Assembly: GCF_016598595.1 (NCBI RefSeq)
Contig: NZ_CP066786.1
Coordinates: 2,193,501-2,257,500, forward strand
From: Martelella lutilitoris
GTDB taxonomy: Bacteria > Pseudomonadota > Alphaproteobacteria > Rhizobiales > Rhizobiaceae
Direction of reading: 5' to 3'
DNA: 64,000 nucleotides
Shown: in pieces, positions 1 through 64,000 of the stretch
Position numbering within the stretch: position 1 is the stretch's first letter
Layout: each line of letters begins with the position of its first letter
Notes under the pieces: model-generated
What the model was told of the DNA's origin: nothing
What the model saw: only the letters and a program-made list of their open reading frames with translations
The model's database searches: none
Translations under genes and position numbers: made by a program

Positions 1-266
1 CCCAGCAGAACTAAAAAAGCCACCATTTTTATCTGAAGCCGTCCGAGCATCGTCCATCACGCAAATGGTAAAGGAAAACCCAAGTTATAAAAAGATTTAG
101 CCGTTTTTATGGGCAAGGCATTTGATTGAGGTCAGGTCCCAGGAAAATGCAGAATCGGCATCTGGATCCGACTCCGCAAGTTCGGCGTTGCACAGCAGAG
201 TGCGATCGACCCAGTTGGTTGGGCAGAAAACGTCTTTGAGAAGATCAAGCCTTTGGACCTCTCTGC

Positions 267-1244
267 TCACGGCACCAGAAACTCAAACGGCGCCGCCTCT
301 TTCATCAGCCCCGCAACATCCCCGCCCGGCAGTGCCGGATCGTTCAGCCCCAGCGTCTTTGCCGGAGCGCCCTCGGAGAGATCGAAATCCGCGAGATCGA
401 CCCAGAACACCGACGGGTTGATGACGGAGTCGAAATAGTAGCGGCGGTGTTCGTGTTCGGCGACGGTGCGCCAGAGGGTGGAGGCAATGTTGGGTTTTTC
501 GGGGTCGGACATGCCGAGCGGGGTCGAGATCGCGCGCACCTGCGAGAACACGGAGGCGAGTGCCGCGCGGCGGTCCTTGAGCGGCGTTGCGGATTTCAGG
601 TTGTAGCTGGCGCGGGCGAAGCGGTCGGCGGCGTTCACCGTGCCGGGCAGAAAGCTCTTGCCGCCGACAAGGTTCCAGTAGCCGTTGATCGCAAGCTGCT
701 GGTCATAGGTCGGCGAATTGGTCATCACCTTGTAGTCGCGGCTATGATGGATGGTGAGCTTTCCGCCGACGAATTCGAAGATCGCGCTGTCGCCGGAGGC
801 ATCGGAAAGCGCCAGATGCACGGTCGCCGGCGCTCCGTTCGGCGCCTCGCCGGTGATCACCGTCAGCGGGTCGTCGGCCATGGCCTCGGCCGCTTCCGCG
901 ACGGTCGCGAAATTGTCGAGCATGTATTGCAGCCAGGCGCCGACCGAGATCAGCGGCTTGTTGCGCTCGGCCGGATCGCCATAGGACGATTCCACCAGAT
1001 AGAGCATGTTGCCGGCAAGGCCCGCCTCGTTCATGCCGTCGGAAGTGGCGAGATTGTAGATCGCGACGATCACCGATCCGTATTTGGAGGTCCAGGTGGC
1101 CGAGCCCTCGCCGACGCCGCCATTGCGGGCCATCCCGCGCGGAAACACCCAGAGGTCCGATTCCATCGTCACATCGCGCCAGTCCATCGAGCGGCCGGTG
1201 ATATAGGTTGACGTTCCGGTTTCATAGAAGATGCGCGTGCACAT
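267..1244 (-). CDS. Choloylglycine hydrolase / penicillin V acylase family (linear amide C-N hydrolase)
   Basis: A 325-residue Ntn-hydrolase expected to cleave a linear amide bond (bile-salt, penicillin V or N-acyl-homoserine-lactone type substrates are known for the family). The protein begins Met-Cys, so removal of Met exposes Cys2 as the catalytic nucleophile. Further family marks are the SMDW motif near residue 19, the TNSPTYD stretch near 192, and NxxxR-type residues in the segment around NAADRFARASY near 220. A GGAGG ribosome-binding site lies 7 bases before the ATG. No signal peptide is visible, as expected when Cys2 must be N-terminal. The gene stands alone. The substrate cannot be read from the sequence. 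Confidence 0.9.
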   Translation of the reverse strand: MCTRIFYETGTSTYITGRSMDWRDVTMESDLWVFPRGMARNGGVGEGSATWTSKYGSVIVAIYNLATSDGMNEAGLAGNMLYLVESSYGDPAERNKPLISVGAWLQYMLDNFATVAEAAEAMADDPLTVITGEAPNGAPATVHLALSDASGDSAIFEFVGGKLTIHHSRDYKVMTNSPTYDQQLAINGYWNLVGGKSFLPGTVNAADRFARASYNLKSATPLKDRRAALASVFSQVRAISTPLGMSDPEKPNIASTLWRTVAEHEHRRYYFDSVINPSVFWVDLADFDLSEGAPAKTLGLNDPALPGGDVAGLMKEAAPFEFLVP

Positions 1245-1330
1245 GGGATTTCCTCCGCCTGACCCTGATTTTGTGGTTGGCTGAGGCTAACCCGATCGTC
1301 TTCGACCGACAACGCTATTTGCGCTTTATC

Positions 1331-2440
1331 CTAAAAATGGCTCCGCCTGGCGACAAAGCGCGCCAGCATCGGCCCGAGCGCCATGACGAAGAAGAAGCGG
1401 GCGATCTGCATCGACATGACGAAGGCGACGTTGACATCGGTCGAGGCGGAGATGATGGCAACCGCATCCGCGCCGCCGGGACTGGTGGCGAGATAGGCGG
1501 ACAGCGGATCGATGCCGGCGAATTCCACCAGCAGAAAGGCAAACACCGCGCAGATCGCCACGAGCGCCAGAATGGAAGCGAGCACGCGCGGCAGCGCCCG
1601 GCTGGCATGGCGGATGACGTCGCGGTCAAAGCGCGCGCCGATCGCCCAGCCGACCAGCGCATAGGAGGCGGCCAGCAGCGGCTGCGGCAGTTCGATTGTC
1701 ACGAGGCCCGCAACATTGAGCGCCGATCCGATGATCACCGGCACGATCATCGCGCCCGCCGGAAGGCCCGAGCGGCGGCCGATGACGACGCCGATGACGA
1801 CGAGGAGGAGCGTCTGCAGCAGCGCCTGCCAGTCCGGCATCGCCAGCCAGAGGATGGGCTCGGGCGCGCCCCCGCCGCCGGTTCCGGTCCAGAGCCGGGC
1901 AATGGTGGCGGCAACGATGGTGACGATGACGACGCGGGTATATTGCATGAAGGCAACGAGCCGCATATCCGCGCCGAATGCGCCGGACATCAGCGTCATC
2001 ACCGTGGCGGCGCCCGGAAAGGCGCCCCAGATCGCCGTCGTTCCCGGAAGCACCCGGAACCGCGCCAGAAGCCAGCCAAGGGCGACGGCGGCAAAGACCA
2101 CGGACAGCACCCCGGCGGCGAAAATCGCCCAGTCATGGCCGATCTCCTGCACCACCGGCCATGTCATGGTCCGCGCGATCAGCAGCCCGACAAGGCCCTG
2201 GGCCAGGCTGAAGGGCGCGCGCGGCACGGCGATGCGAAAACCGAAAAAGGAGAAGGCAATGGCCGAGAGCATCGGCCCGAGCAGCAGAGCGGCCGGAAGG
2301 CCGGCAAGGGAAAGCAGCACGACAAGGGCGGCGGAGGCGGCGACCAGCCCGGGCCAGAGCCAGGGGGCCGCCCCGCGCGCCTTTCCGGAAGAGGCCTCAG
2401 CCTCGGGGCGTTCCCCCTCCGGTTCGCCTGCCGATGTCAT
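1331..2440 (-). CDS. AbrB-family (AbrB duplication) membrane protein
   Basis: A hydrophobic protein of about 369 residues with roughly ten membrane segments arranged as two repeats, the pattern of the Pfam AbrB family (often annotated ammonia monooxygenase or AbrB regulator). It should sit in the inner membrane; its function is not established in most bacteria. The ATG at 2440 is chosen because a GAAGG-like ribosome-binding site precedes it; an upstream TTG at 2485 would add only 15 charged residues. Glycine-rich loops such as SPGGADAVAI near the C-terminus are typical. It lies alone between the amidase and a small lipoprotein gene and shows no obvious operon partner. Confidence 0.8.
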   Translation of the reverse strand: MTSAGEPEGERPEAEASSGKARGAAPWLWPGLVAASAALVVLLSLAGLPAALLLGPMLSAIAFSFFGFRIAVPRAPFSLAQGLVGLLIARTMTWPVVQEIGHDWAIFAAGVLSVVFAAVALGWLLARFRVLPGTTAIWGAFPGAATVMTLMSGAFGADMRLVAFMQYTRVVIVTIVAATIARLWTGTGGGGAPEPILWLAMPDWQALLQTLLLVVIGVVIGRRSGLPAGAMIVPVIIGSALNVAGLVTIELPQPLLAASYALVGWAIGARFDRDVIRHASRALPRVLASILALVAICAVFAFLLVEFAGIDPLSAYLATSPGGADAVAIISASTDVNVAFVMSMQIARFFFVMALGPMLARFVARRSHF

Positions 2441-2547
2441 GCAATTCTCTGCCTTTTCCGCTGCGTCGCCCTCTTCTACACACAAGGATGCGATCCGCCA
2501 AGGCAGACCGCCCGGCGCATCGCATCATCGCGCGCCGGGCGCGATGC

Positions 2548-2892
2548 TCACATCGCGCAGCCCTTGCGGCGCATGGCGATGTCGATCGCGTTGACCTTGC
2601 CCTTGGCATAGGCGATCGCGTTTTCCTGGTTGCCCGCGCCCTCGGCCGCCACCGCGCCCAGATTTGCGCCCATCACCCGGAAATCGCCGACGATTTCCTC
2701 GTCCTGCAGGCGCGAGAGCTCTTCCAGCCTGTCCTTCTCCGAGACCATCAGCGAAGAGAGCTGCGCGCAGCTCGCGCCCTCGTATTCGCCCGGAGAGACG
2801 GGCATGGCGCCGATCGTTTCGGAGCGCTGGGTGCAGCCGGCGGCAAGCACGGCGAGAGCGAGAATGGGGGCAGTCATGCGCATGAAGGTCAC
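2548..2892 (-). CDS. Small putative lipoprotein, function unknown
   Basis: A 114-residue protein with an N-terminal hydrophobic stretch ending in a lipobox-like LAAGC at residues 16-20, so it is probably exported and lipid-anchored. After the lipobox comes a SC-containing helix (CAQLSSLMVSEKDRLEELSR) and a segment rich in Gly/Ala with two further Cys, one near the C-terminus (KGCAM). Short lipoproteins of this pattern are common and uncharacterised in Rhizobiaceae. The ATG at 2892 or the internal ATG five codons later could both be starts. No operon partner is evident. I do not recognise a function. Confidence 0.65.
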   Translation of the reverse strand: MTFMRMTAPILALAVLAAGCTQRSETIGAMPVSPGEYEGASCAQLSSLMVSEKDRLEELSRLQDEEIVGDFRVMGANLGAVAAEGAGNQENAIAYAKGKVNAIDIAMRRKGCAM

Positions 2893-3019
2893 CTCTGTCG
2901 GAAAAGAGAAATCGATCGGTCAAAACGCCGCGCAAACCACACCGGTTCCCGCAGCGCCTCATCACCATAGGCTAAATAGGCCCGGCGCTCGCGGAAGAAA
3001 GCGGCGGAGCCACGTTTTT

Positions 3020-3631
3020 TTAGGTGGAAAAGGCGGGATCAGCCAGAATGTCCGGATCGATCACAGCGCGGCCGTTCGTGAGGTCACGCAGCAATTCGGC
3101 GAGCGGCACAAGCCTCGCATCAGGCACCACAAGGCGGAACACCGCACCCTGAGCGTCGAAATCCCGCGCGGCCGTGACGATGTCGTCAAAGGCCTCCAGC
3201 CGTGATTCCACCAGCGCCAGATCGGTAAAGGCGATCGCGACGGAGAGCATGATGGTCGGGATAATCTCTTCTTTCTCGGCCTCGCGCAGGCACTCCGCGG
3301 CACTGCCGCCATAGGCACGCGCCAACCCGCCCGTGCCGAGTTTCACCCCGCCGAACCAACGGGAGACGACCACGACGACATTGTCGACCTCCTGGCCCTC
3401 GATTGCCTGCAGGATCGGCTTGCCGGCCGTCCCGCCCGGCTCCCCGTCATCGGAGAAACGATAGTCGGCGCCGATCCGCCAGGCCCAGCAATTGTGGCTC
3501 GCATCGGCGAAGGAATTTTCCGCGATGAAGGCCTTCGCAGCCGCCTCGTCGGCGATCGGCGCGGCGATGGTCGCAAACCGGCTTCTCTTGATTTCGCGCT
3601 CGGCTGTTGCGGGACGGGTGAGCTTGAACAT
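3020..3631 (-). CDS. YigZ / IMPACT family protein
   Basis: A 203-residue protein with the UPF0029 (IMPACT) domain in the first 120 residues. Visible marks are the opening segment KRSRFATIAAPI, the HNCWAWRIG motif near residue 48, DDGEPGGTAGKPIL near 61-74, and the VVVVSRWFGGVKLGTGGLARAYG block near 85-107, which are the most conserved stretches of the family. A short C-terminal domain follows. In E. coli and yeast the family has been linked to translation and stress signalling, but its biochemical role is unclear. It is a single gene, transcribed in the same direction as its neighbours. Confidence 0.9.
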   Translation of the reverse strand: MFKLTRPATAEREIKRSRFATIAAPIADEAAAKAFIAENSFADASHNCWAWRIGADYRFSDDGEPGGTAGKPILQAIEGQEVDNVVVVVSRWFGGVKLGTGGLARAYGGSAAECLREAEKEEIIPTIMLSVAIAFTDLALVESRLEAFDDIVTAARDFDAQGAVFRLVVPDARLVPLAELLRDLTNGRAVIDPDILADPAFST

Positions 3632-3684
3632 GGCAATCCGCGTGGTGGACGATCAGCCGTTTGAATGCCACATGCGCGGTGAAG

Positions 3685-4104
3685 TCAAGCGCGGGCCCGG
3701 CGGGCCATGATCCGCCCGGTCGCAAAGGTGCTGAGGAAGCCGGTCAGTCCGGTCGCGAAGGTGCCCCAGGCCATGTCCACGCCGACGACGGCCCAGGACC
3801 AGTCCTTCAGCGTTGCCATGTTGGTCAGGTCATAGGTGCCGTAGGCGATGAAGCCGAACGCCGCGCCATTGACGAGGCTCTTCAGCCAGGAGCGCGCCTT
3901 CACCCCGGGATAAACAACGAAATAATATATGCCGATCAAGTACATAAAGTAGAAACTTAAACCGGCGGTCCAATTCGGAGAAGGCAGCAGCAACTGGCCG
4001 ATATGCGCCTCGTAGAAGCTGAAAGCGACCGTGCCGAGCCAGATGAAGTCGAGAACCGAGAAACAGGCGGCCATGACGGCGAAGGCGATCAGGTAGCGGG
4101 TCAT
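3685..4104 (-). CDS. DUF2177 family inner-membrane protein
   Basis: A 139-residue protein with four predicted membrane segments. DUF2177 features are visible: the start MTRYLIAFAVMAACFSVLDFIWLG, FNPxx-like loop residues, GAAFGFIAYGTYDLTN near residues 88-103, and a WAVVGVDMAWGTF helix near 110. Its stop-to-start gap from chrR upstream is only 10 bases, so it is almost certainly cotranscribed as rpoE-chrR-DUF2177. DUF2177 genes are repeatedly found near RpoE-ChrR and cyclopropane-lipid genes in alphaproteobacteria, which supports a role in the membrane or lipid side of the photooxidative or oxidative response; this is inference. Confidence 0.85.
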   Translation of the reverse strand: MTRYLIAFAVMAACFSVLDFIWLGTVAFSFYEAHIGQLLLPSPNWTAGLSFYFMYLIGIYYFVVYPGVKARSWLKSLVNGAAFGFIAYGTYDLTNMATLKDWSWAVVGVDMAWGTFATGLTGFLSTFATGRIMARRARA

Positions 4105-4114
4105 CGACGCCTCC

Positions 4115-4795
4115 TCATATGCCCAGGAACGGCTGGACGGCGCGCATCATGCGGCTCTTGAACCTCAGCGGCGCGTCGGTCACGATCAGACAAATGCATT
4201 CGCCATCCGGCGTCACCACCGGCTCGTGCACCGTCTCCTCGTCCTCCTCGTCGAAGTCGCCGGGACCGAAGGCCTCGCCATCGCAGCGATAGCAGCCCTT
4301 CAGGATCAGCGTCAGCTCGCGGCCGCCATGGCCGTGTTCGGGCAGGGGCCGGCCGGGCCCGACGCGCAGCAGCTTGACGTTGAGGTCGCCATCAACGGGA
4401 ACCTGATACTGTGCAGCACCAATGCCGAGGCGACGCCATTCGACCGCCTCCAGCGAACCGCCGATATAGGAGCGCAACGGTTCCGGGATCGCCCGGTCCA
4501 CGTCGTCGATTGTCCGGGGCGCCGGCTTCGTCTCGCTTTCGGGCGCTTCGGCCGGCTCTGCCTTCAGCCGCTGCAGCATGGCCTCCCAGCTCTCGCGCTC
4601 GCGCTCGGGCGTCGTCTCAGGCGCGATGCTTTCCATCAGCGCGCCGCCCGCGGCCTCCATCAGCGCAAGGCGCTTGCGGCAATCGGGGCAGAGCGCGAGA
4701 TGGGTGGCAACTGCAAGGCTCCAGCCTTCCTCCAGCGTTCCGGCGGCATATTCAAGCAACAGGGCATCAGAGATGTGGTGGGTGATCGGGGTCAT
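4115..4795 (-). CDS. chrR: ChrR-type anti-sigma factor (zinc-binding, cupin C-terminus)
   Basis: A 226-residue anti-sigma factor. The N-terminal zinc anti-sigma domain shows His residues in HHISDALLLEYAAGTL and the HLALCPDC motif near residues 32-39. The C-terminal cupin-like ChrR domain has LPEHGHGGRELTLIL (near 150-165) and a second acidic metal-binding-like stretch GDFDEEDEETVHEP. The ATG overlaps the stop of the sigma gene by 4 bases (ATGA), so the two are translationally coupled. In Rhodobacter sphaeroides the homologue holds RpoE inactive until singlet oxygen or organic peroxides cause its turnover; the same role is inferred here. Confidence 0.93.
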   Translation of the reverse strand: MTPITHHISDALLLEYAAGTLEEGWSLAVATHLALCPDCRKRLALMEAAGGALMESIAPETTPERERESWEAMLQRLKAEPAEAPESETKPAPRTIDDVDRAIPEPLRSYIGGSLEAVEWRRLGIGAAQYQVPVDGDLNVKLLRVGPGRPLPEHGHGGRELTLILKGCYRCDGEAFGPGDFDEEDEETVHEPVVTPDGECICLIVTDAPLRFKSRMMRAVQPFLGI

Positions 4796-5463
4796 CGGTC
4801 TTCTCCAAGCGCCGCTTTCAGTCTGGAAAACGCGGCCCGGATCCGGGACTTCACGGTCCCGAGAGGCAAATTGGTCTTTTCAGCGATCATGCTGTGTGAA
4901 ATATCCTCGAAAAACGACATGCGCAGCAACTCTGCCTGTTCCTCCGGCAAGGTGGCCAGCGCCTGCCGGATCCGTACGGCAGTTTCATCCTGTTCGTAAT
5001 TGATGTCCGGCGTCTCCGGGGCATCCGGCACGAAAGCAGGATCGGTCGGATCGAATTCAGGACGTTTCGCCTTGCGCAGGTTGTCGATCATCACATTGCG
5101 GGCAAGGGTGAAGACCCAGGCCGACGCATTGCCGCGCTGCGGATCGAACAGCGCGGCCTTGCGCCAGACCATCATCATGGTCTCCTGCATCAGTTCCTCG
5201 GCCAGTTGTCCGTCGAGCGCGCGTTTCAGCATGAAGCTGCGGATGCGCGGACCGAAATGGACGAACAGGCGCTCGAAGGAGGCGACATCGCGCGACCGTC
5301 CGGTCCGCACCAGACAGAGCGTCATTTCTTCGGCCGTCATTTCCGGCAAGGCTGGGCCTTTCGACTTTGGCATCCGCAGTCCCACGATCATGGGTGCCGC
5401 CCTGGAGCGGGCGGCGCTGGAAACCGTGCCGGCGGCCGGCATATGATGAGCAAGGTCTGTCAT
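4792..5463 (-). CDS. rpoE: ECF sigma factor RpoE (ChrR-controlled, ECF11 type)
   Basis: An extracytoplasmic-function sigma factor of about 223 residues if translation starts at the ATG at 5463; the open frame extends to 5511, but that would run into the divergent promoter palindrome. Region 2 (FERLFVHFGPRIRSFML, ELMQETMMMVWRKA, ASAWVFTLARNVMIDNLRK) and region 4 (ALATLPEEQAELLRMSF, LPLGTVKSRIRAAF) are complete. The pairing with chrR, with a 4-base overlap, identifies the photooxidative/oxidative-stress type. It is divergent from the flavoprotein-DUF1365-methyltransferase operon, a likely target. The stretch SRAAPMIVGLRMPKSKG before region 2 is variable, and an internal Met there could be the true start. 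Confidence 0.92.
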   Translation of the reverse strand: MTDLAHHMPAAGTVSSAARSRAAPMIVGLRMPKSKGPALPEMTAEEMTLCLVRTGRSRDVASFERLFVHFGPRIRSFMLKRALDGQLAEELMQETMMMVWRKAALFDPQRGNASAWVFTLARNVMIDNLRKAKRPEFDPTDPAFVPDAPETPDINYEQDETAVRIRQALATLPEEQAELLRMSFFEDISHSMIAEKTNLPLGTVKSRIRAAFSRLKAALGEDR

Positions 5464-5491
5464 GCCAGCTATAACGGCGCGGTTTTCCAAC

Positions 5492-5532
5492 CGGATTGAA
5501 GGTTCCAACAAATTTCTTCCGATTTCAATCCG
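5492..5532. promoter_or_regulatory. Inverted repeat in the rpoE / lipid-operon divergent promoter
   Basis: The 9-base arms CGGATTGAA (5492-5500) and TTCAATCCG (5524-5532) are perfect inverted repeats with an AAATTT core between them. The site is midway between the divergent rpoE and flavoprotein genes. It could be a regulator operator, or paired promoter elements facing in opposite directions. No classic TGATC -35 element of Rhodobacter RpoE is visible here. Confidence 0.45.
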
Positions 5533-5582
5533 TCCGGCTGTCGGAGACGTTATTCAGGGCAAAGAACAGAGGAAAACCGCGC

Positions 5583-6944
5583 ATGCATCACACGCTGGAC
5601 AAGGCCCACCGGAAGTTCCGCGCCGACAGGAAGATTGCCGTCATCGGCTCGGGCATTTCCGGCCTCTCGGCGGCATGGCTCCTGAGCAAATCCGCCCATG
5701 TCACGCTGTTCGAGGCCGACAGCCGCCCCGGCGGCCATTCGAACACTACCGATGCGGTCATTGACGGCCGGCACATCCCCGTCGACACAGGCTTCATCGT
5801 CTACAACGAACGCAACTATCCGAACCTCACCGCCCTGTTCTCCCATCTCGGCGTGGCCACGGAGGATTCGGACATGTCGTTCTCGGCCTCGCTCAACAAC
5901 GGCGCATTCGAATATGGAGGCACAAACATCGCCACCATGCTGGCGCAGAAGTCCAATATCCTGCGCTTCAGCTTCTGGCGGATGGTCTATGATATCTTCC
6001 GCTTCTATCGGGAGGCGCCGGCAGCGGCGAAGGAGACGTCCGGACTTCAGCTGACGCTTGGCGACTATCTCGACGCCAAGGGCTATTCCAGACGCTTTGT
6101 CGAAGATCACATCCTGCCGATGGGCGCGGCGATATGGTCGACCACGGCCGATCAGATGCGCGCCTACCCTCTGGCCGCCTTCACCCGTTTCTTTGAAAGT
6201 CACGGGCTTCTGACGCTCGTCGACAGGCCCCAGTGGCGCACGGTGTCCGGCGGCAGCCGGAGTTACGTCACGCGCATGCTGGAGCAGATCAACGGCGATA
6301 TCCGCCTTTCGACGCCGGTCCGGCAGATCCATCGTATCGACACTGGCGTGCGCCTGACGCTCGATCATGGCGAGGAACAGGGATTCGACGCCGTCGTCGT
6401 CGCAACGCATGGCGACCAGGCGCTTGCCATGCTGGCGGATGCCGGCGAAACCGAGAAAAAGCTTCTCTCGGCCTTTCGCTACACCGTCAACGATGCTTAT
6501 CTGCACAGTGATGAGCGGCAGATGCCGAGACGTCGCAAGGTCTGGTCGAGCTGGAACTATCTCGAGCGAAAGAGGGCCGACGACATCTCGCTGTGCGTGA
6601 CCTACTGGATGAACCGGCTGCAGAATATCGATGAGGACTATCCGCTGTTCGTGACGCTCAATCCGGCCGAGCCCATCCGTGAGGATGCAATCCATGCCAG
6701 CTACACCTACACCCATCCCCTCTTCGACCGCGGCGCGATCGAGGCCCAGCACGACCTCTGGCGGATCCAGGGACGCGGCAATGTCTGGTATTGCGGCGCG
6801 CATTTCGGCAGCGGCTTTCACGAGGACGGGTTGCAGTCGGGCCTCGCTGTGGCGGAAGCGCTCGGCGGCGTCCGGCGCCCCTGGTCGGTGGAAAACGAGT
6901 CCGGCCGCATCCACCTTCAACCGAACCTGGTTGCCGCCGAATGA
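5583..6944 (+). CDS. FAD-dependent oxidoreductase, flavin amine oxidase type (UfaD-like)
   Basis: A flavoprotein of about 453 residues from the ATG at 5583 (an earlier in-frame ATG at 5496 lies inside the promoter palindrome). The dinucleotide-binding motif is VIGSGISGLSAAWLL near residues 17-31, followed by FEADSRPGGHSNT near 41-53; the C-terminus carries the second flavin motif GAHFGSGFHEDGLQSG. The family is COG2907. It opens an operon with DUF1365 and a cyclopropane-synthase-like gene, overlapping the next gene by 4 bases. In Rhodobacter the corresponding flavoprotein sits in the RpoE-ChrR regulon and is implicated in fatty-acid desaturation leading to furan fatty acids; a similar role is inferred. 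Confidence 0.87.
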   Translation: MHHTLDKAHRKFRADRKIAVIGSGISGLSAAWLLSKSAHVTLFEADSRPGGHSNTTDAVIDGRHIPVDTGFIVYNERNYPNLTALFSHLGVATEDSDMSFSASLNNGAFEYGGTNIATMLAQKSNILRFSFWRMVYDIFRFYREAPAAAKETSGLQLTLGDYLDAKGYSRRFVEDHILPMGAAIWSTTADQMRAYPLAAFTRFFESHGLLTLVDRPQWRTVSGGSRSYVTRMLEQINGDIRLSTPVRQIHRIDTGVRLTLDHGEEQGFDAVVVATHGDQALAMLADAGETEKKLLSAFRYTVNDAYLHSDERQMPRRRKVWSSWNYLERKRADDISLCVTYWMNRLQNIDEDYPLFVTLNPAEPIREDAIHASYTYTHPLFDRGAIEAQHDLWRIQGRGNVWYCGAHFGSGFHEDGLQSGLAVAEALGGVRRPWSVENESGRIHLQPNLVAAE

Positions 6945-7750
6945 GCTGGAACTCCGCCCTCTTCAAAGGCGATGTCATTCACCGGCGTCACCGGCCGAAG
7001 ACGCATCGGCTGCACTACCGCGTGTTCTCGCTGCTGATCGACCTTGACGAGCTGCCGAAGCTTGATCGCGCAATGCGGCTCTTCGGTCACAACCGCTTCG
7101 CCCTCTTCAGCGTCCATGACCGCGATCACGGCGCTCTTGACGGCGGCGGGTTGAAATCCTGGGCGCTGGGCGAAGTCGAGCGAGCCGGCATTTCCGAGCC
7201 GGTCGCCCGTGTGGAGATGCTCTGCTATCCGCGCATTCTCGGCTATGTCTTCAACCCGCTCACGGTCTACTTCTGCTACCGCGAAAACGGCGGCCTCGTC
7301 GCGATCCTCTACGAGGTCTGCAACACGTTCAAAGAGCGGATGACCTACGTCATCCCCGTCGCCGATGACAGCCGGCCCGTGCGGCAGACGGCGGAAAAGC
7401 AGCTTTACGTCTCCCCCTTCATCCCGATGGAGTGCACCTATCACTTTTCCATCGCGCCGCCCGGCGAAACGGTGTCGGTACGGATCAACGAGAAGGATGG
7501 CGAAGGTCCGCTTCTGTTCGCGGCCTTCAACGGCAAGCGCGGGGCGCTCTCCGACCGTGCGCTTCTTTCCGCCTTTGCGGCCTATCCGCTGATGACCATC
7601 AAAATCATTGCGGGGATCCACCTCGAAGCTTTACGTCTGTTGATGAAGGGAATACCGGTATTCAAACACCGGCCATCCGCATTGCGCGTTCAAAGCGTTG
7701 TCGCGGGCGGCCCGTCGCGAACGGACAGAGCCGATGACCGAGATGAATGA
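6941..7750 (+). CDS. DUF1365 family protein
   Basis: A 269-residue protein starting at the ATG that overlaps the stop of the flavoprotein gene (ATGA). DUF1365 marks include the start SALFKGDVIHRRHRP, HYRVFSLLIDLDEL near residue 26, YPRILGYVFNPLTVYFCY near 100-117 and YEVCNTF near 127. The biochemical function of the family is unknown, but it is nearly always placed between a COG2907 flavoprotein and a cyclopropane-fatty-acid-synthase-like gene, as here, so it probably acts in membrane lipid modification. Its 3' end overlaps the next start by 17 bases. Confidence 0.9.
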   Translation: MSWNSALFKGDVIHRRHRPKTHRLHYRVFSLLIDLDELPKLDRAMRLFGHNRFALFSVHDRDHGALDGGGLKSWALGEVERAGISEPVARVEMLCYPRILGYVFNPLTVYFCYRENGGLVAILYEVCNTFKERMTYVIPVADDSRPVRQTAEKQLYVSPFIPMECTYHFSIAPPGETVSVRINEKDGEGPLLFAAFNGKRGALSDRALLSAFAAYPLMTIKIIAGIHLEALRLLMKGIPVFKHRPSALRVQSVVAGGPSRTDRADDRDE

Positions 7751-8951
7751 TCAAGACGCACCGCAAAAGAGCCTGAAACTTTGGCAGAAGCCGATCGCCG
7801 GCATGGCGGCCAGGATCAACACCGGCTCGCTGACGCTTCGTTTCCCCCATGGCCGCAGCACCCGCGTCTCCGGAGCCAAGGCTGGCCCTGCCGCGGAAAT
7901 CCGTCTTAATAACCCCCGCCCGCTCTTCCGCCTTTTGAGCGAGGGCGACCTCGGCTTTGCGCGCTCCTATATTGACGGCGACTGGGATACGCCGGATCTC
8001 GGCGCGGTGATCGATCTGGCGATCGCCAATGAGGAGGAATTGTCGAAGACGCTCTCCTCCTCCTATCTGTTCACCCAGATGAGCCGCCTGCGCCACCGCC
8101 TGCGCGCCAACACCAAGACGGGCAGCAAGCGCAACATCGCTTTCCACTACGATCTCGGCAACGCCTTCTACAAGCTGTGGCTCGACGAGACGATGACCTA
8201 TTCGAGCGCGCTCTACGAGGGCCGCGAGCGATCCCTGCCGGAGGCGCAGACGGCGAAATACGATCGCATCCTCGCCTGCCTCCAGGTGGGCCCGCAAGAC
8301 CGGATCCTGGAGATCGGCTGCGGCTGGGGCGGCTTTGCCGAGCATGCGGCCAGAACCACCGGCTGCCACGTCACCGGCCTGACGCTTTCCGAGGAGCAGG
8401 CAAAATTCGCCCGCAAGCGGCTTGCCGACAATGGCCTTGCCGCGCAGACCGACATTCGGCTCGAGGATTACCGGGATTGCCGGGGCACCTTTGACAAAAT
8501 CGTCTCGATCGAGATGTTCGAGGCCGTGGGCGAGGAAAACTGGCCGGTCTTCTTCGACACGGTCAACCAGCGGCTGGCGCCCGGCGGCACGGCCGTCATC
8601 CAGTCGATCGCGATCGAGCATCACCGCCTCGACGATTACCGGAACAATCCGGATTTCATCCAGCACTTCATCTTTCCCGGCGGCATGCTTCCCTCTATTG
8701 AAACCTTCCGCAAGGGCGCATCGAGCGCCGGTCTGGCGGTGAAGGACCTGTTCTCTTTCGGCAACGACTATGCGCGCACGCTGCTGGAATGGGAAAAGCG
8801 GTTCCTATCGGAATGGGAGGCAATCCACCCGCTCGGCTTCGACGAGCGCTTCCGCCGGATGTGGCGCTATTACCTCAATTACTGCGCCTCCGGCTTCAGC
8901 GCCGGACGGATCGACGTCGCGCAATTCCACCTGATGAAGCCGGCGCTCTGA
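7734..8951 (+). CDS. Cyclopropane-fatty-acyl-phospholipid synthase family methyltransferase
   Basis: A SAM-dependent methyltransferase of about 405 residues, started at the ATG at 7734, which follows GACAGAGCC. An N-terminal lipid-binding segment (LGFARSYIDGDWDTPDL near 78-94) precedes the Rossmann fold; visible motifs are NIAFHYDLGNAFYKLWLDETMTYS near 134-157, the SAM site RILEIGCGWGGFAEHA near 190-205, and QSIAIEHHRLDDYR near 287. These are shared by Cfa and by UfaM-type methylases that act on unsaturated or dienoic acyl chains. Its operon with a COG2907 flavoprotein and DUF1365 next to rpoE-chrR suggests membrane-lipid modification under oxidative stress. Cfa versus UfaM cannot be settled by eye. 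Confidence 0.9.
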   Translation: MTEMNDQDAPQKSLKLWQKPIAGMAARINTGSLTLRFPHGRSTRVSGAKAGPAAEIRLNNPRPLFRLLSEGDLGFARSYIDGDWDTPDLGAVIDLAIANEEELSKTLSSSYLFTQMSRLRHRLRANTKTGSKRNIAFHYDLGNAFYKLWLDETMTYSSALYEGRERSLPEAQTAKYDRILACLQVGPQDRILEIGCGWGGFAEHAARTTGCHVTGLTLSEEQAKFARKRLADNGLAAQTDIRLEDYRDCRGTFDKIVSIEMFEAVGEENWPVFFDTVNQRLAPGGTAVIQSIAIEHHRLDDYRNNPDFIQHFIFPGGMLPSIETFRKGASSAGLAVKDLFSFGNDYARTLLEWEKRFLSEWEAIHPLGFDERFRRMWRYYLNYCASGFSAGRIDVAQFHLMKPAL

Positions 8952-8954
8952 AGT

Positions 8955-9506
8955 TCACTCAGGCCGCTCCGCCCTCGGGAGGCGCAGCATGATGAAGGCG
9001 GCAAGCGCAGCCGCTCCGGTGACGTTGAGAAAGGCAAGGTTTCGCATGTCGTTTGCCGCAACCGGCATCAACGGCGCTCCGATGCGCCCCTCAAGGGCGA
9101 CAAACAGGACAAAGATCGCCGCGACAAGTCCGCGCGAGAGCCAGACCTCCGTGCGGTAGAAGCAAAGTCCGGCGAGCATCAGGCAGGCGAACAGGAAGGC
9201 AAGCGTCTCACTCTCCCCGCCGAGAACAAAGGCGATCGCCAACGTGTCGACCACGCCGACAATCACCATGCCGAGACGGGCCGCACGCCCCTTGCCGATA
9301 CGCGACAGATGCCAGACGACGAGATAGAGCGGCATGGTCAGCGCGGTCAGCAGGGAGAGATGAAACGCGCTTTCGGCCAGGAACCAGACATAGAGCGGGT
9401 AGACCGGCTTGTTGAGCGCCAGCACCAGAGCCGTGGCGCCGGCCGCCCCGCCAAGCGGGTCGGCGCGGCAAACGCCCTCATGTCCGGATTTGTTATTGAA
9501 CATCAT
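8955..9506 (-). CDS. Hypothetical membrane protein
   Basis: A 183-residue protein with about five or six hydrophobic segments (for example TALVLALNKPVYPLYVWFLA, LLTALTMPLYLVVWHL, MVIVGVVDTLAIAFVLG) and short charged loops. I recognise no family motif. It lies 10 bases downstream of the DUF1295 gene on the same strand, so the two are probably cotranscribed, and it converges on the methyltransferase gene with a 3-base gap. An inner-membrane location is clear; the function is unknown, although its place at the end of the lipid cluster is suggestive. Confidence 0.7.
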   Translation of the reverse strand: MMFNNKSGHEGVCRADPLGGAAGATALVLALNKPVYPLYVWFLAESAFHLSLLTALTMPLYLVVWHLSRIGKGRAARLGMVIVGVVDTLAIAFVLGGESETLAFLFACLMLAGLCFYRTEVWLSRGLVAAIFVLFVALEGRIGAPLMPVAANDMRNLAFLNVTGAAALAAFIMLRLPRAERPE

Positions 9507-9515
9507 ATACTCGGC

Positions 9516-10331
9516 TCAAAGCGCTGAAGACGTTGACTTTTTACCGTCCGGAAACCAGGGAAAGAAGGCGTTGACGCGTTTCTGGTAGGCCTTGAACGCC
9601 TCCCCGCGCGAACGCTCCATATGCTGTTCCAGATAGGGGATGCCCGACACATGGTTGAGCAGCCAATACATCATCAGAGGCGCGAGGAGAGACAGGACAA
9701 AGGGAAGGAACGACTGGAAACCGGCAAGCGCCAGCAGCGGCCAGGCGCACCACCAGGTCCATTCGAAGAAATAGTTCGGATGACGCGAATAGCCCCACAG
9801 ACCGATATCGCAGACCGTCTTGCCCTCCGGGCTTTTGCGCTTGAACTGCGAAAGTTGCCAGTCGGCTGTCCCCTCGCCCGCGATCGCGATCAGGGCGACA
9901 ACGAGGGCCAGTCCGTCGAGAACGCCGGGAAACGGCGCCGGATTGAGAATTGCGCCATAGATCGACAGCGCCAGGACAAAGGCGGCAAACGCCTGGATCT
10001 GCAGGAACCACAGCAGCCGCGGCCCGGCTCTATCACCCCATTCCTCAATCAGCGCGGCATAGCGCGGGTCATCCTTCTTGCCGGCGCTGCGCGTGGCGAT
10101 ATGGCCGGCGAGCCGCAGGGCCCAGAGCCCGACGAGAATGCCGGCGAGCCACTTGCGCGCCGGGTTTCCGGCTTCCGAGAAGACGATGACGGAGAGCCCG
10201 CCAAGCCCTGTGAGAGCGGCCCAGATCGTATCGATCCAGCCGCTGTTGCCGGTGAGCCTCTGAACGGCCCAAGCGCCGGCCATGCCAAGGCAAAGCCCGA
10301 TGAAAACGGAAATCAGCAGTGATAAAGACAC
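9516..10331 (-). CDS. DUF1295 / steroid-5-alpha-reductase-like membrane protein
   Basis: A membrane protein of about 271 residues belonging to the DUF1295 (COG3752) family. The GTG at 10331 is preferred because CGGAGG lies 5 bases upstream of it; the ATG at 10358 would put that site inside the gene. Typical motifs are GYSRHPNYFFEWTWWCAWPLLAL near residues 170-192 and SGIPYLEQHMERSRGEAFKAYQKRVNAFFPW near the C-terminus, the NADPH/steroid-reductase-like region shared with isoprenylcysteine methyltransferase folds. Members occur beside COG2907-DUF1365-Cfa clusters, as here, and are thought to reduce or modify lipids. Cotranscription with the following membrane protein gene is likely. Confidence 0.85.
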   Translation of the reverse strand: MSLSLLISVFIGLCLGMAGAWAVQRLTGNSGWIDTIWAALTGLGGLSVIVFSEAGNPARKWLAGILVGLWALRLAGHIATRSAGKKDDPRYAALIEEWGDRAGPRLLWFLQIQAFAAFVLALSIYGAILNPAPFPGVLDGLALVVALIAIAGEGTADWQLSQFKRKSPEGKTVCDIGLWGYSRHPNYFFEWTWWCAWPLLALAGFQSFLPFVLSLLAPLMMYWLLNHVSGIPYLEQHMERSRGEAFKAYQKRVNAFFPWFPDGKKSTSSAL

Positions 10332-10403
10332 GTCGCCCTCCGGAAAAATGCGGTTCACACATCTCTACGGAGGGCGCGACGGTGCGGATCGAAATAGGAC
10401 CCG

Positions 10404-11258
10404 TCAGCCCGGCGAAAGGCCGCGCTGTCTTTCCGAACGGCGGCGCAACAGCTCCAGCACCGTCAGCAAAACGATCGAGATCGTCACCAGGATGGAGGCG
10501 ACGGCCAGGATCGTCGGCGAAATCTGCTCGCGCAGCCCTGTGAACATCTGCCAGGGCAGCGTCTTCTGCGAGGCAGAGCCGACGAACAGTACCACGACCA
10601 CCTCGTCAAACGAGGTGATGAAGGCAAACAGCGCGCCCGAGATCACGCCAGGCAGGATCAGCGGCATCTGCACCTTGAAGAAGGTGGTGACCGGGTTTGC
10701 GCCGAGGCTCGCCGCCGCCCGTTCCAGTGACCGGTCGAAACCGACCAGCGTCGCCGTCACGGTGATGATGACGAAGGGCGTGCCGAGCACGGCATGCGCC
10801 AGAACGACGCCCCAATAGGTGCCCTGAATACCGAGGCGGGAATAGAAGAAATACATGCCGGCGGCCGAGATGATCAGCGGCACGATCATCGGCGAGATCA
10901 GGATTGCCATGATGGCGCCGCGATAGGGCACATGACTCTGCGACAGGCCGATGGCGGCCAGCGTGCCGAAGCCGGTCGCCAGAAGCGTCGCGGCCGGCGC
11001 GATCATCACCGAGTTCCTGAGCGCCTGCTGCCAGTCGGGATTGGTGAAGAAGTCCTGGTAATGCTTGAAGGAATAGCCGGCTGGATCGAAGGACAGCATT
11101 TCAGGCGTGAAGGTGAAGAAGTCCGTCGCGTTGAAGCTGAGCGGAATGATCACCAGGATCGGAAAGATCAGGAAGAAGAAGATCAGTCCGCAGATCACCC
11201 GGAAGCCGTAGTGCCAGACGCGCTGGCCGGTGGTCATGTATGGGGGCAGTTTGGCCAT
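10404..11258 (-). CDS. ABC transporter permease, PotC/PotI type (polyamine importer)
   Basis: A 284-residue inner-membrane permease with six membrane segments. The EAA loop is visible as ERAAASLGANPVTTFFKVQMPLILPGVISG near residues 178-207, which docks on the ATPase. N-terminal FLIFPILVIIPLSFNATDF and the loop structure match the PotC/YdcV class used for spermidine, putrescine or related compounds. It is the last gene of a four-gene minus-strand operon (ATPase, binding protein, large permease, this permease), 10 bases after the preceding permease gene. The actual substrate could be a polyamine or another small cationic or opine-like compound. Confidence 0.9.
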   Translation of the reverse strand: MAKLPPYMTTGQRVWHYGFRVICGLIFFFLIFPILVIIPLSFNATDFFTFTPEMLSFDPAGYSFKHYQDFFTNPDWQQALRNSVMIAPAATLLATGFGTLAAIGLSQSHVPYRGAIMAILISPMIVPLIISAAGMYFFYSRLGIQGTYWGVVLAHAVLGTPFVIITVTATLVGFDRSLERAAASLGANPVTTFFKVQMPLILPGVISGALFAFITSFDEVVVVLFVGSASQKTLPWQMFTGLREQISPTILAVASILVTISIVLLTVLELLRRRSERQRGLSPG

Positions 11259-11268
11259 GGTCCCTCTC

Positions 11269-12918
11269 CTATCCGAGCTTCACATTGTCGATGCCGACGA
11301 GCTTGTCATAGATGACGAAGCAGAGCAGAACCACGACCAGAAGCAGCGTGCCGAGCGCAGCCGCGAGGCCCCAGTTCAGTGAACTCGAGATATGGTAGGC
11401 GATCCGGTTGGAGATGAAGATACCGGAAGTGCCGCCGACGAGCTCGGGGGTGATGTAGTAGCCGATCGACAGGATGAAGACGAGAACGGCGCCGGCGCCG
11501 ATGCCGGGCACGGTTTGCGGAAAATAGATCCGCCAGAAGGCCGTCCAGTCCGTCGCGCCCAGGCTTTTCGCCGCGCGCACATAGGTCGGCGATATCGTCT
11601 TCATCACCGAATAGAGCGGCAGGATCATGAAGGGCAGCAGAATATGGGTCATGGCGATGACCGTGCCCGTCGCATTGTTGATCAGCGCAAGCCGTCCGTC
11701 ATCGGAGACAAGGCCGATGAACACCAGAATATCGTTGATGACGCCCTGTTGCTGCAACAGCACCTTCCACGCAGAGGTTCTGACCAGAAGCGATGTCCAG
11801 AACGGCAGAAGCACCAGGATCATCAGGAGATTGGCGGAGCGGAGCGGCAGATGCGAGAGCAGGAAGGCGATCGGGTAGCCGAGAATGAGGCAGGAAAAGG
11901 TGATGACCACGCTCAGGACCAGCGTGCGCATGAACAGGAGCAGATAGATGCGCTGGTCTTCCGGCACCATTTCGATCCCGTCGGCCGTCATCTGGGCGTC
12001 GAGCGCGGCGAGATAATAGCCGGCCGTATAGGGCCCCTTGAAGCGATAGAGCGTCTGCCAGACGTCGAGTGAGCCCCAGTCCTCGTCGGCGTCGATGAAT
12101 TCCTCACGCGCCGTGGTCGCCTCGAAATCTGGAACAGCGGCGGCAGCGGTCGCCAGGAGTTCAGCCGTTGCGCCCGAATAATTGGCAGCCGCATCGGGAT
12201 TGGCGATCAGGTCGCCGTAAAGCGCTGCATAGACAGGGTTCCACGGCTCTTCTTCCGTCGGGCTGTCTTCGTCTTCGGTCTGGATGACATTGGCAAATCC
12301 GGCATAGATCTCTGCAGTACGCGGCAACGCTTCCTTCGCCGCTTCGGAGACCTCGAAGGCAGGTTCGGCAACCGTATCATCGTCTGCAGAGGCCCATTCG
12401 GTCTGCGCCGCGATCCAGTCTTCGGAGGCCATCAGGGACACCCATGTGGCGGGCTCGACCCAGGCCCCGTTCAGGTCTTCAAACTGCTCGGTAAAGATCT
12501 CGCCGAAATCGTCAACGCGGCGCCCGGTCTTGCGGAAAAGGCTCGACATGCCGGTCATTTCATAGTTGAGACGCGAGCCAAGTCTTGTGTGCTGCTTGCG
12601 CTCGGCAGCAATGATCAGGTCATCGCGCTGCGCGGCAAACACGAATTCATCGGGCAGTTCGCCTGAAGCCGGATCCCAGCTTTCAAGCGCGGTTACCGTG
12701 CGCGGCAGCGTTTCGGGGACAATCTCGTTCTGCACCGAGCGGAACAGCATATCGACGATCGGCGCTGCGAAGGAAATCAGCACGAACAGCAGGAGCGGCG
12801 CGATGAGGATGAGGGCGCGCATCTTCTGCCGGCGCAGCGCCTTTGCAAAGCTCGCCTTCAGCGGCTTGCCGTCGGAAGTCGTCAACTTCTCCGCCGTGTT
12901 GGAGGTCGTGTCGCTCAT
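11269..12918 (-). CDS. ABC transporter permease, PotB type, with large periplasmic insertion
   Basis: A 549-residue permease, nearly twice the usual size. A first membrane segment (LILIAPLLLFVLISFAAPIVDMLF near residues 34-57) is followed by an acidic, mostly hydrophilic stretch to about residue 325, and then the usual PotB core with RTLVLSVVITFSCLILGYPIAFLLS and the EAA loop RAAKSLGATDWTAFWRIYFPQTVPG near 445-470. The insertion must face the periplasm and may touch the binding protein. Such long PotB-like permeases occur in Rhizobiaceae polyamine-class importers. It is flanked by the binding-protein gene and the second permease gene in the same operon. Confidence 0.9.
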   Translation of the reverse strand: MSDTTSNTAEKLTTSDGKPLKASFAKALRRQKMRALILIAPLLLFVLISFAAPIVDMLFRSVQNEIVPETLPRTVTALESWDPASGELPDEFVFAAQRDDLIIAAERKQHTRLGSRLNYEMTGMSSLFRKTGRRVDDFGEIFTEQFEDLNGAWVEPATWVSLMASEDWIAAQTEWASADDDTVAEPAFEVSEAAKEALPRTAEIYAGFANVIQTEDEDSPTEEEPWNPVYAALYGDLIANPDAAANYSGATAELLATAAAAVPDFEATTAREEFIDADEDWGSLDVWQTLYRFKGPYTAGYYLAALDAQMTADGIEMVPEDQRIYLLLFMRTLVLSVVITFSCLILGYPIAFLLSHLPLRSANLLMILVLLPFWTSLLVRTSAWKVLLQQQGVINDILVFIGLVSDDGRLALINNATGTVIAMTHILLPFMILPLYSVMKTISPTYVRAAKSLGATDWTAFWRIYFPQTVPGIGAGAVLVFILSIGYYITPELVGGTSGIFISNRIAYHISSSLNWGLAAALGTLLLVVVLLCFVIYDKLVGIDNVKLG

Positions 12919-12997
12919 GGTCCCCGCTTCTTTTGCTGGTTCGGCCTTCGGCCATCATGCTCGACCGTCTGATGCGGCCTTGGTCCGTTGTCGGTGC

Positions 12998-13021
12998 GGA
13001 AGGGCCGGAGCCGGCCCTTCC
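12998..13021 (-). other. Intercistronic hairpin between binding-protein and permease genes
   Basis: An 11-base perfect inverted repeat (GGAAGGGCCGG / CCGGCCCTTCC, 2-base loop) between the binding-protein gene and the first permease gene. No T-run follows on the minus strand, so it probably protects upstream mRNA or partly attenuates, giving more binding protein than permease. Confidence 0.6.
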
Positions 13022-13046
13022 ACGATATCGTCAGAGCAAATGGCTC

Positions 13047-14147
13047 TTACTGTACCAGCCAGGACTGGAACTTGGCGTCCAGGTCATCGCGGTAGTCAGC
13101 CCACCATTCGTAGTTGTAGACGAAGACGTTCTCGGAGTTCTCCGGAGCGGTCGGCATGTGCGGACCCATTTCGACGCCGAGTTCGGCATGCTTGCCGACG
13201 AGCGGAGCCGAAGAGTTGCGGGCCGGGCCGTAGGAGATGTAGGCCGCCTGGTCGGCAAGACGCTGGGTGTCGGTCGCGAACTTGACGAAGTCCTTGACCA
13301 TGGCGAGGCGATCTTCCGGCAGACCGGCCGGAATGATCCAACCGTCGAGGTCGAACACCTGCGCATCCCAGAGCATCTTGAAGGGCTGGTCTTCTTCAAC
13401 GATCGCGGAGAACCAGCGACCGTTATAGGAGGAACCCATGACGATCTCGCCGTCGGCCAGAAGCTGCGGCGGCTCGGCGGCGGCCGACCACCAGATCACG
13501 TCGTCCTTGATGGTGTCGAGCTTGGCGAAGGCGCGATCCTGGCCCTCTTCCGTCTCGAGCACGTCATAGACGTCTTCCTTGGCAACGCCGTCGCAGATCA
13601 GAGCCCATTCCATGTTGTTGATCGGCCGCTTCTCGAGCGAACGCTTGCCGGGATAGGTCTCCGTGTCGAACATGGCGCAGATTGATTCCGGCTCTGGCGC
13701 GCCTTCCGGCAGCAGGTCCGGACGGTAGGCGGCGGTCGTCGAATAGACGATCTGCGGAATGAAGCAATCGGAGACGATCAGATCGCCGAAGTCTTCCGAA
13801 GCCGGCGTGCCGTCCGGGGCAGGCGCCAGAAGTTCGTCCGGATCGTACTCCATGGCGAGCCCTTCGTCGCAAAGACGCATGGCGTCGGCGGCAACGACGT
13901 CCACCAGATCCCACGTCACATTGCCGGCCTCGTTCATGGCGCGCAGCTTGGCAACGGCCTCATTCGAGGATTCGTCCCAGACAACTTCAATATCCGGATT
14001 CATTTCCATGTAGGGATCCGTGTAGGCATTCTTCTGCGAAGCCTGATAGGCGCCGCCCCACGAAACGATGGTCATCTGTTCGGCATAAGCGGCCGTCGAC
14101 GTGGCGAGCGTAGCCGCCAGTGCAAGAATAATAGACTTGGATTTCAT
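13047..14147 (-). CDS. Periplasmic solute-binding protein, PotD/PotF type
   Basis: A 366-residue exported binding protein with a signal peptide (KSKSIILALAATLATSTAAYAE, cleavage near residue 22). The mature part opens with MTIVSWGGAYQASQKNAYTDPYME, the start of the bacterial extracellular solute-binding family that includes polyamine-binding PotD/PotF. Cys residues at CDEGLA, DCFIPQ, ICAMF and ICDG may form disulfides. It is the second gene of the operon, after the ATPase gene, and is bracketed by hairpins on both sides that fit high expression of binding proteins. The ligand cannot be fixed from sequence. Confidence 0.9.
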   Translation of the reverse strand: MKSKSIILALAATLATSTAAYAEQMTIVSWGGAYQASQKNAYTDPYMEMNPDIEVVWDESSNEAVAKLRAMNEAGNVTWDLVDVVAADAMRLCDEGLAMEYDPDELLAPAPDGTPASEDFGDLIVSDCFIPQIVYSTTAAYRPDLLPEGAPEPESICAMFDTETYPGKRSLEKRPINNMEWALICDGVAKEDVYDVLETEEGQDRAFAKLDTIKDDVIWWSAAAEPPQLLADGEIVMGSSYNGRWFSAIVEEDQPFKMLWDAQVFDLDGWIIPAGLPEDRLAMVKDFVKFATDTQRLADQAAYISYGPARNSSAPLVGKHAELGVEMGPHMPTAPENSENVFVYNYEWWADYRDDLDAKFQSWLVQ

Positions 14148-14210
14148 AGTCTTTCTTCCCCTTCTTCGAGATGATTGGTCGGACCTTCAAAGCCCGGATT
14201 TTCGAGAACC

Positions 14211-14229
14211 GCCGGTCAAGAGGACCGGC
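14211..14229 (-). other. Intercistronic hairpin between ATPase and binding-protein genes
   Basis: A 7-base stem (GCCGGTC / GACCGGC) with a 5-base loop lies between the ATPase stop and the binding-protein start. There is no clear T-run; it is likely an mRNA-stabilising or processing hairpin. Confidence 0.4.
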
Positions 14230-14237
14230 AGTTGCTG

Positions 14238-15332
14238 TTACGCGACGGGATCGAGAGCCTTGCAGTCGCCGGCGGCAAAGCCGATGGTCTGCTGCTTGCC
14301 TTCATGGAGATCCCAGCGTTCGCCGCGATTTCGAACCTTGACGACGAATTCGTCGTTTCCGCACACATTCATGCGCACGCGGATATGGTCGCCAAGATAG
14401 ATCAGTTCCTCGATCGTGCCGGTAATGGTGTTGGCATGATCATCGGTGGGAACGATTTCGACACGCTCCGGCCGGAGCGAAATGGTTGTGCGATCGCCGA
14501 CATTGTCGACATTCACCTTGTCGGCAACGATCACCGTGCCGTCGTCGAGCTTGACCGCGCATTCGTCGCCGCGGATCTCGGTCACCGTCCCGCTCAGCTT
14601 GTTGTTCTCGCCGATGAACTGGGCGACGAACGAATTCTGCGGGTTTTCGTAGAGCATCGACGGCTCGGACAGTTGCTGCACCACGCCGTCATTGAAGACC
14701 GCCACGCGGTCCGACATGGTCAGCGCCTCGGTCTGGTCATGCGTCACATAGACGACGGTCACGCCGAGGTTGTCATGAATATGCTTGATCTCGTACTGCA
14801 TCTGCTCGCGCAGCTGCTTGTCGAGCGCGCCGAGCGGCTCGTCCATCAGCACCAGTTCGGGATCGAACACCAGGGCGCGCGCGACGGCCACGCGCTGCTG
14901 CTGGCCGCCGGAAAGCTGCGCCGGGCGGCGTCCGCCGAAACTGCCGAGCTGCACCATGTCGAGCGCGCGCTTGACCTTCTCCTCCTGCTCGGCCTTGCCC
15001 ATGTTGCGAAGCTGCAGCGGAAAGGCGAGGTTTTCGGCGACCGACATATGGGGAAACAGAGCGTAGTTCTGGAACACCATGCCAATGCCGCGCTTGTGCG
15101 GCGGCACGTTGTTGATGGGCTTTTCGTTGAGATAGATCTCGCCGTAGGTGGCGGGCTCGAAACCGGCCAGCATCATCAGGCAGGTCGTCTTGCCCGAGCC
15201 GGAGGGACCGAGCATGGTCAAAAACTCGCCCGGCGGAATATCCAGATTTAATTTCTTAACAACGAGGCTTTCGCCGTCATAACTCTTTTGAACACTATCG
15301 TACTTAACCGAAGCACCCCGGTTTTCAGCCAT
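14238..15332 (-). CDS. ABC transporter ATP-binding protein, PotA type
   Basis: A 364-residue importer ATPase. Walker A is GPSGSGKTT near residues 39-47, the Q-loop is near MVFQNYALFPHMSV, the signature is LSGGQQQRVAVARAL near 138-152, Walker B is ELVLMDEPLGALD near 159-171, and the switch His is in VTHDQTEAL. A C-terminal TOBE domain (residues about 285-360) follows. It is the first gene of the four-gene import operon on the minus strand; the ~300-base region upstream should hold the promoter. It energises uptake of a polyamine-class substrate. Confidence 0.93.
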   Translation of the reverse strand: MAENRGASVKYDSVQKSYDGESLVVKKLNLDIPPGEFLTMLGPSGSGKTTCLMMLAGFEPATYGEIYLNEKPINNVPPHKRGIGMVFQNYALFPHMSVAENLAFPLQLRNMGKAEQEEKVKRALDMVQLGSFGGRRPAQLSGGQQQRVAVARALVFDPELVLMDEPLGALDKQLREQMQYEIKHIHDNLGVTVVYVTHDQTEALTMSDRVAVFNDGVVQQLSEPSMLYENPQNSFVAQFIGENNKLSGTVTEIRGDECAVKLDDGTVIVADKVNVDNVGDRTTISLRPERVEIVPTDDHANTITGTIEELIYLGDHIRVRMNVCGNDEFVVKVRNRGERWDLHEGKQQTIGFAAGDCKALDPVA

Positions 15333-15629
15333 TTTGTCCCCTTGTCATTGTGGACCTCGCGGGCCCAATTCTTGTACGGGCCTTCTCAAGCAATCCGGCT
15401 TCATACTGCAATTCGCGCTGCCTAAATCAACCTCAAATTTCCAGAACGGACAAAGAATGGGCAGAAATCGCTCCCGATTTCAACAGGGATTTGCTGTTTT
15501 CTGGGGTTGACAGACTTTCGTCGTAGTCAGTTTAACCTGAGGGATCACGCATTTAGCGCCGAAATACGCGAGCGCGGAGATGCCGCGCAATCGCAATACG
15601 CAAACTGAACTGAAGGGTAAAATTTTAAT
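15333..15629. other. Intergenic region upstream of the ABC operon
   Basis: No gene is seen here. The stretch is less GC-rich than its surroundings and should carry the minus-strand promoter of the ABC import operon. A TTGACA at 15507 on the plus strand has no plus-strand gene downstream, so I do not call it a promoter. No clear terminator is seen. Confidence 0.5.
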
Positions 15630-16457
15630 TCAGACCGTTTCGTCCGCGACCGAGAACTCGACGCTCAACCCGTCAAAGGCGGGTTCGACATGGGCTGGGG
15701 TTTCGGACGCCACGATGTCGTAGTCGAGCGGAATGTGCATATGCGTCAGTATCGCGCGCTTCGCGCCGAGGCGCTCCACCCAGGAAAGCGCCTGCCCGAG
15801 CGAAAGATGGCTCGGATGCGGATGATATTGCAGCGCGTCAATCACCAGAAGGTCGAGATCGCGCAGTTTCGCAACGGATTCGGCGGGAAAATCGCTGACA
15901 TCCGTACAGTAGGCAACGCCGCCCAGTCGGTATCCGAGCGAGATGATGTCGCCATGCTGCTGGCGGTGCGGCATGAACCGCATCACGCCGCCCGGGCCGT
16001 CGACTTCGACCGGGCTGCCGATATCCGTGATGATATTGGCACGGGCGATCGGCGGATAGGCGCTGCCTTTCGGGGTCTCAAGGCAATAGGCAAAGCCTTC
16101 CAGAATACGCGCCATCGTCGCCTCGTCGGCATAGACGGGGATGCGCTGGCGCTGGGCATGGAAATAGCCGCGGATGTCGTCAATGCCGTGGATATGATCG
16201 GCATGGGCGTGGGTAAACAACACGGCATCGATGCGTTTCACGCCTGCGCGCACCATCTGCTCGCGAAAATCGGGCCCCGTGTCGATCACAACCGTCGTCA
16301 CCCCGCCGTCAGGTGCAATCTGCTCGACGAGAAAAGCCGTACGGGTGCGCCGGTTCTTCGGGTTATCGGGATCGCAAGCGCCCCAGTCGCCGGTGATGCG
16401 CGGCACGCCCGGCGAGGAAGAACAGCCCAGAATGGTGAAGCGGCGGCGGTAGACCAA
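15630..16457 (-). CDS. MBL-fold metallohydrolase (PhnP/RNase Z-like phosphodiesterase family)
   Basis: A 275-residue metallo-beta-lactamase-fold protein. The metal site THAHADHIHGIDDIR is near residues 80-94, and later ligands are found in YCTDVSDFP (Asp, near 183-190) and LTHMHIPLDY (near 236-245). The N-terminus FTILGCSSSPGVPRITGDWGACD with NRRTRTAFLVE is characteristic of the PhnP-like group. It is probably a cytoplasmic phosphodiesterase. It follows tatD by only 2 bases and metG before that, an arrangement (metG-tatD-MBL) common in Rhizobiales, so it is part of a housekeeping operon. Confidence 0.9.
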   Translation of the reverse strand: MVYRRRFTILGCSSSPGVPRITGDWGACDPDNPKNRRTRTAFLVEQIAPDGGVTTVVIDTGPDFREQMVRAGVKRIDAVLFTHAHADHIHGIDDIRGYFHAQRQRIPVYADEATMARILEGFAYCLETPKGSAYPPIARANIITDIGSPVEVDGPGGVMRFMPHRQQHGDIISLGYRLGGVAYCTDVSDFPAESVAKLRDLDLLVIDALQYHPHPSHLSLGQALSWVERLGAKRAILTHMHIPLDYDIVASETPAHVEPAFDGLSVEFSVADETV

Positions 16458-16459
16458 GG

Positions 16460-17239
16460 TCAGACCCGCGTCATCTTCGAGAAGCAGCGAAAGGCATTCT
16501 CCGTGGTGATATCGGCCATCTCCGCCTCGCTCACGCCCTTGACCTCGGCCAGAACCCGCGCGGTGTTGACAACGTAAGACGGTTCGTTGCGCTTGCCGCG
16601 AAAAGGCGTCGGCGCCAGATAGGGCGCGTCGGTTTCCACCAGAAGGCGCTCCATCGGCACATCGGCGGCGATGGCGCGCAGCTCATCGGACTTCTTGAAA
16701 GTCAGGATGCCGGAGAAGGACACGTAGCCGCCAAGCTCAACCCCCGTGCGGGCCAGCGCCGCCCCGGAAGAAAAGCAATGCAGGATGAAAGGGAACGCGC
16801 CCTCGCCCGTTTCCTGCCGCAGGATCGCGTCCATGTCGTCATCGGCATCGCGGCTGTGGATCACAAGCGGCAGGCCGGTTTTCCGCGCGGCGGCGATGTG
16901 CCGTTTCAGCCCGGTTTTCTGCGCGTCGGCCTTTTCCGGCTGATAGTGATAGTCGAGCCCCGCCTCGCCGATCGCCACCACTTTCGGATGGCCGCTCAGA
17001 CGGACGAGTTCGTCCGTGCCGATATCGAGTTCCTCATCGGCATTGGCCGGATGGGTTCCCACAGAGCAGAAGACATTCTCGTACTTTTCAGCGATTTCAA
17101 CGATCTGATTGAATTTCTTCACCCGCGTTGAGATCGTCACCATCTGCGCGACACCCGCCTCCTTCGCGCGCGCCACGAGGTCGTCGCGTTCGGCGTCAAA
17201 GTCGGGAAAATCGAGATGGCAATGGCTATCGATCAGCAT
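16460..17239 (-). CDS. tatD: TatD family metal-dependent deoxyribonuclease
   Basis: A 259-residue TIM-barrel hydrolase. The metal-binding start LIDSHCHLDFPDFD (residues 2-15), the GEAGLDYHY motif near 92-100, VIHSRDADDD near 126-135, LHCFSSG near 154-160 and the ETDAPYLAP motif near 203-211 are all present. TatD enzymes are 3'-5' nucleases acting on DNA (and some RNA) and have been linked to repair of oxidised DNA. It lies 6 bases after metG and 2 bases before the MBL gene, so it belongs to that operon. Confidence 0.93.
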   Translation of the reverse strand: MLIDSHCHLDFPDFDAERDDLVARAKEAGVAQMVTISTRVKKFNQIVEIAEKYENVFCSVGTHPANADEELDIGTDELVRLSGHPKVVAIGEAGLDYHYQPEKADAQKTGLKRHIAAARKTGLPLVIHSRDADDDMDAILRQETGEGAFPFILHCFSSGAALARTGVELGGYVSFSGILTFKKSDELRAIAADVPMERLLVETDAPYLAPTPFRGKRNEPSYVVNTARVLAEVKGVSEAEMADITTENAFRCFSKMTRV

Positions 17240-17245
17240 GAATTC

Positions 17246-18790
17246 CTATTCCTCGGGCGCAACGTAACGCGGGAAGACCGGCGAAGGCTTTTCAAGCGGC
17301 GTGCCCGATTTCAGCCGGCCCGTCTTTCCCAAATGCGCGAAATCGCGTTCTGTTTCCGGAATTGACACCAGGTCGAGCAATTTCGCCGCCGAGGCCGGCA
17401 TGGCCGGCTGGAGCAGAATCGAGACCTGGCGCACGACTTCCGCCGTGACGTAAAGGACGGTGGCCATGCGGTCCGGATCGGTCTTGCGCAGCGCCCAGGG
17501 CTCCTGCCCGGCAAAATAGCGATCGGCCTCCGAGACGAGACCGATGATCGCCGCCATCGCCCTGTGGATCGCAAACTTTTCCATCGCCTCGCGCACCGTC
17601 TCGATGACGCCGTCGGCAGAGGCCAGCATCGCCTCGTCCTCAGCCGTCAGCGGCCCGCATTCCGGGATCTTGCCGTCGCAGTTCTTGGCGATCATCGACA
17701 GCGAGCGACTGGCGAGATTGCCGATGCCATTGGCGAGATCAGAATTGATGCGCGTGCCGATCGCCTCGTCGCTGTAACTGCCGTCCTGGCCGAAGGAGAC
17801 CTCGCGCAGCATGAAATAGCGGATCTGGTCGAGCCCGAAATGGTCGACGAGATTGAAGGGATCGATGACATTGCCGACGGATTTCGACATCTTCTCGCCC
17901 TTGTTGAGAAGAAAGCCGTGGGCGTAGACCCGTTCCGGCAGGGCCACGCCCGCCGACATCAGGAAGGCCGGCCAGTAGACCGCGTGGAAGCGGATGATGT
18001 CCTTGCCGATGATGTGAATGCCGGGCCAGTAGGACCACAGCGGCCCGTTTTCGTCCGGAAAGCCGAGCGCTGTGATATAGTTGGTCAGCGCATCGACCCA
18101 GACATACATGACATGGTCCGGATCGCCGGGAACCGGCACGCCCCAGTCGAAGGTCGTGCGCGAGATCGACAGATCCTTCAGGCCCGACTTGACGAAGGAG
18201 ATCACCTCGTTGCGCCGCTCCGCCGGGCCGATGAAATCGGGGTGGTCGTCGTAATATTCGAGCAGCCGCTCGCCATAGGCCGACAGTTTGAAGAAATAGC
18301 TCTCCTCCTCGACCCATTCGACCGGGGAGCCGAGCGGCTCACGACGCACGCCGTCTTCGCCGAGCGTGGTCTCGCCCTCGTCGAAATAGGCCTCCTGGCG
18401 CACCGAATACCAGCCGCCATACTTGCCGAGATAGATGTCGCCATTCTCCTGCATGCGCTTCCACAGCGCCTGCACGGCCTTGCGATGGCGTTCTTCCGTG
18501 GTGCGGATGAAATCGTCATTGGAACAGTTGAGCGTGGCGAGAAGACCGCGGAAGACCGCCGAGTTGCGATCCGCCAGCTCGATCGGGGCGACGCCTTCCT
18601 TTTCGGCGGTCTGCTGCATCTTCTGCCCGTGCTCGTCCGTGCCGGAGAGGAAGCGCACATCCATGCCGTCCAGCCTGCGGAAACGCGCAAGCGCGTCGGT
18701 GGCGATCATGGTGTAGGCATGACCGATATGCGGCGCGCCGTTGGGATAGAAGATCGGCGTTGTGATGAAATACCTGTTGTTGTCGCTCAT
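17246..18790 (-). CDS. metG: Methionyl-tRNA synthetase
   Basis: A class I aminoacyl-tRNA synthetase of 514 residues from the ATG at 18790 (an upstream open stretch to 18919 is non-conserved). The HIGH motif is [12 protein letters not shown] near residues 14-25 and the KMSKS motif is [11 protein letters not shown] near 298-308. The zinc-binding insertion of the longer MetG form is absent, and there is no C-terminal tRNA-binding domain, as in the short alphaproteobacterial form. It charges tRNA-Met. It lies downstream of holB and tmk and upstream of tatD on the same strand. Confidence 0.95.
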
Positions 18791-18943
18791 TCCGCTGTCC
18801 GTGTGCATGGCTGTCTGGGAGCCGGTTCGCTCCGGGACGTTTCTGATATTGCGGGCAAGCCGGCGTCCGCTGAAATCCGGAACCGGTGCTGAAATCTGAC
18901 CGGTCTTACCGCCCCTCAATCAGCGCATCAAGTCAAACCTGCT

Positions 18944-19990
18944 TCAGGCGTCGGCGCCCGGGGGCTCAAGCGTGGTTCGCAGCCGCGACAGCAGATCGAG
19001 CGCCAGCTGCCTGCGGTCGAGATTGTAGGCATCGGCTTCCGCCACGTCGGCCGCGATCCTGGAGGACAGACCGGCCAGCCTTTCGGCAAGCGGGAGATCG
19101 CCGGAAAGTGCCGCCTCGCGCGCCCGCGTCTTGATGTCCCCGTCGATATGGCCGAGCAGAAAATCGAAAATGGTCTCGTTCTCGCGCTTTGCAACCGTAT
19201 CCGCGAGCTTGTGCATGACGAGACGCGCCTTGGCGACCGTTCCCTCCAGCACGGCGTCATAGGCATCGATGATCTCCAGCCCGCCATAGTTGACCAGCTT
19301 CAGGGCTTCGGCGACGCTGCCGTTTGCGAGCGCCGCCATGCGCTCTTCGTCCTGCCCCCCCGCAGAAAGGCCGAGCGCGCCGAGCGCCGCAGCCAGGTCC
19401 TGCGCGGCCAGCGGGCGCAGGCGCAGCGGCAGGCAGCGCGAGCGGATCGTCGGCAGGAGCCTTCCCGGCGCATGCGAAATCAACAGGAACATAGCGTTTT
19501 TCGGCGGCTCCTCGAGGATTTTCAGAATTGCGTTGGCGGCATTGCGATTAAGGTCGTCGGCCGCATCCACGATCACGATGCGCCAATTGCCGGTTCCCGA
19601 GGTCTGGGACAGGAAGTGGCCAGCCCGGCGCACTTCCTCCACGGTGATCGCGGTCTTCAGCTTGCCGCTCTTCGCATCAACCGGGCGCTTCAGATGCAAA
19701 AGGTCATGCGATGCGCCGGCGATGATCTGGCGCGTCAGCGGCGATGTCTGGTCCGGCTCGATCAGGTGATCCGGCGCATCGGCGGGATGGGGAAAATGCA
19801 GCACGTGGTTGGCAAAGCGAAAGGCGAGCGTCGCCTTGCCGATGCCGGCCGCCCCTTCCAGAAGCAGCGCATGATGTCCCTTGCCGCCGCGATAGGACTG
19901 GGCGAGATAGGCTTCGGCCTCGCCGTGACCAAAGAGATGGCGGTTGCGCGAAGGCTCGACAGCGCCCTCCAGGAGCAGTTCGTCAGCCAT
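18944..19990 (-). CDS. holB: DNA polymerase III delta-prime subunit
   Basis: A clamp-loader ATPase-fold subunit of 348 residues starting at the ATG at 19990, which overlaps the end of tmk by 8 bases. The Walker-A-like segment [21 protein letters not shown] is near residues 32-53; the sensor/central region [34 protein letters not shown] near 130-163 is the typical delta-prime block, followed by [14 protein letters not shown]. The zinc-binding Cys cluster of E. coli delta-prime is missing, as in other alphaproteobacteria. It helps load the beta clamp. tmk-holB-metG-tatD is a conserved order. Confidence 0.93.
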
Positions 19991-20660
19991 CGGCGCCACT
20001 CCCGAGATTGCGGGAGGCAAGGACTTCCGACACGACCTGCCAGACCGCCCCGGCAACCGTTTCGGGCGCGGCCGCGGCATCGATGACCCGACAACGCTCG
20101 GGCTCGGCCTCGGCAATGCTTAAAAATGCCTGCCGCCGCGCCGCGTGAATGGCGATGTCGTCCTTCTCGAAACGGTCGGGCGCGCCGGCAAGCGCGGTTT
20201 CCGGCAGCCGCCCGCGCACCCGCTTCAATCCTTCCAGTGCATCGAGATCGAAGATCAGCGTCAGGTCCGGGCGAACGCCGTTCACGGCGACCCGCTCCAC
20301 CGTGGCGACGAATGCCGGCGCCAGCGGGCCGGTCGCCCCCTGGTAGGCCCTTGAGGAATCCATGAACCGGTCGCAGAGCACGATTTGTCCCGCCGCGAGC
20401 GCGGGCCGGATGATCTCCTCGACATGATCGTTGCGCGCGGCGGCGAACAGCAGCACCTCCATGCCGACGCCGAAGGGTTCGGCAGCGCCGGAGAGCAGAA
20501 CATGGCGCACGGCCTCCGCGCCGGCCGAACCGCCGGGCTCCCGGGTAACGCGAACCTTGTGTCCCAGCATGCCGAGGCGTTCGGCGAGCAGCCGGATCTG
20601 CGTCGATTTGCCGACGCCTTCCCCGCCCTCGAAACTGATGAAAATGCCCTGTTCAGCCAT
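19983..20660 (-). CDS. tmk: Thymidylate kinase
   Basis: A 225-residue kinase converting dTMP to dTDP. The P-loop is [12 protein letters not shown] near residues 10-21, the DRX motif is [14 protein letters not shown] near 94-107, and the LID region follows near [19 protein letters not shown]. The upstream neighbour is rlpA (minus strand, separated by a terminator), and the downstream gene is holB with an 8-base overlap, so translation of tmk and holB is coupled. Confidence 0.95.
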
Positions 20661-20716
20661 GTCGTCCGTCGCCTTTTGTCCCGACAGACGCCGGTTTAGA
20701 GGATTTCGGCGGCGGG

Positions 20717-20739
20717 AAAAAGCCCCGGGGGCGCGGGGC
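20717..20739 (-). terminator. Rho-independent terminator of rlpA
   Basis: Read on the minus strand, a GC stem (GCCCCG...CGGGGC) is followed by TTTTT immediately after the rlpA stop. It separates rlpA from the tmk operon. Confidence 0.7.
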
Positions 20740-20740
20740 C

Positions 20741-21631
20741 CTATTTTTTAAACGGAATGGGCGCGACGACGGGCAGGCTCGCATCGTCGGTCAGGATGGA
20801 CTCCGCCGCCTTTCCGGCTGCGCTTGTCGGCGCTTCGGGCGCGCTGTCGACGAGCGCCAGCGCCTCCTGCGGCGCCTTTGCGGAGGCGACTGCCGCGACC
20901 TTCATGTTGGCGGCCGTCGCCGCCGGCTTCTTCTCGGCCTTGTTCTCGACGAGGGCCAACAGCGTGTTGGAAGGCTCGGCCGAAGGCTTCGCTTCCGCCT
21001 GCGCAACCTGAACGCCTGCTTCGCCGAAACGGCCGGGATCGACGCCTTCCGGCACGGCCTTCTTTTCATAGGACGCGAGAAGATAATCCATGTCATCGGG
21101 CGACTGCGGCGCGGGACCGATATAGTCGACGCGCACATCGGCAACGCCCTCATGGGTCATGTCGAGCATCTCGGCCGCCTTTTTCGACAGGTCGATGATC
21201 CGGCCGGAAACGAAGGGACCACGATCGTTGACGCGCACGATGACGGAGCTGTCGTTCTTCTTGTTGGTGACGCGGACATAGCTCGGCAGCGGCAGCGTCT
21301 TGTGGGCCGCCGAAAGATGGTTCATGTCGTAGGTCTCGCCGTTGGCGGTGCGCCCGCCGTTGAAGTTCGGCCCGTACCAGGAGGCGAGCCCCTCCTTCGA
21401 ATATTCCTCGACATGTTTGGGCGTATACCACTTGCCCCTCACCTGATAGGGCTTGCCGATCTTCTGGTAACCGAGACTCGTGGCAGTTGCCGTCTGCTCT
21501 CCAGCAGTCTCCGTGGCGTCCTTGGCCTCATCCCCGGCCTTTTCGGATGTATCTCCGGTGGTCGTGCAAGCACTCAGCATGGCTGTCACGGCCAAGATTG
21601 CGACCGAAGCGGATAACCGGAACTCTCTCAT
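20741..21631 (-). CDS. rlpA: RlpA-like septal ring lytic transglycosylase / lipoprotein
   Basis: A protein of about 296 residues started at the ATG at 21631, giving a lipoprotein signal with lipobox LSAC near residues 17-20. The double-psi beta-barrel RlpA domain spans about residues 80-175, with [35 protein letters not shown] and [18 protein letters not shown] as conserved blocks. RlpA cleaves denuded peptidoglycan glycans at the septum. The long C-terminal part is low-complexity (Ala/Lys/Glu-rich) and lacks a SPOR domain that I can recognise, unlike E. coli RlpA. It is a single gene ending in its own terminator. Confidence 0.88.
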
Positions 21632-22031
21632 GCCAGCAATTCTTCCATTTGTCTTGACCGGCCGGCGGGAAAACCTCGCCTGAAACCGCCATCTTGAAAT
21701 TTGGATATCGTCCCCTATGCGGAGACTTAGTGGCCGCTTTAAGGCGCGTAGCAAATTCGAGAGCCGTGTTCAACCCGCAATTGCCGGAAGCACAGCAACC
21801 ACAGGCGTGGGAGGAGCATACCGGCGCAGGCGGGCTAGCGCATCGGCCCGATAATCGGAATCGATTCTCGGGCCGATGCGAAGATTCAATAGGTTAGAAC
21901 GTCCTTTGTGCGTCCGAAGGAACGCACGGCGTTCCAATACGGCATTGACCGCTGCAAGAAAGCGGTGATAAAGCGCGGAACGCTGCATGGACGACGGTCG
22001 CAACAACGCCGACCTGCAGCGCAGCCCTCAC
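21632..22031. other. Intergenic region before tRNA-Ser
   Basis: No gene can be supported between rlpA and tRNA-Ser. Apart from the palindrome at 21839-21880 there is a second short inverted repeat around CGTCCGAAGGAACGCACGG near 21912. The region presumably carries the rlpA promoter (minus) and the tRNA promoter (plus). Confidence 0.4.
21839..21880. repeat. Long near-perfect palindrome (REP-like or hairpin)
   Basis: Perfect 13-base arms (21839-21851 and 21868-21880, CGCATCGGCCCGA and its reverse complement) enclose a 16-base centre that is itself nearly palindromic (AATCG...CGATT). No T-run follows, so it is more like a repetitive extragenic palindrome or processing hairpin upstream of tRNA-Ser than a terminator. 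Confidence 0.5.
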
Positions 22032-22121
22032 GGAGGAGTGGCCGAGCGGTTTAAGGCACCGGTCTTGAAAACCGGCGTGCGTGAAAGCGTACCGTGGGTT
22101 CGAATCCCACCTCCTCCGCCA
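22032..22121 (+). tRNA. tRNA-Ser (anticodon TGA)
   Basis: A 90-base class II tRNA with a 7-base acceptor stem (GGAGGAG / CTCCTCC), long variable arm (GCGTGCGTGAAAGCGTACC), T-arm GGTTCGAATCC and encoded CCA. The loop CTTGAAA gives anticodon TGA, serine. Degenerate transposase pieces begin just downstream, a common insertion neighbourhood. Confidence 0.95.
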
Positions 22122-22152
22122 TCCCGGCATCATCCAGAGCGAAGCGACGTGT

Positions 22153-22431
22153 TCACCGACATGTTTCGGTCTTCAGGTCTCGCACCTCTTGCTTCCTGCC
22201 TTTTATCCGGAAAGCAACCGCAGGGGCCGCGTCTGGACAGGCAGGCGGCAGCCCCTCTCTTGGCATCGGGTAACGGGGGAAGTCCTTCGGCAGAGCCCGC
22301 CATTGACTGACGCTGCCCGCAATATAAAGGATCGCGTTCACCACTTCCCTTATATTCGTTTTCCGTGGCCACCCACCGGGCTTGGCCGGCGGTATCAGTG
22401 AGGCAATTACAGCCCATTCACGATCCGTCAA
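22153..22431 (-). pseudogene. Truncated IS5-family transposase
   Basis: The N-terminus of an IS5-type transposase is recognisable: LTDREWAVI-like MTDREWAVIASLIPPAKPGG, then REVVNAILYIAGSVSQWRALPKDFP. Homology ends after about 60 residues and the DDE catalytic domain is missing; the rest of the frame is unrelated. It is a remnant, facing the tRNA-Ser gene. Confidence 0.75.
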
Positions 22432-22529
22432 AAGGTATCGACGGTATTTACGTCATCTCCCGACCGGTCGATTTGCGCAATTGTGCAGCTATGTGGATCC
22501 AGCGGCGACAATTGCACTTATCGGCGAGA

Positions 22530-22860
22530 GACGGGACCCGTCCATCAATAACAGTCGTATCGAGATCGATTCCAATACCGTCGAGCGTTCCATCCGGCCG
22601 ATTGCCCTGAATCGGAAAAGTGCCTGTTCGCAGGCACGGGCACCAAGGTCGAACCCCGGGCGACCATCGCCTCGCTTATCGAAAAGGCCAAGCTCGATGA
22701 GGTTGAGCCACTTTCCTATCTGTCCGCCGCCGTCGACAAGATCGTCAGTTGCCATCTGAACAACCAACTCGATGACCTGATTCCTCGGGCCCACGCCGAA
22801 AAAGCTGAAAACCAAGCCTCTGGCCTGAGAACACTACTTGCGGGTGTTCTAACATAGGCA
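22530..22860 (+). pseudogene. Decayed IS66-family transposase (3' part)
   Basis: The typical IS66 segment IEIDSNTVERSIRPIALNRK is read in one frame near 22558-22620; after a frameshift the next part continues in another frame as ATIASLIEKAKLDEVEPLSYLS...VDKIV...NNQLDDLIP, stopping at about 22856. The N-terminal three quarters are gone. It abuts the IS5 fragment, so two mobile elements have degraded here. Confidence 0.8.
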
Positions 22861-22918
22861 AAGTACACCGAGACGGTATTCTCTCTTCGGCAGGAGACTT
22901 TCCGCAAATTCCAATCGA

Positions 22919-24232
22919 TCATGACTCATCATCTATCAGGCGGGCGTTGCGCTGCCCCGTGAGGAAGGTCCAGAGCCACTGAACGCTGACGAGCAGTCGT
23001 TTTTCGAAGTTCACCAGCAGGTAGACGTGGATGATCGCCCAGAGCCACCACGCGAGGCGGCCTGTCAGCTTGAACCGGCCGGACTGGAACACCGCCGCAT
23101 TGCGGCCGATGACGGCGGTGATGCCGCGATTGCGGAAGCGGAACGGTGTATCATCATCACGGCCTTCGGCTTTTCGTCGCAGCTTCCTGCCGAGATATTT
23201 CCCCTGCTGCTTGGCGACCTGCGCCAGCGCCGGGAACGGCCCGTCTTCGCTCTGAACCGAAGCCGCATCGCCGAGAATGTAAATATCCTCGAAGCCGATG
23301 GCGCTGAGATCGGCCGCCACCGCCACCCGGCCGCCACGCTGCGGCTCCACGCCCAGCCACTCCGCCACCGGCGTCGCCCTGACGCCCGCACCCCATATGA
23401 CGCAGCCGGTCGGGATTGTTTCACCGCCCGCGGCGACCTCTTCAGCAGCGATCGCCTCGACCGGTGTGTTGACGCGGACATCTACGCCCCTAGCCTCAAG
23501 CCGTTTCAGCGTATACTGCGAAAGCTTCTCGTCAAAGCCCGAAAGAATGCCCGGCCCGGCCTCCAGCAGGATGATGTTCAGCTCTTCGGGGGCTATGTTC
23601 CTGAAATCGCGCCGAAGCAGAAAAACGCCCAGTTCGGCGATGGCGCCGGCGAGTTCGACCCCGGTCGGCCCGCCGCCGACGATCACGAAGGTCAAAAGCT
23701 TGCGGCGCTCGTCCGGGTCGAGCGTCAGTTCGGCACGTTCAAAGGCGAGAAGCAGGGTCTCGCGCACCTGCCGGGCATCGCGATTGGTCTTGAGGCCGGG
23801 GGCGTGTGGCTTCCACTCGTCATGGCCCAGATAATTGTCGACGGAGCCGGTTGCGATCACCAGCGTATCGTATTCCACCGGTGCGCCGTCCCGCGTCAGC
23901 ACGGCCTTGCGCTGCGCATCGATGCCGACGACTTCGGCCATCACCACGTCGACATTGCGCTTTTTCCCGAGCGTGCGCCGGAGCGGCTCGGAAATATCGG
24001 CGGGCGAAAGGATGGCCGTCGCGATCTGGTAGAGCAGCGGCTGGAACAGATTGTGGTTGCGTTTGTCGATCAGCGTCACATCGACCGGCGCGCCGCCGAG
24101 TTTTGATGCACAGGCAAGCCCGCCAAAGCCACCGCCGACGATGACGATGCGATGTCTCCCGACCTGCGGCGAGCCTGGACCCTCGCTCTCGGCTGACGCT
24201 GCAATGCTTGTGTCTTCGCTGATTGCAGTCAT
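22919..24232 (-). CDS. ndh: Type II NADH:quinone dehydrogenase (NDH-2)
   Basis: A flavoprotein of about 437 residues that passes electrons from NADH to quinone without pumping protons. The first dinucleotide site is IVIVGGGFGGLACASKLG near residues 29-46; the second (NADH) is FVIVGGGPTGVELAGAIAEL near 183-202; DKRNHNLFQPLLYQ near 55-68 is a family block. The C-terminus has hydrophobic helices (LAWWLWAIIHVYLLVNF) for membrane attachment. The ATG at 24232 is chosen; a longer frame to 24298 would run into the EcfG-type promoter at 24281-24305. It is divergent from the alternative complex III operon, pointing to a joint electron path. Confidence 0.92.
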   Translation of the reverse strand: MTAISEDTSIAASAESEGPGSPQVGRHRIVIVGGGFGGLACASKLGGAPVDVTLIDKRNHNLFQPLLYQIATAILSPADISEPLRRTLGKKRNVDVVMAEVVGIDAQRKAVLTRDGAPVEYDTLVIATGSVDNYLGHDEWKPHAPGLKTNRDARQVRETLLLAFERAELTLDPDERRKLLTFVIVGGGPTGVELAGAIAELGVFLLRRDFRNIAPEELNIILLEAGPGILSGFDEKLSQYTLKRLEARGVDVRVNTPVEAIAAEEVAAGGETIPTGCVIWGAGVRATPVAEWLGVEPQRGGRVAVAADLSAIGFEDIYILGDAASVQSEDGPFPALAQVAKQQGKYLGRKLRRKAEGRDDDTPFRFRNRGITAVIGRNAAVFQSGRFKLTGRLAWWLWAIIHVYLLVNFEKRLLVSVQWLWTFLTGQRNARLIDDES

Positions 24233-24280
24233 GGGCAATGCTCCTTGTCTGTCGGGGAAAACGATCTCGGCTGCCCATCG

Positions 24281-24305
24281 AACCTGATCGGGCAGCAAAT
24301 GTTCC
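24281..24305 (-). promoter_or_regulatory. EcfG-type promoter of ndh
   Basis: On the minus strand GGAAC (24305-24301) is followed by 17 bases and GTT (-10, ending at 24281). The start codon is about 50 bases downstream. It matches the alphaproteobacterial general-stress consensus. Confidence 0.65.
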
Positions 24306-24322
24306 GCGCCGGGAAAAGTTCA

Positions 24323-24347
24323 GGAACAAATCCCAAGCCTGGATGTT
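24323..24347 (+). promoter_or_regulatory. EcfG-type promoter of the alternative complex III operon
   Basis: GGAAC at 24323-24327, 17 bases, then GTT ending at 24347. It faces actA, whose GTG start is 120 bases downstream, and is back-to-back with the ndh promoter. Confidence 0.6.
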
Positions 24348-24467
24348 CGACTTCAACGAAGACCTGCTGGATTTGCGTGACCAGCGCCAGGAACCGGAAC
24401 CGAACGAGAGTGCCGGTGTTAATCAGAAAGTTGCTCCCATGGGGCGACGCCGATCAAGGGGGCCGGC

Positions 24468-25136
24468 GTGGCACAGATTTTTAGCGCTTCAGCGGATGCG
24501 AAGCTTCGGCTTTTCGCCGGAGCGGTCGCGCTTGCCGTGGTGGTGGGCGGCGCGCTGTGGTGGTCGGCGGCGAGCTCCAGCTATCGCACCGACGTCGATT
24601 GGGTCAGCGAACAGCCCGTCCCCTTCAGCCATCAGCACCATGCCGGCGAACTCGGCATCGACTGTCGCTATTGCCACGACACGGTCGAAACCAGCGCGCA
24701 AGCCGGCCTGCCGCCGACCGAGACCTGCATGACCTGCCATTCGCAGATCTGGACAGATGCGGAGATGCTGGCGCCGGTGCGCAAGAGCCTCGCCACGGGA
24801 GAGCCGCTTGAGTGGAACCGCGTCGCGCGGGTTCCCGACTACGTCTATTTCGATCACTCGATCCATGTGGCCACCGGCGTGCCCTGCGAGACCTGCCACG
24901 GACGCGTCGACCAGATGCCGCTGATGAAACAGGCAAAGCCGTTCGAGATGGGCTGGTGCCTCGATTGCCATCGCGATCCCGCCCCCGAACTGCGCCCCCC
25001 GAGCGAAGTCACCCGCATGGACTGGTCGAGCCTTGATGACGATCTCGCGGCGCATCGCGATTACGGCGCGCTCGTCGTCGAGGCGCGCGGCATCGAGCCG
25101 GACCGTCTCGACGACTGCAATGTCTGTCACCGATGA
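24468..25136 (+). CDS. actA: Alternative complex III subunit A: pentaheme cytochrome c
   Basis: A 222-residue cytochrome with one N-terminal membrane anchor (LFAGAVALAVVVGGALWW, residues 15-32) and five CxxCH haem sites: CRYCH, CMTCH, CETCH, CLDCH and, at the very C-terminus, CNVCH. This is the pattern of ActA in alternative complex III, a quinol:electron-acceptor oxidoreductase unrelated to the bc1 complex. It starts at GTG 24468 and leads the act-cox operon; actB begins 10 bases after its stop. It should face the periplasm and pass electrons to ActE or directly to the oxidase. Confidence 0.92.
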   Translation: MAQIFSASADAKLRLFAGAVALAVVVGGALWWSAASSSYRTDVDWVSEQPVPFSHQHHAGELGIDCRYCHDTVETSAQAGLPPTETCMTCHSQIWTDAEMLAPVRKSLATGEPLEWNRVARVPDYVYFDHSIHVATGVPCETCHGRVDQMPLMKQAKPFEMGWCLDCHRDPAPELRPPSEVTRMDWSSLDDDLAAHRDYGALVVEARGIEPDRLDDCNVCHR

Positions 25137-25146
25137 AGGAGGGCAC

Positions 25147-28034
<2,888 letters not shown>

Positions 28035-28035
<1 letters not shown>

Positions 28036-29363
28036 TGGCGGAGGCAAGACCACTTTCTGCCGAACGGATCGACGCCGTCACCGATCTGCCGCTCGGTTTT
28101 CCGGCACCACGGGCGTGGGCGCTCTCGTTCGCCTTCGCCCTGCTGCTGCTCCTCTGCTTCGCCGTCGCCGTCACGGTACTCTTCTGGCGCGGCGTCGGCG
28201 TGTTCGGCAACAATATCCCGGTCGCCTGGGGCTTTCCGATCGTCAACTACATCTGGTTCCTCGGCATCGGCCATGCCGGAACGCTGATCTCCGCGCTGCT
28301 GCTCCTGACCGGCGTCGGACAGCGCAATGCACTCAACCGCTTTGCCGAGACGATGACGCTTTTCGCCGTCATCTGCGCCGGGCTCTATCCGATCCTCCAT
28401 CTCGGCCGGCCATGGCTGTTTTACTGGACGGCGCCCTATCCGAACACGATGGGCATCTGGCCGCAGTTCAAGAGCCCGCTCTCCTGGGATTTCTTTGCCG
28501 TGCTGACCTATCTCGTGGCCTCCGCCGCCTTCTGGTATGTCGGCGCGATCCCCGATTTCGCCCGTCTGCGCGACCGCGCAAAGGGCCGCCTCGGGCAGGT
28601 CTGCTACGGGCTCGCCGCCCTTGGCTGGCGCGGCTCGATGCGGCACTGGAGGCGCTGGGAGCAGGCCTATCGGCTCTGCGCCGGACTTGCCGTCACGATG
28701 GTGTTCATCATCACCGCGGCCTATTCGCTGCTGCTCGGCGGCGGCCCGATCTCCGGCTGGAACTCGTCGATCTTTCCGCCCTATTTCCTCTGCGGCGCGG
28801 TGTTTTCCGGCTTTGCCGTGGTGGCGGTGATCATGGCGGTGCTGCGGCGCGCCTTCCGGCTCGATGACATTCTGACCGATGCCCATAGCGACCTGATCGG
28901 CAAGCTCCTGCTCGCGGTCGGGCTGATGACGGCCTACGGCTACCTCGCCGATATCTTCAACGCGCTCTATTCCGGCGAACAATCGGAGCTCGAAACGCTG
29001 CATGACCGGCTTTCCGGCGCCTATGCCTGGAGCTTCTGGGGCGCGGTCATCAGCAATTTCGTGCCGTTGCAACTGCTCTGGCTGCGGCGCGTGCGGCGAA
29101 ACAGCCTGCTGCTTGCCGCCATCGGCGTTTCGGTCGCCGCCGGCATGTGGATGGAGCGCTACATGCTGATCGTTACCGGGCTTTACCGCGATCATCTCGT
29201 CTCCTCCTGGGGCACGTTTCAGGCAAGCCTCTGGGACTGGGCGCTGTTTGCCGGCATGATCGGCGTCTTCCTGGCGCCGTTCCTGCTGTTCGTCCGCCTG
29301 CTGCCGATCGTCTCCGGCTTCGAGCTGAAAAAGGCGTCAGAGGAGGCCCGCCATGCCCGCTGA
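28035..29363 (+). CDS. actC: Alternative complex III subunit C: NrfD-like quinol-binding membrane protein
   Basis: A 442-residue protein with about ten membrane helices of the NrfD/PsrC family, which binds quinol at the membrane face. Conserved blocks include the N-terminal region before the helices (TDLPLGFPAPRAW) and NYIWFLGIGHAGTLISALL near residues 70-90, HLGRPWLFYW near 121 and WMERYMLIV near 370. The ATG at 28035 overlaps the actB stop; an alternative GTG lies 3 bases earlier. It is followed by actD with an 11-base overlap. It works with ActF as the membrane core. Confidence 0.93.
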
Positions 29364-29907
29364 CCGCTCCGAGACGCATTATCACGCCGCAGCCGCCGGC
29401 TTCGCCGGGCCGGAAGGTCTGGCAAGCCATCTCGCAACATTGCGGCAGCGCGGCTATAGCAAGCTGGACGTTCTCGGCCCCTATTTCTCCGAGGAGATCG
29501 CCGACGCGCTCGACGCCGGCGATCATCGCGTTGCCTGGATCACGCTTGCCGGCGGGCTTTTCGGCGCGTTTGCCGGGCTCGGCGTGCAGCTTTACGCCAA
29601 TTACGCCTATCCGCTGAATATCGGCGGGCGGCCCGTATTCGCCTGGCAGCCGTTGCCGATCATCACGCTCGAAGTCGCGGTGATGTCTGCCATCGTCTTC
29701 GCGGTGATCGGCACGCTTCTGTCCTGCCGGCTGCCGAAGCTGCATCACCCAGATTTCGAGATCCCGGATTTTTCCGCCGGCGACCGCTTCTACATCCTCG
29801 TCCACGCCACCGACGAGCACTTCGACACCGCGCGAACCCCGGATGACCTGAAGAACCTCGGCGCAGAAACCGTCGCACTGGTGCCGCTGCCGGAGGCGCC
29901 GTCATGA
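29353..29907 (+). CDS. actD: Alternative complex III subunit D (DUF3341)
   Basis: A 184-residue protein with two membrane helices in the middle (LAGGLFGAFAGLGVQLYANY near 62-82 and LEVAVMSAIVFAVIGTLL near 100-120) flanked by soluble parts. The DUF3341 segment LDVLGPYFSEEIADAL near residues 36-51 and the closing region FYILVHATDEHFD near 143-155 are characteristic of ActD. It overlaps actC by 11 bases and actE by 4 bases, so the subunits are made together. Confidence 0.9.
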   Translation: MPADRSETHYHAAAAGFAGPEGLASHLATLRQRGYSKLDVLGPYFSEEIADALDAGDHRVAWITLAGGLFGAFAGLGVQLYANYAYPLNIGGRPVFAWQPLPIITLEVAVMSAIVFAVIGTLLSCRLPKLHHPDFEIPDFSAGDRFYILVHATDEHFDTARTPDDLKNLGAETVALVPLPEAPS

Positions 29908-30440
29908 CCCTGCAGCCCTTGCCCCTACTCGCCTGTCTTCTCATCCTTGCCGCCTGTGACGGCATGGACCACCAGCCGCGCTATGACGATTATGAGGAAA
30001 GCTCACTGTTTCCCGATGGCAAGGCGCTCCAGCATCCGCCGGAGGGCACGGTCTCGCGCAGCGCCCCGGCCGAGATCGCCGCGCGTCAGACCCGCCCGCC
30101 GATGGACCGCGCGCTGCTGGAGCGGGGGCAGGAGCGTTACGCGATCTTCTGCGTGCCGTGTCATGATCCCGCCGGCTACGGCAATGGCCGCATCCCCTCG
30201 CGCGGCTTTCCCGCCCCGCCGAGCTTCCATTCCGAGCGTCTGCGCAACGTCGATCCGCGCCATATCGTCGACGTCATCACCGATGGCTATGGCGTGATGT
30301 ATTCCTATGCCGGCCGCGTTCCGCCACGCGACCGCTGGGCGATCGCGGCCTATGTCAAGGCGCTGCAGCTCAGCCAGGACGCGCCGGAGCGGCTGCTATC
30401 GGAGGAAGACCGGCAAAAGCTTGCGGAGCCGCGGCCATGA
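29904..30440 (+). CDS. actE: Alternative complex III subunit E: monohaem cytochrome c lipoprotein
   Basis: A 178-residue protein with a lipoprotein signal (LLACLLILAACDGMD, lipobox Cys near residue 15), a single haem site CVPCHD near residues 80-85, and a Met ligand candidate in the segment YGVMYSYAGRVPPRDRW. It corresponds to ActE, which delivers electrons out of the complex, here probably straight into the caa3 oxidase encoded downstream. It starts within the actD stop (ATGA-type overlap). Confidence 0.92.
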   Translation: MTLQPLPLLACLLILAACDGMDHQPRYDDYEESSLFPDGKALQHPPEGTVSRSAPAEIAARQTRPPMDRALLERGQERYAIFCVPCHDPAGYGNGRIPSRGFPAPPSFHSERLRNVDPRHIVDVITDGYGVMYSYAGRVPPRDRWAIAAYVKALQLSQDAPERLLSEEDRQKLAEPRP

Positions 30441-31417
30441 CCCTTCGACCGACCGTCCCGTTGATCCGCCTGGTTGTCGGCCTGCTGCTGTTGGCGGTCG
30501 CCGGACTGCTGATCGTCGACCGGCCGGAACCGGGCCTCGCCGGCCTGCTCGCGGCCAGCGTTTTCGCGAGCGCCATCCCGATCGGCGCTGCCTTCCTGCT
30601 GCTCGTCATGGCGCTTACCGGCGGACGCTGGCAGCATGAACTCGCCGGGGCGACGGCGGGTCTCGTCCGGCTTGCGCCGATCTTCGTGGCCTTTCTGCCG
30701 CTGCTTCTGCTCTCGCCGACACTTTACGGCTGGCAGGGGATGGAGCGTGACACCACCTTCCGTGCTCTGTTTCTCAACGAGTGGTCCTACGCGCTTGTAA
30801 CGATCGGCTTCCTGCTGGCATTGCTGCTCGCGCCATGGTGCGCGGCGCGCTCCCGCGCCACAGCGGCCGTGGCCCTCATCCTGTTCGTCATCCTGCAGGG
30901 GCTGGCGGCAAGCCTGTGGCTGATGCCGCTTGCGCCGGGCTATTTTTCCTCCGGCCTCGCGCTCTATGTGCTGTCGCTCCAGGTCGGTATCGCATTCTGC
31001 CTGCTCGTGCTTTCAGCCCCTGCATCGCGCCTGCCGCTCTCCGGCACGCTGCTGCTCGTCGCCGTGCTGTTCTGGCTCTATTTCGCCTACATCCAGTATT
31101 TCGTGTCCTGGAACGTCAATTCCGCCGCCGGGCTCGAATGGTTCGCGCCGCGCAGCGCGGGGCTCTGGCGCTATGTCGAATACCTGCTGGCGGCAAGCGG
31201 CGCGTTGCCTGCAGCGCTCCTGCTCTTCCCCCCGATCCGCCAGTCGCGACGCTGGACGGTGGCGCTCGCCGCCATCCTCCTCGGCGGCAAGGCGATCGAA
31301 TGCCTCTGGCTTGCGCTTCCCGGCCGCGGCGGCCTTGCCGTGGCACTCCTTTCCGGCGCGGGCCTGATGCTCGCCGCAAGCGCCGGGTTTCGCCCGCCAC
31401 GGGAGGCCCGGTCATGA
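30437..31417 (+). CDS. actF: Alternative complex III subunit F: polytopic membrane protein
   Basis: A 326-residue hydrophobic protein with about ten membrane segments. It is placed as ActF (second quinone-binding membrane subunit) because of its position after actE and general topology; it is shorter than typical ActF of Rhodothermus (about 400 residues) and I see few unmistakable motifs (NEWSYALVTIGFLLALL near 114; YFAYIQYFVSWNVNS near 214-228). ATG overlaps the actE stop by 4 bases and its own stop overlaps the next start by 4. Confidence 0.82.
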   Translation: MTLRPTVPLIRLVVGLLLLAVAGLLIVDRPEPGLAGLLAASVFASAIPIGAAFLLLVMALTGGRWQHELAGATAGLVRLAPIFVAFLPLLLLSPTLYGWQGMERDTTFRALFLNEWSYALVTIGFLLALLLAPWCAARSRATAAVALILFVILQGLAASLWLMPLAPGYFSSGLALYVLSLQVGIAFCLLVLSAPASRLPLSGTLLLVAVLFWLYFAYIQYFVSWNVNSAAGLEWFAPRSAGLWRYVEYLLAASGALPAALLLFPPIRQSRRWTVALAAILLGGKAIECLWLALPGRGGLAVALLSGAGLMLAASAGFRPPREARS

Positions 31418-31782
31418 ACGAGAACAATAAAGGCGCCAAGTATGAACAGCGCGACGTCTCCGTCCGCATGGTCCTTTATGCCGGCGCCCTCCTCGTGGTC
31501 TTCGTGGCCGTGTCGCTGGCCTTCGTCGCTTTCCTCACCGGCCTTTTCAGCGTGCCGGATCGCGAACCGACGCCCGTCCGGACCGCCGAAAGGCCCGTCG
31601 CCGGCCCACGGCTGGAAGTCTATCCGAAGGCCGATCTTGACGCGCTGAACGCAAGCAACCGACGCCTTGTCGAAACCTACGGCCGCAGCGAGGACGGCCG
31701 CATCCGCATTCCCGCCGCTCGCGCCATCGACATCCTCGCCGACCGCGGCTGGCCGAACGATACCAATGGAGATGGCCGATGA
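31414..31782 (+). CDS. Small single-span membrane protein of the ACIII cluster, function unknown
   Basis: A 122-residue protein with an N-terminal cytoplasmic tail, one membrane helix (MVLYAGALLVVFVAVSLAFVAFLTGLF near residues 19-45) and a periplasmic part ending in ESxR-like RLVETYGRSEDGRIRIPAARAIDILADRGWP. It sits between actF and the sco gene with 4-base overlaps on both sides, so it belongs to the operon. I recognise no family. It might be an assembly factor or small subunit. The open frame seen further upstream is out-of-frame reading of actF. Confidence 0.85.
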   Translation: MNENNKGAKYEQRDVSVRMVLYAGALLVVFVAVSLAFVAFLTGLFSVPDREPTPVRTAERPVAGPRLEVYPKADLDALNASNRRLVETYGRSEDGRIRIPAARAIDILADRGWPNDTNGDGR

Positions 31783-32585
31783 CGAAGCTCCCGTTCCTGG
31801 CATTGCTCCTCGCGCTTCTCGCCGTTCCAGCACTCGCCGCCCGCGACGCCAATTTCGACCCGTTCGGGCTTGCGGGCATTGACGAGCGGCCGGACGCCGA
31901 GATCCCCCTCGATCTGCCCTTTCGGAACGCCGATGGCGAGACGGTGACGCTCGCCGAATTTGCTGACGGAAAGCCGATCGTGCTGGTCCCGGTTCTGCAC
32001 GACTGCCCGAACATCTGCGGGGTGACGCTTTCGGGCGTCATGCAGGCAATCCGGGCGCAGGAATTTGAGCCGGGCGAGGATTTCACCATGATCGCCTTCG
32101 GCATTGATCCGGCCGAAGGGCCGGAGGTTGCCCGTGCCGACCTCGCAGTGCTGCAAAAATCCTTCCCGGACATCGACATGAGCGGCATTCACGCGACGAC
32201 CGGCACGAAGGAAAACATCCGCGCGGTGACCGACGCACTCGGCTATCGCTATGCCTATGACGAGCGCATCAGCCAGTACGCCCATGTCGCCGCCACCGCC
32301 TTCCTGACCCGCGACGGCCATTTGAGCCGCTGGATCTATGGCCTGACGCCGCAGCCGACTGACATGAAGCTGGCGCTGACGGAGGCCGGCGAAGGCAGGA
32401 TCGGCGACTGGGGCGACCAGATCCTGCTGCTCTGCTACCACTATGACCCGGTCACCGGCCGCTATGGCTCGCTGGTGCAATCCATGCTGAGGATCGGCGG
32501 CGGGTTGACGGCGCTTGCCGGCGGCGGGCTGATCGCGGTGGCGCTTATGCGCGAACGCCGGAAGCGGAAGGAGGCGGCGGAATGA
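31779..32585 (+). CDS. SCO1/SenC family copper chaperone
   Basis: A 268-residue protein with an N-terminal signal (FLALLLALLAVPALA, residues 4-18), a thioredoxin-fold domain with the copper-binding CxxxC motif (VLHDCPNICGVTLSG near residues 73-87) and a C-terminal membrane helix (GGGLTALAGGGLIAVALM), which anchors it to the inner membrane. Sco proteins deliver copper to the CuA centre of subunit II, encoded immediately downstream with a 4-base overlap. The C-terminal rather than N-terminal anchor is a common variant in this cluster type. Confidence 0.92.
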   Translation: MTKLPFLALLLALLAVPALAARDANFDPFGLAGIDERPDAEIPLDLPFRNADGETVTLAEFADGKPIVLVPVLHDCPNICGVTLSGVMQAIRAQEFEPGEDFTMIAFGIDPAEGPEVARADLAVLQKSFPDIDMSGIHATTGTKENIRAVTDALGYRYAYDERISQYAHVAATAFLTRDGHLSRWIYGLTPQPTDMKLALTEAGEGRIGDWGDQILLLCYHYDPVTGRYGSLVQSMLRIGGGLTALAGGGLIAVALMRERRKRKEAAE

Positions 32586-33526
32586 GCGATTTCATCGCGC
32601 TCTGGCCAGAATCTGCCTCCGCCTATAGCGGCCGGATCGACCTTTTGATGTGGGTGTTCACCGCACTGGTCGTGGCGCTTTCGGCGCCGGTCTTCATCCT
32701 GATCGCCTATTATGCCTGGAAATACCGCGCCGGCCGCAAGGCGGACCGCAGCGACCGGGTCAACCGCAACACCCTGATCGAGATTTCCTGGGCGCTGATC
32801 CCCTTCATCCTGATCGTGGCGCTGTTCGTCTGGTCGACACGGATGTTCTTCACCGTCCATCAGCCGCCGCCGGATGCGATGGAGATCAACGTCGTCGCCA
32901 AACAGTGGATGTGGAAATTCGAGCATGCCGGCGGCCAGCGCGAGATCGACGAACTGCATGTGCCGGTCGGCGAGCCCGTCAGACTATCGATGGCCTCGCA
33001 GGATGTGATCCACAGCCTCTATATTCCGGCGCTCAGGCTGAAGCAGGATGTGGTTCCCGGCCGCTATACCTCGCTCTGGTTCGAGGCCGACAAGCCCGGC
33101 ATCTATGCACTCGCCTGCGCGGAATTCTGCGGGGCCGACCATTCGGAAATGACCGGCCGTTTCATCGTCATGGAAAAACCCGCCTTCGCCGCCTGGCTGG
33201 AGCAGTCCGGCACCGATGTTTCGCTGGCGGCGGAGGGTGAAAAACTCTTCCGCAGCAATGGCTGCAGCGGTTGCCACGGGCCCGCCGCCACCGTGAAAGC
33301 GCCCGATCTCGAAGGGCTTTACGGCAGCCCGGTTCCGCTTGCCGACGGCAGCATGGTGACGGCCGATGACCAGTATATCCGCGACAGCATCCTGCTGCCG
33401 CAGTCCGAGATCGCCGCCGGCTATCCGCCGATCATGCCGACATTCAAGAACGTGCTCAGCGAGGACGAGGTCATGAAGCTCGTCGCCTATATCAAGTCGC
33501 TCGCCACGACGGAGGACACGCCGTGA
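32582..33526 (+). CDS. coxB: Cytochrome c oxidase subunit II with fused cytochrome c (caa3 type)
   Basis: A 314-residue subunit II. Two membrane helices at the N-terminus are followed by the CuA domain, with the ligand motif [12 protein letters not shown] near residues 179-190 and an upstream His near VIHSLYIP. The C-terminal cytochrome c domain carries CSGCHG near residues 224-229 and a Met candidate in [11 protein letters not shown]. The fusion makes this a caa3-type oxidase able to take electrons directly. It overlaps sco and coxA by 4 bases each. Confidence 0.95.
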
Positions 33527-35127
33527 CCGAAAACCCGCCAAGCTATCTCGATGCCGGCCATACCATCCGCTCCTGGCTGCTGACCACCGATCACAAGCGC
33601 ATCGCCGTCCTTTACCTGATTTCGGTGACCTTCTTCTTCCTGGTCGGCGGGGCAGCCGCCGGGCTGGTGCGCGCCGACCTTCTGACGCCCGAAGGCGATC
33701 TGCTGACCAATGAGGGCTATAACCGCGCCTTCACGCTGCACGGCGTCATCATGGTCTGGTTCTTCCTGATCCCGTCCATCCCCAATGTCTTCGGCAATTT
33801 CCTGATCCCGCTGATGATCGGCGCGCGCGATCTCGCCTTTCCCCGGCTGAACCTCCTGAGCTGGTACATCTATATGCTGGGCGGCCTGTTCACGCTGATC
33901 GTGCTGCTTGTCGGCGGCGTCGATACCGGCTGGACCTTCTACACGCCGCTGTCATCGATGTTCTCGAACGGCCATGTCGTGCTGGTTGCCGCCGCCGTGT
34001 TCATCGTCGGCTTCTCGTCGATCCTGACCGGCCTCAACTTCATCGTCACCATCCACAAGCTGCGCGCGCCCGGCATGGGGTGGGGGCGGATGCCGCTCTT
34101 CGTCTGGTCGCACTACGCCACGTCGATCATCCTGGTGCTGGCAACCCCGGTGCTGTCGATCACGCTGGTGCTGATTGCAGCCGAGCGGCTGTTCGGCCTC
34201 GGCATCTTCGATCCGTCACTCGGCGGCGATCCCCTGCTGTTCCAGCATCTCTTCTGGTTTTACAGCCACCCGGCGGTCTACATCATGGTGCTGCCGGCGC
34301 TCGGCGTGATCAGCGAGCTCGTAGCCGCCGCCGCCCGCAAGCCGGTCTTCGGCTACAGCTTCGTCGCCGGCTCGTCGATCGCGATCGCGATCATCGGCTT
34401 CTTCGTCTGGGGCCACCACATGTTCGTCTCCGGTCAGTCGATGTATGCAAGCGCGGTGTTTTCGTTCCTCAGCCTCGCCGTCGCCGTCCCTTCCGGTATC
34501 AAGGTCTACAACTGGACGGCGACGCTCTACAAAGGCAATATCCTGCTCGATCCGCCCTTCCTGTTCGCCATGTCCTTCATCGGGCTCTTCGTCGTCGGCG
34601 GGCTGACGGGGCTGGCACTGGCGATGCTCTCCATCGACGTGCATGTCCACGACACCTATTTCGTGGTCGCCCACTTCCACTACATCATGGTCGGCGGCAC
34701 GATCTCGGCTTATTTCGGCGCGCTGCATTTCTGGTGGCCGAAGATGTTCGGGCGGATGTACCCGCTCACCTGGGGCCGGATCACCGCAGCCACGATCTTC
34801 TTCGGCTTCAACCTGACATTTTTTCCGCAGTTCATCCTCGGCTTTCTCGGCATGCCGCGGCGCTACCACGTCTATGCACCGGAGTTCCAGACGCTGCATG
34901 TCCTCTCGTCCGCAGGCTCGACCCTGCTCGGCTTCGCCTACCTGCTGCCCTTCGTCTATCTCGGCTATTCGCTCGTCGCCAGCAAGCGCGCGAGCGCCAA
35001 TCCCTGGGGCGCGACCGGGCTCGAATGGACGGTGCCATCACCGCCGCCGAAGCACAACTTCGTCGAGATACCGACCGTCACCGGCAGGCCCTACGATTAT
35101 CCGGTCGACAAGGAGGACAGCCGATGA
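33523..35127 (+). CDS. coxA: Cytochrome c oxidase subunit I, A2-type haem-copper oxidase
   Basis: A 534-residue subunit I with twelve membrane helices. The low-spin haem ligand region is [17 protein letters not shown] (His near 72), and the active-site helix is [12 protein letters not shown] with Tyr247-Ser248-His249 and Ala251 where A1-type oxidases have Glu. The YS pair replacing the glutamate defines the A2 subclass seen in Thermus and Rhodothermus caa3. GHHMFVSG carries the CuB His pair, and [17 protein letters not shown] the haem a3 and haem a ligands. The oxidase reduces oxygen to water with proton pumping. Confidence 0.95.
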
Positions 35128-35762
35128 CCGAGGATCTGCCGCGCCTGAAGGAGCCCTACAGCACGCGCGGGCAGCAGCGCGAGGCCGACATGCTCGGCGT
35201 CTACCTGTTTCTCGCAAGCGAGATCATGCTGTTCGGCGGCCTGTTCGCCGTGATCTTCGTTGCCCATTACCTGCACCCGGAAGAATTCATCGCCGCCTCG
35301 AAGAAGATGCATGTGGCGATCGGCGCCGCTAACACGATGATCCTGCTGACATCGAGCGCACTTGTGGCGATCGCGGTGAAGGCGGCGCGCGCCGGCCAAA
35401 CGAGGCCGGTCTCGCTCTGCCTTGCGCTTGCGGCCGTGCTCGGCGCCGCCTTCCTCGGCCTCAAGGCCTATGAATACTGGAGCGAGTATCAGGAGGGCCT
35501 GCTGCCCCTGCCCGGCGCCCGAACCGATTTCACTTCGCCCGGCGAGCATCTGTTCATGAACATCTACCTGATCGCAACTTCACTCCATGCCCTGCATCTG
35601 ACGATCGGCATCGTGGTGCTGAGCCTGTTCGCATGGCTCATCCATTCCCGACGCGTGAAGCTCCCGGCAGGCGCCACGGCCACCGAGACGGCGGCCACCT
35701 ACTGGCATCTGGTCGACATCATCTGGATCTTCCTGTTTCCCGTCCTCTATCTCGCGCGGTGA
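35124..35762 (+). CDS. coxC: Cytochrome c oxidase subunit III
   Basis: A 212-residue subunit III with five predicted membrane helices, the short form typical of caa3 oxidases. Marks are [22 protein letters not shown] near residues 23-44, and [21 protein letters not shown] (near 142-162) and [18 protein letters not shown] at the C-terminus. It overlaps coxA by 4 bases. It stabilises the active site and is required for assembly. Confidence 0.93.
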
Positions 35763-35767
35763 TCGCT

Positions 35768-36040
35768 ATGCGCCAATATCTGCAGACATCCGTCATCTGG
35801 CTGTTTCTTGCCCTCCTGCTGGGCCTGACGGTGCTGGCAAGCCATGTGCTCACCGGCCCCGTCAGCCTGTTCACAGGCCTGTTCATTGCGGCGTTGAAGG
35901 CGGGACTGGTCCTCTGGTTCTTCATGGGCATGCGCCACGAGACGCCGATGATCCGCCTGTTCGGCACCGGCGCGCTGTTCTGGCTCGCAGCGCTGCTGCT
36001 GCTGACATTCGTGGATTATCTGTCGCGGGGCGCGGTGTGA
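35768..36040 (+). CDS. coxD: Cytochrome c oxidase subunit IV family protein
   Basis: A 90-residue protein with three membrane helices (VIWLFLALLLGLTVLASHV, FTGLFIAALKAGLVLWFFMGM, LFGTGALFWLAALLLLTFVDYL). The motif KAGLVLWFFMGMRHETP near 43-59 matches prokaryotic subunit IV (COX4_pro). It is the last gene of the act-sco-cox operon; the ATG at 35768 is used, and a GTG at 35759 is possible. Confidence 0.88.
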   Translation: MRQYLQTSVIWLFLALLLGLTVLASHVLTGPVSLFTGLFIAALKAGLVLWFFMGMRHETPMIRLFGTGALFWLAALLLLTFVDYLSRGAV

Positions 36041-36287
36041 GCGGAGAATGGAAGCATGAAACAGGGCGGATCGCTAACCGTCCACGGGATGAGCAGCATG
36101 ACCTTCTCGCATGCTGCCATTTACCGGTATCGCGCGATCAAGCCGTCGCCCAGCCTGTCTCCTTTGCCAGGGATCAAGGTGAAGATGTCGGCTTTTTTGC
36201 ACGATCACGATTGGCGCGATATGAATGGCCAATGGCCCTGACGAATCTCCGGCTCATCCATGAAGATCCACGACAGGAACCCGCACG
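36041..36287. other. Intergenic region between cox operon and hybrid kinase
   Basis: No convincing gene. Short open frames (for example 36056-36241) have no recognisable features. I see no GGAAC-type promoter before the kinase and no clear terminator after coxD. Confidence 0.4.
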
Positions 36288-39200
36288 ATGCCCACTCCAA
36301 ATTCCTTCCTGACAGTCGGTGTAAGCGCCTCGGCGCGGGACATCGGGTCCGTCGAGCGCTTGTTCCGGGGTCTGCCGCACGACCATGACATGGCGTTCGT
36401 GCTTCTGGTCCACCACGACGGAGACACCGAAGAGCTTGTCGAAACCCTGAGGAGCCTGACGTCGATGCCGGTGGTAACGGCGACGGACGGCCGGCGGCTG
36501 GAGAAGCGCAACGTCTATCTCGCCACGGAAGGCGCATCGCTTTCGATCCGTGACGGCGCCTTTTGCATGCTGACGTCCTCGGAAACATCCGCGCTTCGCC
36601 CCGCCGATGCACTGTTGAGCGCGATTGCCAGGGATAAGGGCGACCATGCCGCAGCGGTGATCCTCTCCGTCCCTGATGGGATGCTTGGCGCAAAGGCGAT
36701 CAAGGAACAAGGCGGCCTCACGCTGGCGCAGGCGAGCGATGCCTCTTCGTCAGAATCCGGTGAGTTCCGCAATACGCTCAGCGAAAGCGTGATCGACATC
36801 ACAGATGAAGCCGGGCACATGGGCCAGCGGCTCGCCGACTATGCTCGCGGGTTCGTTTTGCTTGCTGACCTGGAACGCGATGACGATCACGTTGACCGCA
36901 TCCTCGATGCCGCTCGCCTGTCGATCTGCTCGGTTCTGAAGGAGCATACCGGCCACGACTTTTCCGGCTACAAGACCAAGACCTTCCTGCGCCGGGTCCG
37001 CCGCCGCATGCAGTTGAAGAGTATCGAACGCATCGAGGACTATCTCGACCTGTTCGAGAAGGACGAGGAAGAGGTCGACGCCTTCTATCGCGACCTGCTG
37101 ATCAATGTGACAAGCTTCTTCCGCGATGCCAGAGCGTTCGAGACCCTCGCCAACGACATCCTGCCCCGCATCTTCAAGGACAAGCGGGCTGCCGACAGCG
37201 TCCGCATCTGGGTGCCCGGCTGCGCGACCGGCGAGGAGGTCTACTCGATCGCCATCCTGGTGCGGGAATATCTGAACGCGCATGAGGGGCCAAAGCCCCG
37301 CGTCCAGATCTTCGCGACAGACATCGACGAGGACGCGCTGACCGTGGCGCGGGCTGGCCGCTACCCGGACATCCTGCTGGAGGGCGTGTCCGCAGAGCGG
37401 CGGCGCCGGTTCTTCACCCGCGAAGGCACCGGCTATGTGGTCAAGAACGATATCCGCGAACTCTGCATCTTTTCCCCGCACAGCGTCATCCAGGACCCGC
37501 CCTATTCCCGCATGGAGCTTGTCTCCTGCCGCAACCTGCTGATCTATTTCGGCCCGGATCTTCAGAACCGGGTGATCCCGACCTTCCACTATGCGCTCAA
37601 GCCCACGGGCTATCTGTTCCTCGGCACATCCGAGAGCATCGGCCGCCATACCGATCTGTTCACGCCTGTCGACAAGCGCAACCGCATCTATCAGGCGAGC
37701 CCCTACGCCAACCCGACCAGCCATCTGCGCCATTTCTTCGGCGAAGGGCCTTCCGTGCCGCGCAATGCGGGCGGGCGCGGCGAAGGCCGCGGGTCGTCGG
37801 GCTTTGCGCTGACGACGAATGTCGAAAAACAGGTGCTCGAACACTTCTCGCCGCCACATGTCGTCACCGACAAGGATGGCGATATCGTCTACTATTCCGC
37901 CCGCACCGGGCAGTTTCTCGAAGCCCAGCAGGGCCTGCCCAACCGGCAATTGCTGGCGATGGCGAAATACGGTCTGCGGCTCGAGCTGAGGGCCGCCTTT
38001 GCCGAAGCGATGTCCCGCGGTGAGAGGGTGGTAAAGGAAAACATCGCATTCGAGCAGGCTGGCGAACGTCCACAACTCGTGCGCATCACCATCGACCCCC
38101 TGCGCCACGGCAAGGACGACGCCAATCCGCTTTATCTGGTGCTGTTCGAGACGACCGGCACGAGGCCCGAGCTTTCCGACCGTCAGGTGCCCTCGCCCGG
38201 CGCGGACGCAGTCGCGGGCCTTGAGCAAGAACTCCAGGAAACGCGCGAGCGCATGCACTCGACCATCGAGGAATACGAGACCGCGCTTGAGGAGCTCAAG
38301 TCCTCCTATGAAGAACTCATGTCGGTGAACGAGGAGGCGCAGTCGACGAACGAGGAGCTTGAAGCCTCCAAGGAGGAAATGCAGTCGCTCAACGAGGAAC
38401 TGGGCACCATCAACGCGGAGCTCAACAGCAAGATCGAGGAGCTCGGCCGGGTCCACAACGACCTGAAGCATCTGTTCGCCAGCACCGAAATCGCCACGAT
38501 CTTTCTCGACCGAAGTCTCGTCGTGCGCAATTTCACCCCGGCGGCGAGCGCCCACTTCAACCTCAGAAGCCATGACATCGGCCGGCCCCTCACCGAGCTC
38601 TCAAACACGCTTGACTATCCGGACCTGGCAGACGACCTCGCAACGGTTCTCGCGACGGAAACAGGGCTCGAAAAACACATCCGGCAGGATGGCGGCGCAC
38701 GGACCTTTCTGGCGCGTATCCTGCCTTACCGCACCGCCGGCGGAAAAACCGACGGCGCGGTGTTCACGCTCACCGACATCACCAATCTCAAGGAAGCGGA
38801 AGCGCATCAGAAGGTACTGATCTCCGAGCTCAATCACCGGGTCAAGAACATGCTGGCGGTGGTCTCCGCCGTGGCCGATCAGATGCTCGATTCCTCTTCC
38901 TCCGTCGAGCAATACCACAGCGCGCTCGTCGGCCGGCTCAATGCCATGTCGCGCGCCTATGTGCTCCTGTCGCGCGAACAATGGCGGCAGACTTCGATCC
39001 GGCAGATCCTGACGACCGGGCTGGAGCCCTTCAGCCTTCCCCGCATCACCCTTGACGGCCCGGAACTGAAGGTGGCACCCGAAAGCAGCCTGGCGCTCGG
39101 CATGGTGGTTCATGAACTGGCGACGAATGCCGCGAAATACGGCGCGCTCAGCACCAGCGGCGGCAAGGTGGAGGTCACCTGGCTCGTCAGCGACGGTCAT

Positions 39201-39392
39201 TTCCAGATGAACTGGCAGGAAAAATGCGAGGCTCCGATCGAGCCTCCCGAGAACCATGGCTTCGGCAGCACTCTGATCAAGGGCGAGATCTCCTATCGCC
39301 TGGGCGGAACGATCGAAACGGAATATACGCCCTCGGGGTTGACCGCCACAATCAGCGTGCCCTTCGACAAGCTGAATGCCGCCGAGGAATAG
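36288..39392 (+). CDS. CheB-CheR-PAS-HWE hybrid histidine kinase
   Basis: A 1034-residue cytoplasmic multidomain sensor. Residues 1-180: CheB methylesterase-like domain (GVSASARDIGSVERL, LLVHHDGD, PDGMLGAKAIKEQGGLTLAQ), with Ser, His and Asp positions kept but the glycines around Ser altered. About 205-470: CheR methyltransferase (FSGYKTKTFLRRVRRRM, VPGCATGEEVYSIA, SCRNLLIYF). About 510-610: PAS-like. About 640-735: coiled coil of EELxSxNEE repeats. About 735-840: PAS. 841-1034: HWE/HisKA_2 kinase with phospho-acceptor His850 in ELNHRVKN, N-box HELATNAAKYGALS and the WQE motif that defines HWE kinases. Family members couple unknown cues to response regulators; the regulator gene 290 bases downstream is its probable partner. 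Confidence 0.92.
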   Translation: MPTPNSFLTVGVSASARDIGSVERLFRGLPHDHDMAFVLLVHHDGDTEELVETLRSLTSMPVVTATDGRRLEKRNVYLATEGASLSIRDGAFCMLTSSETSALRPADALLSAIARDKGDHAAAVILSVPDGMLGAKAIKEQGGLTLAQASDASSSESGEFRNTLSESVIDITDEAGHMGQRLADYARGFVLLADLERDDDHVDRILDAARLSICSVLKEHTGHDFSGYKTKTFLRRVRRRMQLKSIERIEDYLDLFEKDEEEVDAFYRDLLINVTSFFRDARAFETLANDILPRIFKDKRAADSVRIWVPGCATGEEVYSIAILVREYLNAHEGPKPRVQIFATDIDEDALTVARAGRYPDILLEGVSAERRRRFFTREGTGYVVKNDIRELCIFSPHSVIQDPPYSRMELVSCRNLLIYFGPDLQNRVIPTFHYALKPTGYLFLGTSESIGRHTDLFTPVDKRNRIYQASPYANPTSHLRHFFGEGPSVPRNAGGRGEGRGSSGFALTTNVEKQVLEHFSPPHVVTDKDGDIVYYSARTGQFLEAQQGLPNRQLLAMAKYGLRLELRAAFAEAMSRGERVVKENIAFEQAGERPQLVRITIDPLRHGKDDANPLYLVLFETTGTRPELSDRQVPSPGADAVAGLEQELQETRERMHSTIEEYETALEELKSSYEELMSVNEEAQSTNEELEASKEEMQSLNEELGTINAELNSKIEELGRVHNDLKHLFASTEIATIFLDRSLVVRNFTPAASAHFNLRSHDIGRPLTELSNTLDYPDLADDLATVLATETGLEKHIRQDGGARTFLARILPYRTAGGKTDGAVFTLTDITNLKEAEAHQKVLISELNHRVKNMLAVVSAVADQMLDSSSSVEQYHSALVGRLNAMSRAYVLLSREQWRQTSIRQILTTGLEPFSLPRITLDGPELKVAPESSLALGMVVHELATNAAKYGALSTSGGKVEVTWLVSDGHFQMNWQEKCEAPIEPPENHGFGSTLIKGEISYRLGGTIETEYTPSGLTATISVPFDKLNAAEE

Positions 39393-39684
39393 GGCCTCCG
39401 TGCCGATTTCGCATGGAGGGGTATCATTCGGGGGATGATGAGCGTATGGTCCTCGCCAAGGTTGCAACGTCTATCCATGCCGGACAAGCACTTGCGAAAC
39501 CCGCGAGCATGCATCCAAGGGAACAGCAACCGTTCCCGCGCGTGCTGTTCAGGAAGCCGGCCACTCCATCGGGATACCTGCTTTTTAGGTAAGTTCAGTC
39601 GCGAATGCGTTTGGAACACCGACCGTCTTCGGCCGGTGATCCCTGCGTCGTGCATACTGAAATTCACCGAATAGGAGGCCTCAG
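39393..39684. other. Intergenic region between hybrid kinase and response regulator
   Basis: No gene supported. Two GGAAC words occur (39513, 39622) but neither has TT at the right distance. A good ribosome-binding site (AGGAGG) precedes the regulator gene at 39672. Promoter not identified. Confidence 0.4.
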
Positions 39685-40347
39685 ATGCAATACCAACCGG
39701 AAATGCCGGACAAGGATATCCGGGACCGCGATGACAACGCCCTTCAGGGAAACCTCGACAGGCTGCGCGGATCGCGGATCCTGATCGTGGAGGACGAATA
39801 TCTGATCGCCCGAAACCTTTCCCGCACCTTTGAAAAGATCGGCGCCCGCGTGCTGGGGCCCGTCTCGTCCATCGCGCAGGCCATCCCCCATCTCGGCAAG
39901 GCCGATGCCGCCGTCCTCGATATCAATCTCGACGGCACGCCGGTGTTCCCGCTGGCGGATATCCTGCACCAGAACCACACACCATTCGTGTTCTTTTCCG
40001 GATGCGCCGAGATTATCATCCCCGACCGGTTCCGCTTCGTCAGCACGCTGCCGAAGCCGAACGGTATCCGCGAAATCATCGCTTCCCTCGTTTCGACCTA
40101 TGATCGCCCCGAAACGGACCGCGCCAAGGAAGACGGCGAGGACATTGTCGCACTCGTGCCGAGCCTCCGGCTCGCTGCGCGTCTGCTGATCACCGATGAT
40201 GCAGCCGCCGACAGGCTGGTCGAACGGACGCTCGAGCACGCGATCACCCATGTGGAGGAAAAGCCCGCCGATGCCTCGCGCCTCGAATGGCTGCTGTCGA
40301 CGCTTGATGAGATGCGCCTGAAGGATGGCCGGAGCGTGCTGAACTAG
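39685..40347 (+). CDS. Response regulator: receiver domain plus sigma-region-2-like C-terminus
   Basis: A 220-residue protein. Receiver domain at about 29-140 with acidic pocket E36/D37, phospho-acceptor D79 (AAVLDINLDG), FFSG near 103-106 and K124. The C-terminal part (153-211) aligns without gaps to region 2 of the ECF sigma encoded at 50937-51461: both contain V-A-L-x-P-x-L-R, then A-R, then AD-x-LV, T, I and W-L, about 16 identities in 56. PhyR, the anti-anti-sigma factor of the general stress response, has a sigma-like domain followed by a receiver; here the order is reversed and region 4 is absent. It lies downstream of an HWE kinase, the class that phosphorylates PhyR. Converges with the AI-2E gene, stops overlapping. 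Confidence 0.85.
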   Translation: MQYQPEMPDKDIRDRDDNALQGNLDRLRGSRILIVEDEYLIARNLSRTFEKIGARVLGPVSSIAQAIPHLGKADAAVLDINLDGTPVFPLADILHQNHTPFVFFSGCAEIIIPDRFRFVSTLPKPNGIREIIASLVSTYDRPETDRAKEDGEDIVALVPSLRLAARLLITDDAAADRLVERTLEHAITHVEEKPADASRLEWLLSTLDEMRLKDGRSVLN

Positions 40348-41399
40348 GCCTCGCCCCGCCTGGCCGATGCCCCGGTGACGGGCACATGGCGTTCGACCCA
40401 AATCTTCCGGACGAGCACGAAAGCGACGACCGTGAGCGGCGCGCTCATGAGAAGACCTCCGACGCCGAGCAATCCGCCGAATCCCAGAACGGCGAAGATC
40501 ATCAATCCCGGCGGAATATGCACCGACCGTTTCTGGATCAGCGGCGCGATCAGCACGCCTTCGGCCTGCTGGATGACGAGATAAAGCAGGACCACCCAGA
40601 CGGCGTCCCAGATGCCGCCGGTCAGCGCCACGGCGATGGCCGGCACGGCACTGACAATCGGCCCGATATAGGGCACGATCTCGAGAACGCCGGCAATCAG
40701 CCCGAGAGCGAAAGCAGACGAGATGCCCAGGCTCGCGAGCCCCGCCGTGGTCAACACGCCGATGATGACCATCGCCACGAGCTGGCCGGCAAACCAGTGG
40801 AAGAGCGCGTCGGAAAGCGCCGAGAGCAGTTCATCGAACCTCGCGCGCGCACGGGCCGGCGCCAGAGCCAGCAGGCCGCGACGGTAGACGGCCGGATCGG
40901 CTGCGAAATAAATCCCGCCTGCGACCATCAGCAGGGCTCCCGCCGCCGCGGAGACAAGCCCCGTCGAGAAGCCGGTGATGTTGCCGAGCATTGCGCTGTC
41001 CCCGATAAGGGATTGCGCGTGGGCGCCGAGCCAGTCTTCCACTTCGCCGAGTTCGATATAGTCGCCAACCGCCGACATGGTCTGCGGCAACTCGCCGGCA
41101 AGCCGCGTCATTTCGGAAGCGATGCGCGCGCCGAGAAAGAAGAAGAAGCCGGACAGCGACAGGGCGAACAGCAACACCGTTGCAATCAGGCAGAGCCGAT
41201 AGCCGATGCCGGAAAGCTTGCTCAGCATCGCGGCGGAGCGAACAAGCACGAGCGCAATCAGGCTCGCGCCCAGAACCAGGAGGAGAAGATTGGCGAGCTT
41301 CCAGGCGGCAAGCGCGATGAGCGCAAGAACTGCGACGGCGATGATCTGCGGCCACGGCCAGCCGGGCCTGGCGTTATCGTCTTTGGCTGATGTCGAGAT
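40344..41399 (-). CDS. AI-2E / PerM family membrane protein
   Basis: A membrane protein of about 351 residues. The family topology is clear: first helices (AVLALIALAAWKL, LLLLVLGASLIALVLV), a helix pair LCLIATVLLFALSLSGFFFFLGARI, a periplasmic loop, then GQLVAMVIIGVLTTAGLASLGI, GLIAGVLEIVPYIGPIVSAVPAIAVAL and IQKRSVHIPPGLMIFAVLGFGGLLG. The first GTG at 41249 would cut off the first helix. A perfect AAGGAGG lies at 41411-41405 with 5 bases to an in-frame ATC at 41399; no ATG, GTG or TTG exists in frame between, so ATC may be the real start. An EcfG-type promoter lies just upstream. Function of the family: transport of small molecules or ions, mostly unproven. Confidence 0.85.
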   Translation of the reverse strand: MSTSAKDDNARPGWPWPQIIAVAVLALIALAAWKLANLLLLVLGASLIALVLVRSAAMLSKLSGIGYRLCLIATVLLFALSLSGFFFFLGARIASEMTRLAGELPQTMSAVGDYIELGEVEDWLGAHAQSLIGDSAMLGNITGFSTGLVSAAAGALLMVAGGIYFAADPAVYRRGLLALAPARARARFDELLSALSDALFHWFAGQLVAMVIIGVLTTAGLASLGISSAFALGLIAGVLEIVPYIGPIVSAVPAIAVALTGGIWDAVWVVLLYLVIQQAEGVLIAPLIQKRSVHIPPGLMIFAVLGFGGLLGVGGLLMSAPLTVVAFVLVRKIWVERHVPVTGASARRGEA

Positions 41400-41430
41400 A
41401 CCGACCTCCTTGACACTCGGTTCGCCCGCC

Positions 41431-41456
41431 TAATCCGATCCCGCGCAATATGTTCC
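41431..41456 (-). promoter_or_regulatory. EcfG-type promoter of the AI-2E gene
   Basis: Minus strand GGAAC (41456-41452), 18 bases, then TT within GATTAGGCGGG. The predicted transcript would begin about 15 bases before the AAGGAGG site. The -10 is ATTAG rather than GTT. Confidence 0.55.
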
Positions 41457-41479
41457 GGAACCGTTTTCGCCAATTGGCA

Positions 41480-41505
41480 GGAACAAAGCAGCCATGATCG
41501 CGATT
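41480..41505 (+). promoter_or_regulatory. EcfG-type promoter of the 94-residue stress protein gene
   Basis: GGAAC at 41480-41484, 19 bases, then TT within CGATTAGGCGGG. With the divergent promoter it forms an inverted arrangement sharing the downstream word GATTAGGCGGG; the ATG is 33 bases downstream. Confidence 0.5.
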
Positions 41506-41537
41506 AGGCGGGACATGTCGCCACGGAGATTGAAACC

Positions 41538-41822
41538 ATGACATCACAAGCTGTCCACGCAACGCCGGATCACCGCACGGTGGTCTTCAAAACGGTGAAC
41601 AACGCTGACGTAACCGTCGTCTTCCCCGAGCCGGTCGAAAATCCGGAATACGCCGCCCGTGCGGTGATCAGTGGGCTGGCGCGCTCCATTTCCGCGCGGG
41701 ACGAAGAAGCTGCTCGGGAGCGTGCGCTTGAAGAGGGGCTGGAAGACAGTTTCCCGGCCAGCGATCCCGTCGCCGCCAGCGTCACCGCGGTCCTGCCCAA
41801 GGGGCATACCGGCAATAACTGA
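41538..41822 (+). CDS. Small stress-regulon protein, function unknown
   Basis: A 94-residue acidic, soluble protein. The central part is predicted helical (ARAVISGLARSISARDEEAARERALEEGLEDSF) and ends in a SFPASDPVAAS motif that occurs in several short alphaproteobacterial stress proteins. It has no signal peptide or membrane segment. An EcfG-type promoter is directly upstream and a strong terminator directly downstream, so it is a single-gene unit. I do not recognise a function. Confidence 0.8.
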   Translation: MTSQAVHATPDHRTVVFKTVNNADVTVVFPEPVENPEYAARAVISGLARSISARDEEAARERALEEGLEDSFPASDPVAASVTAVLPKGHTGNN

Positions 41823-41861
41823 TCAAGCGCCCGCAGCCGGGTGCAAATATGACACGTTGAA

Positions 41862-41890
41862 GCCCGCCGCTTGCAAGCGGCGGGCCTTTT
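41862..41890 (+). terminator. Rho-independent terminator
   Basis: A 24-base perfect palindrome (GCCCGCCGCTTG/CAAGCGGCGGGC) followed by CTTTTT. It closes the 94-residue gene and may also serve the convergent BON-domain gene. Confidence 0.85.
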
Positions 41891-41974
41891 TGGGTGTGCA
41901 AGGTTGATGTCTTTTCGGGGGAACGCGGCGAACGAAGGACCGGACGGCATTGCAGCCGTCTGGCCCAACGCCGT

Positions 41975-42631
41975 CTACCGCTCGTCGTTGTTCTGCTGCG
42001 AGGCCGGGGAGTCGAAACTGCCTTGCGGCTTCACCCTCAAATTGTTCTGAACATGGGTAACTCCGGAGACGCTGTCGACGCAATCCTCAGCCCGGCGCTT
42101 CTGCCGCCGGCCGATGACATAGCCGTCAAGCGTCACCTCGCTGTTATCGACCGAGACCGTGATGTCGCTCGCATCCAGCGTCGGCTCGTCGGTCAGGCGG
42201 TCATGAACATCCTCGTTGATGCGTGCGTCGGAGCGCTTGTAGCCGCGCGGCCCCTTGCCGCGATGGTCGGCCTCACGACGCCGCTCGGCATCATCATCGC
42301 CGAACCAGGACTGAACTTCATCGCTGGCCTTGTCCCAGAAGTCGCGGTCATTTCGTCCTCTGCCGCGCCCGCGCGCATCGTCCCATCCGTAATAATGGTC
42401 AGGATGGCTGCGGGCCGGCGGATAGAGGCCGGGAAACAACGGAAAGCCCAATTCGTCATAATCTGAATAATAGCGTTCCTCTTCATAGCGCGGATTGCCC
42501 TGGCGGGCACGGCGATCGGCATATCCGAGATCGTCCGTCTGCCAGTCCTCCTGCGCCGGACGGCCCCGCCCCGGGCGCGACGGGATGTTCCGTTCGCGAT
42601 CGCGTATATGTCTCAATCTTTCGTCTGCCAT
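41975..42631 (-). CDS. BON-domain protein with arginine-rich N-terminus
   Basis: A 218-residue protein from the ATG at 42631 (the open frame to 42673 overlaps the -10 element). The N-terminal half is highly charged with many Arg/Asp/Tyr (repeated RYEEERYYSDYDE-like and GRGRGRNDRD patches), probably disordered. The C-terminal BON domain covers about residues 135-205: DARINEDVHDRLTDEPTLDASDITVSVDNSEVTLDGYV...VSGVTHVQNNLRV. BON domains bind membranes or phospholipids. No signal peptide is visible, unlike OsmY. It is a typical member of the alphaproteobacterial EcfG regulon and has a matching promoter. Confidence 0.88.
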   Translation of the reverse strand: MADERLRHIRDRERNIPSRPGRGRPAQEDWQTDDLGYADRRARQGNPRYEEERYYSDYDELGFPLFPGLYPPARSHPDHYYGWDDARGRGRGRNDRDFWDKASDEVQSWFGDDDAERRREADHRGKGPRGYKRSDARINEDVHDRLTDEPTLDASDITVSVDNSEVTLDGYVIGRRQKRRAEDCVDSVSGVTHVQNNLRVKPQGSFDSPASQQNNDER

Positions 42632-42961
42632 TTTGCTACTCCCTGTTTCCTCATTGTCGAGGCAGTGTCCCAACAGGGAGAACGGCGCAATGTTCCTGCA
42701 TTGTCATGACGATTATCGCGGGCGCTAATAGAACAACCATGCGCCCTCACAATTAAAGTGCCTCCCGGCCCGGAAAGGGTCATCACGAAGGAGCTGAAAC
42801 CATGAGCGAGGAGGTCAGATACTGCAGGAAGGCATTGCCGGACACGGGGGAAAGTCCCTGCAATTCGATGCTCACCTGAACAAGATGGCCGGGTGAATTC
42901 TCTCCCCCTCCATCGGGTCGCCTGAAACGCGGCGGCCCGACACATGGTCTGCGAGCCGCTT
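42632..42961. other. Intergenic region between BON-domain and SDR genes
   Basis: Apart from the BON promoter it holds only a possible short open frame starting at ATG 42802 after GAAGGAG; it ends after 25 codons, while another frame reads on as a hydrophilic peptide to 42895, which suggests a frameshifted small gene or chance. I do not call a gene. Confidence 0.35.
42673..42697 (-). promoter_or_regulatory. EcfG-type promoter of the BON-domain gene
   Basis: Minus strand GGAAC (42697-42693), 17 bases, GTT ending at 42673. The ATG is 42 bases downstream. Confidence 0.7.
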
Positions 42962-43945
42962 TTAGCCGCCGCCCGTCACCGGCAAAACCTCACCGGTAAT
43001 GTAGCTCGATGTATGAGCCGATGCGAGGAACACGTAGGCCGGAGCCAGTTCCTCCGGCTGGGCTGGCCGCTTCATCGGCACGGATCCGCCAAACTGGGCG
43101 ACATCCTCGGCTTCCCGATCCGACGGATTGAGCGGCGTCCAGACCGGCCCCGGGGCAACGGCGTTCACCCTGATGCCGCGCGGGATCAGGCTGGAAGCAA
43201 GCGAGCGGGTGAAGGCGTGTATGCCGCCCTTGGTGATCGAATAATCGAGCAGTTGCGCCTTGCCGTGAAGCCCGACGACGGAACCGCTGTTCACGATCGC
43301 GCCACCCTTTCCCATCCTGGGGACCGCAACTTTGCACATGTTGTAGAGACCGTAGAGGTTGGTCTTCATCGTCTGGTCGAAATGCTCTGCCGAAAGATCC
43401 TCGATCTCATTGGCGTGGACCTGAAAGCCCGCATTGTTCACCAGGATATCAAGCTTGCCGAGCTCGCTCACCGCCTCGTCGACGAGGCTTTGGCAATAGG
43501 CAAGGTCTGCGACATCGCCGCGACTCAGAATGCACCTGCGTCCTTCCGCCTCCACGGCGCGCTTCGTTTCCTCGGCATCGGTATCTTCCGACAGATACGA
43601 GACGACGATATCCGCGCCTTCACGGGCATAGAAGATTGCGACGGCCCGGCCAATGCCGGAATCACCGCCGGTGATGATCGCCACCTTGTCCTTGAGCTTT
43701 TCCGAGCCCTTGTAGAAAGGCGCATCATACATCGGGCGCGGTTCGAGTTCGTGCTCCTCACCGGGCTTTGAAAGACGCTGCTCGGGCATTGGCGGCACGG
43801 GATAATGCCGGGCACCCGCCTGCATCGCGCCGTCCTCGCCCGCCGACGCCTCGCGCCGGTCTCGTTCGTGGATTTCATCCTGAATGTCGCGCTGGCGATC
43901 TGCAGTTCGCTCACTCGTCTGCCGTGAACTCTGATCGGTTGTCAT
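42962..43945 (-). CDS. Short-chain dehydrogenase/reductase (YhdG/YghA type)
   Basis: A 327-residue oxidoreductase of the long-N-terminus SDR group. An N-terminal charged extension (about 75 residues, including HYPVPPMPEQRLSKPGEEHELEPRPMYDAPFYKGSEKL) leads to the Rossmann motif AIITGGDSGIGRAVA near 91-105, NNAGFQ near 170, the catalytic Ser in SGSVVGLHGK and YSITKGG (Tyr-x-x-x-Lys) near 240, and the C-terminal SSYITGEVLPVTGG. Close homologues are general-stress proteins. It overlaps the preceding small membrane protein gene by 4 bases and is served by the EcfG promoter at 44190-44214. Confidence 0.93.
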   Translation of the reverse strand: MTTDQSSRQTSERTADRQRDIQDEIHERDRREASAGEDGAMQAGARHYPVPPMPEQRLSKPGEEHELEPRPMYDAPFYKGSEKLKDKVAIITGGDSGIGRAVAIFYAREGADIVVSYLSEDTDAEETKRAVEAEGRRCILSRGDVADLAYCQSLVDEAVSELGKLDILVNNAGFQVHANEIEDLSAEHFDQTMKTNLYGLYNMCKVAVPRMGKGGAIVNSGSVVGLHGKAQLLDYSITKGGIHAFTRSLASSLIPRGIRVNAVAPGPVWTPLNPSDREAEDVAQFGGSVPMKRPAQPEELAPAYVFLASAHTSSYITGEVLPVTGGG

Positions 43946-44160
43946 GAATTGACCTTTCTATGGTGTCGATCTGGTTCGGGACTTGCGCTTTCCGGCTCGT
44001 CCCCTTTTTCCTGATAGAGGCGCTCGACCGAGGCGCGGCTTTCCGCCTGTTCCCGGCTCGAATAACGGCGCTCCCGGTACTTGCCATAGGCAATGGCACC
44101 TCCAAGCAGCACCGGTCCGATAGCAACCGCGAAAAACCAGAGGATTGCGGATAGAGACAT
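43942..44160 (-). CDS. Small single-span membrane protein, function unknown
   Basis: A 72-residue protein started at the ATG at 44160 (after GAAAGGAAACCC). One membrane helix occupies residues 3-25 (LSAILWFFAVAIGPVLLGGAIAYG), followed by a charged tail with Arg/Glu/Ser/Pro. The frame reaches 44244, but the EcfG -10 lies inside that extension. It is the first gene of a two-gene unit with the SDR, ATGA-type overlap. Similar small membrane proteins accompany general-stress SDR genes in Rhizobiales. Confidence 0.82.
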   Translation of the reverse strand: MSLSAILWFFAVAIGPVLLGGAIAYGKYRERRYSSREQAESRASVERLYQEKGDEPESASPEPDRHHRKVNS

Positions 44161-44189
44161 CGGGTTTCCTTTCGGTCCTGTTCGTCCCC

Positions 44190-44214
44190 AACAGCAAGAA
44201 GGCGGGGATGTTCC
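44190..44214 (-). promoter_or_regulatory. EcfG-type promoter of the small membrane protein-SDR unit
   Basis: Minus strand GGAAC (44214-44210), 17 bases, GTT ending at 44190; ATG 30 bases downstream. It is back-to-back with the promoter at 44238. Confidence 0.7.
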
Positions 44215-44237
44215 CGTCGGCGCCGGACAAAAACCCG

Positions 44238-44262
44238 GGAACAACGCTCGGGCGCTTCAGTT
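44238..44262 (+). promoter_or_regulatory. EcfG-type promoter of the 88-residue protein gene
   Basis: GGAAC at 44238-44242, 17 bases, GTT ending at 44262; ATG 33 bases downstream. Confidence 0.7.
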
Positions 44263-44294
44263 CTGAGGCCTCCAGATGAAAGAAAGGAAAGAAA

Positions 44295-44561
44295 ATGGCA
44301 CCCGCATTCCGTCGCTATTCGAAGGAAGCCGCGACCCGCGACACCGTTCTCCTTAGGGTCGTCCAGCGCGGCGAGCGCTCCTACGGTTTTGTCGACTCGA
44401 TCGACTTCGGCAATGAGGACACGCCCTATTATCCGACCGAGGAACTCCCCATGCCAGAAGCCATTCGCCTTGCGGAAAACCGCAACGACACCGGGGGACC
44501 GGTCATGGTGGAACTGGAAGAAGACGCCGAATGGAATCCGGAGTGGGGCAAGCTGGAATGA
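44295..44561 (+). CDS. Small acidic protein of the stress island, function unknown
   Basis: An 88-residue, strongly acidic cytoplasmic protein with no membrane segment. It opens with a basic stretch (RRYSKEAATRD) and has a beta-rich middle (TVLLRVVQRGERSYGFVDSIDFG), ending in LEEDAEWNPEWGKLE. A GAAAGGAAAGAAA ribosome site precedes ATG. It has its own EcfG-type promoter, divergent from the SDR unit. I do not recognise the family. Confidence 0.8.
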   Translation: MAPAFRRYSKEAATRDTVLLRVVQRGERSYGFVDSIDFGNEDTPYYPTEELPMPEAIRLAENRNDTGGPVMVELEEDAEWNPEWGKLE

Positions 44562-44859
44562 ACACGTGTCACGCTTTCCGCTCCCCGTACTCGATTGGTC
44601 GCCCATAGCGATGGCGGCGGCCTTGAAGGTTACTCAACCGCAAATTCCATGGTCCGGCAAACGCGGTCAGACGAAGAGCCTTGAAAGCGCTGTCCATCGA
44701 GGCCCCTATGAGATAAGGCTAGTCCGCATTGGCGAATGCGCTCAGCATCGAGGCGTTTTGATTGAATCAGCGGTCCTTGCGAAGAAATCAAACCGTTCGG
44801 GCTTCAGCACCGTAACGATATGAAGAGATGAAGACACAGGAAAACGGGACCAAACAGCA
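44562..44859. other. Region between the 88-residue gene and the NepR-like gene
   Basis: No supported gene. An open frame reads through to 44823 in a frame different from the upstream gene, but it has no ribosome site or recognisable motif. No GGAAC-type promoter precedes the NepR-like gene, so its promoter is unidentified. Confidence 0.35.
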
Positions 44860-45036
44860 ATGGCAAAAGACAATGACAAGGACGCGGAGGTAGCACGGAG
44901 CACAGATGCATATCTGGATCGCAAGACCGCCGAGTTACTGTCTGAAATCAAACAGGAGCCAATCCCTGACCGCCTGCTGGAACTGGCCCTGAAGTTGCAG
45001 CAATCCCTGAAGGAGCGGGAAGACAAAGCCTCCTGA
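44860..45036 (+). CDS. NepR-like anti-sigma factor (58 residues)
   Basis: A very short gene. The core, from about residue 15 to 50, has the NepR pattern: a first helix (DAYLDRKTAELLSEI), then the invariant-type turn EPIPDR at residues 33-38, then a second helix (LLELALKLQQSL). In NepR the two helices around the EPxPDR turn clamp EcfG regions 2 and 4. The ATG at 44860 has a weak ribosome site, and a stop lies in frame 13 codons upstream. A bidirectional terminator follows. It stands among EcfG-type promoters, but not next to phyR or ecfG, so it is probably an accessory NepR paralogue. The identification rests on motif, length and helical pattern. Confidence 0.72.
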   Translation: MAKDNDKDAEVARSTDAYLDRKTAELLSEIKQEPIPDRLLELALKLQQSLKEREDKAS

Positions 45037-45069
45037 GCCGGGCGCCTCTCACCATCCTCTTGTCAGAAA

Positions 45070-45096
45070 AAATGCCGTGCGGACCGCACGGCATTT
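45070..45096. terminator. Bidirectional terminator
   Basis: A 12-base perfect inverted repeat (AAATGCCGTGCG / CGCACGGCATTT) with a GAC loop between the convergent NepR-like and PRC-barrel genes. A/T tracts lie on both sides. Confidence 0.8.
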
Positions 45097-45118
45097 CTGC
45101 TTTCGTCGTGGCTGCAGT

Positions 45119-46081
45119 TCAGCGCATCATGAATTCACCCGGATTTTCGTTGAAGGCATCGGCATCATATTCGGGTTGGCCTTCCAGCTGAGACACCGTG
45201 AACCGGGTGAAGACCGCGAAATCTCCGTTATTGCTCCGCACGTCGAGATTCTCGGCTGACATCGCCACTTCTTTCTCGCCGATACCGAGAAAGCCACCGA
45301 CATCAACGATGAAGGCCTGCACTCCGCCTTCCGGCTTGAGGATGACATCCCCGATATCGCCAACCTGATCGCCATTACCGCCGAAGACATCGGCGCCAAG
45401 CAGCTCCTCGGCCCGCAAACTCGCGTTCGAAACACTTTCGGCATCTCGCCAGATCGTGCCGGCAGGAGAGCCGCTGAGTTCGCTTTCGCTCATGTCGCCG
45501 TCGACGTCCGGCGCCCTGCTGCTTCCCTCGCCCGCCATTCGATCCATCGGCCTTGTGGGGGCGGTTTCCGCATCAGGCGAGCGGTCGCCCCGCTCACTTG
45601 CCATGTCAGAGCTGCCGGAGATGCCCGTCTGCAATTCCGGCGTGGGCGTAACCGCGCGATAGTCGAATTCCGGGGCGCCTTCGAGCTGTTCACGGCTCGT
45701 GGCGAGCGTCAGATGGAGCATATATTGATCGTCGCGATACTGCTCCACCTGCGTGAAGGGAACAGCGACATTCTTCTCGGCAAGTCCGAGAAAACCGCCG
45801 ACGCCGATGACCAGACCGGCAATCATCCCGTCCTGTCCGACGAGCAGATCTTCGACGTCGCCAACGGCTTCGCCATCAGGTCCCCCAGTCGTATAGACGG
45901 TGGCTCCCAGCAGTTCCGACCCGAGTATCTGCGACTGCGTGACGTCGACGGACAGTGTCTCGCCTGATCGCAGCGCGTCCGTTTCGTTCACCGTATCGCC
46001 AACAGGCTGATCCTGGGCGCAGACGCCGCTCGCAAACAGCGCACAAATCGCCACCGTGGACGTGTATTTGGTCAAAGACAT
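45119..46081 (-). CDS. Exported protein with two PRC-barrel domains
   Basis: A protein of about 320 residues from the ATG at 46081 (frame extension to 46294 crosses the EcfG promoter). It has a signal peptide (YTSTVAICALFASGVCAQ). Two PRC-barrel repeats are visible: ILGSELLGATVYTTGGPDGEAVGDVEDLLV...VIGVGGFLGLAEKNVAVPFTQV near residues 45-110, and ELLGADVFGGNGDQVGDIGDVILKPEGGVQAFIVDVGGFLGIGEKEVAM near 210-275, joined by a linker rich in Pro, Ser and Asp. Such proteins are common in rhizobial general-stress regulons; the molecular role is unknown. Confidence 0.88.
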   Translation of the reverse strand: MSLTKYTSTVAICALFASGVCAQDQPVGDTVNETDALRSGETLSVDVTQSQILGSELLGATVYTTGGPDGEAVGDVEDLLVGQDGMIAGLVIGVGGFLGLAEKNVAVPFTQVEQYRDDQYMLHLTLATSREQLEGAPEFDYRAVTPTPELQTGISGSSDMASERGDRSPDAETAPTRPMDRMAGEGSSRAPDVDGDMSESELSGSPAGTIWRDAESVSNASLRAEELLGADVFGGNGDQVGDIGDVILKPEGGVQAFIVDVGGFLGIGEKEVAMSAENLDVRSNNGDFAVFTRFTVSQLEGQPEYDADAFNENPGEFMMR

Positions 46082-46165
46082 TTCGGGTCCCTCCCTGGTG
46101 TTCAGCAATGATCCGCGAAAGGGAATGACAGCCTGAACTGGCTCGTTCGCATTCGCCGCCCTGCC

Positions 46166-46190
46166 AACTGTGAAACCGCCCCGATGTTCC
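46166..46190 (-). promoter_or_regulatory. EcfG-type promoter of the PRC-barrel gene
   Basis: Minus strand GGAAC (46190-46186), 17 bases, GTT ending at 46166; ATG 85 bases downstream. Confidence 0.7.
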
Positions 46191-46259
46191 CGCCCACCGC
46201 TGAAAAACGCCGCGCATGGGTCACGAAATCGACCGATAGAACGGCGTCCTCGGCGTTCT

Positions 46260-46284
46260 GGAACAAAAGCGGGGGGATAAGGTT
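46260..46284 (+). promoter_or_regulatory. EcfG-type promoter of the 72-residue membrane protein gene
   Basis: GGAAC at 46260-46264, 17 bases, GTT ending at 46284; ATG 38 bases downstream. Confidence 0.7.
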
Positions 46285-46321
46285 CGGCACGCAACCAGGT
46301 ATCACCGATGGAGAATGCTTC

Positions 46322-46540
46322 ATGGCACCAGAGAGAGAACCAACAGATCAGGACAGGACGATCACGTCAGAAGAGAACGCAAAGCAAGGGACGACGGTCC
46401 TGCGTACGCGTTTCGCCCGGCTCGTCTTCATAGGCGGCCTCGTCCTGATCATTCTGCTCGCGCTGTCGACGATGTTCTATCCCTGGCGGGAGGACACCGA
46501 CCAGCAGCAGGCCAGCCCGGCCATCACCGCGCCGGAATAA
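46322..46540 (+). CDS. Small single-span membrane protein of the stress island
   Basis: A 72-residue protein with a charged N-terminal 30 residues (REPTDQDRTITSEENAKQ), one membrane helix (LVFIGGLVLIILLALSTMFYPW near 33-54) and a short acidic tail with REDTDQQQ. The ATG at 46322 is used since the frame upstream overlaps the EcfG promoter. No family recognised. It is monocistronic by appearance: the next gene has its own promoter 17 bases after this stop. Confidence 0.78.
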   Translation: MAPEREPTDQDRTITSEENAKQGTTVLRTRFARLVFIGGLVLIILLALSTMFYPWREDTDQQQASPAITAPE

Positions 46541-46556
46541 CCAGCATCGCCGCGTT

Positions 46557-46581
46557 GGAACAATCGTCGCAAGGGATTGTT
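46557..46581 (+). promoter_or_regulatory. EcfG-type promoter of the DUF2231-sugar dehydrogenase operon
   Basis: GGAAC at 46557-46561, 17 bases, GTT ending at 46581; ATG 44 bases downstream, with a TAGGAGGGCAC ribosome site between. Confidence 0.7.
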
Positions 46582-46624
46582 GGGTGCCCGTCCAGAAGAC
46601 AGACACTTTTAGGAGGGCACGCCC

Positions 46625-47056
46625 ATGCATTCGCAACTGAAACCTGATCACGGCTATCCGCTTCGGGCCGTTTTCGTGCCGTTTCCCTTGGTGGCTTTCA
46701 CCTTCGCGCTGTTCACAGATATCCTATACTGGCGAACGTCCATGCTGATGTGGCAGAATTTTTCCGCATGGCTGCTCTTCGGCGGGCTCGTCTTCGGCGC
46801 GATTGCCGTCATTGCCGGCCTCGTTGACGCCTTCCGCTCGGAGGCCACCAGGCCTGCCATTCCGGAGACGATCGGCTTTGCCGTCGTTCTCGTCCTCGGC
46901 ATTTTCAATAGCTTTGTCCACGCCGGCGACGGCTGGAAAGCGGTCGTCCCGAACGGACTGATCCTGTCCACCATCACCTTTGTCGTGATCCTGATCACGC
47001 TATGGCTAGCGGCGGTCCGTCCGCTCGCACAGGAATGGAGGCTCAATCATGACTGA
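46625..47056 (+). CDS. DUF2231 membrane protein
   Basis: A 143-residue protein with four membrane helices: PLRAVFVPFPLVAFTFALFTDILYW near residues 12-37, NFSAWLLFGGLVFGAIAVIAGLVDAF near 45-70, IGFAVVLVLGIFNSFVHAGDGW near 82-103, and ILSTITFVVILITLWLAAV near 112-130. The pattern HP/FVPFPLVAFTFALFTDI is that of DUF2231. The function is unknown; some members carry haem. It overlaps the PQQ-type sugar dehydrogenase gene by 8 bases, so the two are cotranscribed and may work together, possibly in electron transfer from the periplasmic dehydrogenase. Confidence 0.88.
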   Translation: MHSQLKPDHGYPLRAVFVPFPLVAFTFALFTDILYWRTSMLMWQNFSAWLLFGGLVFGAIAVIAGLVDAFRSEATRPAIPETIGFAVVLVLGIFNSFVHAGDGWKAVVPNGLILSTITFVVILITLWLAAVRPLAQEWRLNHD

Positions 47057-48689
47057 GACAAACCACAAGAGCCGTATCGCCGGCCTACTGGCCACCGTTA
47101 CCCTCCTCGTCCCGCTTGCCGCCTGCGGCAATGGCGACGAGGTTCAACCTTCCGAGCAGATCGGCGCCAATCCGGTCCTGCCCGAGCCGACCTCTGCGCT
47201 CCTGCCCAGCATGAAAGTCGCCGAAGTCACCGGCTGGCAGGAGGGCGAGACGCCCGACGTCCCCGAAGGCCTGACAATTTCCGCCTACGCGCAGGATCTG
47301 GCAAACCCCCGTACCGTCCACACATTGCCCAATGGCGATGTGCTGGTCGTGCAGGGTCGTGGTCCGGCTGGCGAGCCGCCGAACAGGCCCAAGGACCTGA
47401 TCCGCGGCTGGATCATGTCGATGGCCCACGGCGGCGGCGGCGAGCAGAAGGAGAGCAATCTCATCACGCTCCTGCGTGACAGCGACCGCGACGGCACGGT
47501 GGACGAACGCCATGATCTCCTGACCGGCCTCAACTCCCCCTTCGGCGTCGCCTGGGCGGATGACACGCTCTATGTGGCAGCGACCGACGCGATCCTGACC
47601 TACCCTTACGAACTCGGCCAGAACGAGATCACCGCAGAACCCGAAGTCCTTACGCCGCTTCCGGGCGGACCGATCGACCACCACTGGACCAAGGATCTGG
47701 CGCTGAGCCCTGATGGCGAGACGCTTTACGCTTCCGTCGGTTCGAATTCCAATGTCGCTGAAAATGGTCTTGAGGCCGAAAAGGGACGCGCCGCGATCTG
47801 GCAGGTCGATCGCGAAACAGGAGCATCCAAGGTTTACGCCTCGGGGCTGCGCAATCCGAACGGCCTGAAATTCAACCCCGACACCGGCGAACTCTGGACC
47901 GTCGTCAACGAACGCGACGAACTCGGTCCGAACCTGGTGCCCGACTACATGACTTCTGTCGAGGAAGGCGCGTTCTACGGCTGGCCCTGGAGCTATTACG
48001 GCGACCATGTCGACGAACGCGTCCACCCCAGGAGACCGGACATGGTCGAAAAGGCCATTGCACCCGACTATGCACTTTCGAGCCATGTGGCCTCGCTCGG
48101 CCTGACCTTCTCGCACGGCTCCGCCCTGCCGGAGGACTATGCGAGCGGTGCATTCATCGGCGAGCACGGCAGCTGGAACCGCACCGTTTTCAACGGCTAC
48201 AGGGTCGTCTACGTGCCGTTCGTCAACGGCGAGCCGGCTGCAAGCACGCAGGATGTCGTCACGGGTTTCCTCGATGGTGACGAGGCCCGTGGCCGACCGG
48301 TGGGCGTCGGGATCGACGGCACCGGTGCGCTCCTCGTGGCTGATGATGCCGGCAACACCGTCTGGAGGGTGGCCGCAGCCGATGGCACGACCATCGATGA
48401 ACCGATCGGCACCGACCGGATGCCGCCAGGCTCCGCGGCGGCTGCAGAGGCCGCCGAAACCGACACGACGGCCCCGCAGGGCAGCGCTGCCGGAGCGGCG
48501 GATACCGCAGCGACGCCGGAGGGAGAAGAACCGCCGGCCGCGGCCCAGCAGGATGGCACGCCCTCACCCACTGTCGATGAACAACTGACCGGCCAGCAAC
48601 CGTCCTCGGCGGGCGAAGCCTCGCCGTCGCAGACGGAAATCGCCCCGGCTGTGGAGCCGCCGGGCTCGGTGGAAGACAACAGCCAGTAG
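47049..48689 (+). CDS. PQQ-dependent sugar (sorbosone-type) dehydrogenase, lipoprotein
   Basis: A 546-residue exported protein with a lipoprotein signal (LLATVTLLVPLAACGNG, lipobox Cys near residue 26). Residues about 65-440 form the beta-propeller of the sorbosone/soluble aldose dehydrogenase family: LTISAYAQDLANPRTVHTLPNGDVLV, LNSPFGVAW, HHWTKDLALSPDGETLYASVGS, GLRNPNGLKFNPDTGELWTVVNERDELG, and GEHGSWNR near 385. The last 100 residues are a low-complexity Ala/Pro/Glu/Thr/Gln tail, unusual for the family and probably disordered. It oxidises sugars or aldehydes in the periplasm. Overlaps the DUF2231 gene. Confidence 0.9.
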   Translation: MTETNHKSRIAGLLATVTLLVPLAACGNGDEVQPSEQIGANPVLPEPTSALLPSMKVAEVTGWQEGETPDVPEGLTISAYAQDLANPRTVHTLPNGDVLVVQGRGPAGEPPNRPKDLIRGWIMSMAHGGGGEQKESNLITLLRDSDRDGTVDERHDLLTGLNSPFGVAWADDTLYVAATDAILTYPYELGQNEITAEPEVLTPLPGGPIDHHWTKDLALSPDGETLYASVGSNSNVAENGLEAEKGRAAIWQVDRETGASKVYASGLRNPNGLKFNPDTGELWTVVNERDELGPNLVPDYMTSVEEGAFYGWPWSYYGDHVDERVHPRRPDMVEKAIAPDYALSSHVASLGLTFSHGSALPEDYASGAFIGEHGSWNRTVFNGYRVVYVPFVNGEPAASTQDVVTGFLDGDEARGRPVGVGIDGTGALLVADDAGNTVWRVAAADGTTIDEPIGTDRMPPGSAAAAEAAETDTTAPQGSAAGAADTAATPEGEEPPAAAQQDGTPSPTVDEQLTGQQPSSAGEASPSQTEIAPAVEPPGSVEDNSQ

Positions 48690-48710
48690 GCCTGCGGTTT
48701 CCCGCAAATC

Positions 48711-48733
48711 GCGGCGGCCTTTCCGGCCGCCGC
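48711..48733 (+). other. Intercistronic hairpin
   Basis: A 9-base inverted repeat (GCGGCGGCC / GGCCGCCGC) after the sugar dehydrogenase stop, without a T-run. It may modulate read-through to the 44-residue gene. Confidence 0.5.
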
Positions 48734-48768
48734 TCGTCCCTTCTCGGGCCGCTTGAAGGAAAACAATC

Positions 48769-48903
48769 ATGACCATCTGGATGCTTATTGCCACCGCCGC
48801 CATCATCGCCGCAATCGCAGCTGTCGTTATCTTTGGCCTCACCAATGAAGACAATGCGGCTGAGGCCAATCGGGCGCCGCAGCACGCACTTGAACCGCAG
48901 TGA
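48769..48903 (+). CDS. Tiny membrane protein (44 residues)
   Basis: A short gene starting with ATG after a GAAGGAAAAC site. The product has one membrane helix (IWMLIATAAIIAAIAAVVIFGL, residues 3-24) and a polar tail (TNEDNAAEANRAPQHALEPQ). It lies 79 bases after the sugar dehydrogenase stop and before a strong bidirectional terminator, so it is likely the last member of that operon. It is too short for family assignment. Confidence 0.65.
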   Translation: MTIWMLIATAAIIAAIAAVVIFGLTNEDNAAEANRAPQHALEPQ

Positions 48904-48996
48904 CACCCTGAACTGAAAGGGAGGAGACCCCCAGTCACAGGTGGCGATCGGACGCATCTTGAAATTCGAGGCCATGATAGCCCAGCCGAAAGGACG

Positions 48997-49029
48997 ACGG
49001 CCCGCGCAACAGTTTTGCGCGGGCCGTTC
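48997..49029. terminator. Bidirectional terminator
   Basis: A 13-base stem (ACGGCCCGCGCAA / TTGCGCGGGCCGT) with a 5-base loop, ending in TTCTTG, between convergent plus- and minus-strand genes. Confidence 0.75.
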
Positions 49030-49067
49030 TTGTGGCCGGCGTTCTCACCCGAGAGAGATCGGGCGTC

Positions 49068-50831
49068 CTACAGCACCTCACGCACGACATCAGAACCTAC
49101 GGTCAGCGCGATCTTGCTGCGCTCGGGCGTGCCGCGCGCCAGCGAACGGGCGAAATGAGCAGCCTGCTTGGCACTTACCTTCGGCGGCTGCGGCGGCTCG
49201 TGCGGATCGACAACGGCCTCGACGACGGCCGGTCGGGGTGCGGAGAGCGCCTGTTCCAGAAGCGGACCGCAATCCTTCGGCTTCTCGATGCGATAGCCGT
49301 CGACACCGAAACCCCGCGCAATCATCTCGAAATCGACGGGCTGCAGGTCGCACTCATATTCCGGGTTGCCGAGGAAGACCATCTGTTCCCACTTGATCTG
49401 CCCGAGCGCGTTGTTCTTGATCACGATGACCTTTAGGTTGTTCAGTCCGTAGCGCGCGCAGGTGGCAAGCTCGCCGATCAGCATCGTCATGGCGCCGTCG
49501 CCGACAAAGGCGACAACCTGTCTTTCGGGATAGGCGACGGCCGCCGCAATGGCGTAGGGCAGCCCGCAGGCCATGGAGGCAAGCGTGCCCGAGCAGGAAA
49601 ACATCCTCTCGCCGCTCATGGTGAGGTAGCGCGCCGCCCAGGTCGTCACGGTGCCCGAATCCGTCGCGATGATGGCGTCCGGCGCAAGTAGCCGGTCAAG
49701 TTCATGCGCCACGACCTGCGGCTTCATCGGCTCCTCGTCCAGCGTGCCGCGTTCCGCCAGAAGATCGCGCCATTCCGCCATGTTCTCCTGCGCCTTCTCA
49801 AGGAAGGAGTAGTCCGTACGCGATTCCAGCAGCGGCTCGAGCTGGTCGAGAACCGCGCCCGCCTCGCCCACCAGCCCGCATTCGACGGGATAGCGCAGGC
49901 CGATACGAGAGAAATCGAGATCGATCTGCACCGCCCGCGCCTGATCGGGCTCGGGATAGTATTCGATATAGGGGAAGCTCGACCCGACGATCAGCAGCGT
50001 GTCGCAGTTTTCCATCACCTCCTGGGACGGCCACGTGCCCAGCATGCCGATGCCGCCGGTCGTATAGGGGCTGTCATCGGCGACCGCACCCTTGCCGAGC
50101 AGCGCCTTGACGATGGGCGCACCGAGCTTTTCGGCAATCCGCTCCAGCGCTTCGCCGGCATCGAGCGCGCCCTGCCCCGCCAGTATGGCAGTGCGCTTGC
50201 CGGAATTCAGCACCGCGGCGGCCTTCTCAAGCTCTTGCCTTGCCGGCACTGCAGCGCTGCGGCCGAAATCCGCGCCGAGCGCATGCCCGGCAACATTACG
50301 TGCCGAGCGGCGCTTCGAGGACACCGGCTGGGACTGCACGTCGACGGGAATGGTGATATGGGCAACCCCGCGCTGGCCGAGCGCCGTGTGGCAGGCGCGT
50401 TCAACGACATTCTCCATATGGGCGGGGCCCATGACGCGGGTGTTGTAGACGGCGACGTCCATGAAGAGCTTGTCGAGCTCGACATCCTGCTGGGTATGGG
50501 TATTGAGCAGGTCATGGAACTGCAGCCCGGTAATGGCGAGCACGGGCTGGCCGTCAAGTTTGGCGTCGTAAAGCCCGTTCAGCAGATGAATGCCGCCTGG
50601 ACCCGACGTCGCGAGGCAGACGCCGAGTTTGCCGGTCCACTTCGCGTAACCGCAGGCCGCGAACGCGGCCGCCTCCTCATGACGCACCTGAATGAAGCGG
50701 ATCTCGTCCTTGCGCTTGCGCAGCGCCTCCATCACGCCGTTGATGCCGTCGCCGGGAATGCCGAAGATCGTATCGACGCCCCAGTCGATCAGGCATTCGA
50801 TGAGAATATCACCTGCTGTCGGTTTTGCCAT
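49068..50831 (-). CDS. Thiamine-diphosphate-dependent enzyme, pyruvate oxidase (PoxB)-like
   Basis: A 587-residue ThDP enzyme with the three usual domains. The N-terminal pyrimidine-binding domain has WGVDTIFGIPGDGINGVMEAL near 14-34 and the catalytic Glu in VRHEEAAAFAA (near 48-58). The C-terminal PP domain has the GDGAMTMLIGELATC...NNLKVIVIKNNALGQIKWEQ block, the ThDP/Mg motif, near 440-485. The sequence is closest to the PoxB/YdaP group, stress-induced in Bacillus and common in EcfG regulons. Likely reaction: pyruvate to acetate and CO2 with electron transfer to quinone. It carries no obvious membrane-binding tail. It has its own EcfG-type promoter, separate from the sigma gene. Confidence 0.9.
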   Translation of the reverse strand: MAKPTAGDILIECLIDWGVDTIFGIPGDGINGVMEALRKRKDEIRFIQVRHEEAAAFAACGYAKWTGKLGVCLATSGPGGIHLLNGLYDAKLDGQPVLAITGLQFHDLLNTHTQQDVELDKLFMDVAVYNTRVMGPAHMENVVERACHTALGQRGVAHITIPVDVQSQPVSSKRRSARNVAGHALGADFGRSAAVPARQELEKAAAVLNSGKRTAILAGQGALDAGEALERIAEKLGAPIVKALLGKGAVADDSPYTTGGIGMLGTWPSQEVMENCDTLLIVGSSFPYIEYYPEPDQARAVQIDLDFSRIGLRYPVECGLVGEAGAVLDQLEPLLESRTDYSFLEKAQENMAEWRDLLAERGTLDEEPMKPQVVAHELDRLLAPDAIIATDSGTVTTWAARYLTMSGERMFSCSGTLASMACGLPYAIAAAVAYPERQVVAFVGDGAMTMLIGELATCARYGLNNLKVIVIKNNALGQIKWEQMVFLGNPEYECDLQPVDFEMIARGFGVDGYRIEKPKDCGPLLEQALSAPRPAVVEAVVDPHEPPQPPKVSAKQAAHFARSLARGTPERSKIALTVGSDVVREVL

Positions 50832-50881
50832 TATCTCACTCCTTGCTGTCGTGCCGGCGAAAGTGCCGACGTTCTCCTCCG

Positions 50882-50906
50882 AACAACAAGGGTGCCGCTG
50901 TGTTCC
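50882..50906 (-). promoter_or_regulatory. EcfG-type promoter of the PoxB-like gene
   Basis: Minus strand GGAAC (50906-50902), 17 bases, GTT ending at 50882; ATG 51 bases downstream after GGAGTGAGATA. Confidence 0.7.
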
Positions 50907-50936
50907 CGCTTAAATACCGTCCGGGCCGGAAAGCCC

Positions 50937-51461
50937 CTACCGGCTCTCGCCGAGCTCTTCCAGCAGCAATTGCCTGGCACGATTGACCCGGCTTTTGACC
51001 GTGCCCATCGCGCATCCGCAGATTTCGGCCGTGTCTTCGTAGCTCTCGCCCAGCACAAGGACCAGCACCAGCACTTCGCCATAATGCTGTGGAAGGCGCG
51101 AGATCGCATCCTGCAACTCCCGCCCCCTGACGGACCAGTCCTGCGTGGCATCGGTCTGCGGCGTAGAGGCCACGCAATCCTCCTCGCCGGGCGTCTCCCT
51201 GTTGCGGACCCTGATCTGGGTGTAAAAGGTGTTGCGCATGATGGTGAAAAGCCAGGATTTGAGACGCGTACCCGGCTTGAACTTGTCGAGATTGGCAATG
51301 CCCTTCAGCATTGTCTCCTGAACCAGATCGTCGGCATCGTTGGGATTTTTGCAGAAGGTGCGGGCAAACGCCCGCAAGGCCGGCAAGAGCGCGACGACAT
51401 CCGCGCGCTGCTGTTTCTCCATCTGCTTCGGGGTCTCCGTCTGCTTCTGGTGAAGGTACAT
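50937..51461 (-). CDS. EcfG-type (ECF15) sigma factor
   Basis: A 174-residue ECF sigma factor. Region 2 spans about 20-90 (VVALLPALRAFARTFCKNPNDADDLVQET, TRLKSWLFTIMRN) and region 4 about 115-172 (AISRLPQHYGEVLVLVLVLGESYEDTAEICGCAMGTVKSRVNRARQ). The EICGC-x-x-GT-x-KSRVNRAR ending is the signature of EcfG/RpoE2-type sigmas that direct the alphaproteobacterial general stress response. No phyR or nepR gene is next to it, so it may be a second EcfG copy. Its own upstream region has an EcfG-type promoter, suggesting autoregulation or control by the main EcfG. Confidence 0.88.
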   Translation of the reverse strand: MYLHQKQTETPKQMEKQQRADVVALLPALRAFARTFCKNPNDADDLVQETMLKGIANLDKFKPGTRLKSWLFTIMRNTFYTQIRVRNRETPGEEDCVASTPQTDATQDWSVRGRELQDAISRLPQHYGEVLVLVLVLGESYEDTAEICGCAMGTVKSRVNRARQLLLEELGESR

Positions 51462-51498
51462 CTGCGCTTCCCGGATTGGATTGAGGGCGTCTGGATGA

Positions 51499-51523
51499 AA
51501 CGGGACCGTGGCACAGATGTTCC
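51499..51523 (-). promoter_or_regulatory. EcfG-type promoter of the sigma gene
   Basis: Minus strand GGAAC (51523-51519), 17 bases, GTT ending at 51499; ATG 38 bases downstream. Confidence 0.7.
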
Positions 51524-51599
51524 GTCACGTTCGGCGGAACACGAAATCACCTTATTTGAGACAGGAAACGCCAGCAGCGGGCCGGGATGTCCGGTCCGC

Positions 51600-51787
51600 T
51601 CCGAATGGACAACCTCCTGAAAGCCCACATCTAGGCGCGCAATCGCCGTGCGTCGGTCAGGTCCGAGCGGTTCGCGAAGTTCTGATTTGTTTTCGAGGAA
51701 AGGCCGAAGAGGCTTCGGGATCACGATCCGGGCGAAATAGCGTCCGTCGCGATTGAGAAGATAGCGGTGCTTTGAAGACATTCCCAA
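51600..51787 (-). pseudogene. Truncated tyrosine-recombinase (integrase) N-terminus at tRNA-Pro
   Basis: Starting at ATG 51781 (or 51787), the frame reads SSKHRYLLNRDGRYFARIVIPKPLRPFLENKSELREPLGPDRRTAIARL, the N-terminal domain of phage-type integrases. Homology stops after about 55 residues and the catalytic RHRY domain is gone; the frame then runs on into the sigma-gene upstream region. It lies 87 bases downstream of the 3' end of tRNA-Pro in the same direction, the standard place of an integrase after integration into a tRNA. Confidence 0.75.
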
Positions 51788-51873
51788 CTTCCATTTTGTT
51801 ACGTGTTTTGTAACAGAAAGTTGGCCGAAAAACCAATGAAATCAGTATCTCTAGCGATTTCAGTGCGTTCAAA

Positions 51874-51950
<77 letters not shown>

Positions 51951-52119
51951 ACTGCGGCCCGGATACACCGAAGGCACCGTCGCCGCAACAGGAAAATGGC
52001 TTTTGCCAAAGCTCCGCCGGGATCATCCTGCGCCTGGCGTGAAGCGCAGGATCAGCTTGTTTCTTCCCTTGGTCGCGTCGGGCTGTCGAAAAACCGGTTT
52101 CCACTTTTCGCCCGATGCT

Positions 52120-52599
52120 CTAATATGAAAGCGCCGGGCCGCTGACGCGGTCGCCCGGCTTGAGGCCGTAGCTTTCCGCTTTGCCGCCGCCGATCTCCAG
52201 CACGTAGCGCACGGGCTCCGATGAGCTGATGACCGCCTTCGACCCTGGCACGGCGTTTTCGTGAAAGCCCGAGACCGTGCCGTCGGCCCGGATGAAGACC
52301 ATATCGAGCGGGATCAGCGTGTTGGCCATCCACATCGAGGCCGGACGCGTCTGGCCGAAATCGAAGATCATGCCGCGATCCGCGGCAAGCTCGGTGCGAT
52401 ACATCAGCCCGCGCTGCCGCTGCCGCGGGTCCCTGGCGACCTCGACGACAAGCGGAAAATCCCCGGTTTCCGTGTGGAGCGTCAACTGCGAGACAGGAAA
52501 CAGGACGACGTCGTCCTCTGCCGACGCCATGCCCGCCGCCAGTATTGCGACAAGCCCGATCAGGACGGCGAGCGCCCTGTTGCCGAGACCGCGTTTCAT
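52120..52599 (-). CDS. DUF192 family exported protein
   Basis: A 159-residue protein with a signal peptide (RALAVLIGLVAILAAGMASA, cleavage near residue 27). The DUF192 domain has VEVARDPRQRQRGLMYRTELAADRGMIFDF near residues 53-82, ASMWMANTLIPLDMVFI near 87-104, and YVLEIGGGKAESYGLKPGDRV near the end. The family is widespread, periplasmic in proteobacteria, and of unknown function. Single gene; its promoter is not obvious. Confidence 0.9.
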   Translation of the reverse strand: MKRGLGNRALAVLIGLVAILAAGMASAEDDVVLFPVSQLTLHTETGDFPLVVEVARDPRQRQRGLMYRTELAADRGMIFDFGQTRPASMWMANTLIPLDMVFIRADGTVSGFHENAVPGSKAVISSSEPVRYVLEIGGGKAESYGLKPGDRVSGPALSY

Positions 52600-52753
52600 C
52601 CCATATCCTTTCCGATAGAGCGTCGATACAGCCGGGTTCGAGGACTCGTGCTGTCCTTGCGCGAGGGCAATATCGGCACGGGCGGAAGGCCGGACTGCGA
52701 GGCGTTCGTTTCGATGCCGCCGGCAGCCGGCGCCGAGAGCGGCCGGCGCGGCC

Positions 52754-53332
52754 TCAATGCGTGCGCCGGTTGGCCGTCGGCATGTCGGGGTGGACTTCGG
52801 CCGCCATCAGGCCCTTCGGCCCCTCGCCGAAACGCACCAGCACGCTCTGGCCGGGCACAAGCTCGGTAATGCCGTAGCGCCTCAGCGTTTCCATATGCAC
52901 GAAAATATCCTGCGTCCCCTCGCCGCGGGTCAGGAAACCAAACCCTTTCTCGCGATTGAACCACTTGACCAGGACCCGCTCGAGCCCGCTCGACGGCTCG
53001 ACCTGAACATGGGTCTTGACCGGCGGCAGCTGCGAGGGGTGAACCGCGGTCGACTGGTCCATGGACAGGATGCGGAAAGCCTGCAGGCCGCGTTCGCGCT
53101 TCTGCACCAGCGCCACGACGCGGGTGCCTTCAAGGATTGTCTGGTAGCCGTCCCGCCTCAGGCAGGTCACGTGCAGGAGAATATCCTCCATGCCGTTGTC
53201 GGGCACGACGAAGCCGAAGCCCTTGCCGACGTCGAACCATTTCACGAACCCGGTAACCTCCAGCAGTTCGCCCGTTTCCGTGCCCGCCTCTTCTCCGGCC
53301 GAGTATCGTTCTGCCTCAGACCTTCCGGCCAT
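52754..53332 (-). CDS. Double cold-shock-domain protein
   Basis: A 192-residue protein with two cold-shock domains, about 25-90 and 115-180. The first has VKWFDVGKGFGFVVPDNGMEDILLHVTCLRR; the second has VKWFNREKGFGFLTRGEGTQDIFVHMETLRRYG, which keeps the RNP1-like KGFGFL and RNP2-like DIFVH motifs better. CSD proteins bind single-stranded RNA and DNA and melt structure. Two-domain forms are typical of Rhizobiales. A long 5' leader rich in A/T lies upstream, usual for cold-shock mRNAs. Confidence 0.93.
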   Translation of the reverse strand: MAGRSEAERYSAGEEAGTETGELLEVTGFVKWFDVGKGFGFVVPDNGMEDILLHVTCLRRDGYQTILEGTRVVALVQKRERGLQAFRILSMDQSTAVHPSQLPPVKTHVQVEPSSGLERVLVKWFNREKGFGFLTRGEGTQDIFVHMETLRRYGITELVPGQSVLVRFGEGPKGLMAAEVHPDMPTANRRTH

Positions 53333-53496
53333 ACCGCCCCGCTCCTTGAAAAAACCCGGCTGCGAATTAACTGATTCTTGTCACAAGAATAACATTCATA
53401 CCGAGGGTTCCCGCAAGTTCTAAACGCAAGACCCCGCCAAGCGGGTCCCGCTATCGTGCGAAAGCCTTCTGCCGAACAAACAACAGGGAAGAGAAT

Positions 53497-53937
53497 ATGC
53501 ATTACCTCCACACCATGGTCCGCATTACGGATATCGATGCCTCGCTGCGCTTCTACCGGGACCTGATGGGCCTCAAGGAAGTGCGCCGGATCGACAACGA
53601 CAAGGGCCGATTCACGCTGATCTTCCTCGCCGCGCCGAAGGACATCGAAAACGGCGACGGCGAACACGTGCCGAAGCTGGAGCTGACCTACAACTGGGAT
53701 CCGGAAGAATATGACGGCGGCCGCAATTTCGGTCACCTCGCCTATCGCGTCGAAAACATCTACGATTTCTGCCAGAAGCTGTCGGATGCCGGCGTGATCA
53801 TCAATCGGCCGCCGCGCGACGGCAACATGGCCTTCGTCCGCTCGCCCGACGGCATCTCGATCGAGATTCTTCAGGAGGGCGATCCGCTGGAGCCGAAAGA
53901 GCCCTGGGCGTCGATGCCAAACACGGGAAGCTGGTGA
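53497..53937 (+). CDS. gloA: Lactoylglutathione lyase (glyoxalase I)
   Basis: A 146-residue metalloenzyme that converts the methylglyoxal-glutathione hemithioacetal to S-lactoylglutathione. The start MHYLHTMVRITDIDASLRFYRDLMGL (metal ligand His at residue 5), the Glu ligand in LELTYNWD near residues 65-72, the His ligand in FGHLAYRVENIY near 82-93 and the last Glu in GISIEILQEG near 120-129 are all present. ATG follows AGGGAAGAGAAT. A terminator hairpin follows its stop. Confidence 0.93.
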   Translation: MHYLHTMVRITDIDASLRFYRDLMGLKEVRRIDNDKGRFTLIFLAAPKDIENGDGEHVPKLELTYNWDPEEYDGGRNFGHLAYRVENIYDFCQKLSDAGVIINRPPRDGNMAFVRSPDGISIEILQEGDPLEPKEPWASMPNTGSW

Positions 53938-53946
53938 CGGGCCTTC

Positions 53947-53970
53947 ATGCCGCGCCGTAGGGCGCGGCAT
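53947..53970 (+). terminator. Terminator-like hairpin after gloA
   Basis: A 10-base inverted repeat (ATGCCGCGCC / GGCGCGGCAT) with a GTAG loop, followed by CTTG. The T-run is weak. Confidence 0.6.
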
Positions 53971-54103
53971 CTTGCCATTAAAATCAATCGGTTACACCAA
54001 AGCCCGAACGATCTGTCTGAACATGTCGTTTTTTTGAAGAAATCGCTGTTTTACGCTTGCAGCAATTCTGTTGCCTGATTATAAGGGCGCCCAGCGAACG
54101 CAC

Positions 54104-54178
54104 GCGCCCTTCGTCTATCGGTTAGGACGCCAGATTTTCATTCTGGAAAGAGGGGTTCGATTCCCCTAGGGCGTGCCA
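54104..54178 (+). tRNA. tRNA-Glu (anticodon TTC), copy 1
   Basis: A 75-base tRNA with G-U closed acceptor stem (GCGCCCT / AGGGCGT), anticodon loop TTTTCAT (TTC), T-arm GGGGTTCGATTCCCC and encoded CCA. First of three tandem tRNA-Glu genes. Confidence 0.95.
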
Positions 54179-54288
54179 TTCGCGCGCGGTTGAAAGCCGC
54201 GTCGCCGTGGGTCCGGGGCGAGCCTCGGATCACGTGTTTTCGCTGACCGGCGGGAGAGCCTCGGGCAATTCCGTAAAACATGAGATGC

Positions 54289-54363
54289 GCGCCCTTCGTC
54301 TATCGGTTAGGACGCCAGATTTTCATTCTGGAAAGAGGGGTTCGATTCCCCTAGGGCGTGCCA
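54289..54363 (+). tRNA. tRNA-Glu (anticodon TTC), copy 2
   Basis: Identical in sequence to the first copy over the whole tRNA; the flanks differ, so this is a gene duplication and not a larger repeat. Confidence 0.95.
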
Positions 54364-54443
54364 CTCATTGTCTGCCTGACGGCAACCACCCCTGTTTTAC
54401 AGAGATGGCGACCGCCAATATATGCCGCCTGCGGCCAACGCAT

Positions 54444-54518
54444 GCGCCCTTCGTCTATCGGTTAGGACGCCAGATTCTCATTCTGGAAAGAGGGGTTCGA
54501 TTCCCCTAGGGCGTACCA
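54444..54518 (+). tRNA. tRNA-Glu (anticodon CTC)
   Basis: Differs from the other two at the anticodon (TTCTCAT, CTC) and at the discriminator base (A instead of G before CCA). It is an isoacceptor reading GAG, derived from the same duplication. Confidence 0.93.
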
Positions 54519-54698
54519 GTTATCCACAGTCTCCGGTCGCCGCGGTCCCGCGGCCCTGCCGCGATCGCCCGATGCAGCCTTCTTGACCGTCCTCGCCGCC
54601 CGCCCTTTATTAACAAGGCAAAATATGTTGCCTTCGGCTTTCGCAGGCATCGAAAACCGGCGGAACCAGACCGAAGCACAGCGGCACGAGGAGCGGAC

Positions 54699-55238
54699 AT
54701 GCATCTCATCCACGAATCGATCGCGCTGATCGAACCCTATCTGCGCCATTACGGCGTCGCGGCGCTGTTCCTCATCGTCTATCTGGAATCGCTCGGCGCG
54801 CCGCTGCCGGGCGAAAGCGCGGTCATCGGCGCATCGCTGCTCGCCTCCGGCGGCCAGCTGCCGATCGAGGGCGTGTTCCTGGCCGTCTTCATCGGCGCCG
54901 TGCTCGGCGACAATACGGGCTATGCGATCGGCCGTTATGGCGGGCGGACCGTCATTGAACGCTATGGCCGCTACATCGGCCTCAACGACCAGAGGCGCGA
55001 GTGGATCGAGGGGCTCTATGCCAGGCGCGGCACGGTCGTCGTCGTCGGCGCGCGGTTCGTCGTCATCCTCAGACAGCTGAACGGCATTGTCGCCGGCATG
55101 ATGGCAATGGGCTGGCGGCCCTTCCTGCTGGCAAACATGGTCGGCGCGCTGCTGTGGACAAGCGTCTGGACCGCGGCGCCCTTCATCTTCGGCGATTTTT
55201 TCGCCGAACACTTTCACGACGCATCGCTGCACAGATAG
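54699..55238 (+). CDS. DedA family membrane protein
   Basis: A 179-residue membrane protein of the DedA/SNARE-associated family. The motifs are FLIVYLESLGAPLPGESAVIGAS near residues 24-46, FLAVFIGAVLGDNTGYAIGRYGGR near 60-83, and the RFVVILRQLNGIVAGM segment near 119-134, with the conserved Glu, GDNTGYxIGR and R residues. Family members act as lipid flippases or in maintaining membrane charge. It lies directly downstream of tRNA-Glu genes with its own ribosome site (GAGGAGCGGAC). Confidence 0.9.
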   Translation: MHLIHESIALIEPYLRHYGVAALFLIVYLESLGAPLPGESAVIGASLLASGGQLPIEGVFLAVFIGAVLGDNTGYAIGRYGGRTVIERYGRYIGLNDQRREWIEGLYARRGTVVVVGARFVVILRQLNGIVAGMMAMGWRPFLLANMVGALLWTSVWTAAPFIFGDFFAEHFHDASLHR

Positions 55239-55267
55239 GCCGCACAACGGACGCGGGCCGCCGCCGG

Positions 55268-56935
55268 TCACCGGCCTTGGTCGGCCGTCTCCTTTCTGAG
55301 CAGATCAACCACCCGATCATACGACATCGGCCTGCTGAACAGGTAGCCCTGCGCCTGATCACAGCCGACGGCCTGAAGGCATTCCTTCTGCCCGATGGTT
55401 TCGACGCCTTCGGCGACAACGGTCAGGCCGAGAGCGCCCGCAATCGTCACGATCCCGCTGACGATGGCGCGGCCCTTCGCGTCATCGCAGATATCATCGA
55501 CAAAGCTCTTGTCGATCTTGATGGTATCGACCCTGAAGGTCTGGAGATGCGAAAGCGACGCATTGCCAGTGCCGAAGTCGTCCAGCGAAATGCGGATCCC
55601 GTTGCGGCGCAGATGATTGATCTTACGGCGCGCGACGATTTCGTTGCGGTTCAACAGGACATTTTCCGTGACCTCGATCTCGAAGCTCTCGGCGGGTATA
55701 TCGAATGTCTCGAGCGCCGCAACAATGCGCCTGACAATCTTGGGATGACCGAAGGCGGCGTTGGACAGGTTGAATGAAATGGTCCCGGGATCCAGGCCGA
55801 TCCGGCGGAGATTGACCAGGTCCACCAGCACCCGGCGAAAGAGGTAGGTGGTGATCCGAAGGCTGAGATGCGGATCCTCGAAGGCGGCCTGGAATGAAAC
55901 CGGCGTGAGGATGCCGCGCTCGGGGTGAAACCAGCGCGCCAGCGCCTCGAAACCGGTGATCCTGCCGGTGCGCAGATCGATCTTCGGCTGGTAGAACGGC
56001 TGCACCTGGCCGTAGCGCAGCGCCCCGCGGAGTTCGGAGAGCAGGCGCTGCCGCTCCTCGACCACATGCCCCATCTCAGGCTTGAACGCGACCGTCCGGC
56101 TGCGGCCGCTGTTCTTGGCGCGGTAAAGCGCGATGTCGGCGGCTTTCACCAGGCCGTCGGCCGTCTCCGCGTCGTCGGGGTAGCGCGAGAGGCCGATGCT
56201 CACGCCCGCCCACAGCGTTTGCGACCGATATTCGACCGGCTGCCCCACCCGGCGGGCGAGCTTGCGGGCAAACGCCATGGCCTCCTGCCGGTCGAGCCCC
56301 GGCGCGATCACCAGGAATTCGTCGCCGCTGAGTCGGGCCGCGGTCACGCCCTTCCCGCTCAGGGCCCTGAGCCGTCCGGCGATGGTCTTCAGGAAGAAAT
56401 CGCCGGCCTCGTGCCCGAAACTGTCGTTGATTTCCTTGAAATAATCAAAGTCGAGCGCCATCAGGGCGACGCCGTCGGGATGAGCGCCGCCGATCGCGCG
56501 TTCCAGATGCTCGGCGCAACAGGTCCGGTTCGGAAGACCTGTAAGGTCGTCGTGGAGGGCCATCTCGCGGATGCGATCCTGGGCGGTCTTCGCCTCCGTG
56601 ACATCGAAGCTGATGCCGATCAGGCGCTCGGGCGAGACCCGGCGCACCCGGGTTGCGAGCCATATCTGTCCGCCCTCGGCTGTCATGAACCGGAAGACGA
56701 CTTCCTCCTCCTGCCTGCCGGACCGCCCGAGGCCCGCGCGCAAATGCCGGTCATCAGGGTGGATCCGCTCGAGAATGCCGGAAAGGGGTCCCGATCCTAT
56801 GCCGATGAGATCAACCGAACTGTCCGAACGGCTGACATGATCGGTGACGAGATCCTGCTCCCAGGCCACCATGCGGCCCGCCCGCAAGGCGAGTTCGAAC
56901 CAACCGTCGTGGTGTTGCGCGATACCTTCAGGCAT
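55268..56935 (-). CDS. PAS-GGDEF-EAL protein (cyclic-di-GMP turnover)
   Basis: A 555-residue cytoplasmic protein. Residues about 10-120 form a PAS-like sensor; about 130-290 a GGDEF domain whose motif is SGDEF (Ser replacing the first Gly), with HDDLTGLPNRTCCAEHL before it; about 305-550 an EAL domain with FEALARW, EVTENVLL, DDFGTGNASLSHL, IKIDKSFV and VAEGVETIGQ. All EAL metal-site segments look intact, so phosphodiesterase activity is likely; cyclase activity may be lost or kept. No membrane helix. Single gene. Confidence 0.9.
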   Translation of the reverse strand: MPEGIAQHHDGWFELALRAGRMVAWEQDLVTDHVSRSDSSVDLIGIGSGPLSGILERIHPDDRHLRAGLGRSGRQEEEVVFRFMTAEGGQIWLATRVRRVSPERLIGISFDVTEAKTAQDRIREMALHDDLTGLPNRTCCAEHLERAIGGAHPDGVALMALDFDYFKEINDSFGHEAGDFFLKTIAGRLRALSGKGVTAARLSGDEFLVIAPGLDRQEAMAFARKLARRVGQPVEYRSQTLWAGVSIGLSRYPDDAETADGLVKAADIALYRAKNSGRSRTVAFKPEMGHVVEERQRLLSELRGALRYGQVQPFYQPKIDLRTGRITGFEALARWFHPERGILTPVSFQAAFEDPHLSLRITTYLFRRVLVDLVNLRRIGLDPGTISFNLSNAAFGHPKIVRRIVAALETFDIPAESFEIEVTENVLLNRNEIVARRKINHLRRNGIRISLDDFGTGNASLSHLQTFRVDTIKIDKSFVDDICDDAKGRAIVSGIVTIAGALGLTVVAEGVETIGQKECLQAVGCDQAQGYLFSRPMSYDRVVDLLRKETADQGR

Positions 56936-57173
56936 GCCGGAGACACTTCAACGGAATAACACAAGCCATAAACATCTCCCTGCGGGCATCATGATCGAAG
57001 AGTCAACGATTTCTGAATTTTCAGCAAGAGCGGAATGACGTGTAGATCCTTTTCCTGAGGTTTTGTCGCATTGCTTTGCTGGCAAAGACCGAATAAACGC
57101 ATGACATGCAATGCAGAGTTGCCAAAGAACATGCCAATCTATTGAGTATTTCCGAAGCGCGCTACTTGGCTCG

Positions 57174-58505
57174 TCAACCGGAAATGATCCGGTCAATCTT
57201 GACGGCATAGCGATCCGTCATCCCCGATACATAGTCGGCAAGCGTATGCAGCGCGGAATAAGGGTCGCGCGCCCGGCGCAGATCGATGCCGAGCGCGCGC
57301 TGCAACTGGCGGGGATAGCCTTCGATCCGTTCCTCAGTGAAATCCGCCTCGGCGAGCGCCTCCAGCACCGGCAGCACCCCGTCCAGAATGCGATGAACGA
57401 GATTGCGACCCATCACCTCAAGCTCCGTCTTGCGCGGCGAGGTGAAGATGCGTTCGCTGGCAAGCCGGCCGATCTCGGCAAACCGATCCGCCTGGGCCGA
57501 TGCCTCGACGAGACCGGAGGCGAAAGTCCCGCTCATGATCGCGTCATAATGCGCGCCGAAGGCGGCGCTGCAATCTTCAAACGCCTTGTGAATGGCGACG
57601 GCGCGCAGAAAGGCCATCTTCTCGGACGGCGTATCGCCACGGTCGTCGCGCGGAGTCGTTCCGGCGACGGCGGACAGCATCCCGGCTGCCTCGCGATAGG
57701 ACAGGTCGCCTGCGGTGAAGGCGTCCTCGAGATCGAGGATGTTGTAGCAGATATCGTCCGCCGCCTCGACCAGATAGACCAGCGGGTGCCGCCGCCACCA
57801 GCTTGCCGATATGTCGCCGGCGATGAGCCCCGTCCGGGTTGCCACGGCTTCGAGAGCCTCCCGCTCGGTTTCGAACACGCCGAACTTCTTCAGGCCGCCA
57901 TCGCGCGCGGCGACGGATTTTCGGGTCCGCGCCGTGACCGGATATTTGAGGAAGGCGCCGAGCGTGCCATGCGTCAGGCGCATGCCGCCGCGCCGGTGCA
58001 TTTCCAGTCCGGCAATGATGCGGAAACCCTGGGCGTTGCCTTCGAACGCCTCGAATTCCTCGGCAAAGCAGGCCTCGCGATCGGCAAAAAGCCCCTCGCC
58101 CCGCTCAAACCTCTCCGCAAACCATGCGCCGATCGCCGCCTCGCCGGAATGGCCGAAGGGCGGGTTGCCGATATCATGGGCAAGGCACGCCGCATGGACG
58201 AGACCGGCGACCGTCGCCTGTCCGCCCTTTTCGATCTTGCCTTCCTGTTCAAGCCACCAGCCGACCTCGAGCCCGAGCGAACGGCCGACGCTCGCCGTCT
58301 CCACGGAATGGATCAGGCGGTGGTGGATATGGTCGTTGTCATAGAGCGGGTGAACCTGGGTCTTGTTGGCAAGCCGCCGGAAGGGCGCCGAGAAGGTGAT
58401 GCGGTCGGCATCCTGATCATAGGCGGGACGGCGCGGCCTCTCCTGAGACGATGTCAGAAACAGCCGTTCGAGATCGAGCAGTTTCGACCATTCCATCGTC
58501 GTCAT
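57174..58505 (-). CDS. dgt: dGTP triphosphohydrolase family protein
   Basis: A 443-residue HD-domain enzyme that hydrolyses dGTP (or another dNTP) to nucleoside and triphosphate. The metal site is complete: RLIHSVETASVGRSLGLE near 63-80, then HAACLAHDIGNPPFGHSGEAAIGAWF near 108-133, and LVEAADDICYNILDLEDAF near 245-263. The start EWSKLLDLERLFLTSS...RPAYDQDADRITFSAPFRRLANKTQV is the standard N-terminus. It is probably the type seen in alphaproteobacteria as 'deoxyguanosinetriphosphate triphosphohydrolase-like'. It lies 38 bases after the DnaJ-like gene on the same strand. Confidence 0.92.
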   Translation of the reverse strand: MTTMEWSKLLDLERLFLTSSQERPRRPAYDQDADRITFSAPFRRLANKTQVHPLYDNDHIHHRLIHSVETASVGRSLGLEVGWWLEQEGKIEKGGQATVAGLVHAACLAHDIGNPPFGHSGEAAIGAWFAERFERGEGLFADREACFAEEFEAFEGNAQGFRIIAGLEMHRRGGMRLTHGTLGAFLKYPVTARTRKSVAARDGGLKKFGVFETEREALEAVATRTGLIAGDISASWWRRHPLVYLVEAADDICYNILDLEDAFTAGDLSYREAAGMLSAVAGTTPRDDRGDTPSEKMAFLRAVAIHKAFEDCSAAFGAHYDAIMSGTFASGLVEASAQADRFAEIGRLASERIFTSPRKTELEVMGRNLVHRILDGVLPVLEALAEADFTEERIEGYPRQLQRALGIDLRRARDPYSALHTLADYVSGMTDRYAVKIDRIISG

Positions 58506-58542
58506 GAGATATCCCCCGCTTCACGGCCTCGGCCGGCCGGCG

Positions 58543-59163
58543 CTACTCGGCCGCCTTGCCGTCGGCATCGGTCTGTTCGTCGACGCTCTCGTCGTTCTCA
58601 AGCTCGTAGGCATAACCCTCGAGCATGGTATAGGCCTGCTCGATCGCCTCGATCTGGTCCTCGGCATTGCGGATCGCCTCGCCGATCGACTCGCTTCTGG
58701 CCCGCAGCATGGATCCGAGCACATCGGTCGTCGAACTGTCGCGCTTGCGCCGCCCGAGCCGGTCCATATGCTTGCGAACCCGGGCGCGATGGCGCTCCAG
58801 CTCCAGGATATGAAAGCGGCTTTTGAGAATGTCGTCGGAAAGCTTGCGCCGCATCGCCGCAACCGGATCGAAACTGCCCGGCTCGCGATCGTCCAGGATC
58901 ATCTCGTTGACGAGCGGCTCCAGCAGCATCAGGCCCTTGAGATCCTTCGGATCGGCGAGTTCGGGATCATAGCCGGTATCATCGAAAACCCTGCGCCGCA
59001 CCGGATCCTTCAGAAGATCATAGGACGCCTGCAGACGGGCGAAACGCTCCTCGTCGCCGCCGCTGTCCGGATGGGCTTCCTTGGCCAGCCGCCGATAGGC
59101 CGCCCGCACGGTCTTCTCGTCGCAATCATGGTCTACGCCAAGCACTTCATAGGGATCGATCAA
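58543..59163 (-). CDS. J-domain protein
   Basis: A 206-residue protein with an N-terminal J-domain (DPYEVLGVDHDCDEKTVRAAYRRLAKEAHPDSGGDEERFARLQASYDLLKD); the HPD tripeptide that activates Hsp70 is at residues about 33-35. The rest is charged and helical (coiled-coil-like) with no zinc or G/F-rich region, so it is a DnaJ class III type co-chaperone with a probably specialised client. It may be cotranscribed with dgt. Confidence 0.88.
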   Translation of the reverse strand: MIDPYEVLGVDHDCDEKTVRAAYRRLAKEAHPDSGGDEERFARLQASYDLLKDPVRRRVFDDTGYDPELADPKDLKGLMLLEPLVNEMILDDREPGSFDPVAAMRRKLSDDILKSRFHILELERHRARVRKHMDRLGRRKRDSSTTDVLGSMLRARSESIGEAIRNAEDQIEAIEQAYTMLEGYAYELENDESVDEQTDADGKAAE

Positions 59164-59618
59164 GATTTTACCCGTCTCGCCGTGTCGATCAAATTCCCTC
59201 TGGACTACTCTGCCCGCGCCGGCGGTTCAAGCCGAAAGCCCGCCAGTTGCCCGTCCCTTCCCCTTGAAACGGCGAAAATCACCCTATTTCCATTCCATGA
59301 CCAGATACGTGACACTTGGGCGCCGGAAATTTGACATTCCAGCGCCATAATTCTACACAGCGGGGGCCGCTCAATCGTTGAACTGACAATAGACAAGGCG
59401 GCCTTGTCGGGCTCTTTTGAGCTCCGGGGTATCGCGGACATTCGCCGGGCCGGTTTTGCCGATCCTGCGCTTTCGCTCGGATGCGAGAGACATGTCCGGA
59501 TGGATGCGAACGTCGCATCCCCGGCCCCTTGCATTGCCCGCGCGGGCAATGCGCAGGCTCAACCGTCGAACGGACGCCTCAGGGACCCTCATCCCCTGTT
59601 GCCGAATAAGGAAGAGGT
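59164..59618. other. Leader/promoter region of the proVWX operon
   Basis: No gene is supported. On the plus strand TTGACA (59331-59336), 17 bases and TACACA (59354-59359) form a possible housekeeping promoter, leaving a 260-base leader. The leader contains GGATGCGA at 59479-59486 and again at 59502-59509, the latter forming a palindrome with TCGCATCC (59513-59520), and a perfect 22-base palindrome GCATTGCCCGC/GCGGGCAATGC at 59531-59552. They may be operator sites or leader hairpins. Confidence 0.5.
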
Positions 59619-60863
59619 ATGACTGTCAAACTGACCGCTAAGAACGTTTCCAAGCTTTTCAACGATGACAGCGGCGAAGGGGCACGTCGCCTCGCAGCCG
59701 GCGAGAGCAAGGAAGAAATCTTCAAGGCCACCGGTGTTACCGTTGGCATCGACAATGTGAGCTTTGATGTCCATGAAGGCGAGATTTTCGTCATCATGGG
59801 CCTGTCGGGCTCCGGCAAATCCACCATCGTGCGCACGCTGAACGGCCTGATCCCGCCGACATCCGGCTCGATCATCATCGACGATGTCGATGTTGCCAAC
59901 TGCAGCAAGGAAGCCCTGAGGGAAGTTCGCAGACAGAAAATCACCATGGTTTTCCAGCACTTCGCTCTTTTTCCTCACAAAACGATTATTGATAACGTCG
60001 CCTTTGGCCTGAAGCTGAAGGGCGTTGACAAGGAGGAGCGCCACAAACAGGCGCTGGCCTCGCTCGCCAAGGTCGGGCTCGACGCCTATGCCAGCAGCTA
60101 TCCGAGCCAGCTATCCGGCGGCATGCAGCAGCGCGTCGGCCTTGCCCGCGGTCTGGCGAACGATCCGGAAATCCTGCTGATGGACGAACCGTTCGGCGCG
60201 CTCGACCCGCTCATCCGTCGCGAGATGCAGGACGAATTGATCGTTCTTCAAAAAGAATTGAAGAAGACCATCGTCTTCATCACCCACGACCTCAACGAGG
60301 CGATGATCCTCGGCGACCGCATCGCCATCATGAAGGACGGCGCCTTTGTCCAGGTGGGCACCGCGCAGGAAATCGTCTCGCAGCCGGCCGACGACTATGT
60401 GCGCGCCTTCGTCTCGGACATCGACCGCAGCCGCGTCTTCAAGGTATCCGACATATCCAACGATGCCGCATGGGTAAAGGTCGATGCGACTGCGCGCGAC
60501 GCGCTGGCCGTCATGGACAAGGCCAAGTCGGATTTGGCCTATGTGGTGGAACGCGGCGTGCCCGTTGGCCTTCTCATGCGCTCCGACACGCTCCAGTGCC
60601 CGCGTGACACGCCGGTGCGCGAGGTGATGTTCGCCGAACCGCCGACCGTGCCGGAAGAGGCCTATCTCAACGAGGTCTACGGCGCCGCCCAGGCCGGCGT
60701 GCCGATGGCCGTGACGGATGATGACGGCAAGCTCGTCGGCGTTGTCTCGCAGGACCAGATCTTCGAGCAGCTCGCCGCCGATCCGGAGGAGCCTGAAACG
60801 GAGACCGAAGAACCCGAGGCAGAGAAGAACAAACCGGCTGCAGGCCAGCCGGCTTCGGAATAA
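59619..60863 (+). CDS. proV: Glycine betaine/choline ABC transporter ATP-binding protein
   Basis: A 414-residue ATPase of the ProV/ChoV family. Walker A GLSGSGKST near residues 61-69, Q-loop MVFQHFALFPH, signature LSGGMQQRVGLARGL near 164-178, Walker B EILLMDEPFGALDPL near 185-199 and the switch His in ITHDLNEAM are present. Two CBS domains (about 275-390) sense ionic strength in this class. A tail rich in Glu/Thr follows (EEPETETEEPEAEKN). First gene of a three-gene osmoprotectant import operon. Confidence 0.92.
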   Translation: MTVKLTAKNVSKLFNDDSGEGARRLAAGESKEEIFKATGVTVGIDNVSFDVHEGEIFVIMGLSGSGKSTIVRTLNGLIPPTSGSIIIDDVDVANCSKEALREVRRQKITMVFQHFALFPHKTIIDNVAFGLKLKGVDKEERHKQALASLAKVGLDAYASSYPSQLSGGMQQRVGLARGLANDPEILLMDEPFGALDPLIRREMQDELIVLQKELKKTIVFITHDLNEAMILGDRIAIMKDGAFVQVGTAQEIVSQPADDYVRAFVSDIDRSRVFKVSDISNDAAWVKVDATARDALAVMDKAKSDLAYVVERGVPVGLLMRSDTLQCPRDTPVREVMFAEPPTVPEEAYLNEVYGAAQAGVPMAVTDDDGKLVGVVSQDQIFEQLAADPEEPETETEEPEAEKNKPAAGQPASE

Positions 60864-60883
60864 GCCGACAGGAGACCAGAGAT

Positions 60884-61795
60884 TTGCTAGATCCATCGCA
60901 GTATTTCACGATCCCGTTCGACACGTGGGTCAATGACTTCGTCCGGGGCTTCCTCGTTCCCAATTTCCGGCCGTTCTTTCGTGCCCTTCAGGTGCCCGTC
61001 AACCAGGTGCTGATGGCGCTCGATACATTCCTCGCATGGGTGCCGATGCTGGCGATGACCGCGATCTTCGCGCTTCTCGCCTGGCGGATCGTCGGCAGGA
61101 CCATGGCGCTGGTGACGATATTCGGGTTTCTTTTCGTCGACCTGATCGGCCTGTGGCCCGAGACCATGACGACGCTCGCCATGATCCTCACCTCGGTGTT
61201 CTTCTGCACCATCATCGGCGTCCCGGTCGGCATTCTGGTTGCCCGCAGCGACATGTTGTGGCGCGTCGTACGGCCGATTCTCGACGTGATGCAGACCGTG
61301 CCGAGCTTCGTCTATCTTGTGCCGATCGTGATGCTTTTCGGCGTCGGCATGGCGCCGGGCATCATCGCCACCATCATCTTCGCCCTGCCGCCGATCATCC
61401 GTATGACCAATCTCGGCATCCGCAACGTGCGCACGGACCTGATCGAGGCCTCGGAGGCCTTCGGCGCGAATTACACGCAGACGCTGATCGAGGTTCAGCT
61501 GCCGCTTGCCATGCGCACCATCATGGCGGGGTTGAATCAGACCCTGATGCTCGCCATGTCGATGGTTGTCATCGCAGCGCTCATCGGCGCCGGCGGCCTC
61601 GGACAGGTCGTCAATACCGGCCTCGGCCGGCTGGATGTCGGCGGCGCGACCGCCGGCGGCGTCGGCATCGTGGTCCTGGCAATCGTGCTCGACCGCATCA
61701 CCCAGGGTCTCGTCGAGCCTTCCGATCCCAACCGGATGACCTTCCGTCAGGCGTTGGGAACACTCTTCAGCGGCCAGAAAAAGGCCGCCGAATAA
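60884..61795 (+). CDS. proW: Glycine betaine/choline ABC transporter permease
   Basis: A 303-residue permease. It begins with TTG at 60884 after CAGGAGACCAG. Membrane segments include MLAMTAIFALLAWRIV, LAMILTSVFFCTIIGVPVGILVA, and the EAA loop EASEAFGANYTQTLIEVQLPLAMRTIMAGLNQTLM near residues 187-221. AMSMVVIAALIGAGGLGQVV and VLAIVLDRITQG close the core. It lies 20 bases after proV. Confidence 0.92.
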   Translation: MLDPSQYFTIPFDTWVNDFVRGFLVPNFRPFFRALQVPVNQVLMALDTFLAWVPMLAMTAIFALLAWRIVGRTMALVTIFGFLFVDLIGLWPETMTTLAMILTSVFFCTIIGVPVGILVARSDMLWRVVRPILDVMQTVPSFVYLVPIVMLFGVGMAPGIIATIIFALPPIIRMTNLGIRNVRTDLIEASEAFGANYTQTLIEVQLPLAMRTIMAGLNQTLMLAMSMVVIAALIGAGGLGQVVNTGLGRLDVGGATAGGVGIVVLAIVLDRITQGLVEPSDPNRMTFRQALGTLFSGQKKAAE

Positions 61796-61909
61796 GCACG
61801 AGGGCGGCCCGAGGGCCGCTTTCAAGGGATCTCCGATCCCGTAGCCAAGGCGAAGCGCCCGCCTCCCCGCTGGCGCGACGCCGCAACACGTAGAAACGGA
61901 GAAACACTC

Positions 61910-62917
61910 ATGAACAACAATCTCAGCAAGCTCACCGCTGCCCTGATGATCGGCGCGGCCAGCCTTGTGCCGGCCACCGCCGCATTCGCGCAGGAGCCCG
62001 GCGACGGCAAGACCATCCGCATGGCCCAGGCCGACTGGGACACCGGCTGGTTCCAGGCTGAAATCTACAAGCAGATGTTCGAGGACCTCGGCTACACCGT
62101 GACCGGCCCGATGACCCTTGGCGCCTCGGCCTTCTATCAGGCCGTCTCGCAGGGCGACGTCGACCTCTGGGTCAACGGCTGGTTCCCGCTGCACAGGACC
62201 TATGAATCGACCTTCGAAGGCAAGGCCAGCGTCGACGGCGCGGTTGCCAAGGGCGGCGCGCTTCAGGGTTACCTCGTCGACAAGGCGGCCATCGAAGAGT
62301 TCGACATCAAGACGCTTGACGATTTCAAGCGCGATGAAGTCAAGGAAGCCTTCGACCGCAATGGCGACGGCAAGGCCGATCTGGTCGCCTGCCCGCCGGG
62401 CTGGGGCTGCGAGCTGACGATTTCGCAGCACATGGAAGACTTTGATCTCGGCGACTCGATCAACCCGATCAAGGCCGGCTACTCCGCCTCCATGGCCGAT
62501 GCGATCGCCGCCTACCAGAACGGCGAGCACATCCTGTTCTACACCTGGACGCCGAACTGGACCGTTGACCAGCTCGCACCCGGCAAGGACGTGATGTGGA
62601 TCGAAGTGCCGCAGAAGGAAGGCGTCGAACTGCCGGCTCCGGCCAAGGGCCTCGACACCTGCGTCGCCGATCCCTGCTACATGGGCTTTGTCGCCAACGA
62701 CATCGTTCCGGTCGTCAATGACGCGTTCCTCGCCGACAACCCGGCCGTCGATGCGCTTCTGAAGGAAGTATCGATCCCGCTGCCGGATATCTTCGCGCAG
62801 AACTCCGCCATGAACAACGGCGATGATGATGTTCAGGCCCAGGCCGCCAAGTGGATCGAGGACAATCAGGACCAGGTCAACACCTGGCTTGAAGCCGCCC
62901 GCTCCGCTGCCAACTGA
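61910..62917 (+). CDS. proX: Glycine betaine/choline-binding periplasmic protein
   Basis: A 335-residue exported protein with a signal peptide (LTAALMIGAASLVPATAAFAQ, cleavage near residue 27). The mature part opens IRMAQADWDTGWFQAEIYKQMFEDLGYTV; Trp residues in WVNGWFPLH and WTPNWTVD could form the aromatic box that binds quaternary ammonium groups. Cys pairs in CPPGWGCELT and CVADPCYMG probably form disulfides. Third gene of the operon, after a 114-base gap, and ends in a strong terminator. The ligand (glycine betaine, proline betaine or choline) is not fixed. Confidence 0.92.
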   Translation: MNNNLSKLTAALMIGAASLVPATAAFAQEPGDGKTIRMAQADWDTGWFQAEIYKQMFEDLGYTVTGPMTLGASAFYQAVSQGDVDLWVNGWFPLHRTYESTFEGKASVDGAVAKGGALQGYLVDKAAIEEFDIKTLDDFKRDEVKEAFDRNGDGKADLVACPPGWGCELTISQHMEDFDLGDSINPIKAGYSASMADAIAAYQNGEHILFYTWTPNWTVDQLAPGKDVMWIEVPQKEGVELPAPAKGLDTCVADPCYMGFVANDIVPVVNDAFLADNPAVDALLKEVSIPLPDIFAQNSAMNNGDDDVQAQAAKWIEDNQDQVNTWLEAARSAAN

Positions 62918-62940
62918 TAGCGGTTCGCGGAAAAGAAGAG

Positions 62941-62971
62941 AGCCCGGTCTCGGCAACGAGGCCGGGCTTTT
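62941..62971 (+). terminator. Rho-independent terminator of proVWX
   Basis: A long GC stem (AGCCCGG...CCGGGCT with CTCG/CGAG inside, GCAA loop) followed by TTTT. Confidence 0.85.
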
Positions 62972-62980
62972 ACTATGGTC

Positions 62981-64000
62981 TCAATGGTGGCCGTCAAGAC
63001 TGATGCCGCGCGTCTCGATGCGGAAGAAGAAGGTTACCGCCGCGCCGAGCAGCGAAGTCGCGACCAGACCGTAGAGCAGCGCCGTCGTGCCGATATCGGC
63101 CAGCAGGACCGGGAACAGGAAGGCCGTCATGCAGGCGCCGATCTTGGCGAAGGAGGCGGCAAATCCCGCGCCCGTGCCGCGGATATGGGTTGGAAACACC
63201 TCGCCCGCGATCAGGTATGTCTGGGCGTTCGGGCCGAGATTGGTCATGAAGTTGAACAGCATGAAACCGGTGAAGATCAGAGCCGTCTGCGTCGGGCCCG
63301 AGTAGCTTCCGGCCTGCGCGGCGATGAACAGGCCGACGGCGCAGCCGATGAAGCCGAAGACCTGCAGGCGGATGCGGCCGATGCGATCGGCAAGCAGAAC
63401 GGCGCCGATGATGCCGACCAGAAGCAGAAGGTCGAGCAGCGCCGTTCCCTTGGCGGCGATCAGGTCGTTGTTCACCAGATCGGCGACATTGCGGACATGT
63501 TCGGTCTTGTGGCCAACGGTCGCGGCCAGAATGGTGGGCGTGAAGATGCCGATGCCATAGGTACCGAGATCCTGAAGGAACCACGGCACGGAGGACAGGA
63601 TCAGCGGCCGCAGATTGTGCCTCTGGAACAGCGCGCGATAGCCGGTCCTCTTCTTGTGCGCGAGTTGCGGCGGCTCGGAGACGCTGACCTTGGTCGGATA
63701 GGCCGGCACCCGTTTCAGAAGCTTCTGCAGCTCCGACTCGGCCTCCTTGCCGCGGCCATGGACGGCAAGCCAATGCGGGCTTTCGGGGATGAAGAACCGG
63801 CCGATGAACACGGCGAGCGCCGGAATGATCGCCACGCCGTACATCCAGCGCCATGCCCCGATCGAGGGATCGAGGGTCAGGATGACATAGCCGAGCAGCG
63901 TGCCGAAGATCGCGCCGACGGCCTGAAAACCGAAGGCCGACAGCACCAGCCCGCCCCGTGTCTTCGACGGCGTGCTTTCGGAAATCACCAGATGCGCGGT
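62981..64000 (-). CDS. MFS transporter (partial, cut by window end)
   Basis: The last 340 residues of a major facilitator superfamily carrier of the sugar-porter/AAHS-like class; the N-terminus lies beyond the window, since the frame stays open to base 64000. Visible: RGGLVLSAFGFQAVGAIFGTLLGYV, the central loop FFIPESPHWLAVHGRGKEAE (PESPxWL motif), IGAVLLADRIGRIRLQVFGF (D-R-x-GR motif after helix 8), and GEVFPTHIRGTGAGFAASFAKIGA near the C-terminus. Several tracts match metabolite:H+ symporters; the substrate is not clear. Confidence 0.88.
   Translation of the reverse strand, partial: TAHLVISESTPSKTRGGLVLSAFGFQAVGAIFGTLLGYVILTLDPSIGAWRWMYGVAIIPALAVFIGRFFIPESPHWLAVHGRGKEAESELQKLLKRVPAYPTKVSVSEPPQLAHKKRTGYRALFQRHNLRPLILSSVPWFLQDLGTYGIGIFTPTILAATVGHKTEHVRNVADLVNNDLIAAKGTALLDLLLLVGIIGAVLLADRIGRIRLQVFGFIGCAVGLFIAAQAGSYSGPTQTALIFTGFMLFNFMTNLGPNAQTYLIAGEVFPTHIRGTGAGFAASFAKIGACMTAFLFPVLLADIGTTALLYGLVATSLLGAAVTFFFRIETRGISLDGHH

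Follow-up and report, generated by a model that had tools for sequence, protein, structure and literature searches.

The gene at positions 39685..40347 (+) of the window, by which we mean the whole 64,000-nucleotide stretch of Martelella lutilitoris DNA that was analysed, encodes a 220-aa response regulator (coordinates including the stop codon) in which a receiver is followed by a C-terminal sigma-region-2 domain, an observation confirmed here from the open reading frame, Pfam, relatives and alignment. Only region 2 of a sigma factor is present, and the receiver precedes it, which reverses the order of domains in PhyR; this arrangement, proposed in an earlier sequence-only reading, is borne out by Pfam and the predicted fold and recurs in other genomes. 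The product of the gene, the inverted PhyR, appears to be part of a further form of the alphaproteobacterial stress switch. It is likely to act as a phosphorylation-controlled anti-anti-sigma factor, for which we infer both binding and phosphotransfer, and would free a non-canonical EcfG sigma factor from a short NepR-like protein (mini-NepR) beside the canonical PhyR-NepR-EcfG system. The interpretation offered in the sequence-only reading, that the protein could bind an anti-sigma factor when phosphorylated by the neighbouring kinase, is supported.

Domain architecture and predicted fold

The receiver domain occupies approximately residues 31-136 (39775..40092, +) and includes E36, D37, D79, S105 and K124; in the Pfam scan, PF00072 matches residues 32-109 with an E value of 2.6e-5 and 24.8 bits, under the cut-off of 30.2. 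The receiver had been called complete on the strength of D79 and K124, and both residues, together with E36 and D37, are invariant across 30 aligned sequences. Furthermore, the five phosphorylation-site positions are E, D, D, S/T and K in 26/26 genome loci, and the receiver, judged by these intact phosphorylation residues, is competent. When a family profile (alignment A1, in which 28 of the 120 listed relatives are aligned with the protein of the window and with its second copy in this genome) is compared with PDB sequences, its receiver part matches SdrG (5ieb, E 2.1e-21; 2lpm, E 4.9e-20) and, more weakly, PhyR, so that the receiver resembles SdrG-type single-domain receivers more than PhyR. 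The NCBIfam models for PhyR (PRK09191; 41.7 bits, cut-off 240) and for the SdrG group (PRK13435.1-3; 45.8, cut-off 119) both stay under their cut-offs. With dN/dS values of 0.05-0.13 in four comparisons, the receiver is under purifying selection.

The sigma-region-2-like domain follows at approximately residues 153-205 (40141..40299, +). Pfam PhyR_sigma2 (PF22029) matches residues 154-202 with an E value of 2.5e-5 when the whole protein is scanned (24.6 bits, under the cut-off of 27) and with an E value of 2.8e-6 in a scan of the tail by itself (27.7 bits, over the cut-off). A gap-free alignment of the tail to the sigma factor encoded at 50937-51461 (-) scores 78, compared with a maximum of 50 for 5000 shuffled tails against the window's sigma, and contains 18 identities in 60 columns, so the earlier count of 16 in 56 was about right. 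Against the PDB, the tail part of the A1 profile matches region 2 of SigR (1h3l, E 0.0011) and the Bartonella sigma factor of the RpoE-NepR complex (5uxx, E 0.0014). The AlphaFold2 model of the tail alone is a three-helix fold (pLDDT 85.9), the third helix extending to residue 219, and its best structural matches in the PDB are region 2 of ECF sigma factors, with TMq values of 0.83-0.88 in the leading SigH and 5uxx rows; the sigma-2 topology on which the first identification of the tail depended is thus the one that structure prediction returns. The pTM of the full-length model is 0.50, and the packing of the two domains is beyond what this model gives. The tail is also under purifying selection (dN/dS of 0.00-0.14 in four comparisons), and the mean pairwise identity among 27 relatives is 0.54 for both tail and receiver.

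Motifs of the sigma-2 tail

Single residues of region 2.2 of sigma factors are assigned to polymerase contact. Region 2.2 as a whole is described as touching the beta-prime coiled coil of the polymerase (PMC4598750). In an alignment of 103 sigma-2 domains, the region 2.2 motif D-D-L-[VL]-Q is found in 36/36 EcfG rows. In the 54 inverted-PhyR rows (three duplicates, 51 distinct; L127, L139 and L141 were left out), the first D is kept in 54/54, the second in 0/54 (R in 48), and the Q has become E in 54/54; in canonical PhyR, the second D is A in 13/13 rows. The EcfG rows hardly vary in their region 2.3/2.4 motif, FTI[ML]RN; the inverted-PhyR family does not conserve it, and the window protein itself lacks both the EcfG region 2.2 motif and region 2.3/2.4. 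The core P, R, A and W of sigma-2 are present in 54/54 inverted-PhyR rows. A domain that keeps the sigma-2 core and loses the region 2.2 motif and region 2.3/2.4 is what would be expected of a mimic rather than of a sigma factor, and from these motifs we infer that the tail no longer binds polymerase.

Distribution of the family

A protein search counted 500 relatives at E <=1e-5, and the same domain order, sought in other genomes, was found: all 120 listed of these 500 carry the tail, with tail-profile scores of 67.5 bits or more, and the organisms named among the relatives listed are Martelella, Mesorhizobium, Aquibium and Agrobacterium. A scan of named genomes, from which the best 80 matches were kept and in which more exist, gave 78 loci, comprising 32 with the tail (scores of 88-169), one in which the tail is cut by the contig end (L045, counted among the 33 inverted-PhyR loci below) and 45 receiver-only loci (tail score at most 44), which serve as controls; for the A2 set, 28 of the 32 tail-bearing loci were taken together with the window and its copy. 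Among these best matches, tail carriers include Mesorhizobium, Shinella, Aquibium, Methylobrevis, a Rhizobium MAG, Actibacterium, Salipiger and Tabrizicola, and plasmid carriers are found in Roseivivax, Paracoccus (weak tail, 23.0 bits), Ensifer and Tistrella.

In a sample of the order, nine tail-profile matches of at least 66.9 bits occur in 8/249 genomes, the next match having 52 bits; this gap is narrower in a sample of the family, where tail matches occur in 22/394 genomes and members reach down to 58.8 bits. Since a cut-off of E 1e-14 was used in the family sample, divergent members were missed. The receiver lies ahead of the tail in 21 of these 22 genomes, and leaving out G451:C2:167, which has no receiver, reduces 24 matches in 22 genomes to 23 matches in 21 genomes. 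In G451, the protein at L158 143-790 (-), near a contig end, has a sigma-2-like tail (57.9 bits) and no recognisable receiver, and is possibly a decayed or stand-alone mimic. Three genomes from the order sample (G110, G136 and G180; 6-9% contaminated) were added for the linkage counts, which then cover 26 inverted-PhyR loci in 24 genomes.

The NepR-like protein and the sigma factor

Mini-NepR (44860..45036, +), the putative partner of the inverted PhyR and putative anti-sigma factor, is a 58-aa NepR-like protein with an EPIPDRLLEL core. Of the earlier proposal that a NepR-like protein is encoded at 44860, the 58-aa open reading frame stands and has conserved relatives; the Pfam NepR model (PF18557) gives 16.5 bits over 11 residues, under its cut-off of 25.7, and the putative NepR-like identity rests on synteny and profiles. 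In a single HHalign comparison, mini-NepR and canonical NepR align over 60 columns with an E value of 1.7e-5 and a probability of 55.7%. The mini-NepR profile reaches canonical NepR weakly (E of about 0.004 in three genomes of the genus and 0.057 in a fourth) and also matches the second NepR of G393 (E 0.0026); a profile of 8 NepR sequences, searched against 1055 ORFs, matched 3/6 plasmid mini-NepR ORFs at 2e-5 to 2.7e-4 and missed the other three. The conserved part of mini-NepR (dN/dS 0.13) is the PDR core and the second helix, which would fit a partner that offers sigma-2 only.

The sigma factor encoded at 50937..51461 (-), the putative target, is a non-canonical EcfG-type protein that contains ECF regions 2 and 4 (PF04542, PF08281) and is 43% identical to the canonical EcfG of the genome. 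Its gene is preceded by an EcfG-type promoter sequence, GGAAC-N16-CGTT (51499..51523, -), and a similar sequence (N17) lies at a similar distance from the second copy of the sigma gene (locus L009), in both cases about 60 bp ahead of the start. There are 4 exact promoter matches in the whole window, a number reached by 11/100 shuffles and not clearly above chance, and 2 between 39000 and 52000 (0.48 expected). In some of the islands such sequences are dense: observed and expected numbers are 16 and 0.53 at L162, 8 and 0.33 at L186, 7 and 0.48 at L184, and 4 and 0.37 at L009; L187 has 3 (0.52 expected) and the canonical locus L010 also 3, a number that one random run also reached in each case, and L188 has 0.

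In addition to these features of the window, the three genes are associated across genomes. A mini-NepR profile was seeded with the window ORF and its duplicate and run iteratively against the 22,680 ORFs found in the 78 named loci. It matched 33 ORFs, all at inverted-PhyR loci; with the profile iterated on the same ORF set as was counted, controls included, mini-NepR is present at 30/33 inverted-PhyR loci versus 0/45 receiver-only controls, the loci at which it was not found being L017, L043 and L048. In the same loci, CheB-CheR-HWE kinase genes occur at 20/33 versus 11/45, and an EcfG gene in the examined flank (up to 10 kb) at 6/33 versus 4/45. Within 28 kb, a radius picked after the distances had been seen, an EcfG-type sigma gene is found at 21/26 inverted-PhyR loci of the order and family samples (about 0.9 expected; none at the other 5), mini-NepR at 21/26 (within 2.5 kb at 14/26) and at least one of the two at 23/26. 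Because many loci come from close relatives, these counts are not independent, and the binomial figure calculated for the 28-kb count allows neither for relatedness nor for the late choice of radius. Some weak mini-NepR matches were taken on distance, with E values up to 0.058 (G465 contig C49) and of 0.014 (one of two in G064), and at L024, which has the same tail sequence as G465 C49, the iterated search matches a mini-NepR ORF at 2.9e-7. A profile search of the genomes G499 and G509 gave no credible mini-NepR.

Mini-NepR and the sigma factor are also found together more widely. Of the 394 family genomes, 69 have mini-NepR (E 1e-5) and 123 have the non-canonical sigma (E 1e-41), with 68 having both; genomes with a receiver-sigma2 protein have this sigma in 18/21 cases and mini-NepR (E 1e-5) in 16/21. 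The two genes lie within 2 kb of each other for 33/72 mini-NepR matches and within 10 kb for 50/72, and for 53/72 matches no receiver-sigma2 protein was detected in the genome; 26 of these 53 lie within 2 kb of a non-canonical EcfG gene. On account of this proximity and the 68/69 co-occurrence, mini-NepR seems to be the cognate anti-sigma factor for the non-canonical EcfG, more widespread than the receiver-sigma2 protein, and may be a general anti-sigma factor of non-canonical EcfG sigmas.

The arrangement of the genes varies. In G395 (L161), the kinase (-), receiver-sigma2 (+), sigma (+) and mini-NepR (-) genes lie within about 5.1 kb; at L159, three parts of the module lie in 1.5 kb; in Salipiger (L041), the kinase, mini-NepR and receiver-sigma2 genes are collinear; and in a fair share of the loci from Mesorhizobium, the mini-NepR ORF is directly upstream of the receiver-sigma2 gene. 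All 6/6 plasmid regions examined (of 60 and 40 places listed), five selected on account of a receiver-sigma2 protein and the sixth on account of S. meliloti RpoE5, contain a mini-NepR match, and 4/5 of those selected for the receiver-sigma2 protein also contain the sigma gene, which is absent from Tistrella L188. In G347, a receiver-only protein (L176 1470-2102, -) is encoded between a non-canonical EcfG and mini-NepR, more than 400 kb from the receiver-sigma2 gene of that genome.

The module in the M. lutilitoris genome

Directly upstream of the inverted PhyR is the gene of a histidine kinase (36288..39392, +), the putative phosphodonor; it had been described as an HWE kinase, which Pfam bears out with the architecture CheB-CheR-PAS-HWE. 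The kinases beside 20/33 of the named loci are 38-62% identical. An 88-aa protein with no Pfam match (44295..44561, +) is duplicated with the module. The genome holds two copies of the new module, in the window and at L009 (3542-8432; G000 C1, about 1.81 Mb), as well as the canonical PhyR-NepR-EcfG locus (L010), beside which lies a histidine-kinase-like ORF. At L009, the receiver-sigma2 protein is 78% identical to that of the window, the sigma gene is about 190 bp away, and both mini-NepR and a protein of the 88-aa type (L009 5592-5931) are present; of the kinase gene, just the 3' end has matching DNA there. A transposase-like ORF, of IS256 type on reading of the sequence, stands right after the L009 mini-NepR, and a 77-column stretch outside the module (window 24456-24532, L009 3376-3451) is 92% identical. 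In M. mediterranea DSM 17316, the module is plasmid-borne (pMM593) and has a full-length CheR-family kinase gene next to it.

Upstream of the kinase, the window at 25033-36040 reads as a respiratory gene cluster, and on M. mediterranea pMM593 (L184) the genes ahead of the kinase likewise include those of cytochrome c oxidase. According to annotation, neighbours at L184, L185 and L186 include ferritin-like proteins, CsbD, manganese catalase, DNA topoisomerase IB and trehalose synthesis, which suggest oxidative or desiccation stress islands.

Proposed mechanism and alternatives

In the mechanism that we favour, stress would be sensed by the neighbouring CheB-CheR-PAS-HWE kinase, which would phosphorylate D79. 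By analogy with PhyR, phosphorylation would free the C-terminal sigma-2-like domain from the receiver, and the freed domain would bind the mini-NepR encoded at 44860, as their co-inheritance suggests. Mini-NepR would otherwise keep the non-canonical EcfG (50937-51461) inactive; once free, the sigma factor would, on the promoter sequences, transcribe genes with GGAAC-N16/17-SGTT promoters, probably including its own. The linkage of the genes points to mini-NepR and the non-canonical EcfG as partners rather than to canonical NepR. PhyR shows NepR both sigma-2 and sigma-4, and sigma-2 alone may bind a NepR-type partner weakly. The binding and phosphorylation steps are modelled on published accounts of PhyR-NepR-EcfG (PMC8103513, PMC4598750, PMC8999054).

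The tail could instead mimic sigma-2 but target canonical NepR, which would make the protein an accessory input to the ordinary general stress response. In favour of this, a canonical-type NepR above the Pfam cut-off is present in 25/25 genomes searched, and canonical PhyR, NepR and EcfG are all encoded in this genome, with PhyR at 12/13 other canonical loci examined. We nevertheless think this unlikely, since the genes are linked instead to mini-NepR and the non-canonical EcfG, and since the tail profile gives 37.1-49.4 bits on 10 non-canonical EcfG sigmas compared with 29.3-36.2 on 14 canonical ones (and 8.9-13.2 on 13 PhyR proteins), with the reservation that one linked non-canonical sigma (L038) reached only 33.1 in another tail-profile search.

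Less probable still is another or an opposite action on mini-NepR, in which the protein would be, for example, a constitutive decoy or a scaffold handing mini-NepR to the sigma factor, and phosphorylation would lower sigma activity instead of raising it. Precedents come from NepR paralogues: NepR2 of S. melonis is described as binding PhyR, with no EcfG binding found, and as a negative feedback regulator (PMC6599016), and an M. extorquens paralogue likewise binds PhyR, with no EcfG binding found and a feedback role proposed (PMC4814048). The phosphorylation residues of the inverted PhyR are, however, intact at 26/26 loci and a kinase is often near, which suits a switch.

A split sigma factor, in which the phosphorylated protein would give region 2 to RNA polymerase in the manner of the two-subunit SigO-RsoA, is very improbable: the domain is related to sigma-2 and split sigma factors exist (PMC8103513), but the region 2.2 motif is replaced in 54/54 rows and FTI[ML]RN is not kept, and the idea was set aside on this table of motifs. 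Finally, we give almost no credence to the idea that the tail is a three-helix output domain of some other kind, such as ANTAR, or a vestige at the end of a single-domain receiver, and set both aside on the tail-only model, conservation and selection data. The best 80 matches do include 45 receiver-only relatives, and Rv1626, which we take to be a REC-ANTAR protein, ranks first in a Foldseek search of the full-length model. Rv1626 and EutV, however, align at an rmsd of 9-11 Å, so this match is owed to the receiver; on its own, the tail matches ECF sigma-2 structures (TMq 0.83-0.88 in the leading rows), and it is conserved as much as the receiver (0.54 each, 27 relatives). No ANTAR model is found among Pfam matches up to E 10; none is listed in the tail-only structure searches either, although those searches do not decide against ANTAR.

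Origin

In a tree of 97 sigma-2 domains, the inverted-PhyR family forms one clade with support of 100/100, and its neighbour is a non-canonical EcfG, with negligible support (10/64); the tree was built on 70 columns, and the program warned of few columns. A joint clade of PhyR and inverted PhyR is not rejected by the tree test (p-AU 0.427). Our tentative account, to which we give slightly less than even credence, is that an SdrG-type receiver took its sigma-2 domain from a non-canonical EcfG, shed the contacts with polymerase and came to serve as phospho-switch in a complete second module, so that the mimicry was built twice. With the same reserve, this second module would consist of the CheB-CheR-HWE kinase, the receiver-sigma2 protein, mini-NepR and the non-canonical EcfG, and would stand beside the canonical one on chromosomes and plasmids. 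If so, the second module copy in this genome would give three partner switches in one cell.

Comparison with known systems

The open-licence literature, which omits most subscription papers, yielded no description of the receiver-then-sigma2 order. NepR paralogues (PMC4814048, PMC6599016) and duplicate PhyR loci (PMC12148442) are already in print; the receiver-sigma2 protein and the wide association of mini-NepR with the sigma factor appear to be new. Among solved proteins, the closest relatives of the inverted PhyR receiver are the SdrG-type single-domain receivers (PRK13435 group); unlike these, which have no output domain, the inverted PhyR has a conserved sigma-2 domain after the receiver. 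Mini-NepR shares with NepR / RsiA (PF18557) the layout helix-E-x-[VI]-P-D-R-helix and weak reciprocal profile matches, and differs from NepR in its diverged first helix and in not reaching the Pfam cut-off.

A published parallel to the mini-NepR-sigma pair is Sinorhizobium meliloti rpoE5, which encodes a second ECF15 sigma factor and is reported to be adjoined by an unannotated ORF similar to RsiA1/RsiA2 (PMC6180224). In S. meliloti B399, the mini-NepR profile finds an ORF (L183 2510-2716) convergent with the matching sigma gene, and this ORF seems to be the same gene as the RsiA-like ORF beside rpoE5. Unlike inverted-PhyR loci, the RpoE5 locus has no receiver-sigma2 protein named in the available part of its account (PMC6180224), and the tail profile found no receiver-sigma2 tail in the 4.4 kb of L183. 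Rhizobium etli EcfG2 (PF00052), likewise called a non-canonical EcfG and likened here by description, not sequence, is reported to have neither a response regulator nor an anti-sigma gene in its vicinity (PMC3892343). According to the same 2013 survey, half of the completed alphaproteobacterial genomes that it covered carry extra EcfG sigma factors, the presence of which was not satisfactorily explained (PMC3892343). The module offers a testable answer for some of these extra sigma factors, in the form of a short anti-sigma factor devoted to them and, in certain lineages, a phospho-controlled antagonist of their own.

Compared with PhyR (RsiB, TcrX), the inverted PhyR has the same components, namely a receiver and a sigma mimic with an altered region 2.2, and the same company, namely a NepR-type protein, an EcfG-type sigma factor and an HWE kinase nearby. 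It differs in the reversed order, in the missing sigma-4, in a receiver that is closest to SdrG among solved proteins, and in a partner that is probably mini-NepR. If the mechanism favoured here holds, a sigma mimic can consist of region 2 alone and be joined to the opposite end of a receiver, and the minimal requirement for partner switching becomes directly testable.
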